DNA of 64,000 nucleotides, taken from NCBI GenBank assembly GCA_938084565.1, contig CALKEU010000005.1, forward strand, positions 131,715 through 195,714. Reading direction: 5' to 3'. How positions within the stretch are numbered: the first letter of the stretch is position 1; every line of letters starts with the position of its first letter. Both the position numbers and the translations under genes were made by a program. Source of the stretch: Candidatus Kapaibacterium sp. GTDB taxonomy: Bacteria; Bacteroidota; Ignavibacteria; Kapaibacteriales; HRBIN21. The notes beneath the pieces are model-generated. The model was given only the letters and a program-made list of their open reading frames with translations. It was not told the DNA's origin and searched no databases. Below, in pieces: positions 1-64,000 of this stretch.

Positions 1-718
1 TAGCCATGATGAAGGCCCAGGGGAGTTGGAAGGAGGACACGAATGCCCAGTAGAGGCCTACCCAGGGGAAGACCTCCCGTAGTGTTTTCCTCAGGCTAGC
101 CGCAAAATCGGGATAGAGGGGGTCAGCGCTTCCGGCCTGGGCGACGAAGAGGCCTTCCGGGGTAAGGCGGGAGGCAAGGTGCTTGTAGAATTCGACCGTA
201 AAGAGCATGACGGACGGGCCACCTTCGATGGGTTCGGTCAGGTCGGAGATGATGACATCGTAGGTGCTTTCCGGGCTATTTTCCACGAAGGCTCGCGCAT
301 CGCCGTAGTAGAGCTGTGTTCTCGGGTCCTGGAAGCAGCCCTGGTGCCATTCCGGCAACAGGCGCTCGCAGAGCTCGACGAGCTCCCGATCGATGTCGAC
401 CATAACCGCCTGCTCTACGCACGGATGGCGCAGCACTTCGCGGAGGGTGGCTCCCTCGCCGCCGCCCATGATCAAAACGCTGCGAGGGTGAGGATGAGTC
501 ATCAAGGCTGGATGGACGAGGCTCTCATGGTAGATAAACTCGTCGACTTCTGCCGACTGAATACGGCCATCCAGGAAGAGCGCTTTGCCCAAAGCAGGGG
601 CACGGACAATTGCTACGCTCTGGTAGGCCGTGCGACCCAGGAAGAGAACCTCATGGACGCGATAGTGGAATTGGAGGTGTTCGGTGTGCTGATCGATGAT
701 CCAGATACCGCTTGCCAT
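1..718 (-). CDS. speE: Spermidine synthase (polyamine aminopropyltransferase), C-terminus cut by window edge
   Basis: Cytosolic enzyme that transfers the aminopropyl group of decarboxylated S-adenosylmethionine to putrescine. The 239 visible codons include the family core: a GGGEGATLRE glycine-rich motif (usual form GGGDG), the acidic MVDID strand end, YGDARAF and the catalytic-loop ISDLTEP. The start is the ATG at 718, six bases after the stop of the ribonucleotide reductase gene, so the two are probably cotranscribed. The C-terminal part lies outside the window. Family assignment is firm; polyamine specificity (putrescine or a longer substrate, as in some thermophiles) cannot be read from sequence. 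Confidence 0.9.
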   Translation of the reverse strand, partial: MASGIWIIDQHTEHLQFHYRVHEVLFLGRTAYQSVAIVRAPALGKALFLDGRIQSAEVDEFIYHESLVHPALMTHPHPRSVLIMGGGEGATLREVLRHPCVEQAVMVDIDRELVELCERLLPEWHQGCFQDPRTQLYYGDARAFVENSPESTYDVIISDLTEPIEGGPSVMLFTVEFYKHLASRLTPEGLFVAQAGSADPLYPDFAASLRKTLREVFPWVGLYWAFVSSFQLPWAFIMA

Positions 719-724
719 GAGCTC

Positions 725-3700
725 TCAGGAGCATCCGCTCGGAGTTCCACAATCTTCGCAGACAGCGCAGCTGCCCGTTTGCCGCATGCGCATGGAGCCA
801 CAGACCGGACAGGTCTCGCCCGTATATCCTCGAGCTTTAGCCTCAGCCACGCGGCGGGCATACGCACCGTTGATACCTATGCCATTGGGAGCTACCAGCT
901 CAGGCTCTTCCTCTGCGGGCTTTGGTGTCTCCCATTCGCTAATGCGAACCACCGACGGGGATGCTGGAGGGGGCTGTTGGCCTGCTGTGGGCGGCGCAGG
1001 GGTGCTCTCGTGCAGGTGAGGAGGTACTTCGTCGACCGCTTTGACATGGACGAAATCCGTGCGCCCCAGATAATCATAAGCCAGCGAGCGGAAGACGTAG
1101 TCGAGGACGGAGGTAGCGTACTTGATGGCTTCGTGCCCTTCGACGGGACCGGAGGGTTCGAAGCGAGTGAAGGTAAAGGTATCCACGAGCTCCTCAAGGG
1201 GGATGCCGTACTGCAGTGCTTTGGAAGCCAGTACAGCAAAGCAGTTGAGCAGGCCCTTGAAGGAGGCTCCTTCCTTGTACATATCGATGAAGATCTCGCC
1301 GAGCGTGCCGTCCTCGTATTCGCCCGTGCGGAGGTAGACCTTGTGGCCGCCTACATAGGCTTCCCGGACGAAGCCTTGGCGCTTCTTTGGAAGGCGTCGG
1401 CGCTGTGGACGCTGGTAGACAACGCGTTCGATGATGCGTTCCTGTACCTCCCGGGGGCCTTTGGTTTCATCGAGTGTCTCCTCATCGCCGAGCATGACGA
1501 TTTCATCCTCCAACCCTTCGATGGCGCTACTTAGGGGCTGCGAGAGTTTTGAGCCATCTCGGTACAGAGCAATAGCTTTCAGCCCCATCTGCCATGCCTG
1601 GAGGTAGACGTCCGCAACGTCTTGGACCGTTGCCTCTGCGGGCATATTGACCGTTTTGGAAATGCCGCCGGAGATGAATGGCTGTACGGCAGCCATCATG
1701 CGTATGTGGGCTAGGTAGTCAATGTAGCGTTTGCCGCGCTTGCCGCACTTGTTAGCACAGTCGAACACGGGGAGGTGCTCCGGACGCAGATGGGGGGCCC
1801 CTTCCACCGTCATTGTACCGCAGACATACTCATTGGCAGCCTCGATCTCTTCCCGGCTGAAGCCGAGGGCTTGCAGGAGATCAAAGTGGGGATCGGAGAG
1901 CTGCTCACGGCTGAAGCCCAGACGCAGGCAGAACTCCTCGCCAAGGGTCCAGGGCGTAAAGGCGAAGCGAATATCAAACACGTTGGGTAGGAGCGACTCA
2001 ATGAGGGCAATCTCTCGGTCGGTAAAGCCTTTGTGGAGAAGGCGCTCGTGAGTTACTGTGGGGCATCCCACCAGAGTCCCATGGCCGATGCAGTAGGCGA
2101 CAATATCACGGATCTGCTCTTCGGTGTAACCGAGCCGGCGGAGAGCTTTGGGGACCGACTGATTGACGATTTTCAAGTAGCCGCCGCCGGCGAGCTTTTT
2201 AAACTTGACGAGGGCAAAATCAGGCTCAATGCCAGTGGTATCGCAGTCCATCAACAGGCCAATCGTCCCCGTGGGAGCAATGGCAGTAACCTGAGCATTG
2301 CGGTAGCCATAACGTTCCCCGAGCTCGAGGGCACGATCCCATGCTTGGCGGGCAGCCCGTAGGAGATCCTCGGGGCAGTACCGTGGATCGATGCCCATTG
2401 GCGTGATACTGAGGCCCTCATACTCCTCCGGTGGAGCATTGTAGGCGGCCCGACGGTGGTTGCGGATGACACGGAGCATGGCTTCTCGGTTGTCAGCGAA
2501 GCCGGGGAAGGGGCCAAGTTTACCGGCCATCTCGGCCGAGGTGGCGTATGCTTCACCCGTCATGAGGGCCGTAAGAGCCCCTGCAATGGCCAGCGCCTGG
2601 GGAGAGTCGTACGGAATGCCGCTCACCATGAGCAGAGCGCCGAGATTAGCGTAACCCAGTCCGAGGGTACGGAACTCATAACTCTTGCGGGCAATTTCCT
2701 TCGAGGGAAACTGGGCCATGAGGACCGAAATCTCGAGCACAATGGTCCAGAGCCGGACAGCATGCCGAAAGTCCTCAATGCGGAAAGTCCCCGTTTCCTC
2801 CTCGTAGAACTTCAACAGGTTGAGGCTAGCCAGGTTACAGGCTGTGTCGTCCAGGAAAAGGTATTCTGAGCAAGGGTTCGAAGCGTTGATGCGCCCAGAG
2901 TTCGGGCAGGTGTGCCATTCGTTGATGGTGGTGTCGAATTGGAGACCGGGGTCAGCGCATTTCCATGCCGCCAGGGCAATTGCATTCCAGAGGTCCCGAG
3001 CACGCACCGTACGGCAAATACGCCCATCGGTCCGCCAGCGCAGATCCCACGTGCCATCGGTGAGCACGGCGTGCATGAACTCGTTGGGGACACGGACGGA
3101 ATTGTTGGAGTTTTGCCCGCTGACGGTCAGGTATGCTTCTCCCTCATAGTCGAGATCGAAGAGGGGGAAATCGAGCTTCGTGTATCCCTGTTCGGCAAGG
3201 GCTAGGGTTCGCAGGATATAGGCCCGCGGGATACCACGGCGGAGGGCTCGCCGGATCAGGGTATGGAGCCGAGGATTGCTGCGCCAGTCAGTGCCACGGG
3301 CGACAGCCTCATCCATGATGGCTTGCAAGAAAGTGCTGCAAAGCCGCGAACCAGTCACCAGTGCAGCGACCTTCTCCTCCTCCCGGGCCTTCCACTCGAT
3401 GAAGTCTTCGATGTCGGGATGATCGATGTTGACAATGACCATCTTTGCAGCGCGGCGTGTCGTGCCGCCGGACTTAATAGCGCCGGCGGCGCGATCGAAA
3501 ATTTTCAGAAAGCTCATAAGGCCTGAGGAAACTCCACCACCGGAGAGGGGCTCACCGGCAGCTCGCAGAGTGGAGAAATTTGTCCCCGTGCCAGAGCCGT
3601 ACTTGAAGATGCGGGCTTCACGGGTGAGCAGATCAAAGATGCCTCCGTCGTTGACCAGATCGTCCTGGATAGACTGGATAAAGCAAGCGTGTGGCTGGGG

Positions 3701-4231
3701 GCGGGAGTAGGCATCGCGGGAACGCTGCAGCCGGCCAGTTTTGGGATCGACATACCAATGCCCCTGAGCCTTGCCCGTAATGCCGTACGCATAGGCCAAC
3801 CCCGTGTTGAACCACTGCGGAGAGTTGGGCGCAGCCATTTGAGCTAACATCATGTAGACGAGCTCGTCGTAGAAGGCCTGGGCATCCTCAGGGGTGTCAA
3901 AGTAGCCATATTGCTCCCCCCACCATCGCCAGCAACCGGCCAGGCGGTGCACAACCTGCTTCACAGAACGCTCCGGCCCCAGTATGGGCTGCCCCTGCGC
4001 GTCGAACAGCGGATTACCGTGCTCGTCATACTGTGGAACCCCGGTCTTGCGGAAATACTTCTGGGCCAGAATGTCTGTGGCAACCTGCGACCAATGTGTG
4101 GGGACCTCGACATTGTGCATCTCGAAGACGACAGTCCCATCCGGGTTGCGGAGAATGGAGGAGCGCCGTTCATAGGTGAAGTACTCGTAAGGGCTCCGTC
4201 CAGCTTCTGTGAAACGCCTTGGGATCTGCAT
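725..4231 (-). CDS. nrdJ: Adenosylcobalamin-dependent (class II) ribonucleotide reductase
   Basis: Reduces ribonucleotides to deoxyribonucleotides with a radical generated from adenosylcobalamin, so it needs no oxygen and no separate radical subunit. At 1168 residues it has the length of the long class II form. Visible are a redox cysteine in HACFIQS (about 183), the GSGTGTNFS loop (212-220), the N-x-C-x-E active site NPCSEY (452-457, thiyl Cys about 454) and a cysteine-rich tail (CPVCG, CAVCEDC) of the type that re-reduces the active site or binds zinc. A TAATTTCG promoter element lies 66 bases upstream. The spermidine synthase gene follows closely. The cell must obtain B12. Confidence 0.95.
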
Positions 4232-4297
4232 GGGACTTCGATGGGGGGATGTGGCACATACAGGGGGATGAGGCTGCCCTCCACTGACGGGGCAGCA

Positions 4298-4305
4298 CGA
4301 AATTA
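4298..4305 (-). promoter_or_regulatory. -7 promoter element TAATTTCG upstream of nrdJ
   Basis: The minus strand reads TAATTTCG, a one-base variant of the Bacteroidota TAnnTTTG element. It overlaps the stop codon of the upstream thiamine-binding-family gene and would start a transcript about 60 nt before the nrdJ ATG. The same octamer precedes the MauE-like gene and sprA. No clear -33 element is visible. Confidence 0.5.
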
Positions 4306-4635
4306 CATGCTCGACTGCTGTTGAACGGTCGCCGCCGAGGGAAGTTTTTCCACCACCGAACGAACCGCAGCCTCAAGCGAAGGCTCTCGATCCGAGCGCA
4401 TCTCCACTTTAAGCCAGAGGCTGATGCGCTGGACGTTCTGCTGCTGCAACTGCTCAAAGCACCGAGCGAGGGCGGTGCACAATGTCTCCCACTCTCCTTC
4501 TACGTTGGTGCCGTGGGCGTGGAGTTGGCAGTGGAGACCAGCTTCCTGGAGAACCCGAACACACGTTGCAATGTATGCCGACAGAGACATCCCCACTCCA
4601 ATCGGGGTGAGGCTAACCATTGCGCTGACCTTCAT
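4303..4635 (-). CDS. MTH1187/YqgV-family thiamine-binding protein
   Basis: A 110-residue protein with the pattern of the MTH1187/DUF77 family: N-terminal beta strand with VSLTPIGVG, then [11 protein letters not shown], a [12 protein letters not shown] segment and a final helix-strand unit. Family members form small ferredoxin-like oligomers and some bind thiamine or related pyrimidines; the cellular role is poorly defined. The ATG at 4635 is chosen because family similarity begins there; the longer open frame upstream overlaps the preceding gene. It sits between an exported unknown and nrdJ, which has its own promoter at its 3' end. Confidence 0.75.
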
Positions 4636-4699
4636 GGCTGAGGGCGTGCGGAGACAGACTGTCGTGTGCAAAATAGCGGAATGAGGGGAGATTGCACGG

Positions 4700-5146
4700 C
4701 TACTCATCCGCTGGGGAGAGGACAGGGATAGCAGGGCGACGCCATGGGAGATAGTCAAGCCCCGTGATGGCCCATGTCGTATCACGGTGGAAGAGGCGGA
4801 AACGGAGGGTATGCAAATAGTCCAACTCTAGCCATACGATGCGGAGCGTTGGGCCGAGGCTATCGGTGCGCAGATATGTGGGGGGAAGCCCCCTAACTAT
4901 TTGGCTCAGCCATTCCAGCTCGGGGGTTAGCTCATAGCGTTGCTCTGCCAGCAGGGGGGTGCCGTTCGGCGTTGCGAAAAGTGAAGCAGCCTCGGTCGTT
5001 AGGCCACTGTCGAGCAGCGCCTTAAAAAAGAGTGCCGTGCCAGAAGGGGTATGCAGTGTCAGGGGCACAGTATTCCGCTCCAGAGAGAGGCTTCGGCACC
5101 CTTCGCAGAGAATCCCGAGGGATAACAGCAGGTGGGACAGGCTCAT
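4700..5146 (-). CDS. Exported protein of unknown function
   Basis: I do not recognise this 148-residue protein. It opens with a hydrophobic stretch (MSLSHLLLSLGILCEGC) that resembles a signal peptide, although the cysteines do not form a clean lipobox. The rest mixes charged and aromatic residues and contains a RIVWLELDYL strand, suggesting a small beta-rich periplasmic protein. The start at 5146 overlaps the stop of the upstream hydrolase by four bases (ATGA), which supports this start and translational coupling. No catalytic motif is evident. Confidence 0.6.
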   Translation of the reverse strand: MSLSHLLLSLGILCEGCRSLSLERNTVPLTLHTPSGTALFFKALLDSGLTTEAASLFATPNGTPLLAEQRYELTPELEWLSQIVRGLPPTYLRTDSLGPTLRIVWLELDYLHTLRFRLFHRDTTWAITGLDYLPWRRPAIPVLSPADE

Positions 5147-6000
5147 AGGTTGAAAAACTGTGCTGTGACGTTGACAGCTTCCATGACAGCTGGAGAGGGG
5201 GTGCGCATCGGGTGATCGACCCCGAAGGTATGCCCAGTGTGCGGGATGATGTGCCAATGGACAAGGTCAGGGGGAGCCTGGGCAAAGCATTCCTGGACGG
5301 AGCGCAGCGGGACGGTGATATCGTGCATACCGTGGACGATGAGGGTCGGGCATTTCAGCTGAGCGACAGCCTGCTGCAAATTATAGCGGGCGGCGTTTGC
5401 CTCTAAGTCTTCCAGGTACTCCACGTTCATGCGGAGAATTTGACTGGTGCGGGTGTGGGAGATCTCCAGCGAGCCGCGCTGGCGCCAGCGCTTTTTCTGC
5501 CGTTCCGTATAGTGATGGAATGTTGTCACGGGCGACCAAAGGGCCAGGCGTTCAACAGGCAGCTGGGGATAGAGTCGGAGTGCAAGAAGAGCGACGCCGG
5601 CTCCGCGGGAGTACCCGAGCAGGAAGAGTCTCTTGTTCCAGCGCTTCCACCATGTTGCAGGGGCCTCTACCGTGCGTTTGGCAAAGGCGGTCACAACGGT
5701 GACGGTATCGGCCAATTCTTGGCTGATAGTATTGCGGGCAAATAGCTCTGGGCGCTCGACACGGTCGGAGCCTTCAACGTAGCCGCTCAGGGAGAAGTTG
5801 AACGTCACAACACAGGCCCCCCGGGAAGCAAACTCGGTTGCAGCATACGGGAAGAAGGCCCAATCTTTGAAGCCTGTAAAGCCGTGTAGCATGATGATGA
5901 GTGGCCCCGAGCCGCGAGTGGGTTGCCAGTACAGATCGCCGAGGATGCGTTCCCCAGATGTACTCGTCAACCAGAAGCGTTCAGTAACGATGGATGGCAT
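5143..6000 (-). CDS. Alpha/beta hydrolase (prolyl oligopeptidase-like)
   Basis: A 285-residue hydrolase with oxyanion-hole LHGFTGFKD, nucleophile elbow GYSRGAG (Ser about 131), acid in HGMHDITVP (Asp about 227) and base in HTGHTFG (His about 257). The complete triad and the lack of a signal peptide indicate an active cytosolic esterase or peptidase; the substrate cannot be inferred. It lies ten bases after the M28 peptidase gene and is coupled by a four-base overlap to the next gene, so an operon led by the peptidase is likely. Confidence 0.85.
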   Translation of the reverse strand: MPSIVTERFWLTSTSGERILGDLYWQPTRGSGPLIIMLHGFTGFKDWAFFPYAATEFASRGACVVTFNFSLSGYVEGSDRVERPELFARNTISQELADTVTVVTAFAKRTVEAPATWWKRWNKRLFLLGYSRGAGVALLALRLYPQLPVERLALWSPVTTFHHYTERQKKRWRQRGSLEISHTRTSQILRMNVEYLEDLEANAARYNLQQAVAQLKCPTLIVHGMHDITVPLRSVQECFAQAPPDLVHWHIIPHTGHTFGVDHPMRTPSPAVMEAVNVTAQFFNL

Positions 6001-6010
6001 ATCAGGCAGC

Positions 6011-7879
6011 TTAGCGGAGCTCTTCGAACCGCACCTGTGCCGTCTTACGGGCCCCGTTTCTCAGGAAGTGGACTGTCACTGTGTCTCCGGGGGTAAACTG
6101 TTGCAGTGCATGCATGAGATCGTAGATGGAGCGAATCGTGTACGGCCCTAATTGCACGATGATGTCGTCCGCCTGGAGTCCGGCGCGTTCGGCCGGGCTT
6201 TCGGCGCTGACCCCATTGAGGCGGAGTCCTGCAGGATGGTCACTGTAATCGGGGATCACGCCGAGGCGTACTCGGAGACGGCCCTCAAACTGGCTTGATG
6301 CAGCTGCTTGCGTGCGCCGAGCATCGGGTCGCTCAGGGCGAGAGCCAATTGCACGCAGTATTGCTTCGGCCAGATCCGCAATGCGCGCCAGACCTTCGTA
6401 GTTGAGCTTTTCCCACGTATCGCTGGGGCGGTGGTAATCGCTGTGCAAGCCTGTGAAGAAGTGGAGCACGGGGAGCCCTCGAGCATGGAAGGGTGTATGA
6501 TCGCTCGGACCAAAGCCGCTTTCGACGGTTGAGAGCTGCATTCCAAACAGAGGAGCCAGCGAGTCCAACAGGGGCTGCCAAATTGAGGAACTCCCCAGAC
6601 CGTGAAGGATAAGCTTGTCCTGGAGCCGTCCGACCATGTCGAAGTTGAGCATGGCGATGGCGCTATCGAGAGGAAGGAGGGGATGGCGGGCGTAATAGCT
6701 CGAACCCACAACACCGTGCTCTTCAGCGTTAAAGGCAATCACGAGCACGGAGCGAGGCAGCGGCTGGCGGGCCAAGCGCTCGGCCAGCTCCATCAAGAGG
6801 GCGGTTCCAGAGGCGTTGTCATCGGCTCCGGGATGTATGGCCGGTTCGCGAGAGGCCGCAAGCGAGCCGAAGCTTCCCCAGCCAAGATGGTCGAAGTGTG
6901 CCCCGAGGATGATATGCTCGTGGGCATATGCGGGATCCTTCCCACGAAGGTAGCCGATGACGTTGGGAATTTCCACCTCGATTGTCTCAAGCTCCACGGT
7001 AATGGTGGCCTGCACCAATGGAAGCTCGAAGCTCTGCGGTTTGAGGGTGCGCAGGATCTCGAGCTCACGGGTGTAGAGGGAGCGGTCTCGGGGGAAGAGT
7101 TTAGCTGCTTCTACCCGTTGAGCGTGGATGACGGGGATGGAAGCCAGCGGTGAACGCGTCTCCGGCGAGAGGGGAAGCAGCACATTGGCGGAATCCCCTT
7201 GTGGATCGACCACGATGACAGCGGCAGCCCCGCGACGTTCGGCTTCCGAGATCTTGTAGCGAAGCGAGGCATACCGTGGGTCGATGGAGTGGCGTTCCTC
7301 ACGTAGCTTTTCTCGCACGAGCTTCGAGCGTAAGCGTTCGTCCCATGGAGTCCCACGGAGGATCAGCACGATTTTGCCGCGGACCTCTACGCCTTCGTAA
7401 TCATCGTATTGGCGTTCGGGAGCAGAGATCCCGAAGCCGGCAAATACGAGGTGGCCGGAGGCTGTGCCATTGGCACTGAAGCTGAGGGGGACAAATTGGG
7501 TACCAGCATTCCAGCGCAGGGTATACGAGCGCCACATCTCGCGGGGTAGATCGAGGCGTTCGACCGTGATGGTAAACTCTGCCCGTGTTGCGGTGCCAAT
7601 CCGGAGCTCGGTCACTAGGGGAAATTGTTGAAAGTAGCTGCCTCCGACAGGCTGAAGGCCGATCCGGCGGAAGTGTTCGGCAATGAAGGCTGCTGCACGG
7701 CGGTTGCCCTCCGAACCGGCCGCGCGCCCTTCAAGCTCGGGAGAGGCAAGGAAGCGTACGTACCCTTGAAGTCGTTCGGCTGCCGGGGAAAGGAGGCTTG
7801 CGGGATTCTGTGCCCACGTGGGAATACTCCCGGCCAGAGAGAGGAGCAGCCAAAAGCGGTAGCTTTGTAGTGTGCGCAT
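6011..7879 (-). CDS. Secreted M28-family zinc aminopeptidase with PA and C-terminal PDZ domains
   Basis: A 622-residue exported peptidase. The N-terminus is a signal peptide (FWLLLSLAGSIPTWAQ). A protease-associated domain occupies roughly residues 115-255. The M28 domain carries the two-zinc ligand set: GAHFDH (His about 328), GADDNAS (Asp about 353), NAEEHG (Glu about 386), NFDMVGR (Asp about 414) and SDHTPFH (His about 461). A PDZ domain ends the protein (about 535-620). The ATG at 7879 is chosen because it opens the signal peptide and lies 25 bases downstream of an exact TATTTTTG promoter element. It probably trims peptides in the periplasm or outside the cell. Confidence 0.9.
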   Translation of the reverse strand: MRTLQSYRFWLLLSLAGSIPTWAQNPASLLSPAAERLQGYVRFLASPELEGRAAGSEGNRRAAAFIAEHFRRIGLQPVGGSYFQQFPLVTELRIGTATRAEFTITVERLDLPREMWRSYTLRWNAGTQFVPLSFSANGTASGHLVFAGFGISAPERQYDDYEGVEVRGKIVLILRGTPWDERLRSKLVREKLREERHSIDPRYASLRYKISEAERRGAAAVIVVDPQGDSANVLLPLSPETRSPLASIPVIHAQRVEAAKLFPRDRSLYTRELEILRTLKPQSFELPLVQATITVELETIEVEIPNVIGYLRGKDPAYAHEHIILGAHFDHLGWGSFGSLAASREPAIHPGADDNASGTALLMELAERLARQPLPRSVLVIAFNAEEHGVVGSSYYARHPLLPLDSAIAMLNFDMVGRLQDKLILHGLGSSSIWQPLLDSLAPLFGMQLSTVESGFGPSDHTPFHARGLPVLHFFTGLHSDYHRPSDTWEKLNYEGLARIADLAEAILRAIGSRPERPDARRTQAAASSQFEGRLRVRLGVIPDYSDHPAGLRLNGVSAESPAERAGLQADDIIVQLGPYTIRSIYDLMHALQQFTPGDTVTVHFLRNGARKTAQVRFEELR

Positions 7880-7887
7880 GGGCCTGA

Positions 7888-9360
7888 ATGCCGAAACACC
7901 CTGCAAAAATAGAGCTTTCCGCAGGGACGAGGGGAAGGGACAGCGAGCTGGTCGGGCACCGGGGGGAGCTCCGGCAGCTTGCCGGAGACACACTCCTCTA
8001 CGCTGTTACGGCAGCTCTTGTGCGCCTGGCAACGTTTCTCCTGACGCCTCTCCATACAAATTTCCTGCATCCGGCAGCGCTCGGAGAGGTTAGCTATCTC
8101 TTTGCTCTCCTGGCCTTTGTCAACGTGGTGTTGACATTGGGGTGGGAATCAGCCTACATGCGCTTTGCCGTAGAGCAGCAGGAACGGGGGACGGTATTTG
8201 CCTATGCGTGGGCCACCATGGGGGCTCATGGAGTGCTTCTGTGTGGACTCGGATGGATACTCGCTCCGAGGATTGCTCCGCTGATGCGGCTTGAGGTGTT
8301 AGGGGCTGAGGGAGTGCGTGCGGCTGTCGCTATGGCTTTTCTGGATGCGCTGGCGGTTGTCCCATATGCGGAATTGCGCCTAAGGCGGAGCTTGGTGTGG
8401 TACGCTGTGCTGCGGCTCGTCAACGTGGGCGTCCTAGTGCTGGCAACGGTGCTCTTTGTGGTCTTCTGGGGTTGGGGGGCTGGCGGGGTGCTCTGGGCAG
8501 GGGTGGCAGCATCGGTGAGCACGGCGCTGGGGACAATACCAGTGGTAGTGCGGGTGTTTCGGTGGCGGTGGCGGGCAGCCCTCTACGGGGAGATGCTCCG
8601 ATATGCGCTGCCGACCGTTCCAGCAGCTCTGGCAAGTATTGCCCTCCATGTCCTGGATCGGCCGTTGTTGATGCTGCTCTCGGATGCCTCCAGCGTCGGT
8701 ATCTACCAGGCCAATTACCGGCTTGCATTGCCAATGGTGCTGATGGTGTCAGTTTTTGAGTACGCCTGGCGTCCATTCTTCCTCCAGCGAATGCAGCGGG
8801 CAGATGCTCCGGGACTGTTTGCGCGTGTGTTCTGGTACTGGAACCTCGGCGCGGCCTTCGTGTTTGTGATGCTGACGTTGTGGATGCCCCTGGTGGTACG
8901 GCTGCCCCTTGGGCGGGGATTTCTCATTCATCCGGCCTATTGGGAGGGGCTCGGTGTAGTCCCGGTGGTAGCTGCAGGATATGCGCTCTTTGGGATCTAT
9001 GTCTTTGCTGCAGCGGCGGCACACATTCGGAAAAAGACAGAGCGTCTGGCCATGGCAATGGTGTTAGCGGGGGCCGTTAATGTGGGATTGCTCGTAGGGC
9101 TGGTGCCTCGGTGGGGGTATATGGGGGCAGCATGGGCAACTGTAGGGGCGTATGCTGTGGCTGCCGGTGCGATGGTGTGGATGGGAAGGCGGCTCTACCC
9201 GATCCCCTATCCCTGGGGGAGGGTTGCAGGAGTTTGGGGCGGTGCTCTGGTGGTGGCGGCGCTCGGCTATGGTGCGGATCCGCTTGGGCGGGTGGCATGG
9301 ACACTCCTGATGGTAGGCCTCCTCTGGGGAGCGTGGCGCCTGGGACGCCGTTGGGTTTGA
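7888..9360 (+). CDS. Wzx/MATE-like polysaccharide flippase
   Basis: A 490-residue, very hydrophobic protein with about twelve to fourteen predicted membrane helices and the oligosaccharide flippase signature: an early TALVRLATFLLTPLHT helix and the YQANYRLALP motif midway. Such proteins flip undecaprenyl-linked glycans across the inner membrane for O-antigen, capsule or exopolysaccharide. The ATG at 7888 is the only one in frame before the first helix and leaves only eight bases to the divergent peptidase start, so its promoter must lie inside or beyond the peptidase gene. No polymerase or glycosyltransferase is adjacent, so the glycan is unknown. Confidence 0.85.
   Translation: MPKHPAKIELSAGTRGRDSELVGHRGELRQLAGDTLLYAVTAALVRLATFLLTPLHTNFLHPAALGEVSYLFALLAFVNVVLTLGWESAYMRFAVEQQERGTVFAYAWATMGAHGVLLCGLGWILAPRIAPLMRLEVLGAEGVRAAVAMAFLDALAVVPYAELRLRRSLVWYAVLRLVNVGVLVLATVLFVVFWGWGAGGVLWAGVAASVSTALGTIPVVVRVFRWRWRAALYGEMLRYALPTVPAALASIALHVLDRPLLMLLSDASSVGIYQANYRLALPMVLMVSVFEYAWRPFFLQRMQRADAPGLFARVFWYWNLGAAFVFVMLTLWMPLVVRLPLGRGFLIHPAYWEGLGVVPVVAAGYALFGIYVFAAAAAHIRKKTERLAMAMVLAGAVNVGLLVGLVPRWGYMGAAWATVGAYAVAAGAMVWMGRRLYPIPYPWGRVAGVWGGALVVAALGYGADPLGRVAWTLLMVGLLWGAWRLGRRWV
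7904..7911 (-). promoter_or_regulatory. -7 promoter element TATTTTTG for the M28 peptidase operon
   Basis: Exact match to the Bacteroidota TAnnTTTG element on the minus strand, ending 25 bases before the peptidase ATG at 7879. It lies inside the first codons of the divergent flippase gene. No clear -33 element is visible. Confidence 0.6.
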
Positions 9361-9371
9361 GGGGATTGCTG

Positions 9372-9379
9372 TAATTTCG
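9372..9379 (+). promoter_or_regulatory. -7 promoter element TAATTTCG before the MauE-like gene
   Basis: TAATTTCG in the 42-base gap after the flippase gene. A strong Shine-Dalgarno-like GGGAGGAGGG stretch follows at 9390-9399, immediately before the ATG at 9403, so a short leader is predicted. Confidence 0.5.
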
Positions 9380-9402
9380 AGCGTAAGAGAGGGAGGAGGG
9401 CA

Positions 9403-9864
9403 ATGCTCAAGCATGCGGTGCGCGAGGCAATCGGGGTTGCCTTGCGAGTACTCGTTGGCGGGGTCTTCCTCATCGCTTCGGTCGATAAGCTCGGGAATCC
9501 GGAGCCATTTGCACGGGCGATAGCTAACTATCGGCTGCTGCCGGTGGAATTCGTCAACGGTGTGGCGATAGTGTTACCGTGGCTGGAGCTCTTGGTTGGC
9601 TTAATGCTGGTGGCTGGAGTGCGGATTCGGGCCGCGGCAACGGTGGCGACGGTGCTCCTTGCAGTGTTTACGCTCGCTCTCGTATCGGCTATCGTGCGTG
9701 GGTTGGATATCAGCTGTGGGTGTTTCTCGCAGACAGCGGCCGAACGTATTGGCTGGGGGCGTGTTGTGGAGGATGTAGCGCTTCTGTTCGGAGCACTCCT
9801 GGTCGTTGTGTGGCCACCACAGCGTTGGAGCCTGGAGAACTACGTGCGGCGTGTGTCTCAATGA
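9403..9864 (+). CDS. MauE/DoxX-family redox-associated membrane protein
   Basis: A 153-residue membrane protein with about four helices. The ASVDKL start of the DoxX/MauE fold and a CGCF motif (DISCGCFSQ) before the last helix are seen in MauE-like proteins thought to pass reducing equivalents or assist disulfide chemistry across the membrane. It has its own promoter element and an unusually strong ribosome-binding site. Its stop overlaps the start of the homocysteine methyltransferase/MTHFR gene by four bases. The redox partner is unknown; the thioredoxin-like CxC lipoprotein at 16983 is one possibility but is not adjacent. Confidence 0.8.
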   Translation: MLKHAVREAIGVALRVLVGGVFLIASVDKLGNPEPFARAIANYRLLPVEFVNGVAIVLPWLELLVGLMLVAGVRIRAAATVATVLLAVFTLALVSAIVRGLDISCGCFSQTAAERIGWGRVVEDVALLFGALLVVVWPPQRWSLENYVRRVSQ

Positions 9865-11717
9865 AGCTGTCCTTCGTGGAGCGGCTACAACGGGGGGTGC
9901 TTGTCACAGATGGCTCCATCGAGGCGGAACTGCAGCGGCGAGGCTTATGGGAGCAGCCGCCGGAGCTCTATACCTTGCAGAAACCGGCGGTGGTGGAGGA
10001 GATCCATCGTGCATTCGTCGAAGCAGGAGCAGACATTGTGCAGACGAACACCGTTCGGGCCAACCGGATTGCGCTAGAGCGGTACGGTCTCTCTGAGAAG
10101 GTGTACGAGCTGAACCGGACGGCCGTATGGCTGGCCCGATGTGCAGCACTCCATCGGGCGTATGTGGCGGGGGTGGTAGGGCCGACGGGCAGATTTCTGG
10201 CTCCGCTGGGAAATCTTGAGCCGGAGCTCATCCGACAGGCCTTCGTGGAGCAGATTGTGGCGCTGGTCGATGGGGGTGCAGAGCTCCTCCTCTTGAAAGG
10301 GTTTGTGGAACTGCGGGAGCTCGAGCTGGCGCTCGAAGCAGCACAGCTGGTCAATCCACAGTTGCCCGTCGTAGCCCTCAAGGCCTTTCCGGAGGATGGG
10401 GCAGTGCTGGCCGGCTCGCTGCCAGCTCGGGTTGCACAGCGTTTGAGCTCTTTCCCGTTGGTGGCGCTCGGAGCCAGTGGGACGGTCGGCCCCCAGCGAA
10501 TGGTCGGTATTGCTCGGAAGCTGGTGGCAGCCAGTGCGCTCCCTGTCTGTGTACTGCCCGATGTGAGTGTGCCCCATATCCGGGGGGAGGTGCGCCTCTA
10601 TGATCCAGATCCGGACTACCTGGCACAGAGTGCTCGGACGTTGGTCGCACTGGGTGTGCGCATTGTAGGAGCCGATGGGGGGGCCACGGTGGAGTGTATC
10701 CGTGCAATTGCCGAGAGTGTGCGCTCTTCGTCTACCGTGGTTGCTCGGGTGCATCTCGACGAACCATCCCCAGCGATACAGCCAGAGCAGGCTAAGCAGG
10801 CAAGGCCGGCGCCGACCCCTTTTGCCCAGAAGTTGGGGACGAAGTTTCTCGTGACCGTAGAGCTCGATATCCCGCGTGGGGTTGAGATGAGTGCCCTCCT
10901 TGAGGGGGCGCGCTTTCTCCGGCGCTTCGGAGTTGATGCCGTCAATATCTCCGATGGAGCCCGAGCACGGCTACGGATGAGCTCGATAGCACTCTCGTAC
11001 CTCGTGCAGAGTCAGACGGGGATGGAGTGCATTACCCATGTGGCTTGCCGTGACCGAAATGTCGTGGCACTGCAGGCCGAGCTTCTGGGGGCGCATGCAT
11101 TGGGCGTGCGGAATATCTTGGCCGTGACAGGCGATCCACCGCATATTGGGGATTACCCGTTTGCGACAGCTGTTTTCGATGTGGATTCCATCGGCCTGAT
11201 TGGGATCCTCCGCTCTTTCAACGAGGGGCGTGATGCGCTGGGCAATCCATTAGGAGGGGCGACGAACTTCTGTATTGCCTGTGCCTTCAACCCTGCAGCA
11301 GATGATTGGGATGGAGAGCGGGCGCATCTGGAGCGAAAGGTAGCCGCAGGAGCACAGGTCATCTTTACCCAGCCCGTCTTCGACCCGGGGCTCTGGGAAC
11401 GCTGCCTTCGAGTGATAGAAAAGCTCGGTGTGCCGGTGCTCGTGGGGGTGCTCCCGTTGCGCACCGTGCGCCATGCTGAGTTCCTGCACTACGAAGTTCC
11501 CGGCATTCGCATCCCTCAATGGGTTCGGCGCAGGATGGCTCGGGCCGAAACGCCCGAGGCGGCTTTGCGGGAAGGCATTGCGCTGGCGGTGGAATTTGTC
11601 CACGCAGTGCGTCAGACCGTTCAGGGCATCTACCTCATGCCCCCATTCCGACGCTACGACGTAGCGGTGGAGATTCTACAGCAGCTGGAGCTCCTGCCAG
11701 AAGCGGTGGTGAGGTGA
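9861..11717 (+). CDS. Homocysteine S-methyltransferase-like / methylenetetrahydrofolate reductase two-domain protein
   Basis: 618 residues in two domains, as in YitJ-type proteins. Residues 1-300 match the homocysteine methyltransferase barrel (VTDGSIEAELQRRG, NTVRANRIALERYG). Residues 320-618 match MetF (THVACRDRN, ILAVTGDPP, GATNFCIACAFNP). The MTHFR half looks intact and should reduce 5,10-methylene-THF. The methyltransferase half is odd: the three zinc-binding cysteines expected near 206 and 271-272 are replaced (GASGTVGP and VGADGGAT instead of GxNC and GGCCG), and the usual ETF substrate motif reads LKGF. I infer that this half is inactive or repurposed. The ATG at 9861 overlaps the upstream stop and starts the conserved domain. 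Confidence 0.85.
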   Translation: MKLSFVERLQRGVLVTDGSIEAELQRRGLWEQPPELYTLQKPAVVEEIHRAFVEAGADIVQTNTVRANRIALERYGLSEKVYELNRTAVWLARCAALHRAYVAGVVGPTGRFLAPLGNLEPELIRQAFVEQIVALVDGGAELLLLKGFVELRELELALEAAQLVNPQLPVVALKAFPEDGAVLAGSLPARVAQRLSSFPLVALGASGTVGPQRMVGIARKLVAASALPVCVLPDVSVPHIRGEVRLYDPDPDYLAQSARTLVALGVRIVGADGGATVECIRAIAESVRSSSTVVARVHLDEPSPAIQPEQAKQARPAPTPFAQKLGTKFLVTVELDIPRGVEMSALLEGARFLRRFGVDAVNISDGARARLRMSSIALSYLVQSQTGMECITHVACRDRNVVALQAELLGAHALGVRNILAVTGDPPHIGDYPFATAVFDVDSIGLIGILRSFNEGRDALGNPLGGATNFCIACAFNPAADDWDGERAHLERKVAAGAQVIFTQPVFDPGLWERCLRVIEKLGVPVLVGVLPLRTVRHAEFLHYEVPGIRIPQWVRRRMARAETPEAALREGIALAVEFVHAVRQTVQGIYLMPPFRRYDVAVEILQQLELLPEAVVR

Positions 11718-12316
11718 TGTGGTGGTGTATTGCCGTAGCTGGGCTGTTGAGTGGATGTGGGGTCATTGCCTTCCTTGTCAATGAGCCTACGCCATCGGAA
11801 CGCTCGCTGATGCTCCAACAGGGAGCACTGCCGGTAGAGGTGCGCCTCTGGGGGCATCCGCCGGTATGGGAACGACTGGAAGAGGGAAGCATTCGGATAG
11901 GGGCGGGAACAGTAATGGGAATGCGCGTGAGGGGTTTGACGATGTTTACGGCCACCTTCCGGCTGCACTCAACGGGCGGCTATCGGCTTTGGGTACGGAC
12001 CACGCCCCATGAATGGCGGCAGCGATCGGAAGCGGCTCTTGAGTTGACCGTGGAGGCAGAGCAACTGCGTGTGCACGCAGGGGCTCGGCGCGATACGCTC
12101 GAGATCCCAACCGCGGGCAGTCACTCCTGGCAGCTCACACAGTGGGAACGAGGAGTCGAAGCCCGGTTCGAGTGCCTCCCACCGATGTGGTTTGCTACCG
12201 AGCACCCCTTGACGGAATGGATCCTCCTTGAGCCCCTCCCGGGGTCCGAGGTAACGCTGGAGGCTTTAACCGTTACGGAAGCGATTCCACTACTCTGGCC
12301 CGGAACGCAGGAGTGA
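11717..12316 (+). CDS. Predicted lipoprotein, unknown function
   Basis: A 199-residue protein beginning with a lipoprotein signal (AGLLSGCG, Cys about 12). The rest is beta-rich with alternating hydrophobic strands (FTATFRLHSTGGYRLWVRTT, ALELTVEAEQLRV) resembling a laminin-G/concanavalin-like sandwich, but I cannot assign a family. The start overlaps the MTHFR stop by one base (TGATG), so it is translationally coupled to it. It converges on the next minus-strand gene with a one-base gap. It is probably an envelope protein. Confidence 0.65.
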   Translation: MWWCIAVAGLLSGCGVIAFLVNEPTPSERSLMLQQGALPVEVRLWGHPPVWERLEEGSIRIGAGTVMGMRVRGLTMFTATFRLHSTGGYRLWVRTTPHEWRQRSEAALELTVEAEQLRVHAGARRDTLEIPTAGSHSWQLTQWERGVEARFECLPPMWFATEHPLTEWILLEPLPGSEVTLEALTVTEAIPLLWPGTQE

Positions 12317-12317
12317 C

Positions 12318-12629
12318 TTACGGGGACGGGGCACGGAGGGAATCGGTGAGCATGCGCTGAGCACGGGCAGCTGCTGAATCCATAACTCGGCGGAGCCGAG
12401 CTGGCTCGCGGATCAGCCCAAGGAAGTGCTGCCGGAATTCAGCTTCGCTCTTGTAGCCATGGCGAGAGAGGGTAGCCCGAACATGGGCGTTCCCCACGGC
12501 GGTGTCCGGATAGAGCTCCCGAGCCACCAAGATTTCCGCATAGGTCTGAGCGAAACGGTCTTCTTCTGGGCCCCAGTCCGAACTACAGGCTACCAGGAGG
12601 GATAGCGCGCATAGGACGATCCACCTCAT
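12318..12629 (-). CDS. Small lipoprotein, possibly DUF4296-like
   Basis: A 103-residue protein with a clear lipobox (LLVACSS, Cys about 15) and a mostly helical remainder (FAQTYAEILVARELY, EAEFRQHFLGLIREPARL). Size, lipobox and helix pattern resemble the DUF4296 lipoproteins common in Bacteroidota, but the similarity is by eye only. It overlaps the upstream dihydroorotate dehydrogenase stop by four bases, so it ends the rpoN-pyrD unit. Function unknown. Confidence 0.65.
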   Translation of the reverse strand: MRWIVLCALSLLVACSSDWGPEEDRFAQTYAEILVARELYPDTAVGNAHVRATLSRHGYKSEAEFRQHFLGLIREPARLRRVMDSAAARAQRMLTDSLRAPSP

Positions 12630-13738
12630 GGGTCAGGGGCGAGAGAAGAGCACATCCATCGGTAGACATCATCGCCGTAGTGGGCTAGGGCATGGATGTA
12701 GCCGGTGTACCATTGGACCAGACTTGCTCCAGTGGCAAGGGCTTCCTGCAGATCCGTAGGGCTCATGATGCCGCCGACAGCTAGCAGATGAAATTCACGG
12801 TCCCTTCGGTGTTGTGCAAGCCACTGGGCGGCTAGCTGTAGGAGCTGCTGACGGCGTTTGGCAAGCGGTGCTCCGCTGACGCCGCCACCGAGACGGCGCC
12901 AGAAGGCTGCGTAGTGGCGCAGTTCTGAACTGGCGAAGGCCGGCATAAGGGCCTCATAGGCCGTGGAAGTATTGCCGATAGTCATCCCATCGTATCCGAG
13001 TTCGAGCAGCAGTTCGAGGAGGCGCAGCAGTGACTCAGCGGGTGTGTCCACGGAGACTTTGACCAAAACGGGCAGAGGACGGCTACGGTGCACGAGGAAG
13101 TGGTCAGCAATCCACCGCAGGCGATGTTGAAGGGCGTGCCACGAGGGGTCATGGGGAATGTTGGGACAGCTCTCGTTGATTTCGATGAAGTCGGCTCCAG
13201 CGTCGCTGTAAAGGCGCAGGCCTTCCAGAAGGAGCTGGAGGGCCTCGGAGGGATTGAGTTCTGGGTCGAGAGCAACGCTGATCCCGAGCGGGAAGGCTGT
13301 GTAGCGTGGCAGGGTTCGTATCCAGGCTGCGGCAGCGCGGTGGCCTGCGTTCGGGAGCCCCAGCACGTTGAGGGCTGCCCGGGTGCGGGGAAAGCTCATG
13401 AAGGGGTGCCGAATACCGAAAGCCGTCCTGCCGCGCCGCGAGAGGGCGGTGATGGTCCCGAGAAGATAAGCCCCTGCACCTTGGCGATAGGCCAGTTCGT
13501 AGCCTTCACCGTACTTGAACAGGCCGGCTGCATTGAACACTGGGCAGCGGAAGCGTAGTCCCCAGTAGCGTCGTTCTGCGTGAGGGGGTGGGTCGAAGGG
13601 GACTGCTGGCACGTGACGGCTGAGGTGCTTCCACAGGAGAGGCCGTCCCCAGCTGTGGAGGGCAAGCACAAGAGGAAAGGGGAGCAGGTGGACGGGAAAG
13701 CGGTGCCCCCAGCGGAGGAGGCAGTACGCCAGGCTCAT
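12626..13738 (-). CDS. pyrD: Dihydroorotate dehydrogenase, class 2-like with a cysteine at the catalytic position
   Basis: Flavoprotein of pyrimidine synthesis that oxidises dihydroorotate to orotate. The 370 residues include an N-terminal hydrophobic helical segment typical of membrane-associated, quinone-using class 2 enzymes, then NAAGLFKYGEG, NESCPN (about 188-193), LVKVSVD, the GNTS loop, GGVSGAPL and the FMN-phosphate site VGGIMSPTD...WYTGYI. Class 2 enzymes normally have serine in NxSSPN; here it is cysteine (about 191), the class 1 residue. The ATG at 13738 overlaps the rpoN stop by four bases. A dihydroorotate dehydrogenase-like enzyme with another substrate is possible. Confidence 0.8.
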   Translation of the reverse strand: MSLAYCLLRWGHRFPVHLLPFPLVLALHSWGRPLLWKHLSRHVPAVPFDPPPHAERRYWGLRFRCPVFNAAGLFKYGEGYELAYRQGAGAYLLGTITALSRRGRTAFGIRHPFMSFPRTRAALNVLGLPNAGHRAAAAWIRTLPRYTAFPLGISVALDPELNPSEALQLLLEGLRLYSDAGADFIEINESCPNIPHDPSWHALQHRLRWIADHFLVHRSRPLPVLVKVSVDTPAESLLRLLELLLELGYDGMTIGNTSTAYEALMPAFASSELRHYAAFWRRLGGGVSGAPLAKRRQQLLQLAAQWLAQHRRDREFHLLAVGGIMSPTDLQEALATGASLVQWYTGYIHALAHYGDDVYRWMCSSLAPDP

Positions 13739-15399
13739 CGGAGTGCCTTGCGTTTCCACATCGGCGGGAAGCCCATTTCCTCACGGTACTTGGCTACGGT
13801 GCGCCGTGCAACTTTGTAGCCCATTTCATGTAGCTTGCGAGCAAGCTGCATGTCGCTGAGTGGCTTGTTGGGATCTTCGTGCTCGAGTAGCTCGCGGAGC
13901 TTTTGTTTGACCACTTCGACCGAGATGGCCTCTTCCCCGCTCGCACTCGGGAGTGCTTCCGTGAAGAGTTCTCGCAGGGCGAAGATGCCAAAGTCAGTCT
14001 GAACGTGCTTATTGGCCACGGCACGGCAAACAGTTGAGGTGTCAAAGCCGGTTTCCCGACTCACATCAGCGTAAATCATGGGCTTCAAGTAGGCCGGACC
14101 GTATTCGAAGAACTCCCGCTGGAGCTTGACAATTGCCGTCATGATGGCCAGCAGAGTGTGTTTACGCTGCTGGAGGGCCGTGAGGATGGCTCGCGAGACG
14201 ACGTAGTTGCGGCGTAGGGCTTGGCGGGCCTGAGGGTTGATGTGCCGCAGAGAGGATTGGCGCTGGAGATGTTGCAGCCGTCGGAAGAGCGCATTGATGT
14301 TGAGTGTCGGGAGGATCCCGTCGTTGAGCGTAATCTGGAGCTCCCCAGTTTCGGGGTCTCGGGTAACTGTAAAGTCGGGCGAGACCGTTGGGGGAGGTTC
14401 CTGAGAGGCAGCCACCCCGGGCCGAGGGTTGAGGTGGCGGATGACTTCATAGGCTTGCTGAAGCATGGTAGGGGTTAATTGCCCGCCGAAGTGGCGCAGG
14501 AGTTCCTGCCAGGTGCGTCGGGTCAGCGCAGGAAAAGCTTCCTGGAGGATGCGATAGGCCCAGCGTTCAGCTTCTGTCTGTAAAGGGCGAGCCTCTAATT
14601 GAGCCAGGAGGCACTCTTGCAGCGTGCGCGCTCCAACTCCTGGGGGGTCGAGCTCGCGCTGGAGGCGCTTGAGGAGGCGCTCGGCGTGTTCGAGAGTCAG
14701 TGGGGTCAACAGGGAAACGTTCGGGATAGCACGGTTGAGTACCAGGTGAGCTGCTATCGGGTCAAGAGCGTAGCGCCAGGCGGGGTTGTCCGACGGCTGG
14801 ACAGTCTGGTGGGTAGTCAGACGCTCGTAGTTGAGCTCGGCTATCCGAGCATTGGTACGCTGAAGCAGTGTCTCCACGCTTTCCCGTAGATAGCCATCGG
14901 GGTCAAGGCTGCCGATGAGCTCCTCGGCAAAGAGCCTCTCTTCGGGCGAGAGATCAAGGAGCGGGAGCTGTTTCCACAGGACCTCGTAGAGGCTCTGCCG
15001 TTCCTCCGGTTCCCAGGGCTCCTCCTCTTCGTCGCTCTCTTCGGGGCTAGACATGGTGTGCGGTGCGTGCCAGAACATGGTGTAGTAAGCGAAAGGGTTC
15101 TGCTGGATGTCGTACTCGGTGGTCTCCTCCGTGCGCAACAGTTCGGGGGGTTGATCGCTGCTGGCGAGTTCCTCCAATGAGGCCTCTGGGACCGGGCTGT
15201 CGGAAGGAGAGCTTTCGGTGCCACCGTCTTCCTCAAGGTAGGGATTGTCGGCCAGCGCTGACATGAGCTCCTCGAGAGCCTCCTCGTTGGAGAGCTCCAG
15301 CAGACGCTGGTAATGAGTCTGTTGCAGCACTAAGGCAGGGTTAAGCCGGAGGTGCTGTTGGAGCTCGGGGCTGAGCTGGAGTCTCTGCTGAGGGCCCAT
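13735..15399 (-). CDS. rpoN: RNA polymerase sigma-54 factor
   Basis: Alternative sigma factor recognising -24/-12 promoters and dependent on AAA+ enhancer-binding activators. The 554-residue protein has the glutamine/leucine-rich region I (LQLSPELQQHLRLNPALVLQQ), an acidic region II (about 55-130), the core-binding domain, the helix-turn-helix region and the RpoN box ARRTVAKYRE (about 531-540). It starts at the ATG at 15399, 39 bases after a TAGTTTCG promoter element. It is coupled to the dihydroorotate dehydrogenase gene. No sigma-54 activator is encoded in the window. Confidence 0.95.
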   Translation of the reverse strand: MGPQQRLQLSPELQQHLRLNPALVLQQTHYQRLLELSNEEALEELMSALADNPYLEEDGGTESSPSDSPVPEASLEELASSDQPPELLRTEETTEYDIQQNPFAYYTMFWHAPHTMSSPEESDEEEEPWEPEERQSLYEVLWKQLPLLDLSPEERLFAEELIGSLDPDGYLRESVETLLQRTNARIAELNYERLTTHQTVQPSDNPAWRYALDPIAAHLVLNRAIPNVSLLTPLTLEHAERLLKRLQRELDPPGVGARTLQECLLAQLEARPLQTEAERWAYRILQEAFPALTRRTWQELLRHFGGQLTPTMLQQAYEVIRHLNPRPGVAASQEPPPTVSPDFTVTRDPETGELQITLNDGILPTLNINALFRRLQHLQRQSSLRHINPQARQALRRNYVVSRAILTALQQRKHTLLAIMTAIVKLQREFFEYGPAYLKPMIYADVSRETGFDTSTVCRAVANKHVQTDFGIFALRELFTEALPSASGEEAISVEVVKQKLRELLEHEDPNKPLSDMQLARKLHEMGYKVARRTVAKYREEMGFPPMWKRKALR

Positions 15400-15437
15400 T
15401 GCGCTGTAGCACTAGCATAGCAGACAGCCCTTTGGCA

Positions 15438-15445
15438 CGAAACTA
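15438..15445 (-). promoter_or_regulatory. -7 promoter element TAGTTTCG before rpoN
   Basis: The minus strand carries TAGTTTCG in the 83-base gap between the MoxR ATPase and rpoN. It is a one-base variant of TAnnTTTG, of the same type as TAATTTCG elsewhere in the window. It would give a transcript starting about 30 bases before the rpoN ATG. Confidence 0.4.
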
Positions 15446-15482
15446 CGAAAAAGTTGCCCTTGGCAAGCTGCTTGGTAGTGAC

Positions 15483-16781
15483 TCACTCAAGGCTGCGCAG
15501 GAAATGGGCTAGCTCCCGTTCGAGGGAGAGCTTGAGCTCGCGAACCTCCTCGCAGGCGGGGACGAAATCGCGTAGGAACTGTTCTAGGAGACGCTTGTTC
15601 TGCTCCACCGTGTGGTCAGCGCCGCCGAATGTCTCCTTAAGCCAGTCTAGAAAGGTACGGCGGAGAGGGGACTGTGCGAGGCTGCTGAGGGGGCGAAAGA
15701 GCAGGCTGCGGTCCCGTTGGAGTTCCTCGAGCAGAGATTGGAATGCAAGCAAGAGACGCACCTGTTCGAACCCGTTAGAGGCGTGGAGCGAGTTGGCAAC
15801 GGTCGTGTAAGCCTTCCGGAAGAGCTCCACTTCCTCTGGAATCCCCACGGTGGCGAAGATGAAGTAAAGCTTGCTGATATCCTCCGGGCACACTTCTCCT
15901 CGGCCATGCAGGAGTGCGATGGTGCGCAGCAGATTGAGGGACTTGGCCTGCGTGCGTGGGGAGATGTAGTAGTCAATCGGCGGGGTGCTCCCGCGGTAGT
16001 GCTCCCGGAGGGCGCGGTTGCGCAGAACTTCATAGTAGCGGATGACCAGATTGGCAAAGTAGATAAGCTCGGGCCGAATTGTAATGTGGCGTTCCGCGTC
16101 CTGGCCCGTGACAATCGTGTGAACATAGCGGAGCAAGGCAAAGGGAATTGTGCGCGGAGGAGAGGCGGGTTTGCCACCGTGGAGCAAGAACTGCTGCGCA
16201 ATCTTGTACTGGATGTACGGCTCCTTGTCGGGCAGGATGACAGCCTTGTAGAGGAAGCGGTCGAGGATAGCCTCCGTGATATCGCTGACGCGCAGGTAGT
16301 TCGTTGCTGCAATGACGGTGTGAAGCTTAGCCGGGACATTCTGTACCCCACGCATGAGCTGCCGTTCGTTGAGCACCGACAGCAGTGCCCGCAGCGTGAA
16401 GTCATTGGCGTCGAAGATTTCATCGATGAAAGCAAACTCGCAGTCGACGATGGAGCCTTCGATGTTATGGATGATGCGTCCGCGCTTGAGTTCTTCAATG
16501 TCCACGGCACCGAAGTACGTGTCGGGCTGTTGCTCTTTGCTGGCCTGGACGCGAAAGACGCGGGCACCCGAGAACAGGCAGAAGATCTGCTCTGCCAGCA
16601 GGCTCTTTCCAACCCCCGTACGGCTCTGGAGCAGGAGGTGCTCGCCGGTCACGAGCGCGCAGAAGGCTTGTTCGACGACCTCTTCACGGTTGACTACTCG
16701 GCGGCAGACGAAGTCGACGGCTTCCTTGAACTCCCGCGCCAGGGCTTCATAACTCCAGGATTGGAAGTCAGCTTCTCGCAT
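15483..16781 (-). CDS. MoxR/RavA-type AAA+ ATPase
   Basis: AAA+ chaperone-like ATPase. The 432 residues contain Walker A SRTGVGKS (about 53-60), Walker B FAFIDE (about 117-122), sensor 1 AATNYL and the ILDRF arginine-finger region, followed by a C-terminal helical domain. MoxR proteins usually work with a von Willebrand A-domain partner in metal insertion or complex assembly, but none is adjacent. The ATG at 16781 is preferred; a GTG at 16805 is an in-frame alternative. A weak promoter-like TAATTTTT lies at 16810-16817. The gene precedes rpoN in the same direction. Confidence 0.85.
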   Translation of the reverse strand: MREADFQSWSYEALAREFKEAVDFVCRRVVNREEVVEQAFCALVTGEHLLLQSRTGVGKSLLAEQIFCLFSGARVFRVQASKEQQPDTYFGAVDIEELKRGRIIHNIEGSIVDCEFAFIDEIFDANDFTLRALLSVLNERQLMRGVQNVPAKLHTVIAATNYLRVSDITEAILDRFLYKAVILPDKEPYIQYKIAQQFLLHGGKPASPPRTIPFALLRYVHTIVTGQDAERHITIRPELIYFANLVIRYYEVLRNRALREHYRGSTPPIDYYISPRTQAKSLNLLRTIALLHGRGEVCPEDISKLYFIFATVGIPEEVELFRKAYTTVANSLHASNGFEQVRLLLAFQSLLEELQRDRSLLFRPLSSLAQSPLRRTFLDWLKETFGGADHTVEQNKRLLEQFLRDFVPACEEVRELKLSLERELAHFLRSLE

Positions 16782-16862
16782 CGATGGGAGCAGGCGGACC
16801 GACACAGAGAAAAATTAAGGCAATTTGGCCAGACGATGGCGGACGCAACGCTGGGAATTTGT

Positions 16863-16870
16863 TAAGTTTG
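16863..16870 (+). promoter_or_regulatory. -7 promoter element TAAGTTTG for tRNA-Pro
   Basis: Exact TAnnTTTG match ending nine bases before the first base of the tRNA, the spacing expected when transcription begins at or just before the mature 5' end. This placement is the best internal support for the motif as a real promoter in this genome. Confidence 0.7.
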
Positions 16871-16879
16871 CTCTGTCTA

Positions 16880-16954
16880 CGGGGCGTAGCGCAGCTTGGC
16901 GAGCGCGCCTGGTTTGGGACCAGGAGGTCGTGGGTTCGAATCCCACCGCCCCGA
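16880..16954 (+). tRNA. tRNA-Pro (anticodon TGG)
   Basis: A 75-nt cloverleaf. The acceptor stem CGGGGCG pairs with CGCCCCG (16947-16953) and the discriminator base is A. The anticodon arm is CCTGG, loop TTTGGGA, CCAGG, giving anticodon TGG (proline). The T arm has GTGGG and GGTTCGAATCCC. The 3' CCA is not encoded. A lipoprotein gene starts 29 bases downstream on the same strand and may be read from the tRNA promoter. Confidence 0.97.
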
Positions 16955-16982
16955 CAGGGTCTGAGCAGACGAAGTGGGAGCG

Positions 16983-17468
16983 ATGTGGTGGGTAATCGTT
17001 GGGGCTGCCGGGCTGATAGGCTGTGCACAGAGTACGCAGCCAGAGTCTACGGCCGAACGGCTGACACTCCAGCAACTTCAGACGACCCCGGGCTTTGCAT
17101 GGTTTTCTGCGGAGTTTCAGGCCTACCAACCCGATACGCTGCTTGTGGCGGAAATCCGGCAGCTCTATCGTCCGGGGTTCCACCGCTTCTACATATATGT
17201 CAAGCCGACGTGCTCGTGTGTGGGAACGCAGAAGCTCTTCCCGCACTTTGTGCGAGTACTGGTCGAGTGTGGAGTCGAGGCAGGTGACTACGAAATTTAC
17301 GCCATGCATGATGTCGGGGATCGCCATCCGTACGGCCACCGGTGGCGGCTCCAGCGCTTACCCTCCTTCTTCGTCACGGCCGCCGATTCCCTTGTGGGGA
17401 GTCTCGTCGGCGATCTGCCGCCGGATAAAACGATTGAGGGCTTTCTCCTCGAGGCACTGCGGCGCTAG
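16983..17468 (+). CDS. Thioredoxin-fold-like lipoprotein with CxC motif
   Basis: A 161-residue lipoprotein with lipobox LIGC (Cys about 14). The centre reads FYIYVKPTCSCVGTQKLFP, a strand-Cys-Ser-Cys-helix arrangement like a thioredoxin active site but with CxC (about 77-79) in place of CxxC. A cis-proline-like RLPSFF segment follows, as expected for the fold. I infer a periplasmic thiol-redox or metal-handling role. The ATG at 16983 follows a GGGAG ribosome-binding site; a GTG nine bases upstream is the alternative. It has no separate promoter after tRNA-Pro. Its 3' end overlaps the convergent thymidylate kinase gene by four bases. Confidence 0.7.
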   Translation: MWWVIVGAAGLIGCAQSTQPESTAERLTLQQLQTTPGFAWFSAEFQAYQPDTLLVAEIRQLYRPGFHRFYIYVKPTCSCVGTQKLFPHFVRVLVECGVEAGDYEIYAMHDVGDRHPYGHRWRLQRLPSFFVTAADSLVGSLVGDLPPDKTIEGFLLEALRR

Positions 17469-18079
17469 AGAGCTTGCTCAAGGGGGAGGTGGGGGCGGAC
17501 GTGTTCCCAGATTTCGGCGTGGATTGCATCGGGAGAGCGTGTGCCATCGATGGGAATGACCCGCTGTGGTTCGCGGCGGGCAATTTCCCAGTAACCCTGC
17601 CGGACACGCTCGAAGAAGGCCGGGCCAGCGCGCTCCATGCGATCGGGGATGCCGTGGCGCTGTATGGCTAGCTCGACGGGTACATCCAGGAAAAAGGTCA
17701 GGGTTGGCTCGATCTCGCCGACAGCAATCCGGTTGCAGGTCAACACGAGCTCCAAGGGAAGCCCTCGACCATAGCCTTGGTAGGCTGTTGTGGAATCAGC
17801 GAAGCGGTCGCAAAGGACAATGGTGCCGGCTTCGAGGGTGGGGCGGAGCACGGTTTCAACCAGTTGGGCCCGGGCGGCGTTGAACAGGAAGAGTTCCGCC
17901 AGGGGCACAATGTCTGTGGGGCCTTCCAAGAGGAGGTGCCGGAGCCGTTCCGAAAGCGGTGTCGTTCCAGGCTCACGGACGATAGTTACCCGATAACCGA
18001 GCCGCTGGAGGCGATCGGCTAGGCGGTGGAGCTGGGTCGATTTACCACAGCCGTCCAAACCTTCAAAGGTGATCAGCAT
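17465..18079 (-). CDS. tmk: Thymidylate kinase
   Basis: Phosphorylates dTMP to dTDP with ATP. The 204 residues contain the P-loop GLDGCGKST (7-15), the DR[FY] motif in CDRFADST followed by AYQGYGRGL, and a C-terminal LID region. The start ATG at 18079 is set by conservation (MLITFEGLDG) and lies 17 bases inside the 3' end of rsmI. It is the last gene of the run topA, macro, NUDIX-TadA, rsmI, tmk. Confidence 0.95.
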   Translation of the reverse strand: MLITFEGLDGCGKSTQLHRLADRLQRLGYRVTIVREPGTTPLSERLRHLLLEGPTDIVPLAELFLFNAARAQLVETVLRPTLEAGTIVLCDRFADSTTAYQGYGRGLPLELVLTCNRIAVGEIEPTLTFFLDVPVELAIQRHGIPDRMERAGPAFFERVRQGYWEIARREPQRVIPIDGTRSPDAIHAEIWEHVRPHLPLEQAL

Positions 18080-18773
18080 TCCCCTCACGGCGGTATCCCT
18101 CCAGGATGAGAACACATTCTCCGCGGATGGAAGCTCGTTGGCGTAGCATGTGGGCACATTCGGCCACGGTGCCTCGGAGGAATTCCTCGTGCAGCTTCGT
18201 GAGTTCGCGAGCAATACAGAGCCGGCGTTGCGGGGAGCAGAGGCTCTGAAGCTCTTCCAGCAAGCGTAGCAAGCGGTGGGGGGCTTCGTAGAGGACGCTC
18301 GTCCACGGACATGCGACCACGTCGGCCAACCGTTGGCGGCGGGCGCTCCCGCGAGCGGGCAGAAAACCCCAGAAGACAAATGGCTGCGTTGGCAAACCAC
18401 TGCCTACGAGCGCTGGAACTAGCGCAACAGCACCGGGAAGGACACTCAGCTCATAGCCTGCCTGGAGGACTCGCTGGATGACTCGTGTACCGGGATCGGC
18501 TATGCCCGGTGTGCCCGCATCGCAGACGAGAGCAACGCTGGCACCGCTCTGCAGCACATGGAGGATCTCCTCCGCACAGCGGGTCTCCGTATGGGCATCA
18601 CAGCGCAGGAGGCGGCGAGGGACAATCTCGTACGCCTTGAGGAGCAATCCCGTACGCCGAGTGTCCTCACAGGCTATGAGAGCAGCATGGCGCAGGATGT
18701 GCAGCGCCCGTACGGTGATGTCGCCCCGGTTGCCAATCGGGGTAGGCACGACGTAGAGTTTGTTCTGCAGCAC
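18063..18773 (-). CDS. rsmI: 16S rRNA (cytidine-1402 2'-O)-methyltransferase
   Basis: SAM-dependent tetrapyrrole-methylase-fold enzyme that modifies C1402 in the ribosomal P site. Diagnostic segments are LYVVPTPIGNRGDIT, CEDTRRTG, VCDAGTPGIADPG and the FWGFLPA turn. At 236 residues it is slightly short for the family. No ATG is available at the conserved N-terminus; the best start is a GTG at 18773, right after the upstream stop, with another GTG at 18791. It overlaps tmk by 17 bases. Confidence 0.9.
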   Translation of the reverse strand: MLQNKLYVVPTPIGNRGDITVRALHILRHAALIACEDTRRTGLLLKAYEIVPRRLLRCDAHTETRCAEEILHVLQSGASVALVCDAGTPGIADPGTRVIQRVLQAGYELSVLPGAVALVPALVGSGLPTQPFVFWGFLPARGSARRQRLADVVACPWTSVLYEAPHRLLRLLEELQSLCSPQRRLCIARELTKLHEEFLRGTVAECAHMLRQRASIRGECVLILEGYRREGNADHL

Positions 18774-18774
18774 T

Positions 18775-19641
18775 TCAGGGGTCCACTCCACGGCTTTGCT
18801 CCCGTCGCTGTCGGAAAAAGCTGCGCAGAAGGTCCGCAGACTCCTCAGCCCGTACTCCACCGTGGACCTGACATCGGTGGTTGAGCCGCTCGTCCTGGAC
18901 GATGTTATAGAGCGTACCACAGGCGCCGGCTCGTAGGTCGGGGGCCCCGTAGACGAGCCGTACGATCCGTGCCCAGACGATGGCTCCTGCGCACATGGGA
19001 CAGGGTTCTAAGGTGACATACAGCGTACACCCTTCCAGGCGCCGTCCCAGGAGGGCCGATGCCCGGCGGATGGCGAGCATTTCAGCATGGAGAGTCGCAT
19101 CGCCGCCGCGTTCGACGGCGTTGCGTCCGCGCGCTACAATACGCCCGTTGCGCACGAGTACGGCTCCGACGGGGACTTCCCCTTCCGCATAGGCCCGGCG
19201 GGCTTCCAGGAGGGCGACTCGCATGAAGAGCTCGTCGGCATCGCACAGCTTAGGATTCAGAAGCCACGGCAGTACCAGGGCGAACTCTCGGTCGCCTTCC
19301 AGGATGTCGTATTGCTCGACAGCCTCGGCAGGAACCCAGGCCAGTTGATCAACCCCAGCCTGAGGGCGTGGAATGCCTTGCCACCGTTCGACCGCAAAGA
19401 AATGGAGCCGGAAGCAGGAACCGTCAGGAGCGTCGTAGTCTGTCTGCCACAGTTCCGGGCCAATGGTAGCCTCGATGTCTAATTCCTCAGCCAATTCCCG
19501 GCGGAGAGCCTCTTCGGGGTTTTCACCGGCTTCGATCTTGCCGCCGGGGAATTCCCAGCGCTGCGCATACGGGACATCTCGAGCCCGCCGACACAGCAGG
19601 ACATGCCCTTCAGAGAGGAGGACAGCTGCCACGACCTCCAC
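18775..19641 (-). CDS. NUDIX (MutT-like) hydrolase fused to tRNA adenosine deaminase TadA
   Basis: A single uninterrupted frame of 288 codons joins two enzymes. Residues 1-130 are a NUDIX domain with the box GGKIEAGE...RRELAEELD (33-55), like 8-oxo-dGTP pyrophosphatases. Residues 135-288 are a complete TadA: DELFMRVAL start, GEVPVGAVLV, the zinc/proton-shuttle HAE (about 185) and PCPMCAGA (about 213). TadA deaminates A34 to inosine in tRNA-Arg(ACG). The linker is only a few residues. The start is uncertain: the GTG at 19641 follows the macro-gene stop; an ATG at 19683 would overlap that gene. No frameshift or stop separates the halves. Confidence 0.85.
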   Translation of the reverse strand: MEVVAAVLLSEGHVLLCRRARDVPYAQRWEFPGGKIEAGENPEEALRRELAEELDIEATIGPELWQTDYDAPDGSCFRLHFFAVERWQGIPRPQAGVDQLAWVPAEAVEQYDILEGDREFALVLPWLLNPKLCDADELFMRVALLEARRAYAEGEVPVGAVLVRNGRIVARGRNAVERGGDATLHAEMLAIRRASALLGRRLEGCTLYVTLEPCPMCAGAIVWARIVRLVYGAPDLRAGACGTLYNIVQDERLNHRCQVHGGVRAEESADLLRSFFRQRREQSRGVDP

Positions 19642-19645
19642 GGGT

Positions 19646-20185
19646 CTATCGGGAGTGCTCGGAGGTGGACTGGCACAGCTCATCGTAGGCCTGAAGGTAG
19701 CAGCGGTACGTGTGCTCGTCAAAGCAGACGATGCGGATAGAGCTGATGTCGGGGAAGCGCTGGAGGCCGTGGAGGAGTTCTCGCAGCGCAATGCGGCATG
19801 CGCGCTCGACCGGGAAGCCATAAGCACCTGTGCTGATGGACGGGAAGGCCAAGGTGCGAAGGCCGTATTGGTGGGCAAGCTCGAGAGTACGGCGGTAACA
19901 CGAGGCCAGGATAGCATCTTCGCCGTGCGTCCCACCACGCCAGATCGGCCCAACAGTGTGGATGACATATCGAGCAGGCAGACGGTAGGCACCGGTAAGC
20001 TTGGCATCACCGGGGGAGCATCCGTTCAGACGTCGGCACTCTTCGGCTAGCTCAGGGCCCGCAGCGCGGTGAATGGCTCCGCAGACCCCGCCCCCGGGCA
20101 AGAGCTCTGGATTGGCAGCGTTGACAATAGCGTCGACCTGCTCACGGGTGATATCTCCCTGGACAATCTGAATACGCTCCACCAT
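19646..20185 (-). CDS. Macro-domain (ADP-ribose-binding, YmdB/MacroD-type) hydrolase
   Basis: A 179-residue macro domain. It shows the ADP-ribose pocket of MacroD-type deacetylases: [25 protein letters not shown] near the N-terminus (about 10-34), [15 protein letters not shown] and [12 protein letters not shown]. Members remove O-acetyl-ADP-ribose or mono-ADP-ribose from acidic residues. It lies between topA and the NUDIX-TadA gene in an operon rich in nucleotide housekeeping, consistent with damaged or signalling nucleotide turnover. The exact substrate is not predictable. Confidence 0.9.
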
Positions 20186-20196
20186 GCATTGCTCCC

Positions 20197-22635
20197 TCAG
20201 CTCTGCGACGTATCAGCCTCGGGTAAGTCGGGCAGTGGACTCTCTTGGACATTGTCGCTGCTCGGCTCAAAATGTGTGTGGCACTGAGGGCAGCGCCAGA
20301 GGCTCTGCCATTGTCCGTTGTGCCACTGACCCTGCTCCTCCACGAAGGGATGCCCGCACTGAGGGCAGTGAAAGGGGATTGGGCGATAGCGCCGGATGTG
20401 GCGGCAATCAGGGTAACGTGAGCAGCTCCAGAAGCGGCGTTTGCGCCGATCCATGCGTTCGATCAGCTCACCCTCGCCGCACTCCGGACACCGAACTCCA
20501 GAACTCAAAGGGCGTGTGCCCGTGCATTCGGGATAGCGGGAACAACCGTAGAAGGCCCCGTACTTACTCTGTCGCTGAACCATAGGAGCCCCGCAGATGG
20601 GACAGCGGATGTGCTCCAGAAGGGGTGCAGGTTCCTTTGGGGGTTTCGGCATGGGTTGCGTAGCTCCGCACGAGGAGCAGCGCAGATAGCGCTTCCCGCG
20701 TCGGGAGCGCTCAACCGTCATCGAGCTGCCACAACGGGGACAAGGGAAGAGAGAGCCCATCTGTTGGCGAGCTCGCTCGAGAGCTTGGCGGAAGGGGGCG
20801 TAGAAGTTGGCCAACACCGTCTCGTAGGCCAATTGTCCTTCGGCAATGCCATCTAACTGCTCCTCCATGGTTGCGGTAAAGCCGACGGTGAAGATGTCGG
20901 GGAAGAAGCTCACCAGGATCTGATTGACTTTGCGCCCCAGAGGGGTCGGCAGGAGGTACCGCTGCTGGCGCTGGACGTAGCGGCGTTCGAAGAGCGTGCT
21001 GACAATGGTAGCATATGTGCTAGGCCGCCCAATGCCCTTTTCATCCAGTTCCTTGATGAGCGTGGCTTCTGTGTAGCGCGGTGGAGGTTTGGTCTGGGAA
21101 GCCTTTGTCACAAGGTCGGACAGCACAAGCTGGAGACCTTCGGCGAGCCCGGCGGGGAGCTTCTGGCGCTCTTCTTCGGCTTCCTCTCCCTCGGCAAGCT
21201 CAGTGTAAGCCCGCAGGAAGCCGTCGAAGAGAATGACGCTGCCACTGCTTCGGAAGAGGAAGCCATTGCCCGCAATGAGCACGGTTGTACGTTCCACTTC
21301 GGCGGGCGCCATCTGCGAGGCCAGGAAGCGGGTGTAGATGAGCTCGTAGAGGGCTGCCATGTCCTTGGGCAGATAGGGGCGCACACGCTCGGGAGTGTAC
21401 TCCAGGTGGGTTGGACGGATAGCTTCGTGGGCATCCTGGACATGGGCTGAGCGGCTGCTATACTGCGGGGGTTCCGGGGGGAGGTAGTCCGTGCCGAAGA
21501 GCTCAGCAATGGTGCGCCGGGCGGCCAGCTGCGCTTCATGGCTAATACGCATGGAGTCGGTGCGCATGTAAGTGATGAGCCCGACGGGGCCCTCGCTGCC
21601 CAGAGTCATCCCTTCGTACAGTTGTTGGGCCAGGCGCATAGTCTGTCGTGGGGAAAGCCCTAAGCGGCGGGATGCCTCCTGCTGCAGCAGACTGGTAGTA
21701 AAAGGTGGAGGGGGCGAGCGCTTGAGACGGCGTTTGCGCAGCTCGACAATGGTCCATCCTGCGCAGGCGCGTATGGCCGCGGCGACTTGCTCAGCCTGAG
21801 CTTCCGAGCGAAGGTAGTGCCGAGCCTGGAGCGCTTCCGGAGAATGCTCATGAGCCGATCCTTCGGGATTGCGCAGCGGTTGCCCCTCGTACTCGACCAG
21901 CTCTGCCCAGAGGATCTCGCCCGAGGGAAGGGTGAATTGGGCCCGAAGAGTCCAGAAGGGGATGGGTTGGAAGCGCTCGATGAGGTCTTCCCGTTCGCAG
22001 ATGAGGCGAAGCGCCACAGATTGGACTCGTCCTGCCGAGAGAGCATGGGCAACCTCGTGGGCCAGGATATCGCTGAGCCACGGAGAGACCTCATAGCCGA
22101 TGAGCCGATCCATGACGCGCCGAGCTTGCTGGGAGAGCACGAGGGCTTCGTTGAGCTCCCGCCATTGCGCAATGCCTTGCTCAATACCGCTGCGGGTGAT
22201 TTCGTGGAAGAGAACCCGACGGATGTTGGCATTGTGCGGACGGAGTTCCTCGGCAATATGCCATGCAATGGCTTCCCCTTCGCGATCGGGGTCGGTTGCC
22301 AGCAAAATCTGCTGGGCACGCTGGGCCAGAGTCTTGAGACGCTGCAGAATGTGGCGTCGCGTAGGCAGAATCTGGTACTGTGGGCAGAAGCCACCGGCAA
22401 TGTCGACTCCGAGACTGTGTTCGGGCAAATCCTTCACGTGCCCGAGGGAAGCCTCCACTACATAGCCTGGGCCAAGATAGCGCTCGATAGTACGGGCTTT
22501 GGCCGGGGATTCGACGATAACAAGGTGCGGGCCCGCCGTGGATGCAGTATCGGCCGATGGGGCGAGCCGAGCTTTCCGAACGGTTGCGTTCAGAGAGCGT
22601 GAGCCGGCGGAGCGACCTGCTACGTTTCGGGCCAT
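20197..22635 (-). CDS. topA: DNA topoisomerase I (type IA)
   Basis: Relaxes negatively supercoiled DNA through a 5'-phosphotyrosine intermediate. The 812 residues comprise a TOPRIM domain ([25 protein letters not shown]), the gate domains with the catalytic tyrosine in [11 protein letters not shown] (about 356), and four C-terminal zinc-ribbon-like repeats (CPRCG, CPICG with YPECTG, CPECG with YPDCRH, CPQCG with CPQCH). The ATG at 22635 is chosen; an upstream in-frame ATG at 22701 adds 22 poorly conserved residues. It is divergent from the T9SS metalloprotease. Confidence 0.93.
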
Positions 22636-22727
22636 GACCTCTGGCCGTACTGTTGCTCGACAATAGACGCTCAGAAGCCCCAATCTTGTGAAAGTGCTCA
22701 AGCCCTGTGGGCTGCCGCCGTGAGGTG

Positions 22728-22735
22728 TATTTTTG
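22728..22735 (+). promoter_or_regulatory. -7 promoter element TATTTTTG before the secreted metalloprotease
   Basis: Exact TAnnTTTG element followed by CA, identical to the octamer in front of the M28 peptidase. The protease ATG at 22769 lies 33 bases after it. No convincing -33 element is visible. Confidence 0.6.
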
Positions 22736-22768
22736 CACTATCATGTGGCCGAGTGTGGATGGGAGATC

Positions 22769-25222
22769 ATGGTGTGGTGCGTGCTTGTGGTGGTAAGCAG
22801 TGCAGTACTGACCAAGGCTCAGGAACCCCTCTCGGCTCGGCTCTTCCTACGGCCGGCCGAACACCTGCTGCAGCCGTCGCAGGTGATGGCTTACTGGGTA
22901 CGAGAACCCCTGGTTCGAGCAGTAGCGATGTTGCCGCATACGGAGCTAGAGCTCAGTCACTTCCCGATCGGGGAGGGGCAAGAAGCCACTGTGCGCCTGC
23001 GGCGCCTTCCCTCGGTCGTGGATGGGCGGACGCAGTGGTGGCGTGGAATCCGCCCAGCGCGGGATGGACAGCCTGAGCAGCTCGAGCCCATGCCGGGGGT
23101 GACGCAGTATGTCTTCCGCGGCACCATCCTTGGCGAGGCAGGCTCAGACGTTGTACTCAGCATTGTCGGCGGGGAGCTCTACGGTTATCTGCGCCGGGGG
23201 AATGGGCGCCTCTGGGGATTTGTCCCGAGCGGGCAGCGTTGGGGCGATGAGCGCGAGCACCTCCTAGCAGAACAGGGCCCCGTGCACCCATGGCTCTGTG
23301 CCATTGAACAGACCAGCGAGTACTGGAAAGAGCTCCAGAAAGCTAGGGAGGCTGACCAGCCAGTGCTGCATTTTGCAACACTGCGACAAGCTCGTGTTGC
23401 CGTCGAGGCGACTTCCTCGCTCTATCTGCGCCTCAATCGAGATTACGATCGAGTGGCTGCCTACATTGCCTCCCTCTTTGCCATGGCCAGCCGCATTTAC
23501 GAGGACGAAGTCAATGTGACTTTTGTCCTACCGTGGGTGCTCATCTGGATGGCCCCGCCCGATGGGGAGGAGGATCCGTACCAGAACGACAATGACATTG
23601 GAGCCCTCCTGGGTGAGGTTGCCACATATTGGAACCAGCATCGACGGAGCGTGGAACGGGATCTGGTGCATGTCTTGACCGTTCCCGGGGGGACAATGGT
23701 CGGCGGGATTGCGCGGCTCAACACTCTCTGTTTGCCGGGATCAGCGTATAGTGTGGCAGGTATTCGGGGAAGCTACAGCTATCCGACCCTGAGCTACACC
23801 TGGGATGTCCACGTTGTCACGCACGAGATCGGGCATGTGTTTGGGGCTCCTCACACCCATGCCTGCTACTGGGGACCGCCGTTGGATACCTGTGTGACGC
23901 AGGATGGGGCTCCCTATCCGACACCGGATGCCTGCTATCGGTCTCCCATAACCCCACGGCCGGCCTGGGATGGCGGCAGCATTATGAGCTACTGCCATCT
24001 GGTCCAACCCTCTGTTGCGCTGACCTTCCGCCCGCGCGTTGCTGTAGTCATCCGCAATAGCCGGGCAGAGAACTGCTTGCAACAACCGCCAGCCCCTGTG
24101 CTCTTGCTTCAGTATCCGGTTGGCAATCAGAACTTGCGTGGGGGCGAGGAAATCCAGATTCGCTGGACTTCGGCGCAGGTTCAAGCAGTGACCCTTGAGT
24201 ATTCTGTCGACACTCTGCGGACGTGGCAGCGCATTGCCGAGGGCATTCCCGCCAGTCAGCGGAGTTATCGCTGGAGATTACCTCAGTCCACGATCCCTGC
24301 CATGTGGCTGCGCATCTACAGTGTAGTCGATCCCCGCATTGGGGACACAACGATAACTAGCTTTGCCGTGCAGATGCCCGAACTGCGTCTGACCCGTCCT
24401 GCAGGCGGGGAGCGCTATGGGCAGGGTGAGCGAGTCGGTGTGGAGTGGACAAGTACCCTTGTCCCGGCCGTGCGATTGCTCTTCAGTCCCGATGGGGGAG
24501 CACGCTGGGATACATTAGCGCAAGCAACGTCGGCACGGTCGTATCAGTGGACTGTGCCGAGTATCGAAACAGAGCAGGCTCTCATGCGGGTAGAGGATAC
24601 CTCCGATGCGAGTCTGGTTCACCAGAGTCAACCCTTTGCCATTGGAGTTCCGGTGTTGAGCCTGCAAGTCCCCAACGGAGGAGAGCGCTGGGCAGCAGGG
24701 ACACGGCAGCTCATCCGGTGGCATTCGGATTTTGTCAGCCGCGTTCGGATAGAGTACTCCACCGATGGTGGGCAGAGCTGGAGAGTAATTCGGGCCTCGT
24801 ATGAGGCTGCTCTCCAGAGCTATGAGTGGGAGGTACCCAATACGCCGACAGAACAGGCGCTCGTGAGGCTCCGGAATCTGGCCAATCCGAACCATCAGGC
24901 TCAGAGCGCTGCTCCCTTTGCTATTGAACCGGCCCTGTCGGTGCAGCCCCCGCAGGAAGCCAGCACTCAGGTGCAGCCACCCTTTGTGGAAGGAGGATGG
25001 CTGTGGCTGCGGGTACGGGCTATTGAGCCTCTGCAGGCCGTGCGGCTGCGCATGCTCACTCTCCTCGGGCAGCTCGTTGAGGAAATTCGGTGGGAGCAGA
25101 TTCCGAAAGGGGAGCAAGTGCTGGTACTGCCTATTCCGGCTGGGCTCTCCGAGGGGGTCTACCTGGTGCAGCTCTTGACAGACAGCGGGCGCTGGGGCTT
25201 TCCGGTAAGGATCATCCGCTAA
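22769..25222 (+). CDS. Secreted metzincin metalloprotease with Ig-like repeats and T9SS C-terminal sorting domain
   Basis: An 817-residue exported protease. Signal peptide (CVLVVVSSAVLTKA), a prodomain-like region, then a catalytic domain with the metzincin zinc site HEIGHVFGAPH (about 352-362) and Met-turn SIMSYC, as in M12B-like proteins of Bacteroidota. Three beta-sandwich repeats of about 95 residues follow; each starts with a P-G-G or N-G-G turn and carries [IV]xW[TH]S and YSxDxxxxW. The last 80 residues (LGQLVEE, LSEGVYLVQLLTDSG) match a type A T9SS sorting domain. The ATG at 22769 opens the signal peptide. SprA at 58556 is a plausible part of its export route. Confidence 0.85.
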   Translation: MVWCVLVVVSSAVLTKAQEPLSARLFLRPAEHLLQPSQVMAYWVREPLVRAVAMLPHTELELSHFPIGEGQEATVRLRRLPSVVDGRTQWWRGIRPARDGQPEQLEPMPGVTQYVFRGTILGEAGSDVVLSIVGGELYGYLRRGNGRLWGFVPSGQRWGDEREHLLAEQGPVHPWLCAIEQTSEYWKELQKAREADQPVLHFATLRQARVAVEATSSLYLRLNRDYDRVAAYIASLFAMASRIYEDEVNVTFVLPWVLIWMAPPDGEEDPYQNDNDIGALLGEVATYWNQHRRSVERDLVHVLTVPGGTMVGGIARLNTLCLPGSAYSVAGIRGSYSYPTLSYTWDVHVVTHEIGHVFGAPHTHACYWGPPLDTCVTQDGAPYPTPDACYRSPITPRPAWDGGSIMSYCHLVQPSVALTFRPRVAVVIRNSRAENCLQQPPAPVLLLQYPVGNQNLRGGEEIQIRWTSAQVQAVTLEYSVDTLRTWQRIAEGIPASQRSYRWRLPQSTIPAMWLRIYSVVDPRIGDTTITSFAVQMPELRLTRPAGGERYGQGERVGVEWTSTLVPAVRLLFSPDGGARWDTLAQATSARSYQWTVPSIETEQALMRVEDTSDASLVHQSQPFAIGVPVLSLQVPNGGERWAAGTRQLIRWHSDFVSRVRIEYSTDGGQSWRVIRASYEAALQSYEWEVPNTPTEQALVRLRNLANPNHQAQSAAPFAIEPALSVQPPQEASTQVQPPFVEGGWLWLRVRAIEPLQAVRLRMLTLLGQLVEEIRWEQIPKGEQVLVLPIPAGLSEGVYLVQLLTDSGRWGFPVRIIR

Positions 25223-25232
25223 GGAGAAAGCC

Positions 25233-26144
25233 GTGGCAACGGTGTCGGCAGTTCTGGCACGCCTTCTACCGTTGCTGCCGCAACGGCTTGTTTGGATAGT
25301 CGCCCAGCGCTACATTGCCGGCATTACCCTCGAGGAGGCCCTGCAGCAGGCACAGAATTTCGCCAGTCGGGGGATCCGGAGTACGCTCGATGTCCTTGGC
25401 GAATTCGTCACCTCCTGGGAACAGGCTCAGCAGTATGCAGCGCAGGGCGTAGCAGTGTTGGAGGCCGTTGCTCAGCACCGCCTGCCTATATACCTTTCGG
25501 TCAAGCTCACAGCCCTTGGTGTGGATATTGACCCAGAGGGAAGCTACGGTCTGCTGCGAATGGTCGTGGAGAGTGCCCGACAACGAGGGCTCTTCGTCCG
25601 CATCGACATGGAGAATTCGCCTTACACGGACATCACCCTCGACTTCTACCGTCGCTTGCGAGCAGACGGCTATGACAACGTTGGGATTGTCTTGCAGGCC
25701 TATCTGCGGCGTAGCCGGGCAGATTTGGAGAGCTTACTCCCACTGCGGCCGTCGGTGCGGTTGTGCAAAGGGATTTACATAGAACCGCCACAGCTGGCCT
25801 ACCAGAGCCGCCAGGAGATTCGGCGCAATTATCAGGAGCTCCTGGAGGTGATGCTCTCGCACGGACTGCCGACGGCTATTGCAACGCATGACGAAGAGCT
25901 GCTCCGCTTTGCTGAAGAGAGGCTCCAGCGCTATGCAGTGCTGCCCGACCGTTATGAATTCCAGATGCTCTTAGGGGTGCGCCCTGAGCGGCGTGAACTC
26001 CTCCGCCAACGAGGGCATCCCGTGCGGGTCTATATCCCCTTCGGGGAGCACTGGTACGGCTACTCCCTGCGTCGCTTGCGGGAAAATCCCAACATCGTTG
26101 CTCATATCCTCCGCGCTCTCCTGCGAGGAGATCAGGAGCGATGA
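25233..26144 (+). CDS. Proline dehydrogenase
   Basis: Flavoenzyme that oxidises proline to pyrroline-5-carboxylate. The 303-residue TIM barrel has the family motifs SVKLTALG, RIDMENSPYTD, LCKGIYIEP, YEFQMLLGVRPE and VRVYIPFGEHWYGYSLRRLRENP. It is the short monofunctional form; no P5C dehydrogenase gene is in the window. It starts with GTG at 25233 after a good AAGGAG ribosome-binding site. Its stop overlaps the next gene by four bases. Confidence 0.93.
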   Translation: MATVSAVLARLLPLLPQRLVWIVAQRYIAGITLEEALQQAQNFASRGIRSTLDVLGEFVTSWEQAQQYAAQGVAVLEAVAQHRLPIYLSVKLTALGVDIDPEGSYGLLRMVVESARQRGLFVRIDMENSPYTDITLDFYRRLRADGYDNVGIVLQAYLRRSRADLESLLPLRPSVRLCKGIYIEPPQLAYQSRQEIRRNYQELLEVMLSHGLPTAIATHDEELLRFAEERLQRYAVLPDRYEFQMLLGVRPERRELLRQRGHPVRVYIPFGEHWYGYSLRRLRENPNIVAHILRALLRGDQER

Positions 26145-27043
26145 GGATCGGGCTGCTTCTGTACTGCCTCCTCCTTTGGCTCGCTATTGCGGCAGGGTGC
26201 CGCCCAGCACAACAGCCTTCCGGGGAGAAGCAGGCCGAGCAACAGCTCCTGACACTGGGGACCTTCAATGTGGAATGGCTGGGCGATGGGATCAATGACC
26301 GGAAACCGCGGACGGAAGAGGAGCTCAGGCGCCTGGCAGAGGTCATCCGGCAATCGGGAGCAGATATCCTCGGGCTCCAGGAGGTGGAAAACAAGCGGGC
26401 TCTCGAGCGCCTGTTACGCTTTCTGCCGGAATTCTCTGGCTTCGTCGGCTCGCTAGGTGGGCAGCAGAATGTCGCGCTGATCTATCGTAACGGGCTCCAC
26501 GTCCAGCTCGTTGGCGAGTATACCCCCCTGATTGTGCAACCGGGTCGGACGCGTCCTGGACTGCTGGCTTACTGCCGGGCCGGCTCTGTGGACTTCTACG
26601 TGATGGTGGTACACTTGAAGTCGAGCTCTCGCTACGACAGCACGGAGGAGCTGCGTGAGATAGCCCGTCAGCTGCGTCAGCAGCAGGCACAGCGTTTGGC
26701 TCAGTGGGTTGATTCAATGCTCCAAGTTGGCTCCGAGCGGGATATCGCTCTCATTGGAGACTTCAACGATACCCCCCGCCGCAAGCGATATCCGACGCTG
26801 ACGCCGCTGGTCGAGCATCCTGCTTTGCAGTTTTTGACCACCGATTTGCGTAGTTGCCGCTACGAGCGAGCCTACACAATCGACCACATAGTCGTCACAC
26901 ATTCTTTCGCGCGCCGCTACCGTCGAGGAAGCGCCCATGTGATGAACTTCTATGCCCAGTATCCGTTTGCGGAGGCGGAGGCTGTGTCGGACCACTGTCC
27001 TGTGGTAGCTCAGTTTGAGTTGGAGACGCCCGACGATGACTGA
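26141..27043 (+). CDS. Endonuclease/exonuclease/phosphatase-family lipoprotein
   Basis: A 300-residue protein of the EEP (DNase I-like) fold behind a lipoprotein signal (AIAAGC, Cys about 20). Motifs are TFNVEWLG, LGLQEVEN (metal Glu), MVVHLKS, GDFNDTP and SDHCPVVAQF (catalytic Asp-His), so it should be an active phosphodiesterase on a nucleic acid, phospholipid or phosphate ester outside the inner membrane. It overlaps the proline dehydrogenase stop by four bases and murD by eight, yet shares no obvious pathway with either. Confidence 0.85.
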   Translation: MRIGLLLYCLLLWLAIAAGCRPAQQPSGEKQAEQQLLTLGTFNVEWLGDGINDRKPRTEEELRRLAEVIRQSGADILGLQEVENKRALERLLRFLPEFSGFVGSLGGQQNVALIYRNGLHVQLVGEYTPLIVQPGRTRPGLLAYCRAGSVDFYVMVVHLKSSSRYDSTEELREIARQLRQQQAQRLAQWVDSMLQVGSERDIALIGDFNDTPRRKRYPTLTPLVEHPALQFLTTDLRSCRYERAYTIDHIVVTHSFARRYRRGSAHVMNFYAQYPFAEAEAVSDHCPVVAQFELETPDDD

Positions 27044-28409
27044 GGTTGTCGTTCTCGGTGCAGGTCGCAGCGGGCGCGCAGCAGCTCGTCTGGCCCAATC
27101 TCGAGGGATGGCCGTGAGGGTCTCTGAGCAGAAGACGGCTCAGGAGTGTGCAGAGGCTGCCCAGGAATTGGCCAGATACGGCATTGCTGCCGAATTTGGA
27201 GGGCATAGCGAGCGGATCTTCCACGCCGATTTGTGGATTATCTCCCCCGGCATTGCCCCGCACGTTCCCGTTGTTCAGGAGGCCTGCCGTCGGGGCATCC
27301 CGATTATATCGGAGCTCGAGTTTGCCTGGCAATTCCTCTCGGGGCAGACTGTGCTGGCGGTGACGGGTACCAATGGCAAAACGACCACAAGCGCCCTCTT
27401 GGGCTTTATGCTCCAGCGGGCGGGGAAGAAGGTGGTCGTCGGCGGCAATATAGGGACGCCACTCTCAGCCCTGGTGCTACAGGGTATCCCGGCAGAGGGA
27501 ATTGTTGTGCTGGAGGTCAGTAGCTACCAGCTCCACTTCAGTTCGCACTTCCGCCCGGATGTTGCTGTGCTGCTCAACATTACGCCCGATCACCTGGACT
27601 ATCACGGCAGCTTTGCAGCTTACTGTGGGGCTAAGTGGCGCATTACGGCGCAGCAACGCCCACAGGATTTTCTAATTTTGAACGCCGACGATCCACTCGC
27701 TCGAGCAGCAGGGTGGTGGAGTCGGGCACGCTGTGCCTATTTTGGGCGGCAACCGGTGTCCTACGGGGCCTACGTCCGAGGCACAGCGATCGTGCTGGTG
27801 TGGCAGCATGGAGAGGAAGTACTCATGCAGACGAGTGAACTCCGTCTGCCGGGGGTGCACAATGTGTACAATTCCCTGGCAGCCGCTGTAGCAGCACGGG
27901 CGCTTGAAATCCGCAACGAGGACATCCGCGATAGTCTGCTCCAGTTTGCCGGGGTCGAGCATCGGCTTGAGTTCGTTCGCCGCTGGCGGGGGGTGGATTT
28001 CATCAACGACTCGAAAGCCACGAACGTGAATGCTGCCTGGTATGCGCTGTCGAGCTACACGCAGCCCATCGTTTGGATTGCTGGCGGGCGGGGTGAGAAC
28101 AACGATTACAGTCTGCTCGATGAACTCGTGCGACAGCGCGTGCGGCTTCTGATCGCCATTGGAGAGGAGGCGGAAGCGCTCTATGCCCACTTCTGTGTGC
28201 ACGTACGCTGCCTCACGGCCGCTTCCCTCGAGGAGGCTGTCCAACTGGCTGCCCATGCAGCGCAGCCGGGGGATGTCGTGCTCTTTTCCCCGGCGTGCAA
28301 GTCCTTCGATATGTTCGTCAACTTCGAGCATCGGGGGGAGGTCTTCCGCCGCGCGGTCTGGGAGTTGCCCGCAGAGGAGGAGGTGCCATTGCAAGACTTC
28401 CTCGGCTAG
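27036..28409 (+). CDS. murD: UDP-N-acetylmuramoyl-L-alanine--D-glutamate ligase
   Basis: Adds D-glutamate to UDP-MurNAc-L-Ala in peptidoglycan synthesis. The 457 residues show an N-terminal Rossmann-like domain (VVVLGAGRSG), the ATP P-loop VTGTNGKTTTS, VLLNITPDHLDYH, NADDP, the INDSKATN motif of the central domain and a C-terminal ligase domain (IAGGRGENNDYS). It stands apart from any mur/fts cluster. The ATG at 27036 overlaps the upstream stop. Its 3' end overlaps the convergent GldM-like gene by four bases. Confidence 0.95.
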   Translation: MTEVVVLGAGRSGRAAARLAQSRGMAVRVSEQKTAQECAEAAQELARYGIAAEFGGHSERIFHADLWIISPGIAPHVPVVQEACRRGIPIISELEFAWQFLSGQTVLAVTGTNGKTTTSALLGFMLQRAGKKVVVGGNIGTPLSALVLQGIPAEGIVVLEVSSYQLHFSSHFRPDVAVLLNITPDHLDYHGSFAAYCGAKWRITAQQRPQDFLILNADDPLARAAGWWSRARCAYFGRQPVSYGAYVRGTAIVLVWQHGEEVLMQTSELRLPGVHNVYNSLAAAVAARALEIRNEDIRDSLLQFAGVEHRLEFVRRWRGVDFINDSKATNVNAAWYALSSYTQPIVWIAGGRGENNDYSLLDELVRQRVRLLIAIGEEAEALYAHFCVHVRCLTAASLEEAVQLAAHAAQPGDVVLFSPACKSFDMFVNFEHRGEVFRRAVWELPAEEEVPLQDFLG

Positions 28410-29788
28410 CGACGCCACCGGAGCGGCCGGCCGGCACGATCGGTGAAGAGGATCTCGAGCGGGCGCGCTGGGTCAGCCCCTTCGAGGAGGAAGGTCTGTT
28501 CTGTGATAAGCCCGTATGGCTCAGCAGTGTGCCGCCGTCGGTTGCCGTAGAGCTCTCGTATGGTGCCCGTGCCGTCTAAGGAGGCCGAGCACAGATTGGG
28601 TTCACCGCGGACAGTACCAAAACAGCGGATACGAAGCTGCAGGAGTCCTCGCTCCAGGGAGCGGACCTCGAGGAGCTCGGGCGGGGGAAAGTCCCGAATG
28701 GGAATGGGAGTTTCGTCGAGTAGCTGGGAGTTGACGAAGCGGCGCAGGATCAATGTGGTGCCGGTATCGGCCAATTGTGGGGTAACAGAGAGCGGGGTTC
28801 CTGCAGTCGAGGAGGTCCACAGGCGTTGTCCGCCGTAGAGTTCAACCCGCACGGCCTGCCCTCGTAACTGCAGCCGTGGGTCGAGCAGGTAGGTTCGTTC
28901 CGGATACATTTCTGCTGGAACCTCAGGCCGCGGGAGCGGGCGCGCATTGACGGCAATACGGGCTGTGGCTTGCTCTCCATCGAGGCGACGGGTCAGCGTC
29001 ACGGCAATCTGCATCTGTCCGATGGCGGGAGCTGTGCCCCGAAGGAGTAGGCTGGTTGCAGTACGGGGGGTGACAGTGGCTTTCCCATCCCCGATGAGGG
29101 AGACTTGCGGCGGGGAAGCCATATCGGTGAGTACGTTCATGCCGAAGACCACTATCTCTGTCTCCCACTGGCCATGTGGTGGGGCTTCCAGTACGGACTC
29201 GATCGGTACCAAGCGCAGTGGGGGTGGAGGAATGCGCTCGGCAGAAAGCGGGCTCGGGGCTGGAGGAGGAGCCGCGGTAATGAAGCTAATGCGCAGAAGT
29301 GCTGTCAGCTGTTCTGTATGGTGAGTCTGTCCGATGGTATAGGAGGCCTGTAGGCGGAGCCGGTAGAGATGTTGCCCAGGGAGCAGCGGGGCGGTCTTCC
29401 ACGGGAAGCGCCACACAACCCGAACACGTCGGAGCTCAGGCTGAATATCCAGCCATATCGGAGTGGCATCCTTGTGCTGAGAAGAGTGCCACAGGAGCTG
29501 CCCAGCTGAATCGAGCGCTGCGCTGAGCACGAGCTGTTCCAGCCGACGGGAGTACGATAGGACGAGGACGGAATCGTAGGCCAGCACCCGTCGCCTGCCG
29601 GCGCTATCTTCCACAACGCAGAGGAGCTCGGTCTGACTCAGGAAGAATTCCACCGGTCCTTCTGCCGGCGGGGGGAGAAGCCCAGGGCGCTGCGGTGGCG
29701 ACCATGTCCATTCGAGCACCAGCAGTATCGAGAGCAAGACGGCAAGTGCAACGAAGAACTCTCCACCAACGGGGACAGTGCTACGCAT
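28406..29788 (-). CDS. GldM-like single-pass protein with large periplasmic region
   Basis: A 460-residue protein with one N-terminal membrane helix (FFVALAVLLSILLVLEW), a proline-rich linker and a long beta-rich periplasmic part that looks like successive Ig-like modules. Sequence alone does not identify it. The case for a GldM-like motor partner rests on topology, size and position directly after a GldL-like gene, the order seen in gliding/T9SS operons. GldM spans the inner membrane and couples GldL to the periplasmic GldK/GldN ring. The ATG at 29788 overlaps the upstream stop; 29791 is an equivalent start. An unrelated envelope scaffold remains possible. Confidence 0.5.
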   Translation of the reverse strand: MRSTVPVGGEFFVALAVLLSILLVLEWTWSPPQRPGLLPPPAEGPVEFFLSQTELLCVVEDSAGRRRVLAYDSVLVLSYSRRLEQLVLSAALDSAGQLLWHSSQHKDATPIWLDIQPELRRVRVVWRFPWKTAPLLPGQHLYRLRLQASYTIGQTHHTEQLTALLRISFITAAPPPAPSPLSAERIPPPPLRLVPIESVLEAPPHGQWETEIVVFGMNVLTDMASPPQVSLIGDGKATVTPRTATSLLLRGTAPAIGQMQIAVTLTRRLDGEQATARIAVNARPLPRPEVPAEMYPERTYLLDPRLQLRGQAVRVELYGGQRLWTSSTAGTPLSVTPQLADTGTTLILRRFVNSQLLDETPIPIRDFPPPELLEVRSLERGLLQLRIRCFGTVRGEPNLCSASLDGTGTIRELYGNRRRHTAEPYGLITEQTFLLEGADPARPLEILFTDRAGRPLRWRR

Positions 29789-30539
29789 CATGGTGCGGTG
29801 GCGACTGTCGACGACCCGCCTCATCGGCCGCAGCAGCTAGCAAACGGGCCAGTTCCTGATGGACCAGGCTCTGCAGGTGCTGCGTACGCCAGAGCGAGAA
29901 CTCGTTGAGTGCTTCGTGGAGCACGGCGGTCAGCTGTGCCAGGCTCTGCTGGAGAAGCTCCAGGCGTTCTGTGAGTGCCTCTCCTGGCTGAGGAAGGTGG
30001 TGGAACTTCTCCACAAGCTGGCGCAGATGCTCGAGGGAGGCAATCTGAGAAGCTGTGAGCTCCTGCCATTGCTGGAGGAGCTCCTCGTGAGCTTTGGCGA
30101 TGGTGTCAATGTCGGCTGCGATGGTGTCCAGGTCATTGGCCAATTCGGCAAGGTCGCCGCCGCGCTTGGATGCAGGGGAACCAGGGGCAAGCAACAACAG
30201 AAGCCACAGCAGCACGAGGAAGAAGCCTTCGGCAATGAGCCCGGCCACAATGAGCCCTTCGCCGACAGAGCCGGTCAGCCGTTGGAGGGCAAGGAGCAGC
30301 ACAATGAAGGCTGCCCCGAGGAAGACCAGTCCCAGTGCCCATGGGGTAAAGAGAGGAGCCACGACAGCTTCAAGCCAGCGTCGTCCACCGTGCCACCATC
30401 CGTGTGCGGGCAGATCCATCTCCGGGGAGCCTGCAATGGCCCAGCGCAGCGTCTGTGCCAACGTACGCAGCCGCCCTTGCCGCTGCAGTAGTTCCTGAGC
30501 CTGTAGGAAGAGGCGTTCCCTTATGTCCGCGTCCGCCAT
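29781..30539 (-). CDS. GldL-like two-helix membrane protein with C-terminal coiled coil
   Basis: 252 residues: about 65 cytoplasmic residues, two adjacent membrane helices (ALGLVFLGAAFIVLLLAL and GEGLIVAGLIAEGFFLVLLW) and a long coiled coil (DLDTIAADIDTIAKAHEELL onward). The second helix fits the GldL pattern GxxLxxxGLxxE(A/G)xxF with its buried glutamate, the residue implicated in proton-driven rotation of the T9SS/gliding motor. Canonical GldL lacks the N-terminal extension, so this is a divergent member at best. The start at 30539 overlaps the LptG-type gene by 19 bases; the GldM-like gene follows with an 8-base overlap. Confidence 0.6.
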   Translation of the reverse strand: MADADIRERLFLQAQELLQRQGRLRTLAQTLRWAIAGSPEMDLPAHGWWHGGRRWLEAVVAPLFTPWALGLVFLGAAFIVLLLALQRLTGSVGEGLIVAGLIAEGFFLVLLWLLLLLAPGSPASKRGGDLAELANDLDTIAADIDTIAKAHEELLQQWQELTASQIASLEHLRQLVEKFHHLPQPGEALTERLELLQQSLAQLTAVLHEALNEFSLWRTQHLQSLVHQELARLLAAAADEAGRRQSPPHHDA

Positions 30540-31600
30540 AGAAGGAGAATCCCGCCGATGAAGAACAGGCCATTCGTAAACCACCCCGCTACAAAGGGGG
30601 ACAGAGGGGTAGCTACCCCGAGAGTTTGGGTCAGGCGAGTGAGCACCATGTAGGTGAAGGCTAAAGCGGCGGCTGTTCCGAACTGTGCCGCTAGCCCAGC
30701 TCGACGATATACGGCTGCAAGCGGAACCGCAAGCAGCGTGATGATCAGATGCGCAAATGGCAGAGCGTATTCGCTGTAGTAGGTCACGCGCAGGGCTCGG
30801 ACATCCTGTCCGCTCTGGGCCAGCGTAGCAATGTAGTGTTGCAGCTCTGGCAGCGTCATCTCCGCTGGCGTCCGTTGCAGGCGCGCAATCATCTCGTGCG
30901 TGAGCCGGAGGGCTACTGTGGTCTCAGCTCGGGTGATGAGCGCTGGGGGAGTACCGTACGAGCGTTCAATCACACGGAAGAGCTTCCATTGCCTGCTTAG
31001 GCTATCCCAAGCCATGACATCGGCTTCCAGGCGGCTCAGCCAACGGGGAGCATTCCCGGCGGTGAAATCTTCAATAGCCACGCCGTAGGCCCGACGCTCT
31101 TCAGGCTCGTAACGCTGCAGCAGTACGGTGCGGGTTGGGGTATCTCGGAAGGCAAGATTGAAGAGAACCCGACTTTGCGGCGCGCGCTGGAGGTAGCGCC
31201 GCTCAATGCTGAGTTTGCGCTCAGTTGCCCGTGGGACGATCCAGCCGTTGAAGGCAAGCTGTGCGAAGCTCAGCAGTACCATTGCACCGCAGACGGGGGC
31301 CGCAAGCTGGGGCAGTCCAATACCGGAGGCCTTCATGGCCGTAAGTTCGTGACGCTGCGTCAGGCGTCCGATACCGAAGAGGCAGGCCAGCAGAGTTGCT
31401 ACAGGCGCTAAGTACTTGAGCATCTCGGGAAGGAAGATGACGTAGTACTCGGCGATCACCAGTGCCGGAGTACCTGTGTCCAGGAAGTCGTCCAGATTCT
31501 CGATGAGGTTGACCACGATGAAGATCACGCACAGAGCTACGAGCGTGAAGGCAAAGATGAGCCCAATTTGGCGCAGTACGTACGCTGTCAGGCGCCACAT
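30521..31600 (-). CDS. lptG: LptF/LptG-family permease (YjgP/YjgQ)
   Basis: Inner-membrane permease subunit of the Lpt machine that extracts LPS and feeds it to the periplasmic bridge. The 359 residues have three N-terminal helices, a periplasmic jellyroll-like region (about 125-250) and three C-terminal helices. Typical segments are YVLRQIGLIFAFTL, the LTAMKASGIG coupling helix and FAHLIITLLAVPLA. It starts at the ATG at 31600, 25 bases after a TAAATTTG promoter element, and leads the unit with the GldL/GldM-like genes. LptF versus LptG cannot be separated by eye. Confidence 0.88.
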   Translation of the reverse strand: MWRLTAYVLRQIGLIFAFTLVALCVIFIVVNLIENLDDFLDTGTPALVIAEYYVIFLPEMLKYLAPVATLLACLFGIGRLTQRHELTAMKASGIGLPQLAAPVCGAMVLLSFAQLAFNGWIVPRATERKLSIERRYLQRAPQSRVLFNLAFRDTPTRTVLLQRYEPEERRAYGVAIEDFTAGNAPRWLSRLEADVMAWDSLSRQWKLFRVIERSYGTPPALITRAETTVALRLTHEMIARLQRTPAEMTLPELQHYIATLAQSGQDVRALRVTYYSEYALPFAHLIITLLAVPLAAVYRRAGLAAQFGTAAALAFTYMVLTRLTQTLGVATPLSPFVAGWFTNGLFFIGGILLLWRTRT

Positions 31601-31624
31601 GGGATGTGGGATGGCTTTGTGCTA

Positions 31625-31632
31625 CAAATTTA
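31625..31632 (-). promoter_or_regulatory. -7 promoter element TAAATTTG before the LptG-type gene
   Basis: Exact TAnnTTTG element on the minus strand, 25 bases before the ATG at 31600, in the short divergent gap to the RNA methyltransferase. No -33 element is clear. Confidence 0.6.
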
Positions 31633-31680
31633 GCCCGTGACACGTCTTTGCACTTCTCCAAAGCCCCGGTAGAGTCAGCG

Positions 31681-33090
31681 ATGGAACCGGCTGTGTGGGA
31701 GAGAGCCTTCCAGCGCTACAGAGGGCTGGTAGAGGATGCGGAAGCTTTCTGGGCATGCCTGCGGACCCCACTGCCGCCGTGCGTATGGGTCAATAGGCTC
31801 AAAGTCACCGTGGAGGAGTTTCAGGCTTACTGTCGTGAAGAGGGCATCGAGCTCGAGCCCGTTGCATGGTATCCGGGAGCTTTTCGGCTGCCGTCGTGGG
31901 AGCGCCCAGGGGCTACGCTGCCCTTCGTTGCAGGGTGGTACTACGTGCAGGAAGAGATCGCTATGGCGGCCGTAGTGGCGCTCGATCCGCAGCCCGGGGA
32001 GCGAGTGCTCGATCTCTGTGCTGCACCAGGGGGAAAGACCGCCCAGATTGCCCTGCGCGTCGGTCCTGGGGGGAGCGTGCTGGCCAATGAAGTCTCCAGA
32101 GAACGCCTGGCAAGCCTACGGGCGACGGTCGATCGGCTCGGCTTGCTGAACGTTGGGGTAGCGTGGTACGATGGGCGTTTCTTTCCAGCCCCAGATGGTG
32201 TCTGGGATCGTGTGCTCGTAGATGCCCCCTGTACAGGAGAGGGTACCGTGCGGAAGGCCGAGCATCGGTGGCGTCCGGTAACGGAGAGCTTCCGACGCTA
32301 CTGCACAACCGTCCAGCAGGCACTCCTGCGGCGTGCACTCCATTTGGTCAAACCCGGTGGGGTCATCGTCTACAGCACCTGTACATTTGCCCCTGAGGAG
32401 AACGAGATGGTGTTGGATGCCGTGTTGGGGGATTATGGAGTGGTGGAGCCCTTCACAATCGAGGGCTTGCAGGCTATGCCCGGTGTGCAACGCTGGGAGG
32501 GCCGGAGCTTACGAGAGGATGTCGTCCATGCCCACCGCTTCTGGCCTCATCTGAACGATACGGGTGGCTTCTTTGTGGCTCGTATTCGCCGGACCGAGAT
32601 CCCTTTGCCTGCAATGTCGCTCCCACGGCCACCGCGCCGCTGGCCTCCGCAGCAGCCCGCATACCGTCTGGACGGTATTACATGGCTGTGTGAGCGTTTT
32701 GGCTTGTCCCCGGAGCTCTTCGCCTCGTACCGCTATTGGATGCGCGGGCGAGAGATTCTCTGGATGGCCTTTCCTGTGCTGGAGCTTCCCCCGAATGTGG
32801 TCTTGGAAAGCTGCGGGATTCCGCTCTTGAGCTACAAGCGAAAACACATCAAACCGAAGACGGCGGGATTGCAGCTCCTCGGGCCGATGGTGACACGCAA
32901 TGTCGTCGAGCTACCTGACCGGGCGGCAGCGTTGCGCTTCGTGAACGGACAGTCGCAGAATCTCGCTGCTGATGTCGAACCGGGCTTTGTCCATGTACGC
33001 TACCGTTCCTTTGAGCTTGGCTGCGGACTCTATGCCCGGGGACAGCTCCATTCACAGATCCCACGTGGGTTGCAGACGCAGGTGGAGTAA
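31681..33090 (+). CDS. NOL1/NOP2/Sun-family RNA m5C methyltransferase (RsmF-like)
   Basis: SAM-dependent cytosine-5 methyltransferase of rRNA or tRNA. The 469 residues show SAM motif I LCAAPGGKT (about 112-120), the DAPCTGEG catalytic loop (Cys about 184) and the second catalytic cysteine in YSTCTFAPEEN (about 234). The C-terminal 150 residues end in a PUA-like segment (FVNGQSQNL, GFVHVRY), the arrangement of RsmF-type enzymes. The ATG at 31681 is chosen over an upstream one because conservation begins there. The target base is not determined. Confidence 0.88.
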   Translation: MEPAVWERAFQRYRGLVEDAEAFWACLRTPLPPCVWVNRLKVTVEEFQAYCREEGIELEPVAWYPGAFRLPSWERPGATLPFVAGWYYVQEEIAMAAVVALDPQPGERVLDLCAAPGGKTAQIALRVGPGGSVLANEVSRERLASLRATVDRLGLLNVGVAWYDGRFFPAPDGVWDRVLVDAPCTGEGTVRKAEHRWRPVTESFRRYCTTVQQALLRRALHLVKPGGVIVYSTCTFAPEENEMVLDAVLGDYGVVEPFTIEGLQAMPGVQRWEGRSLREDVVHAHRFWPHLNDTGGFFVARIRRTEIPLPAMSLPRPPRRWPPQQPAYRLDGITWLCERFGLSPELFASYRYWMRGREILWMAFPVLELPPNVVLESCGIPLLSYKRKHIKPKTAGLQLLGPMVTRNVVELPDRAAALRFVNGQSQNLAADVEPGFVHVRYRSFELGCGLYARGQLHSQIPRGLQTQVE

Positions 33091-33095
33091 CTGCC

Positions 33096-33293
33096 ATGGA
33101 GCGGATACAGCAGACGGCATGGGTGGTTTCGCTGCTGCTCTTGGCTGCTGGAGTCGTTGTGGCAGCCATTGTGTATTGGCTCACTGGGGTGGTATTCCTC
33201 GTGCTCGTCTTTGCGCCTCCTGTGGTGGCGTATCTGCTGCGGCGGTGGCGCCAGCACAGAGCAGTCAATGGGTATCCGTGGGGGGATGGATAA
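33096..33293 (+). CDS. Small two-helix membrane protein
   Basis: A 65-residue protein with two hydrophobic helices (VVSLLLLAAGVVVAAIVYWL and VVFLVLVFAPPVVAYLL), a short RRWRQHR cytoplasmic segment and a charged tail. It fits exactly between the RNA methyltransferase stop and dtd, five and one bases from them. Tight packing and clean membrane topology make it likely to be real. Function unknown. Confidence 0.6.
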   Translation: MERIQQTAWVVSLLLLAAGVVVAAIVYWLTGVVFLVLVFAPPVVAYLLRRWRQHRAVNGYPWGDG

Positions 33294-33294
33294 G

Positions 33295-33744
33295 ATGCGG
33301 GCGTTGGTACAGCGGGTGCGCTATGCTCAGGTACGGGTCGATGGCCGTACCGTTGGGGAAATCGGAAGGGGTCTCCTGGTCTTCGTCGGCTTTGCTGCCG
33401 ATGACACGCCGGAGGTTCTGCAGTGGATGGCGCATAAGCTGATGCATCTGCGGGTCTTCCCCGATGAGGCTGGGCGTATGAATTGCTCCGTGCAGCAGGT
33501 TGGGGGCGGGGTGCTCCTTGTGTCGCAGTTTACTCTCTATGGCGATGTCCGCCGTGGCTTCCGCCCGAGCTTTACCCAAGCGGCGCCACCGGAGCGTGCG
33601 CAGCAGCTGTATGAGGAGTTCGTGCGGCTGTGTCGTCAGTATCCGGTGCCTGTGGCTACGGGAATCTTCGGAGCCATGATGGAGGTGGAGCTCCTCAACG
33701 AAGGGCCGGTTACGCTCTGGATAGAGCGGGAGGCCGTAGCGTAG
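33295..33744 (+). CDS. dtd: D-aminoacyl-tRNA deacylase
   Basis: Chirality proofreading enzyme that removes D-amino acids (and glycine from tRNA-Ala) from tRNA. The 149 residues carry the conserved MRALVQRV start, the SQFTLYGD strand with its active-site Ser-Gln and the C-terminal GxMxV-type motif in TGIFGAMMEVELLNEGPVT, close to the usual Gly-cisPro signature. The ATG at 33295 is set by conservation; another lies nine bases upstream. The glycosyltransferase gene starts one base after its stop. Confidence 0.95.
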   Translation: MRALVQRVRYAQVRVDGRTVGEIGRGLLVFVGFAADDTPEVLQWMAHKLMHLRVFPDEAGRMNCSVQQVGGGVLLVSQFTLYGDVRRGFRPSFTQAAPPERAQQLYEEFVRLCRQYPVPVATGIFGAMMEVELLNEGPVTLWIEREAVA

Positions 33745-33745
33745 G

Positions 33746-34840
33746 ATGCTTCGGATTGCCGTTGTGCGGCTCAGTTCACTGGGCGATGTTTTGTTGATGA
33801 CCCCGCTGCTCCGTCAGCTTCGGGCAAGATTCCCAGAGGCAGAGCTTGTGGCTGTGGTGCGCCATCAGTATGTCGAGGCTGTCGCATACAATCCACGGCT
33901 AACAGCTGTGGTGCCCTATGTGACGGAAGGGCCTTTCTGGCAGGCCAGGGAAGAGCGTCGGCTCTTGCGCTATGGCCTCCGGCATCCGGCCGAGGAGCTC
34001 TGGATTGTGGATCTTCAGCGGAATTGGCGGAGTTGGTACTTACGCTGGGGGAGCCGAGCGCGGCTGTTCCGAGCTCCCAAGCAGCGCTGGCGGAAGTTAT
34101 TGCTCGTCTGGGCTAAGCGTTGGGGGTGGTGGGAGCTGTCCCCCGTGCCAGAGCGCTATTGGCGGGCGGTGGCCGCAGTCGGGGTGGAGAGGGACGAGGA
34201 AGGTTTAGAATGCTGGCTACCGGAGGAGCAGACAGCAACCGTGTATCCGCCCTCCCTGCGTCCGCTCCCCCAATACATACGGCGAATTGCGCTCATCTAC
34301 GGTGCACGCCACGCAACGAAGCGATGGCCCGAGGAGTCTTTCGCAACTCTCGGGCGTCTCTTACGTGAGCAGGGATACGAAGTTGTCCTCGTTGGCGAAC
34401 CGGCTGCGGAGGCACATGCTCGTGCCATGGCCGGGCTGATTGGAGCCGCAGAGGTTGTCTGTACCCCGTCGCTACTGGAGCTTGCTCGCCGGCTCGATTC
34501 GGTCGAGCTTGCCATTGGCAACGACAGCGGGGTAGTCCACTTAGCTGCCGCACGGCGGATACCGGTCATTGTTCTCTTCGGCTCCACAGTACCAGCCCTG
34601 GGTTTTGGCCCTGTGGGCGTTCTGCATGAAATTGTCCAATACCCGCTGCCATGTCGCCCTTGCACTGCCATTGGCCGCCGACGCTGTCCGAAGGGGCACT
34701 TTCACTGCATGCGGCTGATCCAGCCCCAGCATGTGCTACACGCCCTAACAGTACTGCAGGGGTGGCTGCAGGCGTTTCACAGAGGGCCTCAAGCTCCGTG
34801 GGGTCCTACCTTCGGCAGTCGAGCCCGATGGCGGACGTAG
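33746..34840 (+). CDS. Glycosyltransferase family 9 (ADP-heptose:LPS heptosyltransferase-like)
   Basis: A 364-residue GT-B enzyme. Hallmarks are the N-terminal RLSSLGDVLLMTPLLRQLR, the mid-protein TKRWPEESFATL, VLVGEPAAEA, the AIGNDSGVVHLAAA nucleotide-sugar site and a CRPC...CPKGHFHCM cysteine cluster typical of this family. It probably adds heptose to the LPS inner core, consistent with HldD at 49647. Its last 52 bases overlap the 3' end of the convergent alpha/beta hydrolase gene. Confidence 0.88.
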   Translation: MLRIAVVRLSSLGDVLLMTPLLRQLRARFPEAELVAVVRHQYVEAVAYNPRLTAVVPYVTEGPFWQAREERRLLRYGLRHPAEELWIVDLQRNWRSWYLRWGSRARLFRAPKQRWRKLLLVWAKRWGWWELSPVPERYWRAVAAVGVERDEEGLECWLPEEQTATVYPPSLRPLPQYIRRIALIYGARHATKRWPEESFATLGRLLREQGYEVVLVGEPAAEAHARAMAGLIGAAEVVCTPSLLELARRLDSVELAIGNDSGVVHLAAARRIPVIVLFGSTVPALGFGPVGVLHEIVQYPLPCRPCTAIGRRRCPKGHFHCMRLIQPQHVLHALTVLQGWLQAFHRGPQAPWGPTFGSRARWRT

Positions 34841-35682
34841 TGGTCGAGCCACCAGCGAATGTCAGCGTTGCTCTCTGCCCACCGCCCCGCCAGTACGTGG
34901 TCGGCGTTATCGTAGAGGATGAGTTTGTAAGGATGCCGTGCTCGCTGGAGAGCCAGCCCCAGGTAGAGGGCATGTTCGGGGTCGACACGTCGATCCCCAG
35001 TGCCGTGGAGGACGAGCAATGGGGTGCTCTTACAGAGCTGGTCTGCCCAGAGGACAGCCGAGCGTTCAGCGGCAGCCACTGAAGGGGGCACACCCGGCGG
35101 GAGGAAGCGCAGGAGAGTTCGATAGAGCGGATTCGTCGGTGGGAGAACATGGAGCATGGTTGGAGCGCCAATCGTTACAGCAGCTCGAAAGCGTGTAGTA
35201 CGCCGGAGCATCTGGAGCGCCATCATGCCGCCGCGACTTCCACCGACGAGCCCGAGACGATCAGAATCGACGCCGGGAAACTGCTCCAGGAGCGCAAGGA
35301 GGGCCAGAGCATCGTCGACATCGCCTCCACCCCATTCCTCCTGCCCATCGCTGCCCCCAATGCCTCGGTATTGGCTGGCGACGGCAACGTAGCCCCACGT
35401 GGCAAAGAGTCCCAGGGTGGCTGCAGCGGTATAGGGGGTCAGTGCAGAGCGAGGGCCGCTGCCTCCGTGATTGAAGATGACGGCGGGGGTAGCCTCCTCG
35501 AGCTGAGCAGGAAGGGCCAGGTACCCGCGGATCCGTAGCCCGCTACTCCAGTACGTAATGTGGAAGAGCCGTATGCGGCTGAAGCGCTCGAATTCCTCGG
35601 CAGAGAGTCGCCGGCGAAAGAGCGAACACGCTGCTGCAGGAAGTTCGACAGGGATTTGTTCGAGCAACTGCCCTTCAGTCAT
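34789..35682 (-). CDS. Alpha/beta hydrolase (S9/dienelactone hydrolase-like)
   Basis: A 297-residue hydrolase with FNHGGSGP oxyanion region, the SQYRGIGGSDG turn, nucleophile GGSRGGMMA (Ser about 146), acid HGTGDRRVD and base NADHVLAG. The full triad suggests an active acyl-peptidase or esterase. There is no signal peptide. The start overlaps the amidohydrolase stop by four bases, so it is coupled to that gene. Substrate unknown. Confidence 0.85.
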   Translation of the reverse strand: MTEGQLLEQIPVELPAAACSLFRRRLSAEEFERFSRIRLFHITYWSSGLRIRGYLALPAQLEEATPAVIFNHGGSGPRSALTPYTAAATLGLFATWGYVAVASQYRGIGGSDGQEEWGGGDVDDALALLALLEQFPGVDSDRLGLVGGSRGGMMALQMLRRTTRFRAAVTIGAPTMLHVLPPTNPLYRTLLRFLPPGVPPSVAAAERSAVLWADQLCKSTPLLVLHGTGDRRVDPEHALYLGLALQRARHPYKLILYDNADHVLAGRWAESNADIRWWLDHYVRHRARLPKVGPHGA

Positions 35683-36959
35683 CGCAGCTGGCGATATCGC
35701 AGGCGGTACTTTTCGGCCAGCCGGCGATGGCGGTTGTTGAGATCAACGGCGCGCCCTTGGATAAAGGCGTACTCGACCCGGTTAGTGCGCACATCGAATG
35801 GGTCGCCGGTGCACACGATGAGGGTGGCTTCTTTCCCAACTTCGAGCGAGCCAACGCGATCGGCTATACCGAGTATCTCAGCAGGCCAGAGCGTGACCGA
35901 GCGCAGAGCAGCCTCTGGGGATAGCCCATAGGCACGCGCCGTACCAACATGGAAGGGGAGATTGCGCTGCGGCCATGTGTGATCTTCCGCAATAGCAAAG
36001 CGAATGCCTGCTGCCTCTAAGAGAGCAGGGAGCCGATACGCAATGTCGATAGGCTCTTCAGCCCGTCGGGGCAGCCGATGGAGGCGGCGGAGAATGACAG
36101 AAGCTCCGCTTGCGCGAATGTCTTCCAAACACCGCCAGGCATCAGCCGCGCCTACCAACACCAGGCGGAGCCCAAAGTGGCGGGCAAAGCGAAGAGCTTC
36201 CAGAATTTGCTGGTATTCATCCGCCAGCACGAAGACGGGCAGAGAGTCGGCAAACACAGCCCGCATCGCCTCGAAGCGCAGATCGCGTTCGCGGAGGATC
36301 CCCGCCGCCGCTGCGTGCCAGTAGGCACGCGCTTGCTCGAAGAAGTTATAGAGAGCTTGCAATCGCTCCTCTCGCTCCCGCTGCCGCTCCTCGCCTGTAC
36401 GACGGTCCTGTCTCGAGTAGCTCCAGCTCAGAGAAGGGAAGGAGACCACAACACCGGCAATCCTGCGCAGTGTGGCCTCTTCAACATTCCAGCCATCAAG
36501 GTAGAGCACGGAACTCCGTCCACTTACCAGTCCGCCTAAGGGCACAACATGGGCAATGAGAACCCCATTGGCCCGAACGGTAGGGAGGATTTCACTTTCG
36601 ACATTGTACGCCGTAGCGGCGACTACATTAGGGTTGAAATCCCCCACTTCGGCAGCATCGCGCGTGGCCCGTACGGCATCGATTTCAATGAGCCCCAGTT
36701 GTGAAAACGCTGTCACAAAGGCTGGGTAGATGTGTTTGCCCGTACAATCGATCCGTTGCGCCGTCGGTGGAATGGCCACATTCGTCCCGATAGCGGTAAT
36801 CCGCCCCCTGTCGAATACGAGGGTTCCACCCTCAATGACACCGTGTGTGACGGTATGAATCGTGGCATTGAGCAGCGCTATGGGCTGCTTCTGGGGAGCT
36901 CCTGGAATCTGGGCTCGTAGCAGGCAAACAGTCAGTGCAGCGAGGATGGCCTGTACCAT
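35679..36959 (-). CDS. Exported amidohydrolase-superfamily protein lacking the HxH metal motif
   Basis: 426 residues with a signal peptide (VQAILAALTVCLLRAQ) and the architecture of imidazolonepropionase-type amidohydrolases: N-terminal beta sandwich (LLNATIHTVTHGVIEGGTLV), barrel, and the C-terminal SLEVGKEATLIVCTGDPFD. Where active enzymes read PGFIDxHTH, this one reads YPAFVTAFSQLG (about 78-89), so both histidines of the metal site are missing; some later positions (AIAEDHTW) retain polar residues. I infer a non-classical or non-catalytic member of a Bacteroidota periplasmic group. The ATG at 36959 opens the signal peptide. Confidence 0.8.
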   Translation of the reverse strand: MVQAILAALTVCLLRAQIPGAPQKQPIALLNATIHTVTHGVIEGGTLVFDRGRITAIGTNVAIPPTAQRIDCTGKHIYPAFVTAFSQLGLIEIDAVRATRDAAEVGDFNPNVVAATAYNVESEILPTVRANGVLIAHVVPLGGLVSGRSSVLYLDGWNVEEATLRRIAGVVVSFPSLSWSYSRQDRRTGEERQREREERLQALYNFFEQARAYWHAAAAGILRERDLRFEAMRAVFADSLPVFVLADEYQQILEALRFARHFGLRLVLVGAADAWRCLEDIRASGASVILRRLHRLPRRAEEPIDIAYRLPALLEAAGIRFAIAEDHTWPQRNLPFHVGTARAYGLSPEAALRSVTLWPAEILGIADRVGSLEVGKEATLIVCTGDPFDVRTNRVEYAFIQGRAVDLNNRHRRLAEKYRLRYRQLR

Positions 36960-37037
36960 TGCTTTCGACGGGCAGTTGTACACCGTGTGGGTGTGTTGAC
37001 GCACGGCCGTAGAGAGCAGTGCGGTGACCTCGGCCCT

Positions 37038-37078
37038 AAAAAGTAGGATACCCCTCAGTAGTTGGCTACCGAGGGGTA
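37038..37078 (-). terminator. Terminator-like hairpin in the leader of the amidohydrolase operon
   Basis: On the minus strand 37078-37066 pairs with 37061-37049: thirteen base pairs including one G-U wobble, loop CCAA. Six bases later comes TTTTT (37042-37038). On the plus strand the wobble becomes an A-C mismatch and there is no T tract, so the element belongs to the minus strand. Lying between a promoter and the gene, it could attenuate transcription or end a short RNA. Confidence 0.55.
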
Positions 37079-37116
37079 CTCCCCTTCCCACCTTTCACCA
37101 CCACAAAGGAGGCCAT
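37066..37116 (-). CDS. Candidate 16-residue leader peptide
   Basis: A short frame, MASFVVVKGGKGSTPR, begins 13 bases after the end of the TAATTTTG promoter element and stops at a TAG inside the loop-proximal part of the terminator-like hairpin. Ribosomes on this frame would disrupt the hairpin, the geometry of translational attenuation. It has no obvious run of one regulatory codon (three Val, three Gly, two Lys). It may also be chance; there is no homology support. Confidence 0.3.
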   Translation of the reverse strand: MASFVVVKGGKGSTPR

Positions 37117-37128
37117 TAGGAGGCAGTG

Positions 37129-37136
37129 CAAAATTA
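37129..37136 (-). promoter_or_regulatory. -7 promoter element TAATTTTG for the amidohydrolase leader
   Basis: Exact TAnnTTTG element on the minus strand followed by CAC. It would start a transcript near 37122 with a leader of about 160 nt before the amidohydrolase ATG, much longer than at most other promoters here. Confidence 0.6.
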
Positions 37137-37195
37137 CACACTTTCGACCAACCTGTCAAGAGGGCAATCCCCGTGTGCTGATGGCTTGCACAGAG

Positions 37196-37203
37196 TAGTT
37201 TTG
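37196..37203 (+). promoter_or_regulatory. -7 promoter element TAGTTTTG for the ffh operon
   Basis: Exact TAnnTTTG element followed by CAGG, 25 bases before the ffh ATG. It is divergent from the amidohydrolase leader promoter 60 bases away. Confidence 0.6.
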
Positions 37204-37228
37204 CAGGTTCATCGGAGGTTGCGGGAAA

Positions 37229-38533
37229 ATGTTTGAACATCTGAGCGAGCGGTTGCAGGCTGTCCTGCGGCGGCTGCGGGGAGTGCGGACCCTGACAGCT
37301 GAGGAACTAGAGGAACCCCTCCGAGAGTTGCGGAGGAGTCTCCTGGAGGCTGACGTCTATAGTGGCTTGGTACGGGATTTCCTAGAGCGCCTGCGTGCGA
37401 AGGCCCTAGGGACTTCTTTACCGCCGATGCTCCTTCCAGAGCAGTTCCTGAGGAAGCTGCTCTACGAAGAGCTCGTGGAGCTACTGGGGAAGCAGTGGGT
37501 ACCGCTGCGCATAGCACCAAGACCGCCCACGCGGATTCTACTCGTTGGCCTGCATGGGGTAGGTAAGACGACGACGGCGGCCAAGCTAGCTCTCTACTTG
37601 CGGCAGCGTGGGCGTCATCCTCTCTTGACCTCTTGCGATATGCGCCGTCCGGCGGCGCGGGAGCAGCTGCAACAGCTGGCCGAACAGATTGGGGTTGCTT
37701 TCTTCCGCGGGGATGAAGGCTCCTCGCCTGAGGCTCTGCTTGGAGCTGCGCTGCGGCATGCTCGGCTGTCGGCACGTGATATCCTCATCGTCGATACAGC
37801 CGGGCGCTTTTCCATTGATGCCGAGCTTATGGCAGAGCTCCGCCATCTGCGGAGTATACTGCAGCCGGAGGAAGTTCTCCTGGTGGCCGATGCCATGGGC
37901 GGCCAGGATGTGCTCCCAACGGCTCGGGCCTTTCACGAATCGATTGGCATCACGGGGATTGTTCTCACAAAGCTCGATGGTGATGCCCGCGGCGGGGCTG
38001 CGCTCTCGCTCCGTGCCGCTACGGGAGTCCCCATTAAGTTTGTCGGCGTCGGTGAACGGCCAGAGGCCTTGGAACCCTTCCATCCTGACCGGCTGGTCTC
38101 CCGTATCCTTGGTATGGGGGATGTAGCCACGCTGGTTGAACGCTTCCAACAGGCCGGTGCGGCTGTTGCCCAGCCTCAAGGGGCGGAAGAGGCCAATTTC
38201 GAAACCTTGCTGCAATACCTCCGTTCGATCCGTTCCATGGGCTCACTCTCCGAACTGGTAGCCCTGTTGCCAGGGATTCCCCCATGGATGCGAACGGCGC
38301 AGCTGGATCCGAAAGCACTCATCCGGGCTGAGGCTATCATTCTCTCCATGACCCCCGAGGAGCGACGCTCGCCACAGCTTCTCAATGCCTCGCGCCGGCG
38401 CCGCATTGCTCGTGGCAGCGGCACAACGGTTCAGGAGGTCAATCGTCTTGTTGCGCAGCTCCAACAGATGCAAAAGATTCTACAGCAGTGGAAGCGAAAA
38501 GGGCTTCCGGTGCGTTTTGGCTTCAAAGGGTAG
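37229..38533 (+). CDS. ffh: Signal recognition particle protein Ffh (SRP54)
   Basis: GTPase that binds signal sequences and SRP RNA and targets nascent membrane proteins to FtsY. The 434 residues contain the N domain, G1 GLHGVGKTTTAAKLA (107 onward), CDMRRPAA, DTAGRFS, TKLDGDARGG, the GMGDV linker and the M domain with RRRRIARGSG. It is slightly short at the C-terminus. It leads the plus-strand run rpsP, rlmB, M61 peptidase and TPR lipoprotein. The 4.5S RNA gene is not recognisable in the window. Confidence 0.96.
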   Translation: MFEHLSERLQAVLRRLRGVRTLTAEELEEPLRELRRSLLEADVYSGLVRDFLERLRAKALGTSLPPMLLPEQFLRKLLYEELVELLGKQWVPLRIAPRPPTRILLVGLHGVGKTTTAAKLALYLRQRGRHPLLTSCDMRRPAAREQLQQLAEQIGVAFFRGDEGSSPEALLGAALRHARLSARDILIVDTAGRFSIDAELMAELRHLRSILQPEEVLLVADAMGGQDVLPTARAFHESIGITGIVLTKLDGDARGGAALSLRAATGVPIKFVGVGERPEALEPFHPDRLVSRILGMGDVATLVERFQQAGAAVAQPQGAEEANFETLLQYLRSIRSMGSLSELVALLPGIPPWMRTAQLDPKALIRAEAIILSMTPEERRSPQLLNASRRRRIARGSGTTVQEVNRLVAQLQQMQKILQQWKRKGLPVRFGFKG

Positions 38534-38555
38534 GTGCCACAACGACTTGGCTGAG

Positions 38556-38951
38556 ATGGTTAAGCTGCGTCTCCGTCGCCGTGGGCGACGCAATTATGCC
38601 TTCTACGACATCGTAGCCGCCGATAGCCGCGCCCCGCGCGATGGGCGCTTCATCGAACGCATTGGCTACTACGATCCGAACACATCGCCCTCGACAATTG
38701 TCATCAATCCGGAGCGGGCGCTCTACTGGCTCGAGGTTGGTGCTCGTCCGACGCACATCGTACGGCTGCTGCTCAGCTACGAGGGGATTCTGCTGCGACG
38801 TCGCCTGCTCAAGGCCGGGCTGCCAGCCGAGGAAATTGAACGCCGAGTCGCTGAGCACAAAGAACGCGTTCGTCAGCGCTACCTCCGGCTGACGGCGCGC
38901 CGTCGGCAGCGTAAAGCCCGGGTAGCAGCTGAGCCAGCCTCTGCATCGTAA
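38556..38951 (+). CDS. rpsP: 30S ribosomal protein S16
   Basis: Small-subunit assembly protein. The 131 residues begin VKLRLRRRGRRNYAFYDIVAADSRAPRDGRFIE, the full S16 signature, followed by the YYDP and NPERALYWLEVGA segments and a basic C-terminal extension of about 45 residues, longer than the common 80-90-residue form but usual in Bacteroidota relatives. It follows ffh by 22 bases, as in many bacteria, but rimM, trmD and rplS do not follow. Confidence 0.96.
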   Translation: MVKLRLRRRGRRNYAFYDIVAADSRAPRDGRFIERIGYYDPNTSPSTIVINPERALYWLEVGARPTHIVRLLLSYEGILLRRRLLKAGLPAEEIERRVAEHKERVRQRYLRLTARRRQRKARVAAEPASAS

Positions 38952-38954
38952 GCT

Positions 38955-39752
38955 ATGGTGGAGGCCGGGACATATTTGTATGGCCATCGCTCAGTGGAGG
39001 AGGCTCTGCGGCAAGGCATTCCTGTGCAGAAGCTCTACGTGCTCTATGGGAGTGCAGCTGAACGCAGATGGCGCAATCGAGCCCGGCACGCTGGTATCCC
39101 TTGTACGGTGCTCGACCGTCAGCGCTTTGGGACATGTGCCCGCGCTGCTGGCATAGAGCCTCAGGACACCCAAGGAGTGCTCGCTTTGACCTTCCCCATC
39201 CCTGTCAGAGGGCTGGAGGAGCTCGGAAGGCTTCCCTCCGAAGGGGAGATTGGGCTACTGGTTGCGCTGGATGGTATTGAAGATCCGCAGAACTTAGGTG
39301 CCATTGCTCGGAGTGCTCGGGCTGCAGGGGCTCATGGCCTCTTGCTGCCACGCCATCGGGGGGCACCAATTACTCCCGCAGCTCTCAAAGCCTCAGCCGG
39401 AGCCCTCCTGACCCTCCCAGTTGCCGTGGTTGCCAACCTCGCGACAGCTCTCCGCACCCTGCAGCAGTGGGGGTGGTGGATTCTGGGGACAGCTCCTGAT
39501 GGGGACCACCTCTACTGGGAGGAGTTGTACGACCGGCCAGTCGTACTGGTCATTGGGAATGAGCATCGAGGGATGAGGCCGACGCTGCGGGCCTGCTGTG
39601 ACCTTATCCTGCGTATTCCCCTCCATGGAGACGTGGAGTCGCTCAATGCTGCTGCAGCAGCTGCAGTGATCCTCTTCGAGATTCAACGCCAGCTCTGCTT
39701 CAGACGGCGCCTCTCTCTTCCCACAGCTAAGGGAGACAATGTACCGGGTTGA
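38955..39752 (+). CDS. rlmB: 23S rRNA guanosine-2251 2'-O-methyltransferase-like (SpoU/TrmH family)
   Basis: A SPOUT (knotted) methyltransferase of 265 residues. It has a substrate-binding N-terminal domain (GHRSVEEALRQG), then the SpoU motifs DGIEDPQNLGAIARSA, VIGNEHRGM and IPLHGDVESLNAAAAAAVILFE. Proteins of this length and architecture are RlmB-like and methylate G2251 of 23S rRNA, though tRNA methyltransferases of the family look similar. It starts three bases after rpsP and overlaps the M61 peptidase start by 14 bases. Confidence 0.88.
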   Translation: MVEAGTYLYGHRSVEEALRQGIPVQKLYVLYGSAAERRWRNRARHAGIPCTVLDRQRFGTCARAAGIEPQDTQGVLALTFPIPVRGLEELGRLPSEGEIGLLVALDGIEDPQNLGAIARSARAAGAHGLLLPRHRGAPITPAALKASAGALLTLPVAVVANLATALRTLQQWGWWILGTAPDGDHLYWEELYDRPVVLVIGNEHRGMRPTLRACCDLILRIPLHGDVESLNAAAAAAVILFEIQRQLCFRRRLSLPTAKGDNVPG

Positions 39753-41628
39753 TCAGCGCGATGCTGAGCTCTTCGGCATAGCAGCTGACATCTGCTATGT
39801 CCTCTCCTTCGAGCGGGCTGAGCGCCACTTGCTGGATATTCGCATGGAAGTGGCTACCCGTGGGGCGCCATGGCTGGAGTTCGTTCTCCCTGCATGGACC
39901 CCCGGGAGTTACAAGATCCGTGACTTTTCCACCAACTTTACGCTCGAAGGGGTGCTCGACGAGCGCGGACGCCCGCTCGAGGTAGAGTGGCGTGCCAAGA
40001 ACCGCTTCCGCGTCAGCTGTGAGCAGGCTCAGACTGTGTACCTGAAGGCGGTCTATTTTGGCAACGAACGCTCTGTCCGGACCACACACGTGAATCGGTG
40101 GTACGCCTTTGTTCTGCCCTCAAATTGCTTGCCCTACGTGGAAGGGCGTCAGGATGAGCCCCACCTTGTCATCGTCGATTTTGATCCCTCCCGGTGGCCG
40201 CGGCTGACCACCTCGCTCTCAGCAGTTGACCATGGGTTCCCACCGCGCCTGGGGGCTCTTACCTACGACATCTTGGCCGATTCCCCTATCCAGGTTGGGT
40301 CCCATCGGGTATACGCCTTCTCGGTTAAGGGGCGTCTCCATGAGGTAGCGCTCCTCAGCACGGAGCCGGTCGATGAGGAATGGATTGTGGCCTGCGCAGA
40401 GCGCGTCGTTCGGGTTGTTGGGGCATTCTGGGGAGGAGAATTGCCTTACGACCGATATGTCTTCATCTTCCATCTTCTGCCAGGTTCTGTGGGGGGGTTG
40501 GAGCATGCACGATCGCAAGTGATCAGTGTAGAACCATCAACGTTGCGGGAGCTGAGCGGGACGCACCGCTTTCTGCGCTTGCTCTGTCACGAGTTCTTCC
40601 ACGTCTGGAACGGCAAATGGATACGCCCGGCGGGATTCGGACCCTTCGATTACAGCCGTGAATGCTACACGCCTCTGCTCTGGTTCGTAGAAGGGGTGAC
40701 AAGCTACTACGAGATCCTCTTCCCGTACTGGTGTGGGTACTTCACGCAGCGGGAGTTGCTGGTGCACTTGGGGTTTGAAATCGAGCGGCTTGCCCATGTC
40801 CCGGGCCGTTTCTTTCTCTCGACGCGCGATAGTAGCCTCTTGGCCTGGGTCAAACTGTACGGCCAGAGCCCCGATGGTCCTAACCGCTTTCCGTCATACT
40901 ACCTCAAGGGAGCGCTGATAGCCTGGTTGCTGGATCTCTGGATTCTCAAGCAGACTCAAGGTCAGAAGCGATTACAAGATGGGCTGCGCGAGCTCTGGCG
41001 TTGGGTACAGCGCTCGCCAGAGCGCGGAGTAACCGAGGATGAGCTCATAGCAGCCTTAGAGGCGGGCACCGGGGTAGAGGTGCGGGAGCCCTTAATGGAG
41101 TGGTTGACAGACCGCGGCGAGCTGCCTTACGAAGAGCTGTTGCCTACTGTCGGGCTGAAGCTGCAGTGGGTCAAGGCTGCTGATCCAGAGCGCTTGCTCG
41201 GCGAGTTCAGTGTCTTGGGTCGTATCCCGGCCTCTCGGTTTACAGGGATTTCGCTCCGGCACGATCACAGAGGGCTCTGGGTTGAGGCGGTCGAGGAATT
41301 CTCCCCCGGTGCGCTGGCCGGTATTGCGGTCGGGGATGAGATTGTGGCCGTCAACGGTGTGCGGGTCCATACGACAGCACAGTGGGATGCCTTTGTGGGG
41401 ATGGCCGAAGGCCCCCTCGAGATTGTAGCCGCCAGCGATGGAAAGCTCTATACGACGCGTCTTCTCCCGCAGCCCTACCGTCGGGCTCAGCTCTGCGTGG
41501 ATGCAACCGATGAGGCGCAGCCACCTCTCCTCAAACGCTGGCTGCGTGAGCCAATCCCAGCTTGGGATCAGGATGGTGTGCCCGTGAGCATATGGTCGCC
41601 ATGGGATATCGAGTTGCGCTCCCTCTGA
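39739..41628 (+). CDS. M61-family (glycyl aminopeptidase-like) metallopeptidase with PDZ domain
   Basis: A 629-residue zinc peptidase. The N-terminal beta domain (WTPGSYKIRDFS) is followed by a catalytic domain with HEFFHVWNGKWIRP (His about 284 and 288) and the third ligand in WFVEGVTSYYE (Glu about 318), then a PDZ domain (about 505-590; GALAGIAVGDEIVAVNG). M61 enzymes cleave N-terminal glycine or alanine. No signal peptide is visible, so a cytosolic role is likely. The start overlaps rlmB by 14 bases. Confidence 0.9.
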   Translation: MYRVDQRDAELFGIAADICYVLSFERAERHLLDIRMEVATRGAPWLEFVLPAWTPGSYKIRDFSTNFTLEGVLDERGRPLEVEWRAKNRFRVSCEQAQTVYLKAVYFGNERSVRTTHVNRWYAFVLPSNCLPYVEGRQDEPHLVIVDFDPSRWPRLTTSLSAVDHGFPPRLGALTYDILADSPIQVGSHRVYAFSVKGRLHEVALLSTEPVDEEWIVACAERVVRVVGAFWGGELPYDRYVFIFHLLPGSVGGLEHARSQVISVEPSTLRELSGTHRFLRLLCHEFFHVWNGKWIRPAGFGPFDYSRECYTPLLWFVEGVTSYYEILFPYWCGYFTQRELLVHLGFEIERLAHVPGRFFLSTRDSSLLAWVKLYGQSPDGPNRFPSYYLKGALIAWLLDLWILKQTQGQKRLQDGLRELWRWVQRSPERGVTEDELIAALEAGTGVEVREPLMEWLTDRGELPYEELLPTVGLKLQWVKAADPERLLGEFSVLGRIPASRFTGISLRHDHRGLWVEAVEEFSPGALAGIAVGDEIVAVNGVRVHTTAQWDAFVGMAEGPLEIVAASDGKLYTTRLLPQPYRRAQLCVDATDEAQPPLLKRWLREPIPAWDQDGVPVSIWSPWDIELRSL

Positions 41629-43577
41629 CCCTGAGTGCCTTCTGCCTTGCCGCGTGCCAGCTGTGGTGGAACGCCGAGGCATACTTCAACACCGCCTACA
41701 ACATGCACCGCTTGATGGGGGAGGTGGAGGAGGAATTCAGCTACTACGACGATACGCGGCGCACGCAGCGCCCGCGCCTCCTCGTACCGGATCCCTCTAT
41801 TCTGACCCAGACCCAAGCAGGGGACGTGCTGCCCTTCCTTCGCGAGTTTGTCATCGAGCCGCCGAAGTTGCAGCCTGTGCAGAAGAGGCTGGACTCGATT
41901 CTGCAGAAGGGCTCGAAAATTCTCGCCTTTCGGACGCGCTCGGATTTTGTCGATGATGCTCTCCTGCTCATGGCGCAGGCGTTCTTCTACCGCGGGGAGT
42001 GGCTCCCGGCGCAGATCAAGTGCCAAGAGCTTCTGGAGCTCTTCCCCGATGGCAAGCTAGCCCCCGATGCGCAACTGCTACTGGCTAAAGCCTCCCTGAT
42101 GCAGCGGAAGTATGCCTTAGGGCAGAAGGCCCTCTCTCGGGCTATTGATATTGCCTGGAAGCGGCGCCGTTACGATGTCCTCAGCGAAGCTTTCCGCTTC
42201 CAAGCAGAGTTAGCGCTCAGCCATGGGGAGCTCGAAGCCGCTCTCCGACCCTACCGGCAGGCGGTGCTGCTTGCTCCGGATGGAGAGCTACGGGCCCGAT
42301 GGCAGTGGGAGGTGGGGGCCATCTACTACCGCGCCGGGCGCTTCGAAGAGGCAGCCGCTGCCTTTGCTGAGGTTGGGCGCTATCGGCCGACTCTTGTGGT
42401 CGAGTATGAGGCCCAGCTCTATCGGGCAGCTTCCTTGGCTCGGAGTGGGCGCTTCCGCGAAGCGGAAGCACTCCTGATGGAGCTCAAACGACGGCGGCGC
42501 TATGAACAATGGCTGAGTTATACGCTGGCTCAAGAGCTAGCCCTGCGGCGGATGATGGGAGCTGCTGAGGATAGCCTCCGCCGTCTCGAGCGTCAGGCAG
42601 ATTCAGTGCTGTCAGGCAATCCCGCCCTCCTGGCGGTGCAGTATGAGTACGCTCTTCAGCTGCTCGGCCGTGGGGAGTACCGGCAGGCACAGCGTCTCTT
42701 TGCTCGTGCAGCCGTTGCACGCTCGCCCGTCTTTACTCGAGCGCGCTACTACAGTGAGCTCTTGGCACGTTGGGAACAAGCTACGGCCACGCTCTCGGCG
42801 ATACGTGGGGTTCAGCCACAGTCACTTCCCGATAGCCTCCGAGCTCGCATCAGTGCTGCATACTATGACCTCGGGCGAGTTTACACCCAACTAGGGCGCT
42901 CGGATTCAGCTCGCCTGTTCTATCAGCGCTCTCTCGAAAGTGCCCCCGATACGGGGTTATATCGACCCCGAGCTCTCTTGGCGCTCGCTCTCCATACTCC
43001 TGTTTCGGCTAGTGCGGATTCACTACTTGAGGAACTTGCTGCATGCTGCCCGCAAACTCCTTACGGCCAAGAGGCGCAGCGTCTGTTGGGCTATACACCG
43101 GAGGCAATTATCGATACTGCTGCGGAGCTCTACGAATCTGGTACTCGCCTGTGGCGCATAGGAGAATACGGCTGGGCTCGCCAGCAGTTTCTCCGCATTG
43201 TGCATGAGTTTCCTACATCACCGTATGCGCCACGAGCACTCTATGCCCTCGGCTGGATGTATGAGCACCAGCCTCTACGGCAGCTGGATAGCGCCCTCTT
43301 CTACTACGAACTCCTTCTGCAGCGGTATCCAAGTTCTGAGTATGCCGCCGATATTCGGCTAAGCGTTGTCTATGCTCGCGCCTATCGCGAGGGGGTTGCC
43401 CCTGAAACACTCCTTCGGCACTATGGTACCCCACCGGCTTCTTCTGTTCCGCCTACCCCTTCCTCTCAGCCCATTTTAGAGCCTCCCCCATCCCCCTCCC
43501 CCGTTCTGCCTGATACAGCGCCAACCCCCGGGGGGTCGGAAGAGGCACCAGAAGGAGCTTCGCGGGGCAATCCGTAA
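41592..43577 (+). CDS. TPR-repeat outer-membrane lipoprotein
   Basis: A 661-residue lipoprotein with lipobox CLAAC (Cys about 22), a WWNAEAYFNTAYN segment right after it and many tetratricopeptide-like repeats (for example AQAFFYRGEWLPAQIKCQELLELFP and YDLGRVYTQLGRSDSARLFYQRSLES). The C-terminal 55 residues are proline-rich. Similar TPR lipoproteins in FCB bacteria include the T9SS factor PorW/SprE and BamD-like proteins; I cannot choose between these by eye. The start may be 41592 or 41601, both inside the end of the M61 gene. A hairpin terminator overlaps the stop. Confidence 0.8.
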   Translation: MVAMGYRVALPLTLSAFCLAACQLWWNAEAYFNTAYNMHRLMGEVEEEFSYYDDTRRTQRPRLLVPDPSILTQTQAGDVLPFLREFVIEPPKLQPVQKRLDSILQKGSKILAFRTRSDFVDDALLLMAQAFFYRGEWLPAQIKCQELLELFPDGKLAPDAQLLLAKASLMQRKYALGQKALSRAIDIAWKRRRYDVLSEAFRFQAELALSHGELEAALRPYRQAVLLAPDGELRARWQWEVGAIYYRAGRFEEAAAAFAEVGRYRPTLVVEYEAQLYRAASLARSGRFREAEALLMELKRRRRYEQWLSYTLAQELALRRMMGAAEDSLRRLERQADSVLSGNPALLAVQYEYALQLLGRGEYRQAQRLFARAAVARSPVFTRARYYSELLARWEQATATLSAIRGVQPQSLPDSLRARISAAYYDLGRVYTQLGRSDSARLFYQRSLESAPDTGLYRPRALLALALHTPVSASADSLLEELAACCPQTPYGQEAQRLLGYTPEAIIDTAAELYESGTRLWRIGEYGWARQQFLRIVHEFPTSPYAPRALYALGWMYEHQPLRQLDSALFYYELLLQRYPSSEYAADIRLSVVYARAYREGVAPETLLRHYGTPPASSVPPTPSSQPILEPPPSPSPVLPDTAPTPGGSEEAPEGASRGNP

Positions 43578-43603
43578 CTCGTTGGCAACCAACAAGTTAC
43601 TTT
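43574..43603 (+). terminator. Hairpin terminator after the ffh-TPR lipoprotein operon
   Basis: Inverted repeat GTAACT (43574-43579) with AGTTAC (43595-43600) and inner GTTGG/CCAAC around a CAA loop, with one C-A mismatch, followed by TTTC. The T tract is short. The hairpin begins inside the stop codon of the TPR lipoprotein. Confidence 0.55.
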
Positions 43604-43604
43604 C

Positions 43605-44056
43605 AAACCCGCTACCGACAGATTTCCGTAAATTGCGCTCCCGCATGTGGGCGCGAAGACCGGGCCGTCAGAAGCAGAACGAGTTGTCCGATGGTCGCGG
43701 GTGGCTGTCTGAGAAAGCAGGTAAGGGGAGTGTTTGCTCTCTACAGCGCTAGGGGGACCATTGGCAGACACCAGTTGTGGGAAGCTACAGGCGGACCGTA
43801 TACACAGGGCGTAGACGGCAAGGAGAGCGACAGAGCTTGGAGTCTGGTTTATGCGGCTTCCACGCGTCTTTGGGCGCTTCTCTTCCCTAGAGTTCCGCAC
43901 CGGAGCAGTGTGCGGAGCAATCATGGAACCACCCCCAATTGGCACGCGCAAAAGACGGCTGTGGAAGCTGTAGACCTCGTGTGATTGGGTACCCCGGGCC
44001 TCCTTGCCCGCTGGGTACCCATCACCGGGGCAAGTGAGAACCGCATCGGAGGCAGC
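43605..44056. other. 450-base gene-free region with extensive inverted repeats (candidate structured RNA)
   Basis: No credible protein gene lies here; open frames on either strand lack recognisable domains or ribosome-binding sites. Complementary blocks form a long arm: 43846-43852 with 43970-43976, 43856-43863 with 43961-43968, 43865-43871 with 43951-43957, and 43874-43877 with 43946-43949. Inside it is a 7-bp hairpin (43894-43900 with 43910-43916). Next to it is a second strong hairpin at 43981-44025 (13 pairs with one bulged T, plus an inner 5-bp stem). I could not match it to tmRNA, RNase P RNA or SRP RNA signatures. Orientation is unknown; plus is favoured slightly by the minus-strand terminator at its right end. 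Confidence 0.5.
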
Positions 44057-44092
44057 AAAAAATCAGAGGGCGTCCCGTGTGGACGCCCTCTG
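44057..44092 (-). terminator. Strong intrinsic terminator of the ATP synthase-sigma factor gene run
   Basis: Perfect 12-bp stem (44064-44075 with 44081-44092), five-base loop, then on the minus strand one A and six T residues (44062-44057). It lies 37 bases after the stop of the last gene. This is the clearest intrinsic terminator in the window. Confidence 0.9.
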
Positions 44093-44129
44093 CCCTATTG
44101 CGGTGACTCCTCTGGGGTGGTGGGAGGAC

Positions 44130-44570
44130 TTACTCCTCCGGCGGTGGGAGAGGAACAGTTCCCCCGGGTACTGGTGTCGGGGAGGGCAAGCGGCGTACAC
44201 TGCGAGTAGTATACGTGTGCGAGGGCTGCGGTAGCAGCGTAAAGCGTTGGTCTGCAGTGACCACCAGAGGGGCAACATACTCGATGGGCCGCAAAGGCGC
44301 TGCAGGGGCTGGGGGATGGAAGAAGCGCCACAAGGCCAGTGTGCCACTGACGAGGGCGACTGCGAGCAGCGACAGAAAAGCCCCACGTCTCCAGGCTGCT
44401 ACGTGCTGCTCAGCCCGAAGGCGCTGTAGGAGGGTTTCCTCAAACGTTTCAGAAACGGGCGCAATCGGTAATTGTCGTAAAGCACGCCGCAGCCAAAGCT
44501 GGTACTCGAAGTCCTCCGGAACAGGTACAGAGGGAAGCAACACTTTGAGTGTGGGACGGCGATCGGTCAT
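44130..44570 (-). CDS. Single-pass membrane protein, probable anti-sigma partner
   Basis: 146 residues: about 65 cytoplasmic residues with two amphipathic helices, one membrane helix (GAFLSLLAVALVSGTLALWRF) and a proline-rich periplasmic tail. It starts inside the stop of the ECF sigma gene (ATGA overlap). Topology and position are those of an anti-sigma factor, but the HxxxCxxC zinc motif of the common class is absent, so the assignment rests on context. Confidence 0.6.
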   Translation of the reverse strand: MTDRRPTLKVLLPSVPVPEDFEYQLWLRRALRQLPIAPVSETFEETLLQRLRAEQHVAAWRRGAFLSLLAVALVSGTLALWRFFHPPAPAAPLRPIEYVAPLVVTADQRFTLLPQPSHTYTTRSVRRLPSPTPVPGGTVPLPPPEE

Positions 44571-45208
44571 GGCTGTTGAGTTGCTGAACCGTACAATTCC
44601 TCGTAGACATCCCGCAGGAGCTCTTGCAAGCGCTGGCGAGCACGGTTGATGCGGGATTTTACTGTGCCCAGCTCCGTCTGCATTACCTCGGCGATTTCTT
44701 CGTAGCTCAGCTCCATGATTTCCCGTAGGACAATGGCTTCTCGGAATACGGCAGGCAGCTGCATGAGTGCTCTCTGGATGCGCTGAGCCAAATAGGTGGA
44801 ATCCACCCGAGTGTCAGGCATGTAACTGCTATCGGGGATTTCCCACTCATGCTGTTCCCCTTCCTCATCGGGCGAGAGCGCAGAGAATGATACGGTTGCG
44901 CGGCGCTGGCGCTGCTGGTAGAAGGTACGAGCTACGTTGGTTGCGATGGTATACAACCATGTCGAGAAGCGCTGTGCAGAGCGGTACGCGTGCTTGTACC
45001 GATAAAGGCGTATGAAGGTTTCCTGTGCCAGGTCCAGTGCATCGTCGTAGTTGCCGACGAAGCGATACAAGAAGTTCGTAATCGGGGATTTGTATCGCCG
45101 GACGAGTACAGTGTAAGCGGCTTCCGAGCCCTCCTGCTGGAACAGCGCCATGAGTGCTTCGTCGTCCAGCTCCTGAAAGCGTTTGAGCTCGTCAGGGTGA
45201 AGGGGCAT
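44567..45208 (-). CDS. ECF (group IV) RNA polymerase sigma factor
   Basis: 213 residues with region 2 (YTVLVRRYKSPITNFLYRFVGNYDDALDLAQETFIRLYRY, here quoted as two adjoining parts of that helix set in 32-70) and region 4 (FREAIVLREIMELSYEEIAEVM, GTVKSRINRARQRLQ). These are RpoE/SigW-like and should recognise -35/-10 promoters of an envelope or stress regulon. It follows radA by 24 bases and is coupled to the membrane partner. The mid-linker (FSALSPDEEGEQHEWEI) is typical of the class. Confidence 0.92.
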   Translation of the reverse strand: MPLHPDELKRFQELDDEALMALFQQEGSEAAYTVLVRRYKSPITNFLYRFVGNYDDALDLAQETFIRLYRYKHAYRSAQRFSTWLYTIATNVARTFYQQRQRRATVSFSALSPDEEGEQHEWEIPDSSYMPDTRVDSTYLAQRIQRALMQLPAVFREAIVLREIMELSYEEIAEVMQTELGTVKSRINRARQRLQELLRDVYEELYGSATQQP

Positions 45209-45232
45209 CGGTCCTCCAACATGTGGGACAGG

Positions 45233-46585
45233 CTACAAGATGGCTGACAAGGCAAGGGAGAGACGTTCAACGGGGAGCAGTTCCACCTCGATAGCAGTGG
45301 AGGATAGGGTTTCAGCGTTTGCTTTCGGGAGAAGGAGGCGGCGGATACCTAGGCGTTGGGCTTCGCGGAGGCGGATTTCCGGCAAGCGGACTGGGCGGAG
45401 CTCGCCGGTCAGCCCTATTTCGCCGAAGACAGCCGTCTGCGGTGGGAGCGGCTGGTCACGATAGGCGCTCACAATAGCCAGCGCAACAGCCAGATCGAGC
45501 GCTGGATCATCGAGGCGCAAGCCGCCGACGATGTTAGCAAACAGATCATGTTGCCGGAGAGCAATCCCGAGTCGGCGTTCAAGGACTGCCATAATCATGT
45601 GCAGCCGTCGGTAGTCGTATCCCGTAATGCTGCGCTGCGGCACAGCGTATGTGCTGGGCGTTACCAGCGCTTGTACTTCCACAAGCAAGGGGCGGGTTCC
45701 CTCGAGCACAGCAGCAAGAGCAACCCCGGACTCTGCTCGAGCTTCGTGCGTCATGAAGAGTGCCGATGGATTGGGAAGTTCGCGCAGGCCGGCAGCTGTC
45801 ATTTCGAAGAAGCCGAGTTCATGGGTTGGTCCGAAACGGTTCTTGATAGCTCGGAGAACACGGTAGGCATAGGGCGTTTCGCCTTCAAAGTGCAACACGG
45901 TATCGACGATGTGTTCCAGGACCTTGGGGCCGGCGATGAGCCCCTCCTTGGTGACGTGACCCACGACGACGATCACTTTCCCAGTGCTTTTAGCCACCTG
46001 CAGCAGTCGTGCCGCAGCTTCACGGACCTGCGCCACGGAGCCAGGAGGAGAATCCACCGTGGGGCTATAGAGTGTGTGGATGGAGTCAATGACCACGAAG
46101 TTGGCTTGGCTCTGGGCAAGGGCTTCCTCGATGGCATCGAGCTCTGTTTCGGCGAAAACCCAGAGCTGGTCTGGAGCGCAGGAGAGGCGTTCGGCCCGTA
46201 AGCGCAGCTGCTCCAGGGATTCTTCCCCCGAGATGTACAGGGCTGATGCTCCTCGGAGCTGGGCACACGCTTGGAGCAGGAGGGTGGATTTTCCCACACC
46301 AGGATCGCCAGCCAGGAGGACCAGCGAGCCCGGGACGAACCCGCCTCCAGTGACACGGTCGAGCTCCCCTATTCCGGTCTGGAGGCGTTCAAGAGGCTGT
46401 GCCCCAACCGCCGACAGAGGCAGAGGGTGCACACTCCGGACAGCCTCTCGGGAGGGACGTTCTCTGCTGTCATGGCGCTCTTCAACGAAAGTGTCCCACT
46501 CGCCGCACACTGGACAGCGACCCATCCAACGGGCAGAGGTGGCCCCGCAGTTCTGACAGAGGAAGATCGTTCGCGCCTTCTTCAC
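45233..46585 (-). CDS. radA: DNA repair protein RadA (Sms)
   Basis: Hexameric helicase-like ATPase that processes recombination intermediates. The 450 residues include an N-terminal C4 zinc finger (CQNCG at 10, CPVCG at 24), Walker A GDPGVGKST (93-101), the RadA-specific KNRFGPTHE motif and a C-terminal Lon-protease-like domain (LFANIVGGLRLDDPALDLA). It overlaps the acyl-CoA synthetase stop by four bases. Confidence 0.95.
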   Translation of the reverse strand: MKKARTIFLCQNCGATSARWMGRCPVCGEWDTFVEERHDSRERPSREAVRSVHPLPLSAVGAQPLERLQTGIGELDRVTGGGFVPGSLVLLAGDPGVGKSTLLLQACAQLRGASALYISGEESLEQLRLRAERLSCAPDQLWVFAETELDAIEEALAQSQANFVVIDSIHTLYSPTVDSPPGSVAQVREAAARLLQVAKSTGKVIVVVGHVTKEGLIAGPKVLEHIVDTVLHFEGETPYAYRVLRAIKNRFGPTHELGFFEMTAAGLRELPNPSALFMTHEARAESGVALAAVLEGTRPLLVEVQALVTPSTYAVPQRSITGYDYRRLHMIMAVLERRLGIALRQHDLFANIVGGLRLDDPALDLAVALAIVSAYRDQPLPPQTAVFGEIGLTGELRPVRLPEIRLREAQRLGIRRLLLPKANAETLSSTAIEVELLPVERLSLALSAIL

Positions 46586-48738
46586 TGCTTCTGTCCATGA
46601 GAGCGCCGGACGGCTATACGGACGTCGACAACGGCAACTCCATTGCCCTCCGGGTAGACCAGCAGTGGATTGATGTCCAGTTCGTCAATACTCGGTTGTT
46701 CGACTGCTAGCTGGGAGAGGCGCAGAAGGCACTCAACCACCGCATCGACATCGGCCGGGGGCTGGCCACGGATGCCGCGGAGCAGTGTGGCAACGCGGGT
46801 TTCCTCGAGCATCAGGTGGGCACTCCGTTCGCGCAAAGGGGCTATGCGGAAAGCCACATCACGGAAGACCTCCACGTAAATACCCCCGAGCCCAACCATG
46901 ATGATAGGGCCAAACTGTTCATTGCGCTTGATGCCCAGAATGAGCTCCTGGCCGCGGCCCCCCATCCGCTGGACGATCACCCCATCGAATCGAGCCCCTG
47001 GGGCATGCCGAGCTACAGCCTCGGCGATGCGTTCAAAGCCTTGGCGGACCGCCGCGGGGGAATCTACATTGAGCACGACTCCACCGATGTCGAACTTGTG
47101 GATAATATCGGGCGAGAGCACCTTGAGAGCCACCGGGAAGCCTATCTCGGTGGCAGCCTCGGCAGCCTCGTCGGGTGAGCGGGCAACAGCCCACGGCAGG
47201 AGGGGCAGCCCATAAGCTTGGACGACCCGAAAGGCAACATCTTCGGGGATAAAGCCATGGGCACTCGGTGTGGTGCTCTCTAGTAAGTGTGTTGCCACAT
47301 CCCGTTCCACCTCAAAGGTGCGGTAGCCCGTCAGCGGCCGCATGCGCCAGCGGTGGTACTGAGCCATAGCAGCCAGAGCTCGGGCAGCATCTTCGGGAAA
47401 ATCATAGCATGGCACGCCGGCGGCCCGGAGCGCATCTTTGGCAGGACCTACGTCGAGGACACCCATAAAGCAGGCTACGATTGGTTTGATGCGGCGCTGT
47501 GCTGCTTGGATAACGACCTGCGCAATGGCCTCAATGTCGGCCATAGGGATGGGGACGAAGAGGATAAGGAGGGCGTCAAAGCTGGGGTCGTGTAATAGAG
47601 CGTCGATCACGCAGGCATATCGGTCTGAGCGGGCATCAGCGATGAGGTCGATAGGGTTGCTCAGGCCGGCATGGGCCGGCAGATGGCACTGGAGGCGGAA
47701 GCGTTCGGGGTGCGGCAGTGGGGGTACCTCAAGGCCGTGCTGGATACATGTATCGGCAGCCATGATGCCCGGTCCCCCAGCATTAGTGACGATGGCGACT
47801 CGCCCGCCTTTCGGAATAGGCTGATTGGCGAAGGCAAGAGCGTACTCAAAGAGATCCTCTACGGTATCCACACGAAGGACGCCGGCTTGCTTGAAGAGGG
47901 CGTGATAGACCTCGTCGCTGCCGGCCAGCGAGCCCGTATGAGAAGCTACAGCACGAGCACCCGCTGCCGTACGCCCCGCCTTGAGGGCCAGAATGGGTTT
48001 GGGGTTGTCAGGATCGCTTGTCACTCGGTGGGCCAGCTCCAAGAACTGGCGCCCGTCGGAGAGCTCTTCGATGTAGAGCAAGATGACCTTCGTGTGGGGG
48101 TCGCGCCAGAGATAGGCCAGCAGATCTACCTCGGTCACCCCAGCCTTATTGCCCAGGCTAATGACCTTGCTCAGTCCGATAGCGTGCGCCCGGGTATAGT
48201 CCAGCACGGCAGCGCAGAGGGCCCCGCTCTGGCTGATAAAACCAATACTGCCGCGCTGCGCCATAGCTTGCCCGAACGTAGCGTTCAGTTGGATAGCCGG
48301 GTCGGTGTTCATAATGCCGAGGCAGTTTGGCCCCAGGAGAGCGATCCCGTAGTGGCGTACAATAGCGCGGAGACGCTCCTCGCGGAGACTTCCTTCGGGC
48401 CCAATTTCCTTAAAGCCAGCGCTGATGACAATAGCAGCCCGGACACCCTGCCGACCGCAGTCTTCCAGAACTGCAGGAACAGAAGGGGCTGGAACGGCAA
48501 TGATGGCTAGATCGACCGTGTCCGGGACATCTGCAATGGTTGGATAGGCCCGGACGCCGCGGACGGCGTGAGCATGGGGGTTGACGGGGTAGATGACCCC
48601 CGTATAGCCGCTCATGAGAAGGTTATCGAGCAGGAGCCAGCCTACCGTGTGCGGTTGGCGGGAGGCCCCAATGAGGGCGATGGAGTGCGGCTCGAGGAGT
48701 GCTCGAAGGTCGGACTTGACTGCCAGCGGATCTTCCAT
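46582..48738 (-). CDS. ADP-forming acyl-/acetyl-CoA synthetase, alpha-beta fusion
   Basis: 718 residues. Residues 1-460 hold a CoA-binding domain (IALIGASRQPHTVG), succinyl-CoA-ligase-like domains and the phosphohistidine in ASHTGSLAGSD (His about 267). Residues 490-718 are an ATP-grasp domain (FPVALKVLSPDIIHK, DELDINPLLVYPEG). Such enzymes convert acyl-CoA, ADP and phosphate to acid, CoA and ATP, yielding ATP during fermentation or peptide degradation; related proteins lack activity or act in other routes. The ATG at 48738 is chosen by conservation. It lies eight bases after atpG. Confidence 0.85.
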   Translation of the reverse strand: MEDPLAVKSDLRALLEPHSIALIGASRQPHTVGWLLLDNLLMSGYTGVIYPVNPHAHAVRGVRAYPTIADVPDTVDLAIIAVPAPSVPAVLEDCGRQGVRAAIVISAGFKEIGPEGSLREERLRAIVRHYGIALLGPNCLGIMNTDPAIQLNATFGQAMAQRGSIGFISQSGALCAAVLDYTRAHAIGLSKVISLGNKAGVTEVDLLAYLWRDPHTKVILLYIEELSDGRQFLELAHRVTSDPDNPKPILALKAGRTAAGARAVASHTGSLAGSDEVYHALFKQAGVLRVDTVEDLFEYALAFANQPIPKGGRVAIVTNAGGPGIMAADTCIQHGLEVPPLPHPERFRLQCHLPAHAGLSNPIDLIADARSDRYACVIDALLHDPSFDALLILFVPIPMADIEAIAQVVIQAAQRRIKPIVACFMGVLDVGPAKDALRAAGVPCYDFPEDAARALAAMAQYHRWRMRPLTGYRTFEVERDVATHLLESTTPSAHGFIPEDVAFRVVQAYGLPLLPWAVARSPDEAAEAATEIGFPVALKVLSPDIIHKFDIGGVVLNVDSPAAVRQGFERIAEAVARHAPGARFDGVIVQRMGGRGQELILGIKRNEQFGPIIMVGLGGIYVEVFRDVAFRIAPLRERSAHLMLEETRVATLLRGIRGQPPADVDAVVECLLRLSQLAVEQPSIDELDINPLLVYPEGNGVAVVDVRIAVRRSHGQKQ

Positions 48739-48746
48739 TGTGAGAC

Positions 48747-49631
48747 TCACCCGTGTGAGCGGAGCGCTTCTGCACCACTGGTAATTTCGACCATCTCTTT
48801 CGTGATGCTGGCCTGTCGTTCTTTGTTGTACTGCAGTTGCAGGTGGCGGATAAGCTCGTGGGCATTCGTCGTGGCATTCTCCATGGCCAACATGCGTGCA
48901 GCATGCTCGGCAGTGTGGGAGTCGAGCAGGATGCGCCACAGCTGTGTTTGGATTGAGAAGGGAAGCAAGGCATTGAGAATGTCTGCCTGGGAGGGCTCGT
49001 AGATGTACTCTCGGTGGCGCAGCTGCGCGTCGGCCTCTGGGGGAATGATGGGGAGGAGGATCTCGTGGCGGACCTCCTGCCGCAGGATGGAGCGGAACTC
49101 GTTGTAGAGTATCTCTATGCGGTCGTAGCGGCCGCTGAGGTAGGTATCCATGATGAAGTGGGCCAGTTCCTGGGCTGTCGTATAGCGCAAGGGGGAGAAA
49201 GCGTCGGCTCTCTCGTAGGCAATCGGTTCGCGGGTACGCTTGCGGAAGAAGGTGCTGCCGCGGCGGCCGACGGCGAGGATTTCCACTCTCAGCTGTGGGG
49301 ACTCCCGGTAGAGCTGCTCGAGGCGCTGAACGGCTGCTCGCAGGACATTGTTGTTAAAGCTGCCGCAGAGGCCCCGGTCAGCTGTGACGACAACGAGAGC
49401 GAGCGTGCGTATCTCGGGGCGGCGTTCAAAGAAGGGGTGGACGAAGTCCTGCGTCGTTGCAGCCAGATGCCAGAGGATGTCGGTGAGTTTCTGCGCATAG
49501 GGGCGGGCAGCCCAAATGGCTTCTTGGGTCCGGCGCAGCTTGGCGGCCGAGACCATGCGCATGGCGGCCGTAATTTTTGCCGTATTCCGAACGGCTTGAA
49601 TTCGGCGTCGGATATCCCGCAGAGTTGCCAT
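48747..49631 (-). CDS. atpG: ATP synthase F1 gamma subunit
   Basis: Central rotor shaft of F1. The 294 residues have the conserved N-terminal helix RDIRRRIQAVRNTAKITAAMRMVSAAKLRR, the TADRGLCGSFNN region and the C-terminal helix AMENATTNAHELI. It is separated from atpA by the hldD gene, which is unusual. Confidence 0.96.
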   Translation of the reverse strand: MATLRDIRRRIQAVRNTAKITAAMRMVSAAKLRRTQEAIWAARPYAQKLTDILWHLAATTQDFVHPFFERRPEIRTLALVVVTADRGLCGSFNNNVLRAAVQRLEQLYRESPQLRVEILAVGRRGSTFFRKRTREPIAYERADAFSPLRYTTAQELAHFIMDTYLSGRYDRIEILYNEFRSILRQEVRHEILLPIIPPEADAQLRHREYIYEPSQADILNALLPFSIQTQLWRILLDSHTAEHAARMLAMENATTNAHELIRHLQLQYNKERQASITKEMVEITSGAEALRSHG

Positions 49632-49646
49632 TGCTCCTGCTGGGGT

Positions 49647-50609
49647 CTAGAGGTACAAGCGCCCGGAGAGCAAGTAGTCGCACACGTATTCCCGCACGCC
49701 TTCCTCAAGGGGCAGGAAGTTATGAGCAGCAGGGCTTTGTTGGAGCTTTGTCATATCAGCTTGCGTAAAGCGTTGGTATTGTGGGCGGAGCGCTTCCGGC
49801 ATAGGGATGTACTCAATCTGCGGTGGCTGGCCAAGGGCTGCAAAGAGGGCAAAGGCGAGCTCATTCCAGCTGCGCGCCTGGCCAGTGCCAAGGTTATAGA
49901 GGCCACAGAGTTCACGATGGATCAGGAGCTTCCAGAGCACCTCGACGACGTCTTTGACATAGATGAAATCCCGCTTCTGTTCGCCGTCGGCATACTCGGG
50001 GGAGTCTGAGCGGAAGAGGCGCAGGCGACCGCTGTGGCGGATCTGTTGAAAGCCCTGCCAGACCATGCTTGCCATTGGGCCTTTGTGATATTCATTCGGG
50101 CCATAGACATTGAAGAGTTTGACTCCGACGGCCTCCTCCAGAATCCCTTCCGCGGCAGCCCAGCAATCGAAGAGATGTTTCGAGAAGGCATATGGGGTCA
50201 GAGGTCGCAGATGCCAGAGCCGATCCTCTCGAAAGCCTGCATCGCCGTTACCGTACGTGGCGGCACTACTGGCATAGAGGAAGCGGATACCGCGGTCGGC
50301 CGCATAGCGTGCCAGGGCCTTGCTGTACTCGTAGTTGTCGGCTAGGAGGGCGGCAATGTCTGTCTCGGTCGTGTTGGTACGAGCTCCGAGGTGGACGATG
50401 GCGTCCAGCTGTCCGAACTCTCCCCGCAGCAGGCGGGGCAGGAGGGAGTCTTTGGGGATAAACTCGCGGAAGCGCTTTCCGATGAGATTCCGCCACTTGT
50501 GGGCGTCGGTGAGCTCGTCCACGACAAGTATGTCACGAATACCCTCGCTGTTGAGCTTCCAGAGGAAGCAGCTGCCGATGAAGCCAGCCCCGCCGGTCAG
50601 CAGAATCAT
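49647..50609 (-). CDS. hldD: ADP-L-glycero-D-manno-heptose 6-epimerase
   Basis: Extended SDR enzyme converting ADP-D-glycero- to ADP-L-glycero-D-manno-heptose for the LPS inner core. The 320 residues start [18 protein letters not shown] and carry the catalytic YAFSK with upstream ASSAATYG, plus the HldD-specific [13 protein letters not shown] and [13 protein letters not shown] motifs. It lies inside the ATP synthase operon, overlapping the atpA stop by four bases, so it is translationally coupled to F1 alpha. The GT9 heptosyltransferase-like gene at 33746 may use the product. Confidence 0.9.
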
Positions 50610-52171
50610 GCAGGTCGGAGGTGCTGTTGCCGGAACTCGGTGCTGAAGCGTTGAAGAGCTTCATCGAGCCGCTGCGTTATCTCCGGCGTCAGATCTCGGG
50701 TGTCGGCGATAGCCTCCAGGATGTCCTGCCGGTGGAAGGTGCGCAGGTACTCGAGGAACTCCCGTTCGAACGTGGAGACCAGTTCGAGCGGGAGCTCGTC
50801 GAGCCAACCGTTGGTTGCCGCATAGAGGATAGCCACCTGCTCCTCAACGGGCATCGGGTGGTATTGCGGCTGCTTGAGGATTTCCACTAGGCGAGCGCCG
50901 CGACGCAACTGCCGTTGCGTGGTCGGATCCAGATCAGAACCGAACTTGGCAAAGGCTTCCAGCTCACGATACATGGCCAACTCGAGTTTGAGCGGCCCCG
51001 CAACGCGCTTCATGGCCTTGATTTGCGCATTGCCGCCAACGCGAGAGACCGAAATCCCAACATTCATGGCCGGGCGGATTCCAGCGTTGAAGAGCCCGCT
51101 TTCGAGGTAGATCTGGCCGTCGGTGATGGAGATGACATTCGTCGGGATATAGGCGGCCACATCGCCAGCCTGGGTTTCAATGATGGGCAAGGCGGTCAGA
51201 GAGCCACCGCCGAGCTCATCGCTGAGTTTTGCGGCGCGCTCGAGTAACCGGCTGTGGACGTAGAAGATATCGCCGGGGTAAGCTTCCCGGCCTGGTGGAC
51301 GGCGCAGGAGGAGAGAGACTTGTCGATAAGCTGCAGCCTGCTTTGAGAGGTCATCGTAGACAATCAAGGCGTGGCGTCCGGTATCGCGGAAGTACTCTCC
51401 CATCGAAGCCCCGCAGTACGGAGCAATGTACTGCAGGGGGGCTGGATCGGAAGCATTGGCAGCCACGACGATGGTATAGTCCATGGCGCCGTACTCCCGC
51501 AGGGTTGCCACGACGTTGGCTACTGTGGAGGCTTTCTGCCCAATGGCAACGTAGATGCAGTAGACCGGCTGAATTCCGCGGCGCCGTGCTTCTTCAGTGT
51601 GCGTGTAACGCTGATTGATAATGGTGTCGATGGCCAGAGCTGTCTTACCCGTCTGGCGGTCCCCGATGATGAGCTCGCGCTGCCCGCGCCCGATCGGGAT
51701 CAGAGCATCGATGGCTTTAATGCCCGTCTGCAGGGGCTCTTTGACCGGCTGCCGGTAAATAACTCCGATGGCTTTCCGCTCGATAGGCAGGAAGTGTTTG
51801 GCCTGGATGGGCCCTTTGCCATCGAGCGGAAGACCGAGTGGGTTGACAACTCGCCCCAAAAGCTCTTCGCCGACAGGGACAGAGGCTACCCGGCCGGTAC
51901 GGCGCACGATGTCCCCTTCCTTGACGAGGCGGTCGTCTCCAAAGAGGATAACGCCCACGTGGTCTTCCTCTAGGTTCAGCACCATGCCAACGACCCCATT
52001 GGGGAATTCCACCAGCTCGGACATCATGGCCTGACGGAGCCCGTAGACACGGGCGACCCCGTCGCCGACCTGTAGCACGGTGCCTACCTCGTAGAGGTCC
52101 ACTTCATGTTCGAAGCCAGTCAACTGCCGACGGAGGATTGAGGAGATCTCTTCCGGTCGTAGCTCAATCAT
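50606..52171 (-). CDS. atpA: ATP synthase F1 alpha subunit
   Basis: Non-catalytic nucleotide-binding subunit. The 521 residues show P-loop GDRQTGKTA (170-178), the YVAIGQK segment, the [14 protein letters not shown] signature and a standard C-terminal helical domain. Length is normal. It is coupled to atpH upstream and hldD downstream by four-base overlaps. The beta and epsilon genes are not in this operon. Confidence 0.97.
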
Positions 52172-52767
52172 CGCTCATGGTTGGTCGGGAGACTATCCTG
52201 ACGGTGTTGCTGTTGCCAGAGCACTGGAGCATGCTGCAGGATGGTCCGACGCAGGCGCTCCAGGGCATGCCGTAATGTTCCATCGACGACCGTATCCCCG
52301 ATTTGAAGTTGGACGCCTCCGAGGAGCTCCGGGCAGACGGTAAAGTGGGGGACAATGTTTTTGCCCGTCTGCTCATGTAAGAGCGTTACGATGCGCTCTC
52401 GGAGGTCCGCCGCCAGGGGAACGGCTGAGCGAATGGTAACGGCGAGACGGTCGGTGTACTGGAAATAGAGCTCCTCGTAGGCCGTGATGATCTCTGGCAA
52501 GAGCCCTTCGCGACGCTTGTCAACCAAGAGCTGCACAAACTGGCAAAGGAGTGGGCTGAATCGCTGACGGAAGAGCTCGTCCAGGATCGCCCGTTTCCGT
52601 TCGCTGCGAATGACGGGATTTCGCAGGAAGGCACGCAGCTCGGATGAGCTCTGCAGAATGGTGCGCAGCTCGTGGAGTTCTGCAGCAATAGCATCGTGCT
52701 GGCCTTTCTCCTGCGCTAACTGTAAGAGTGCAGCAGCGTATCGCCGGGCAATGCGCAGAGGTGACAT
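52168..52767 (-). CDS. atpH: ATP synthase F1 delta subunit (OSCP)
   Basis: Stator connection between F1 and the b subunit. The 199 residues show the [14 protein letters not shown] start, FLRNPVI, the [13 protein letters not shown] motif and the C-terminal [18 protein letters not shown]. The ATG at 52767 avoids overlap with atpF; an ATG at 52788 is in frame and adds seven residues. The C-terminal tail is about 25 residues longer than usual. Confidence 0.93.
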
Positions 52768-52771
52768 CGCC

Positions 52772-53269
52772 TCAATTGTGTCGTGCAACCTCTGCCAAGA
52801 AGGATTCCACCAAGCGGCGGTGTGCGGCCGGATCCAGCGTTTGCTGAATCAGCCGTGCTGTGCCTTCGAGCACCAAATCCGCAATTTCGGTGTACAGCTG
52901 AGTGTAAGCCCGTTCAATCTGACGGTGCAGTTCGCGCTCGGCCTCTTCGAGCTTTTGGCGCTTGAGCTGTTCGGCTTTTTCGGCGGCTTCCCGTAGAAAC
53001 GCATCGGCCTGCTGTTTGCCTTCACGGATCAGGCGCTGCATCTCCTGCTGTGCCTCTTGCAGTTGCTGTTGAGCCTGCTGCAGAAGCTGTTCAGCATCGT
53101 GCCGTGCCTGCTCAGCGCTCCTTAGTGCCTCAGCAATCTGCTGCTCTCGCTGCTGTAAAGCAGCCAGGAGGGGCTTCCAGACGAAGCGAGCCAGCAAAAC
53201 GAGGAAGATGCTGAAGTTGACCAGGGTCCAGAAGATGAGGCCTGGTGAGACCTCGAGGAAGTTCGGCAT
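52772..53269 (-). CDS. atpF: ATP synthase F0 b subunit
   Basis: Peripheral stalk. The 165 residues have an N-terminal membrane anchor (GLIFWTLVNFSIFLVLLARFVW) followed by KPLLAALQQREQQIAEAL and a long charged coiled coil. Only one b gene is present, so b probably forms a homodimer. It lies 19 bases after atpE. Confidence 0.95.
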   Translation of the reverse strand: MPNFLEVSPGLIFWTLVNFSIFLVLLARFVWKPLLAALQQREQQIAEALRSAEQARHDAEQLLQQAQQQLQEAQQEMQRLIREGKQQADAFLREAAEKAEQLKRQKLEEAERELHRQIERAYTQLYTEIADLVLEGTARLIQQTLDPAAHRRLVESFLAEVARHN

Positions 53270-53288
53270 GGCACTCCTCCAACTGCTT

Positions 53289-53519
53289 CTACGCAGTCTT
53301 GACCGCTAAGAGGATGCAGACGATGCAGGCAATGAGGGCAATTCCTTCAATCAAAGCAGCGGCAATCAGCATCAGTGTCCGTGTTTCTCCGGCTATCTCT
53401 GGTTGTCGACTTGCTGCCTCCAAGGCAGCTGCTCCCAAGCGCCCAATACCGGTTCCGGCACCCAGGACACTGATGCCAACCCCAATTCCTGCTGCCAGCC
53501 ATGCCAATCCGAGTTCCAT
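53289..53519 (-). CDS. atpE: ATP synthase F0 c subunit
   Basis: Rotor-ring proteolipid of 76 residues: two helices around a polar ASRQPE loop, with the ion-carrying carboxylate Glu about 58 in AALIEGIALIA. The residues that accompany sodium binding (helix-1 Gln and a Ser/Thr next to the Glu) are not evident, so I infer proton coupling. Confidence 0.95.
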   Translation of the reverse strand: MELGLAWLAAGIGVGISVLGAGTGIGRLGAAALEAASRQPEIAGETRTLMLIAAALIEGIALIACIVCILLAVKTA

Positions 53520-53594
53520 GAGCCAATCACTCCATGTGCTTGTTGAACTATCCTCACACCAAGGGCCGCTCTGACACAGCCCCCATTGCTTCCA

Positions 53595-54521
53595 TCAGTG
53601 CTGCTCTTCGCTTGCCAGACCTAAGAAGACAGCCGTCAGGATCGTGAAGATGTAGGCTTGCAGGAACGCAACCAAGGTTTCCAGCGCATAGACGAATACG
53701 GAAAAAGCTACCGAGACAGGAGCAATGAGCACGGTGCCGAAGAAAAAGATAAGCCCTACCAGCGACAGCAGAGCGATATGACCGGCTGTCATGTTGGCAA
53801 AGAGTCGGACACACAGTGCGAAAGCCTTGGCAAACATCCCGATGATTTCGATAGGCAATAGAATCGGGCTCAGCCACAACGGGCCACCGCCCAATAGGTG
53901 GCCGAGCCACTTCTTGAAACCAAGGGTTGCAATAGCCCCGCCGTTGATGACCACAAATGCTGTCAACGCCAGAGCTCCCGTCACAGCGAGGGAGCCCGTT
54001 GCCGTGTGCCCGCCTGGAACAAGGCCCAGGAGGTTGAGCACGAGGATGAAGAAGAACAGGGTCAGAAAATACGGCAGCAAGCCATTAGCCAAGCGCCGAG
54101 AGCTAATATTAGGGCTCACCACCTGATCTCGCAGAAATACAACGACAGCTTCGATGGCATTCTGCAGTCCCCGGGGTGCTTGGAGGGGGGCACGGCGGTA
54201 TCGCTGCACAGTCCGCCACAGGACGAGCCCGAGAAGTAGCATCCCAAGCCACTGATAGACAACGAGGTTGGTAATGGACAGATCCAGCGTAGGTCTGTGT
54301 CCATCGGCAACCCGTACGGGGTGGCCTTCAACCATTCGATAGAGACCGGCGGCCTCCATGGCAGTTGCCGAAGGATAGATGTGCAACCGCCCCTCGTCCC
54401 AGAGGATAATGGGCAGACTGGCAACTTTGTAGGGACCAACGTAGAAGCCGTGATGATCCCCGAGTTCGGCAAGGAGGTGAGCGAAGACATTGCCCGTATG
54501 TTCTGCATGTGCGGCGCTCAT
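53595..54521 (-). CDS. atpB: ATP synthase F0 a subunit
   Basis: Stator channel subunit. The 308 residues carry an N-terminal periplasmic extension of about 80 residues, as in Bacteroidota relatives, and the essential arginine in LCVRLFANMTAGH (about 239). The last helix includes ALETLVAFLQAYIFTIL. It lies 75 bases before atpE. Confidence 0.95.
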   Translation of the reverse strand: MSAAHAEHTGNVFAHLLAELGDHHGFYVGPYKVASLPIILWDEGRLHIYPSATAMEAAGLYRMVEGHPVRVADGHRPTLDLSITNLVVYQWLGMLLLGLVLWRTVQRYRRAPLQAPRGLQNAIEAVVVFLRDQVVSPNISSRRLANGLLPYFLTLFFFILVLNLLGLVPGGHTATGSLAVTGALALTAFVVINGGAIATLGFKKWLGHLLGGGPLWLSPILLPIEIIGMFAKAFALCVRLFANMTAGHIALLSLVGLIFFFGTVLIAPVSVAFSVFVYALETLVAFLQAYIFTILTAVFLGLASEEQH

Positions 54522-54533
54522 CGCTGCCTTTCC

Positions 54534-54848
54534 CTATGCTGCCAGCGGGCGGAGACGAAAGGTCTCATACCGTCGGTGGAAGTCTATTACCTCCACCGTC
54601 AGGAAGAGCACGACGCTCAGGGCAAAGGAGAGTGCAAAGCCTGCCGGTTCGACGCGGCCTGCTGCCAGGAGAACAAAAGCGCACGCGCTGATAGCTATTA
54701 GCCGTGCGACCATCCCCCCGAGCACCCATCGGAGGAAGCTCCGGAACGGTCGGCGCATTGCCCAACGAGCAATGATGTGAGCCACTAGAAAGTTGGCAGC
54801 GCATAGCCCGACGCCCCAGAGGACGCTCCCGAGTATATCCCAGCTCAT
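54534..54848 (-). CDS. Small three-helix membrane protein, AtpR/AtpI-like
   Basis: 104 residues with four hydrophobic segments, the second and third around GGMVARLIAISACAFVLLA. The pattern and position between atpZ-like and atpB match the AtpR-like/ATP synthase subunit I proteins that aid c-ring assembly. It overlaps the upstream gene by four bases. The assignment rests mainly on context. Confidence 0.6.
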   Translation of the reverse strand: MSWDILGSVLWGVGLCAANFLVAHIIARWAMRRPFRSFLRWVLGGMVARLIAISACAFVLLAAGRVEPAGFALSFALSVVLFLTVEVIDFHRRYETFRLRPLAA

Positions 54849-55126
54849 GGGTGAGATCCCTCCGACTTATGGTTGAGCTTCCGCAGGAGTTTCCAGATTT
54901 CGCGCATGGCCACAGCACAGCCTACACCGAGCCCACTCAGGAGAGCAATGGGTGAAGTTCCAAGCTGGCGATCAACCCACCAGCCAACAGCACCACAGCC
55001 GACGAGAGCAACCGCAATCGTCATGCCCATGTTGGCATAGGTGAGCAGTTCTTTGCCAATAGGGGGCACTGCCCGACGAGGCTTGTGTTCTGCTGGAAGC
55101 ACGAGTCTCACACGATGAACAGACAT
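54845..55126 (-). CDS. AtpZ/AtpI-family ATP synthase accessory protein
   Basis: 93 residues with a basic N-terminus, two membrane helices (MGMTIAVALVGCGAVGWWVDRQLG and IALLSGLGVGCAVAMREIW, each quoted in part) and a short charged tail. The GWWVDRxLGTSP motif is typical of AtpZ/AtpI-type proteins at the head of atp operons, linked to Mg2+/c-ring assembly. Its ATG lies nine bases after the operon promoter element, so the mRNA is nearly leaderless. Confidence 0.75.
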   Translation of the reverse strand: MSVHRVRLVLPAEHKPRRAVPPIGKELLTYANMGMTIAVALVGCGAVGWWVDRQLGTSPIALLSGLGVGCAVAMREIWKLLRKLNHKSEGSHP

Positions 55127-55134
55127 TCAGCACG

Positions 55135-55142
55135 CAAAATTA
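55135..55142 (-). promoter_or_regulatory. -7 promoter element TAATTTTG for the ATP synthase operon
   Basis: Exact TAnnTTTG element on the minus strand directly before the first atp gene. With initiation a few bases downstream, the 5' leader would be zero to four bases. Confidence 0.65.
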
Positions 55143-55231
55143 GCCCTTTTGCAGCAGACGCTTCCTAGAAGCATCACAGTACACGAACCCCTGCCGTACT
55201 GCGTTTCTTGTCCACGGCTGAGGGGAAGCAC

Positions 55232-55951
55232 ATGGCAGCACTGCTTGAGGAAACCTTGCGACGGCAGGGAGAGTGGCTCTTCCGAAATCGAAGCTGGATC
55301 CCCGTACTTCTCCTGCCGCTTGTTCTCTTGGCCGTCGGTAGAGGGGACGTGCCAGAACTTGCCCGGATGGTATGGTGGCAGGTGTTTTGCTATCTGCTGC
55401 TCTTGAGTGGGGCGTGCTTACGGGCCTGGGTTGTGGGCACTGTGCCCGAAGGGACCTCGGGGCGCACGACGAAGGAGCAGATAGCTGAGCAGCTCAACAC
55501 AACGGGTGCATACTCTCTCCTGCGCCATCCTCTCTATGCAGCTAACGCTCTCATGTGGTCAGGCGTTCTGCTGCGACCTGCCGTCTGGTGGTTGTGGGTG
55601 ATCGGGCTGATGGGATTCATGTTACTCTACGAGCGCATCATGCTGGCAGAAGAAGCCTTTCTACACCAGCGTTTTGGCGAGCACTTCCGGCGGTGGGCAG
55701 AGCAGACTCCAGCATTGATCCCCCATTGGCGCCTCTATCGAGCTGCGGAACGGCCCTTCCGCTGCAACGTGGTAGCGCGCCGGGAATACTCCACCTGGTA
55801 TGCTGCTCTGCTCAGCTGTACCATTGTGGAAGCTCTGCTGCAGTGGCACTGGACTGGGACATTTGGGCTCCCGCCGGTATGGTGGGCTCTGCTCGGTATT
55901 GCAACGGTGGTGCTCATCGGACGGCGGATTCATCGGCGTATGCAGCCGTGA
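55232..55951 (+). CDS. Isoprenylcysteine carboxyl methyltransferase-like membrane methyltransferase
   Basis: 239 residues with about six membrane helices and the ICMT/PEMT signature: the GAYSLLRHPLYAAN core (SAM-binding region) and LAEEAFLHQRFGEHFRRW, where Glu-Glu follows the helix break. Related bacterial enzymes methylate phospholipids, lipid A phosphate or small hydrophobic molecules; substrate unknown. The ATG at 55232 follows a GAGGGGAA ribosome-binding site; a TTG 24 bases upstream is less likely. Confidence 0.75.
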   Translation: MAALLEETLRRQGEWLFRNRSWIPVLLLPLVLLAVGRGDVPELARMVWWQVFCYLLLLSGACLRAWVVGTVPEGTSGRTTKEQIAEQLNTTGAYSLLRHPLYAANALMWSGVLLRPAVWWLWVIGLMGFMLLYERIMLAEEAFLHQRFGEHFRRWAEQTPALIPHWRLYRAAERPFRCNVVARREYSTWYAALLSCTIVEALLQWHWTGTFGLPPVWWALLGIATVVLIGRRIHRRMQP

Positions 55952-56150
55952 GGAAGCAATGGGGACAGCAATCGTGCGTCTATAATGCCGACGTCCGCCG
56001 AGAGAGTCACGACCTCGGTAGTCGCGCGCGCACTCTTCCCTTGGTTGCTACCACTTCGGTTCAGCGATTGCTGCAAGAGCAAGACGCCGGGGTAATAGAG
56101 AGCACAGGGTGGGCGGGTAGAGACGTGTAGGTCTAACGCAGGGACAAATC

Positions 56151-57494
56151 ATGGAGCGACAGACCAATGAGCAGACGGCCGAGAGAGTGTCTCTCTACGA
56201 CGTAGAGACATTGCGCAATCGCAAAATTGCGGAGCTCTTCGAGATTGCTCGGACGCTGGGCATCCCGAACTATGCCGACATGCGCAAGCAGGAGCTCATC
56301 TTTCACATCATGGAGGCCCAGGGGCAGTTGCTCCGAGAACAGCAGGCGCGGGCGGCCGAGGAGATTGGAGTTTCCATCGTCGAAGGAGTGCTCGAAGTTG
56401 CCTCCGATGGGGGCTATGGATTCTTGCGCTCACCGGAGTCGAGTTATCTACCCTCGCCCGATGATGTGTACGTGTCCCCCTCGCAAATCAAGCGTTTCGG
56501 TCTGCGCACAGGCGATACGATCCGGGGGCACGTTCGGCCGCCTCGAGAGGGAGAGCGCTACTTTGCTCTGCTCAAGATTGAGTCGGTCAACTACCTCCCG
56601 CCGGAGGCGGTCAAAGACCGCCCGATGTTTGAGGATCTGACTCCAGTCTATCCAACGGAGCGCTTCCGCTTAGAAACGGTGCCCAACGAGTATTCCACGC
56701 GCATTATCGACCTGCTCTGCCCTGTGGGGAAGGGGCAGCGTGGGCTTATTGTGGCTCCACCGAAGTCGGGCAAGACCATTCTGCTCCAGCAGATTGCCAA
56801 CGCCATCAGCCGCAATCACCCAGAGGTCAAACTCATCATCCTCCTCATCGACGAGCGCCCAGAGGAGGTGACCGACATGCAGCGTTCGGTCCGTGGAGCA
56901 GAGGTGATCTCGTCTACCTTCGATGAGCCACCGGAGCGGCATGTCCAGGTAGCCGATATCGTGTTGGAGAAGGCCAAGCGCTTGGTGGAGTGCAAGCACG
57001 ACGTGGTGATTCTGCTGGATTCCATCACGCGGCTGGCCCGTGCGAACAACACAGTCATTCCGCATTCGGGCAAGATCCTCTCCGGTGGGGTGGATGCCAA
57101 TGCACTCCACCGGCCCAAGCGCTTTTTCGGGGCAGCCCGGAAGGTCGAAGAGGGAGGTTCGCTAACCGTCATTGCAACGGCTCTCATCGAGACGGGAAGC
57201 CGCATGGATGAGGTGATCTTCGAAGAGTTCAAGGGCACGGGCAACATGGAGCTGGTTTTGGATCGCAAGCTTGCCGAACGGCGCATCTTCCCTGCTATCG
57301 ATATCAATCGCTCGGGGACTCGGCGCGAGGAGCTCCTGCTGACACCCGAGGAGCTCAATCGCGTCTGGATTCTGCGGAAGGTCTTGAGCGAACTCCCCCC
57401 TGTAGAGGCAATGGAGCTGCTCCTGGAGCATATGCGTCGGACGCGGACCAATCGGGAGTTTCTGGCCACAATCAACACGTTGATTACCGAATGA
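56151..57494 (+). CDS. rho: Transcription termination factor Rho
   Basis: Hexameric RNA helicase ending transcription at Rho sites. The 447 residues include the N-terminal helical domain ([23 protein letters not shown]), the RNA-binding cold-shock-like domain ([24 protein letters not shown]), Walker A PPKSGKT (203-209), Walker [14 protein letters not shown] and the Q/R loops. About 200 bases separate it from the upstream gene; a sigma70-like TATAAT occurs there (55981-55986) without a clear partner. Confidence 0.97.
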
Positions 57495-57507
57495 GCTGGG
57501 CGCTCTG

Positions 57508-58458
57508 ATGCCAGCCGAATCAGCTCTCCCGCGTACGCAGGCGCACCTCATGAACGCATCATTGGGGCTTGGGGTGCTCATTCTCGGCGTGAAGTGGAGC
57601 GCATATGCGCTGACGAGCTCTGTAGCGATTTTCTCCGACGCTTTGGAGTCCGTAGTGCACATTCTTGCAGTGGCGCTGGCCTGGTATGCGCTGCGGGTGA
57701 GCTTCCGGCCACCGGATCGAGAGCATCCCTTCGGGCACTTCAAAGTGATGTACTTCTCAGTGGGGCTCGAGGGAGGGCTTATCGTGGTGGCTGCAGCCAC
57801 CATTGGAATTACAGCTGTGGAGAAGCTGCTCGTTGGCGTAACGCTACAGCGCCTCGGAGAGGGAGTGGTGCTCAGCCTGGGTGCGGCCGGAGCTAATGCT
57901 GTGCTGGGAATGTTGCTCGTGCGCGAGGGAAAGCGCTCCAATTCGCCTCTGCTGCTGGCCGACGGCAAGCACGTGTTGTCAGATGTGTGGACTACTGTCG
58001 GGGCTGTGCTTGGATTGCTGCTGGTGAACTGGACTGGTTGGTGGTGGGCCGATCCCGTTGTCGGGTTGCTCATTGGAGTGCACTTGGCCAAAGAGGGTGT
58101 GCTGCTGGTGCGCCAGGCTGTTCATGGGCTTGTGGATCGGACGAACTTCGAGCTCGAGCACCAAGCTCGAAAGGCTCTAGATGCTTTCTGTGCCGAACAT
58201 GGTATTGGTTACCATCGGTTGCGCTTGCGCGAGCTTGGCCCACAGCTCTATATCGATGTGCACCTGCAGTTTGCCAATGGGACGCCAATTGAACGAGCCC
58301 ATGCATTGGCAACAGCTGCTGAACAGCGCATTGCTGAGGCCGTTGCTCTCCGAGCCGATATCGTAACCCATCTGGAAGGAGAAGATCATGCGCCGACGCA
58401 CGATGAATTGCGCCAGCCCCAGTCGAACGAGATACCTTCAGGCAGCAAATCGGCGTAA
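57508..58458 (+). CDS. Cation diffusion facilitator transporter
   Basis: Proton/metal antiporter, probably exporting Zn, Fe or Mn. The 316 residues have six membrane helices and a C-terminal cytosolic ferredoxin-like domain ([31 protein letters not shown], quoted in part). Helix 5 has the canonical HVLSD metal pair; helix 2 reads SDALESVVH, so the usual HxxxD or DxxxD is ExxxH. That variant suggests altered metal preference. It starts 13 bases after rho and may be cotranscribed with it. Confidence 0.88.
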
Positions 58459-58463
58459 TTTCG
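58456..58463 (+). promoter_or_regulatory. -7 promoter element TAATTTCG before sprA
   Basis: TAATTTCG at the stop codon of the transporter gene, with the sprA ATG 93 bases downstream. The same octamer precedes nrdJ and the MauE-like gene. The longer leader could hold regulation, but I see no riboswitch. Confidence 0.4.
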
Positions 58464-58555
58464 CCCGGTGGTGTGGGATTGGGAAGGGGAGGTCGAAGCG
58501 CTCCAGAGCTACACGATAGACAGCTGGATCTGTTCGGGAACTGTACACATCGAGG

Positions 58556-61500
58556 ATGGGGTATCGGCGTGCTCTGGAGTGCACGAGAGTGTGGTGGGGG
58601 CTCATCGTCGGGACTGCGGTGTGCTGGTCGCAGTCCGAGCTCCGCGATGGGCTCTTCTCTCATGAGTCCCCGTGGGAATATCAAGGGAGGGCAGAGATAC
58701 TCGGCCCCGGGCAGCGGACGGTATGGGAGGAGCGTTACGAGCTGGACACAGTAGGATGGAGGTGGCGGCGCCGGCTCCTCTACGACGATCTGGAATTGAT
58801 GCCCCCTGCCGTGTGGAGCCTTGAGGAGTACTTGCGTTGGCGCCAACGTCTCTGGCAGGATCGGGTCTGGGATTCCCTGTGGCAGAGCTATGATATTCGC
58901 CTGGCTCTGTCCCCTCGTGAGCGCGAGCAGCTTCTGGGGCAGATTGCCACCATTACCATTCCTCTCCCGCCGAACCCCCTTGTGACGCTGTTCGGTAAGC
59001 CGGAGATCAGTATCTCGGTGGCCGGAGATGTCAACATCCGGGCCGGCTGGCGCTGGGATTGGCAACGCCTCGGGACGGCATCGGCCACGGGCCAGGTGCA
59101 GTCGAGCCCTATCTTCTCGCAGTCCATCAACCTCAATGTCTCCGGGCGGATCGGAGACAAGGTCCGCTTGGGAGTCGATTGGGGCTCCCATCGCATGTTC
59201 GAGTTCGACAACAAGTTCCGCATTGGTTACGAGGGCTACGACGATGACGTGGTGCGCAAGGTAGAGGTCGGCAATGTCAATTTCCCGACGCCGTCGACCC
59301 TCATTGGTGGAGCGCAGGCACTCTTTGGCATTCGCTCCGACTATCAGTTTGGGCCGCTCTTCCTCAAGACTGTGGCAGCCCAGAAGCGAGCGGAGCGGCG
59401 CACAACGCGCATTCAAGGCGGAGCACTCCGGCAACGCTTTGCACTCCGTGCTTACGATTACGCTCGCAATCACTTCTTCCTCGATACGGCCTACCGGGCC
59501 TTCTACGAGGAATACTTCCGCTACGCCACACCGGTTGTCCCGGTTGCAGCCGCACCGCTCCGCGTCAAGGAGATCGAAGTGTGGGAGAGCACAACCGATT
59601 TACGCATCACGCAGGCAGCCGAGGCCATTGCCTACGCTGATCTTCCCCCACTTGCCGTTGGGCAGCGCTATCCGGAGACCTACAAGACCGCTCCCGTCGT
59701 TGCTGGGCAGGTCGAACGCGGACGCTTCGTCCGGCTGGAGCCGTCGCAGTATCGGTTTAATCCGCACTTGGGAGTCCTGACACTCTTCAACCTGCGCCAG
59801 GACCGAACCTACGCAGTTGCTTACCGCATCGAGGGGCCAACGGAACGGCCAGAGGATGATCTCGTCTACGGTACCTTCGCCAATACGGCGGGCGAGCGCG
59901 ACACGCTCGTGCTCAAGCTCATCTACCGCCCTAATCTTCAGCCGGGCTTTCGAAGCTTGTGGAAGCGGCAGCTGCGCAACATCTACCCCTTGGGGACACG
60001 CAATGTGCAAGAGCTTACAGTCCGCGTGTGGTACATCCGGCAGGGAAACGATTCCTCCGAAGTGCTCGAGGGCACCCCGGATAAGCTCGTGACAGTCCTA
60101 GGGGTCGACCGCGTCAACAATGCAACAGGGGATCCAACACCGGATGGGGTCTTCGACACAGGGCTGCAGTCACCTTTCTTCGATGCGCAGACGGGCGAGA
60201 TTATCTTCCCTTCCCTGGAGCCCTTTCGGGAAGGGCTCCGTCGGTACTTTGCCACACGTGGTGTCCCTTCGGCGGCGGAGCGCTACGTCTATGGAGCCGT
60301 CTACGATACCACGGTTGAAGCTGCTCGTCTGCAGACCGACCGCGACCGCTTCATCATTGCAGGGGAGGTGACCGGCTCGGCTGGTGCACGGATCTCGTTG
60401 AACGCCTTCAATCTCGAGCCGGGGAGCGTGCGCGTCTATCTGGACGGGCAGCCTCTGAAGGAAGGGGAGGACTATACGGTGCAGTACTACAGCGGTGAGG
60501 TCATCCTCCGCAATCCTCGGGCATTGCTGCCGAATGCTAATGTGGAGGTGGAGTACGAACCGCGGGACCTCTTCTCCATCGGAGCTCGGACCCTGCTGGG
60601 GCTACGCGGGGATGTGCTGCTCCTGAACCGCCGGTTGCTGAAGGCAAGCTGGGGATTTACGACGATGTTTTATCACCAGGCCGCTTTGATTGACCGTGTG
60701 CGGCTCGGTGATGAACCCGTCTCCAACTGGATGCTTGGGACAGATCTGGCCGTGACATGGGAGACCCCATGGCTGACCAGTCTCCTCAATGCCCTCCCGT
60801 TGGTGGATACGAAAGAGCCTTCGCGGGTTAACATTCGGGCGGAGCTGGCGCAGATGTTCCCGACTCCTAATACACGGCGTTCGGAGGCAGCCTCCGACAA
60901 CGGTGCTCCGGTCGTGTATCTGGATGACTTCGAGGGAGCCGAACGGCGCTTTCCCCTGGGGATGTTCCCCGGTTACTGGCGCCATGCCTCCCCACCGGTG
61001 GATCCGGATATTGCTCCCGATGCTCGGACGGCTGTACGCTATCGGGGCAAGCTCTTCTGGTACCAATTCTTTCTGCCCGAAACCCCCATCCGGGAGGTCT
61101 ACCCGAACCGAGACATCATTCCCGGGCAGAGCAATCTGCGCGCCCTCTACGTCGTGTTTCGTCCCGATGAGCGGGGTATCTACAATCCAAACCCGGAGTT
61201 TGTCGACTGGCGCAATCCGCTCTTTGACTCCACCACAGCTTTTGCACGGCGTCCGGAAAATCGGCGCCGTATCTGGGCAGGCATGACACGGCTCCTTGCC
61301 TCTTATCCGCTCAACCTGGATGCCGAGAACTTCGAGTACTTAGAGCTGATGATGCGGGTCGACTACGCCGAGCCCGGTGCCCGCCTCTTTTTCGATCTGG
61401 GGCAGATCAGCGAGGACATCATCCCCAATGGCAGGCTGGATACGGAGGATGGCATCACGGCTGCAGCGCCTCTGCCGAACGGTATCTTGGATGCCGGCGA

Positions 61501-64000
61501 GGATGTCGGTATTGATGCCCTCGACGATGCGGCCGAACGCGCTGCTTATCCGTACCCGCTGTCGCTGGAGGAGGATCCGGCACGGGACAACTTCGCCTTT
61601 GACTACGCGAAGGACCCGGGACTGCTGACAGAGGCTGACTTTGAGCGTTACAACAATCCCGAGGGGAACTCTCGCTCGGAATTAGGACGCTTTCCCGACA
61701 CGGAGGTGCTCAACCCCAACAACGGCCAGACGCTGATGCTCGACAACAGCTACTTCAGCTATGAAATTCGGCTGGATCCGAATCCGGCCACCAACCCTCA
61801 GATTGTCGGCGGGGGCAGTAACGGGTGGTATCTCTACCGGATTCCCCTGCGGCGTCCCGATCGCATTGTCGGCAATCCGCTCTTTTCAAACGTGCAGTAT
61901 GCTCGGCTCTGGGTCAAGGGGGGAGCTCTGAAGGTCCGTATCGCGGATTGGCGCCTTGTCGGGGCGCTCTGGCAGCGGCGGCATCCCTTCCAGGCTGCCG
62001 CAACGGATGCCGATTCGGTGCTCGAGGTGGCTTTTGTCAATCGGGAGGAAAACAGTGGGCCTCCAGATTACTATACCCTGCCGCCCGGGGTGCGGCCGCC
62101 GCGACAGGTGAGCAATCCCGATCCCACCCGCGACATTCGGCTCAATGAGCAGTCGCTTGTGCTGCGGGTCCGAAATCTCCGCTACGGCGATGAGCGCATG
62201 GCTGTGCGCCTCTTCCCGCAGCGGCTCGATATGCTCTACTATCGGCAGCTCAAATTCTTCGTCCACGGCGATGGGAGCATGCCCGTTCGGCTCACTTCAG
62301 CAGATGTGCCCATAGCAGAGGTCTTCCTGCGCTTTGGCATCGATTCGGCCAACTACTACGAGTACCGACGTCCGCTCCTTCAGGGGTGGCAGGACATTCA
62401 AATCGACCTGCAACAGCTTTCTGCCCTCAAGGGGCTACGCGACTCGCTCTTGCAAGCGCGCCTTTTCGAGGTACAGTTGCCCGGCGATGAGCTCGGGCGG
62501 GTACGCATTCGGGGCAATCCTACCCTGACGCAGGTACAGTTCATCGGGATTGGCATTGCCAATCCGGCCGATCGCTTCCCGAATTTCCTGACCACCACCG
62601 TCTGGATAGATGAACTCCGGCTGGTCCAGCCCGATGCCCGCCCGGACTGGGCTGCTGTGGCAGCGCTCGATCTCAAGCTGGCCGATATAGGCACCCTGAA
62701 CCTTAACGTGATGCGAACACAGCCGGACTTCCACCGCCTTGAAGAGCGTTTCGGAGATCGGATCCTGCGGAGTCTGTGGAATGCTAATCTCACGCTCGCT
62801 CTGGAGAAGCTCTTTCCGAAAGCGTGGCGTGAGTTGCGCATTCCCCTCAGCTATACACACTCGGAAGTACTGGAGCGGCCACGCCTTTTCCCCAACAACG
62901 ACATGTCGGTGGAGGCTACGGCAGAGGCCGTGCAGCGGCAACTGCTCCAGCAGGGAGCCACGCCGCAGGAGGCGGCACAGGCGGCCCAGCAGGTGCGTCT
63001 TCGTAGCCAAACCCTACGCGTCCAAGACAGTTGGGCGCTGACGGGACTGCGTCCGGGCATTCCCCTCGATCTCTGGTGGGTACGGGACATCATAAACCGC
63101 TTCACCATCGGCTACGCATATGCCCAAGAGTTCGAACGCTCTCCGCAAGTGGCCGAGCGCTTCCGCTGGCGGTGGAATCTCACCCTGCAGTATGCCGTGC
63201 AGATGCAGCCGCTCCTTACACTCCGCCCCTTAGGCTGGGGGACGAAGATCCCACTGGTACGGGAATTTGCTGCGTGGCAGCTAGCACCATGGCCGACCAG
63301 TTTTGGATTTGGGCTCACGCTAACCCGCGGACGGCAGACCGAGCAGCTCCGCGACGTTCCCTTCCCAAGCCCCGTTGTGCGAGAGTTTACGGCGCAGAAG
63401 CAGCTCCAGGCTGGCTGGCGGCTCAGCGAGGGGGGATTGCTCAACCCAACGCTCGATTACGCCCTGACAACGAATGCGACATTGGTCCCCATAGAGCTCG
63501 ATCCCGTCACTGGGCGCCAGCGCAGTGGGAGTGAAATTGTGCGCCATATGTTCTTTGCGGGCTCTACTCCGCTGTACTTGGGCGAGGAAACATCCCTCCG
63601 GCAGAATGTCACAATCAACTTCCGTCCTCGCCTGGCAGAGCTGCTCCGCGTGCAGCGCTTCGTGGATATGACGGGCTCATACACGGTGACCTATTCCTGG
63701 AACGATCCGCGACAGCCCGATCCGGCCATCCGCGATGCTGTCAAGCAGGCACAGTGGCAGAGCTCCTTCCGCTGGAATACGGCGCTCCGCCTCAAGCAAC
63801 TTGCTGAACAGCTCTTCGGTCGAGTCCCCACGGCTGATACACCCTCCATAGGAAGCCGCATCCTCCGGGCGCTGCGCGGCCTCCTGTTCGAGTACGACAA
63901 CTTCCAGATCAACCTGCAGCAGGAGAACAGTTCGCTCAACCCTGGGGTCTTGGGAGGCACAGGGTTGACGAATTTCTGGCTGCGCAGCCTGTTACTACGC
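58556..64000 (+). CDS. sprA: SprA/Sov-type T9SS outer-membrane translocon, C-terminus beyond window
   Basis: 1815 codons are visible and the frame is still open at the edge; SprA proteins usually exceed 2000 residues. The N-terminus is a signal peptide (WWGLIVGTAVCWSQ). Family features are the early PLVTLFGKPEISISVAGDVN segment, NVSGRIGDKVRLGVDW, the VEVGNVNFPTPSTLIGG strand pair, VYLDDFEGAERRFPLG and repeated aromatic-ended beta strands of a giant barrel. SprA forms the outer-membrane conduit for T9SS cargo such as the protease at 22769. The ATG at 58556 is the first after an in-frame stop at 58517. Confidence 0.92.
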   Translation, partial: MGYRRALECTRVWWGLIVGTAVCWSQSELRDGLFSHESPWEYQGRAEILGPGQRTVWEERYELDTVGWRWRRRLLYDDLELMPPAVWSLEEYLRWRQRLWQDRVWDSLWQSYDIRLALSPREREQLLGQIATITIPLPPNPLVTLFGKPEISISVAGDVNIRAGWRWDWQRLGTASATGQVQSSPIFSQSINLNVSGRIGDKVRLGVDWGSHRMFEFDNKFRIGYEGYDDDVVRKVEVGNVNFPTPSTLIGGAQALFGIRSDYQFGPLFLKTVAAQKRAERRTTRIQGGALRQRFALRAYDYARNHFFLDTAYRAFYEEYFRYATPVVPVAAAPLRVKEIEVWESTTDLRITQAAEAIAYADLPPLAVGQRYPETYKTAPVVAGQVERGRFVRLEPSQYRFNPHLGVLTLFNLRQDRTYAVAYRIEGPTERPEDDLVYGTFANTAGERDTLVLKLIYRPNLQPGFRSLWKRQLRNIYPLGTRNVQELTVRVWYIRQGNDSSEVLEGTPDKLVTVLGVDRVNNATGDPTPDGVFDTGLQSPFFDAQTGEIIFPSLEPFREGLRRYFATRGVPSAAERYVYGAVYDTTVEAARLQTDRDRFIIAGEVTGSAGARISLNAFNLEPGSVRVYLDGQPLKEGEDYTVQYYSGEVILRNPRALLPNANVEVEYEPRDLFSIGARTLLGLRGDVLLLNRRLLKASWGFTTMFYHQAALIDRVRLGDEPVSNWMLGTDLAVTWETPWLTSLLNALPLVDTKEPSRVNIRAELAQMFPTPNTRRSEAASDNGAPVVYLDDFEGAERRFPLGMFPGYWRHASPPVDPDIAPDARTAVRYRGKLFWYQFFLPETPIREVYPNRDIIPGQSNLRALYVVFRPDERGIYNPNPEFVDWRNPLFDSTTAFARRPENRRRIWAGMTRLLASYPLNLDAENFEYLELMMRVDYAEPGARLFFDLGQISEDIIPNGRLDTEDGITAAAPLPNGILDAGEDVGIDALDDAAERAAYPYPLSLEEDPARDNFAFDYAKDPGLLTEADFERYNNPEGNSRSELGRFPDTEVLNPNNGQTLMLDNSYFSYEIRLDPNPATNPQIVGGGSNGWYLYRIPLRRPDRIVGNPLFSNVQYARLWVKGGALKVRIADWRLVGALWQRRHPFQAAATDADSVLEVAFVNREENSGPPDYYTLPPGVRPPRQVSNPDPTRDIRLNEQSLVLRVRNLRYGDERMAVRLFPQRLDMLYYRQLKFFVHGDGSMPVRLTSADVPIAEVFLRFGIDSANYYEYRRPLLQGWQDIQIDLQQLSALKGLRDSLLQARLFEVQLPGDELGRVRIRGNPTLTQVQFIGIGIANPADRFPNFLTTTVWIDELRLVQPDARPDWAAVAALDLKLADIGTLNLNVMRTQPDFHRLEERFGDRILRSLWNANLTLALEKLFPKAWRELRIPLSYTHSEVLERPRLFPNNDMSVEATAEAVQRQLLQQGATPQEAAQAAQQVRLRSQTLRVQDSWALTGLRPGIPLDLWWVRDIINRFTIGYAYAQEFERSPQVAERFRWRWNLTLQYAVQMQPLLTLRPLGWGTKIPLVREFAAWQLAPWPTSFGFGLTLTRGRQTEQLRDVPFPSPVVREFTAQKQLQAGWRLSEGGLLNPTLDYALTTNATLVPIELDPVTGRQRSGSEIVRHMFFAGSTPLYLGEETSLRQNVTINFRPRLAELLRVQRFVDMTGSYTVTYSWNDPRQPDPAIRDAVKQAQWQSSFRWNTALRLKQLAEQLFGRVPTADTPSIGSRILRALRGLLFEYDNFQINLQQENSSLNPGVLGGTGLTNFWLRSLLLR

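What the first reader, a model, noticed from the sequence alone, without database searches (positions are those of the whole stretch)
43605..44056. Gene-free 450-base region with long nested inverted repeats: candidate uncharacterised structured RNA
In a genome packed with overlapping genes, this stretch has no convincing gene. Four complementary block pairs (7, 8, 7 and 4 bp) form a nearly continuous arm from 43846 to 43976, with an inner 7-bp hairpin, and a second 13-bp stem with a nested 5-bp stem follows at 43981-44025. GCCGTC (43664-43669) can also pair with GACGGC (43814-43819), linking the 5' part. It is flanked by terminators facing inward from both sides. I found no tmRNA T-arm, no RNase P GAGGAAAGTC motif and no SRP GGAA/AGCAG hairpin. 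A very divergent housekeeping RNA remains possible.
Basis: seen in the sequence. Interest (0 to 1): 0.7.

Follow-up and report, generated by a model that had tools for sequence, protein, structure and literature searches.

The report
Structured RNA outliving its dead gene
In a hot-spring bacterium, a gene for breaking down tryptophan has died, but the folded RNA formed by the gene's last stretch and the sequence just after it has been kept, which suggests that this RNA does a job of its own.

Summary
The inverted repeats are real. The 3' part (43849-44035) is the most strongly folding 187-nt segment of the window (first of 1066; z -6.5). The 5' part (43580-43848) is not structured (z +0.9). 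No Rfam family matches; RNase P and tmRNA lie elsewhere in the genome.

In five congeneric hot-spring Kapabacteria the same slot, between a TPR gene and an ECF-sigma operon, holds an intact nbaC gene (3-hydroxyanthranilate 3,4-dioxygenase). The window genome has lost nbaC, kynureninase and tryptophan dioxygenase. Only a promoter-like 15-mer, about 28 codons of nbaC and its 3' UTR remain.

That remnant is not ordinary debris. In all six genomes the end of nbaC pairs with its own 3' UTR (helix H1), followed by a second long hairpin (H2). Evidence: compensatory changes (0/500 shuffles); synonymous conservation at the codons of the 5' arm; G-U pairs that mark the + strand. In the window, paired columns changed in 2 of 48 and a conserved loop in 0 of 16, against 12 of 28 elsewhere, while 8 of 25 amino acids changed.

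So it is a genus-restricted structured RNA overlapping a coding end, kept after the protein was lost. Most likely it is a 3'-end-derived regulatory RNA; transcription and function are untested.

The parts
43623..43637 (+). Conserved upstream element TTTCCGTAAATTGCG, promoter-like (resembles a Bacteroidota-type TAnnTTTG -7 box)
   Evidence: Exact or 1-mismatch copy upstream of nbaC in 4 of 5 congeners (the fifth has a TTTCCGTAATTTG variant); one other 1-mismatch copy in the own genome, none in the others. Promoter role is inference.
43638..43852 (.). Replaced or scrambled body of the former nbaC gene: no detectable similarity to nbaC (about 490 nt from the 15-mer in congeners, 215 nt here), no excess folding
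43854..43937 (+). Remnant of the nbaC C-terminus (LPRVFGRF..SLEFRT..VCGAIMEPP), protein function lost
   Evidence: Only nbaC-like match in the genome (E 2.5e-4); 8 of 25 invariant residues replaced, first Cys of the second CxxC lost, frameshift after MEPP
43852..43972 (+). Helix H1: 5' arm 43853-43877 (end of CDS) pairs with 43944-43971 (3' UTR); inner hairpin 43892-43900/43910-43918
43921..43938 (+). Conserved mostly unpaired block TCATGGAACCACCCC(C)AA, candidate seed or protein-binding loop
   Evidence: 16 of 16 columns unchanged in the window against 16 of 28 elsewhere in H1 outside the core stems; synonymous sites invariant in congeners. Role is inference.
43975..44030 (+). Helix H2: long G+C-rich hairpin without U tract, strong covariation in its basal stem
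   Evidence: helix 7: 6 of 8 pairs with double-sided changes; z -5.6
44064..44092 (-). Intrinsic terminator of the convergent anti-sigma/sigma operon (hairpin followed by TTTTTT on the - strand)
43574..43600 (+). Hairpin at the end of the upstream TPR gene

Best explanation
The region is the fossil of nbaC (3-hydroxyanthranilate 3,4-dioxygenase), lost together with the kynurenine pathway. Its 3' end encodes a structured RNA on the + strand, made of H1 (end of CDS paired with 3' UTR) and H2, which is conserved in the genus and has been kept under selection after the protein was lost. Shown here: gene loss, a shared two-helix fold, compensatory changes, synonymous constraint in the ancestral CDS, stem-preserving evolution in the window. 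Inferred: the RNA is still transcribed, probably from the preserved upstream element or by processing, and acts as a 3'-end-derived regulatory RNA, perhaps through the conserved loop ATGGAACCACCCC pairing with target mRNAs or binding a protein.
For: Synteny and intact nbaC in 5/5 congeners; window has only 43854-43937. Kynureninase and tryptophan dioxygenase absent only in the window genome. Fold z -6.5, -5.9, -6.1, -6.1 in four species with the same architecture; first of 1066 windows. Covariation: none of 500 shuffles reaches the observed value on any of five measures, pairing falls from 95.5% to 38-50% when slid. Synonymous differences 0.18 in the 5'-arm codons against 0.50 in the gene body, p 0.0007, while fourfold sites of neighbouring genes differ at 55-71% between species. 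With a structure derived from congeners only, paired columns changed 5/64 and unpaired 9/28 in the window (p 0.005); no purely synonymous new codons but 8/25 amino-acid replacements. 44 G-U against 6 A-C cells mark the + strand. Single copy per genome.
Against: Only six sequences, so the pair statistics are modest and the relatedness of species is not fully controlled. H1 shows one fully compensatory pair; most of its support is conservation. No transcript data. The gene body may have been deleted recently, in which case some tail conservation is simply lag. The window can form 56 of the 66 pairs of the congener structure. The split of H1 into stem, block and other columns is post hoc.
Confidence: 0.62

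Rival explanations
1. The tail is only a 3'-end or insulation structure: H1 and H2 end or stabilise the nbaC (now TPR or residual) transcript and block convergent transcription into the ECF-sigma operon, with no trans function.
For: Convergent gene arrangement, long G+C-rich hairpins at the 3' end, an opposite-strand terminator next to it. The convergent arrangement is the same in all six genomes.
Against: H2 has no U tract. A terminator would not need a helix reaching ~100 nt back into the CDS, synonymous constraint there, or a conserved unpaired block.
Confidence: 0.25
2. Plain pseudogene debris: the body was deleted recently, and the tail and promoter are unselected left-overs whose structure is inherited from the ancestor.
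For: Pathway loss; the body has gone as a block rather than by scattered changes.
Against: Changes in the window spare stems and the loop block and fall elsewhere. This rival also leaves the genus-wide structure and synonymous constraint, measured without the window, unexplained.
Confidence: 0.12
3. A divergent 6S RNA: a long closing stem, an internal bubble and a terminal hairpin that would bind RNA polymerase.
For: Overall shape of H1; no 6S match anywhere in the genome.
Against: No match to any Rfam 6S family at this locus; the element is absent from other genera of the order although 6S is ancient, and it overlaps a conserved CDS.
Confidence: 0.03
4. A short functional peptide is still made from the remnant (43851-43973, 40 aa).
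For: An open frame exists.
Against: 8 of 25 invariant residues replaced, a zinc-site Cys lost, frame shifted, no synonymous-only changes; no Pfam or NCBIfam match.
Confidence: 0.02

Closest known systems
sRNAs from mRNA 3' ends and CDS-overlapping sRNAs (MicL within cutC, DapZ at dapB, SdhX; review PMC9438474)
   Same: RNA encoded by the 3' end of a coding gene with conservation beyond the stop codon. [quoted passage not shown]
   Different: Here the end of the CDS itself forms half of a long helix with the 3' UTR; the host phylum is Kapabacteria; the protein-coding part has been lost in one species; no transcript or chaperone is known.
nbaC / 3-hydroxyanthranilate 3,4-dioxygenase (TIGR03037, PF06052)
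   Same: Ancestral gene of this locus, intact in five congeners.
   Different: In the window only ~28 codons remain, with replaced key residues.
6S RNA (RF00013)
   Same: General shape: long stem, bubble, terminal hairpin.
   Different: No sequence or covariance-model match; genus-restricted; overlaps a CDS.

Membership tests
nbaC (3-HAO) | Full-length cupin domain plus C-terminal zinc/iron CxxC pair | tested here: not met
   Only residues 144-172 align; CKxC reads GAVC; the family scan of the remnant finds nothing. It is a remnant of this family.
Conserved structured RNA | Same fold in several species with compensatory changes beyond shuffles | tested here: met
3'-end-derived or CDS-overlapping sRNA | Conservation at the 3' end of a gene reaching past the stop codon | tested here: met
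3'-end-derived or CDS-overlapping sRNA | Discrete stable transcript | not testable with these tools
   No RNA-seq available
3'-end-derived or CDS-overlapping sRNA | Target regulation by base pairing or protein binding | not tested
   Candidate loop 43921-43938 only
6S RNA | Match to an Rfam 6S covariance model | tested here: not met
RNase P, tmRNA | Match to Rfam model at this locus | tested here: not met
   Both are elsewhere in the genome
Intrinsic terminator | G+C-rich hairpin directly followed by a U tract on the + strand | tested here: not met
   H2 has no U tract; the scan does not report H2 and finds a terminator with a T run only on the - strand next to it

The most novel reading that the evidence does not exclude
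A protein gene caught turning into an RNA gene: an ancestral dual-use locus (enzyme plus overlapping structured RNA) has lost the enzyme, together with its pathway, while keeping its upstream element and the RNA, which acts in trans.
Probability: 0.35. Interest if true: 0.78.

Novelty: new variant of a known kind. Interest (0 to 1): 0.6.

Why it matters
It offers a natural experiment that separates the RNA role of a coding-gene 3' end from its protein role: five species keep both, one keeps only the RNA part. If the RNA is expressed, this would be a clear case of a non-coding RNA gene arising from a protein gene in bacteria, in a phylum for which I know of no described sRNAs.

Tried and rejected
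Known RNAs: no Rfam match in the window region or in five related loci; no tRNA or tmRNA here. Whole 450-base RNA: rejected because 43580-43848 is unstructured. Mobile or repeated element: rejected, single copy per genome, and the middle segment has no copy elsewhere in the genus. Wider distribution: hits in other genera are nbaC coding homology with broken H1 and H2. The 33-nt hit in G032 (L008) is not at an nbaC gene and was taken as chance. Minus-strand RNA: disfavoured by G-U against A-C counts and weaker folding. Alternative frames: no family matches. Papers linking Kapabacteria with kynurenine: none found; a search for sRNAs derived from bacterial pseudogenes gave no clear precedent.

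Full report
Observation. Segment 43849-44035 folds at -94.9 kcal/mol with z -6.5 and is the strongest of 1066 tested windows on both strands (next best -19.5 against -27.0 kcal/mol below shuffles). The 5' part 43580-43848 has z +0.9. No Rfam family matches; RNase P and tmRNA are elsewhere in the genome, and 6S is not found in it.

What the locus was. A search of relatives found matches in five congeneric genomes. In each, the slot between the TPR gene and the anti-sigma/ECF-sigma pair holds an intact gene of 171-176 aa that is 3-hydroxyanthranilate 3,4-dioxygenase, nbaC (TIGR03037 and PF06052). The genus is a hot-spring Kapabacteria lineage that includes HRbin21. The window genome, rated 100% complete, keeps only residues 144-172 (window 43854-43937). 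Kynureninase and tryptophan 2,3-dioxygenase are absent from it and present in the other five (kynureninase in G003 only as fragments below the cut-off, one of them at a contig end), while NadA is present in all. The kynurenine pathway has therefore been lost, and nbaC is a pseudogene. The former gene body is unrecognisable in the window and has no copy elsewhere in the genus. The upstream 15-mer TTTCCGTAAATTGCG survives; it occurs at nbaC in the congeners and almost nowhere else in these genomes.

What the tail is. The last ~30 codons of nbaC and its 3' UTR form the same two-helix fold in the species tested (z -5.9, -6.1, -6.1). H1 pairs the codons for QLPRVFER with the 3' UTR across the stop codon; H2 is a 56-nt hairpin with no U tract. 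On the six-sequence alignment 95.5% of cells pair, none of 500 shuffles reaches the observed value on any of five measures, and sliding the partner strand drops pairing to 38-50%. Covariation is strongest in the base of H2 (6 of 8 pairs); H1 has one fully compensatory pair (CG to GC in G004). The alignment was fitted to this structure, so these counts lean towards it. Two further lines of evidence do not rest on that covariation count. First, in the five intact genes (window left out) the synonymous differences fall from 0.50 in the body to 0.18 in the codons of the H1 5' arm and 0.16 at the very end, while fourfold sites in neighbouring genes are near saturation, 55-71% different. Second, G-U cells outnumber A-C cells 44 to 6, which points to the + strand as the RNA.

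After the gene died. In the window, columns that are invariant in the congeners changed in 5 of 64 paired and 9 of 28 unpaired positions when the structure is taken from the congeners only (p 0.005). With the conserved stems and the loop block separated, changes are 2/48 in stems, 0/16 in block 43921-43938 and 12/28 elsewhere (post hoc). Both stem changes keep pairing through G-U. The protein is not what is kept: 8 of 25 invariant residues are replaced, a metal-site cysteine is lost, the frame shifts, and no codon shows a purely synonymous change.

Distribution. The tail is single-copy in each of the six genomes. In other genera of the order the model finds only the nbaC coding sequence, with H1 and H2 broken, and in several of those genomes nbaC is followed directly by an amidohydrolase gene. 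The structure therefore probably arose in this genus, in or after the move of nbaC to its present position.

Interpretation. The evidence supports a structured RNA that overlaps the end of nbaC and has been kept after loss of the protein. The closest known kind is sRNA from mRNA 3' ends, including CDS-overlapping cases such as MicL in cutC and DapZ at dapB; the review PMC9438474 notes that those with promoters inside the ORF persist when the overlapping gene is silent. A regulatory RNA with the loop ATGGAACCACCCC as seed or binding site is the mechanism I favour. A terminator or insulating 3' structure is the main rival. Transcription is untested, and this is the main gap.

Noticed in passing
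window genome G000 against G001-G005: The upper kynurenine pathway genes tested (tryptophan dioxygenase, kynureninase, 3-HAO) are missing only in the window species; two NadA-like genes remain.
   Followed up: yes
G000:C12:13128-13142 (L150): Second near-copy (1 mismatch) of the nbaC upstream element TTTCCGTAAATTGCG in the own genome, the only other one found.
   Followed up: no
window 50709-50895: Strongly folding segment (z -4.1) inside the atpA-like gene on the - strand, next in rank to the tail in the folding scan.
   Followed up: partly
window 22269-22455: Strongly folding segment on both strands near the 5' end of the long - strand ORF 20197-22701, where long ORFs overlap on both strands.
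   Followed up: no
L021, L022, L023, L027: In other Kapabacteria nbaC is directly followed by an amidohydrolase gene (PF04909 in L022), an arrangement that the window's genus does not share.
   Followed up: partly
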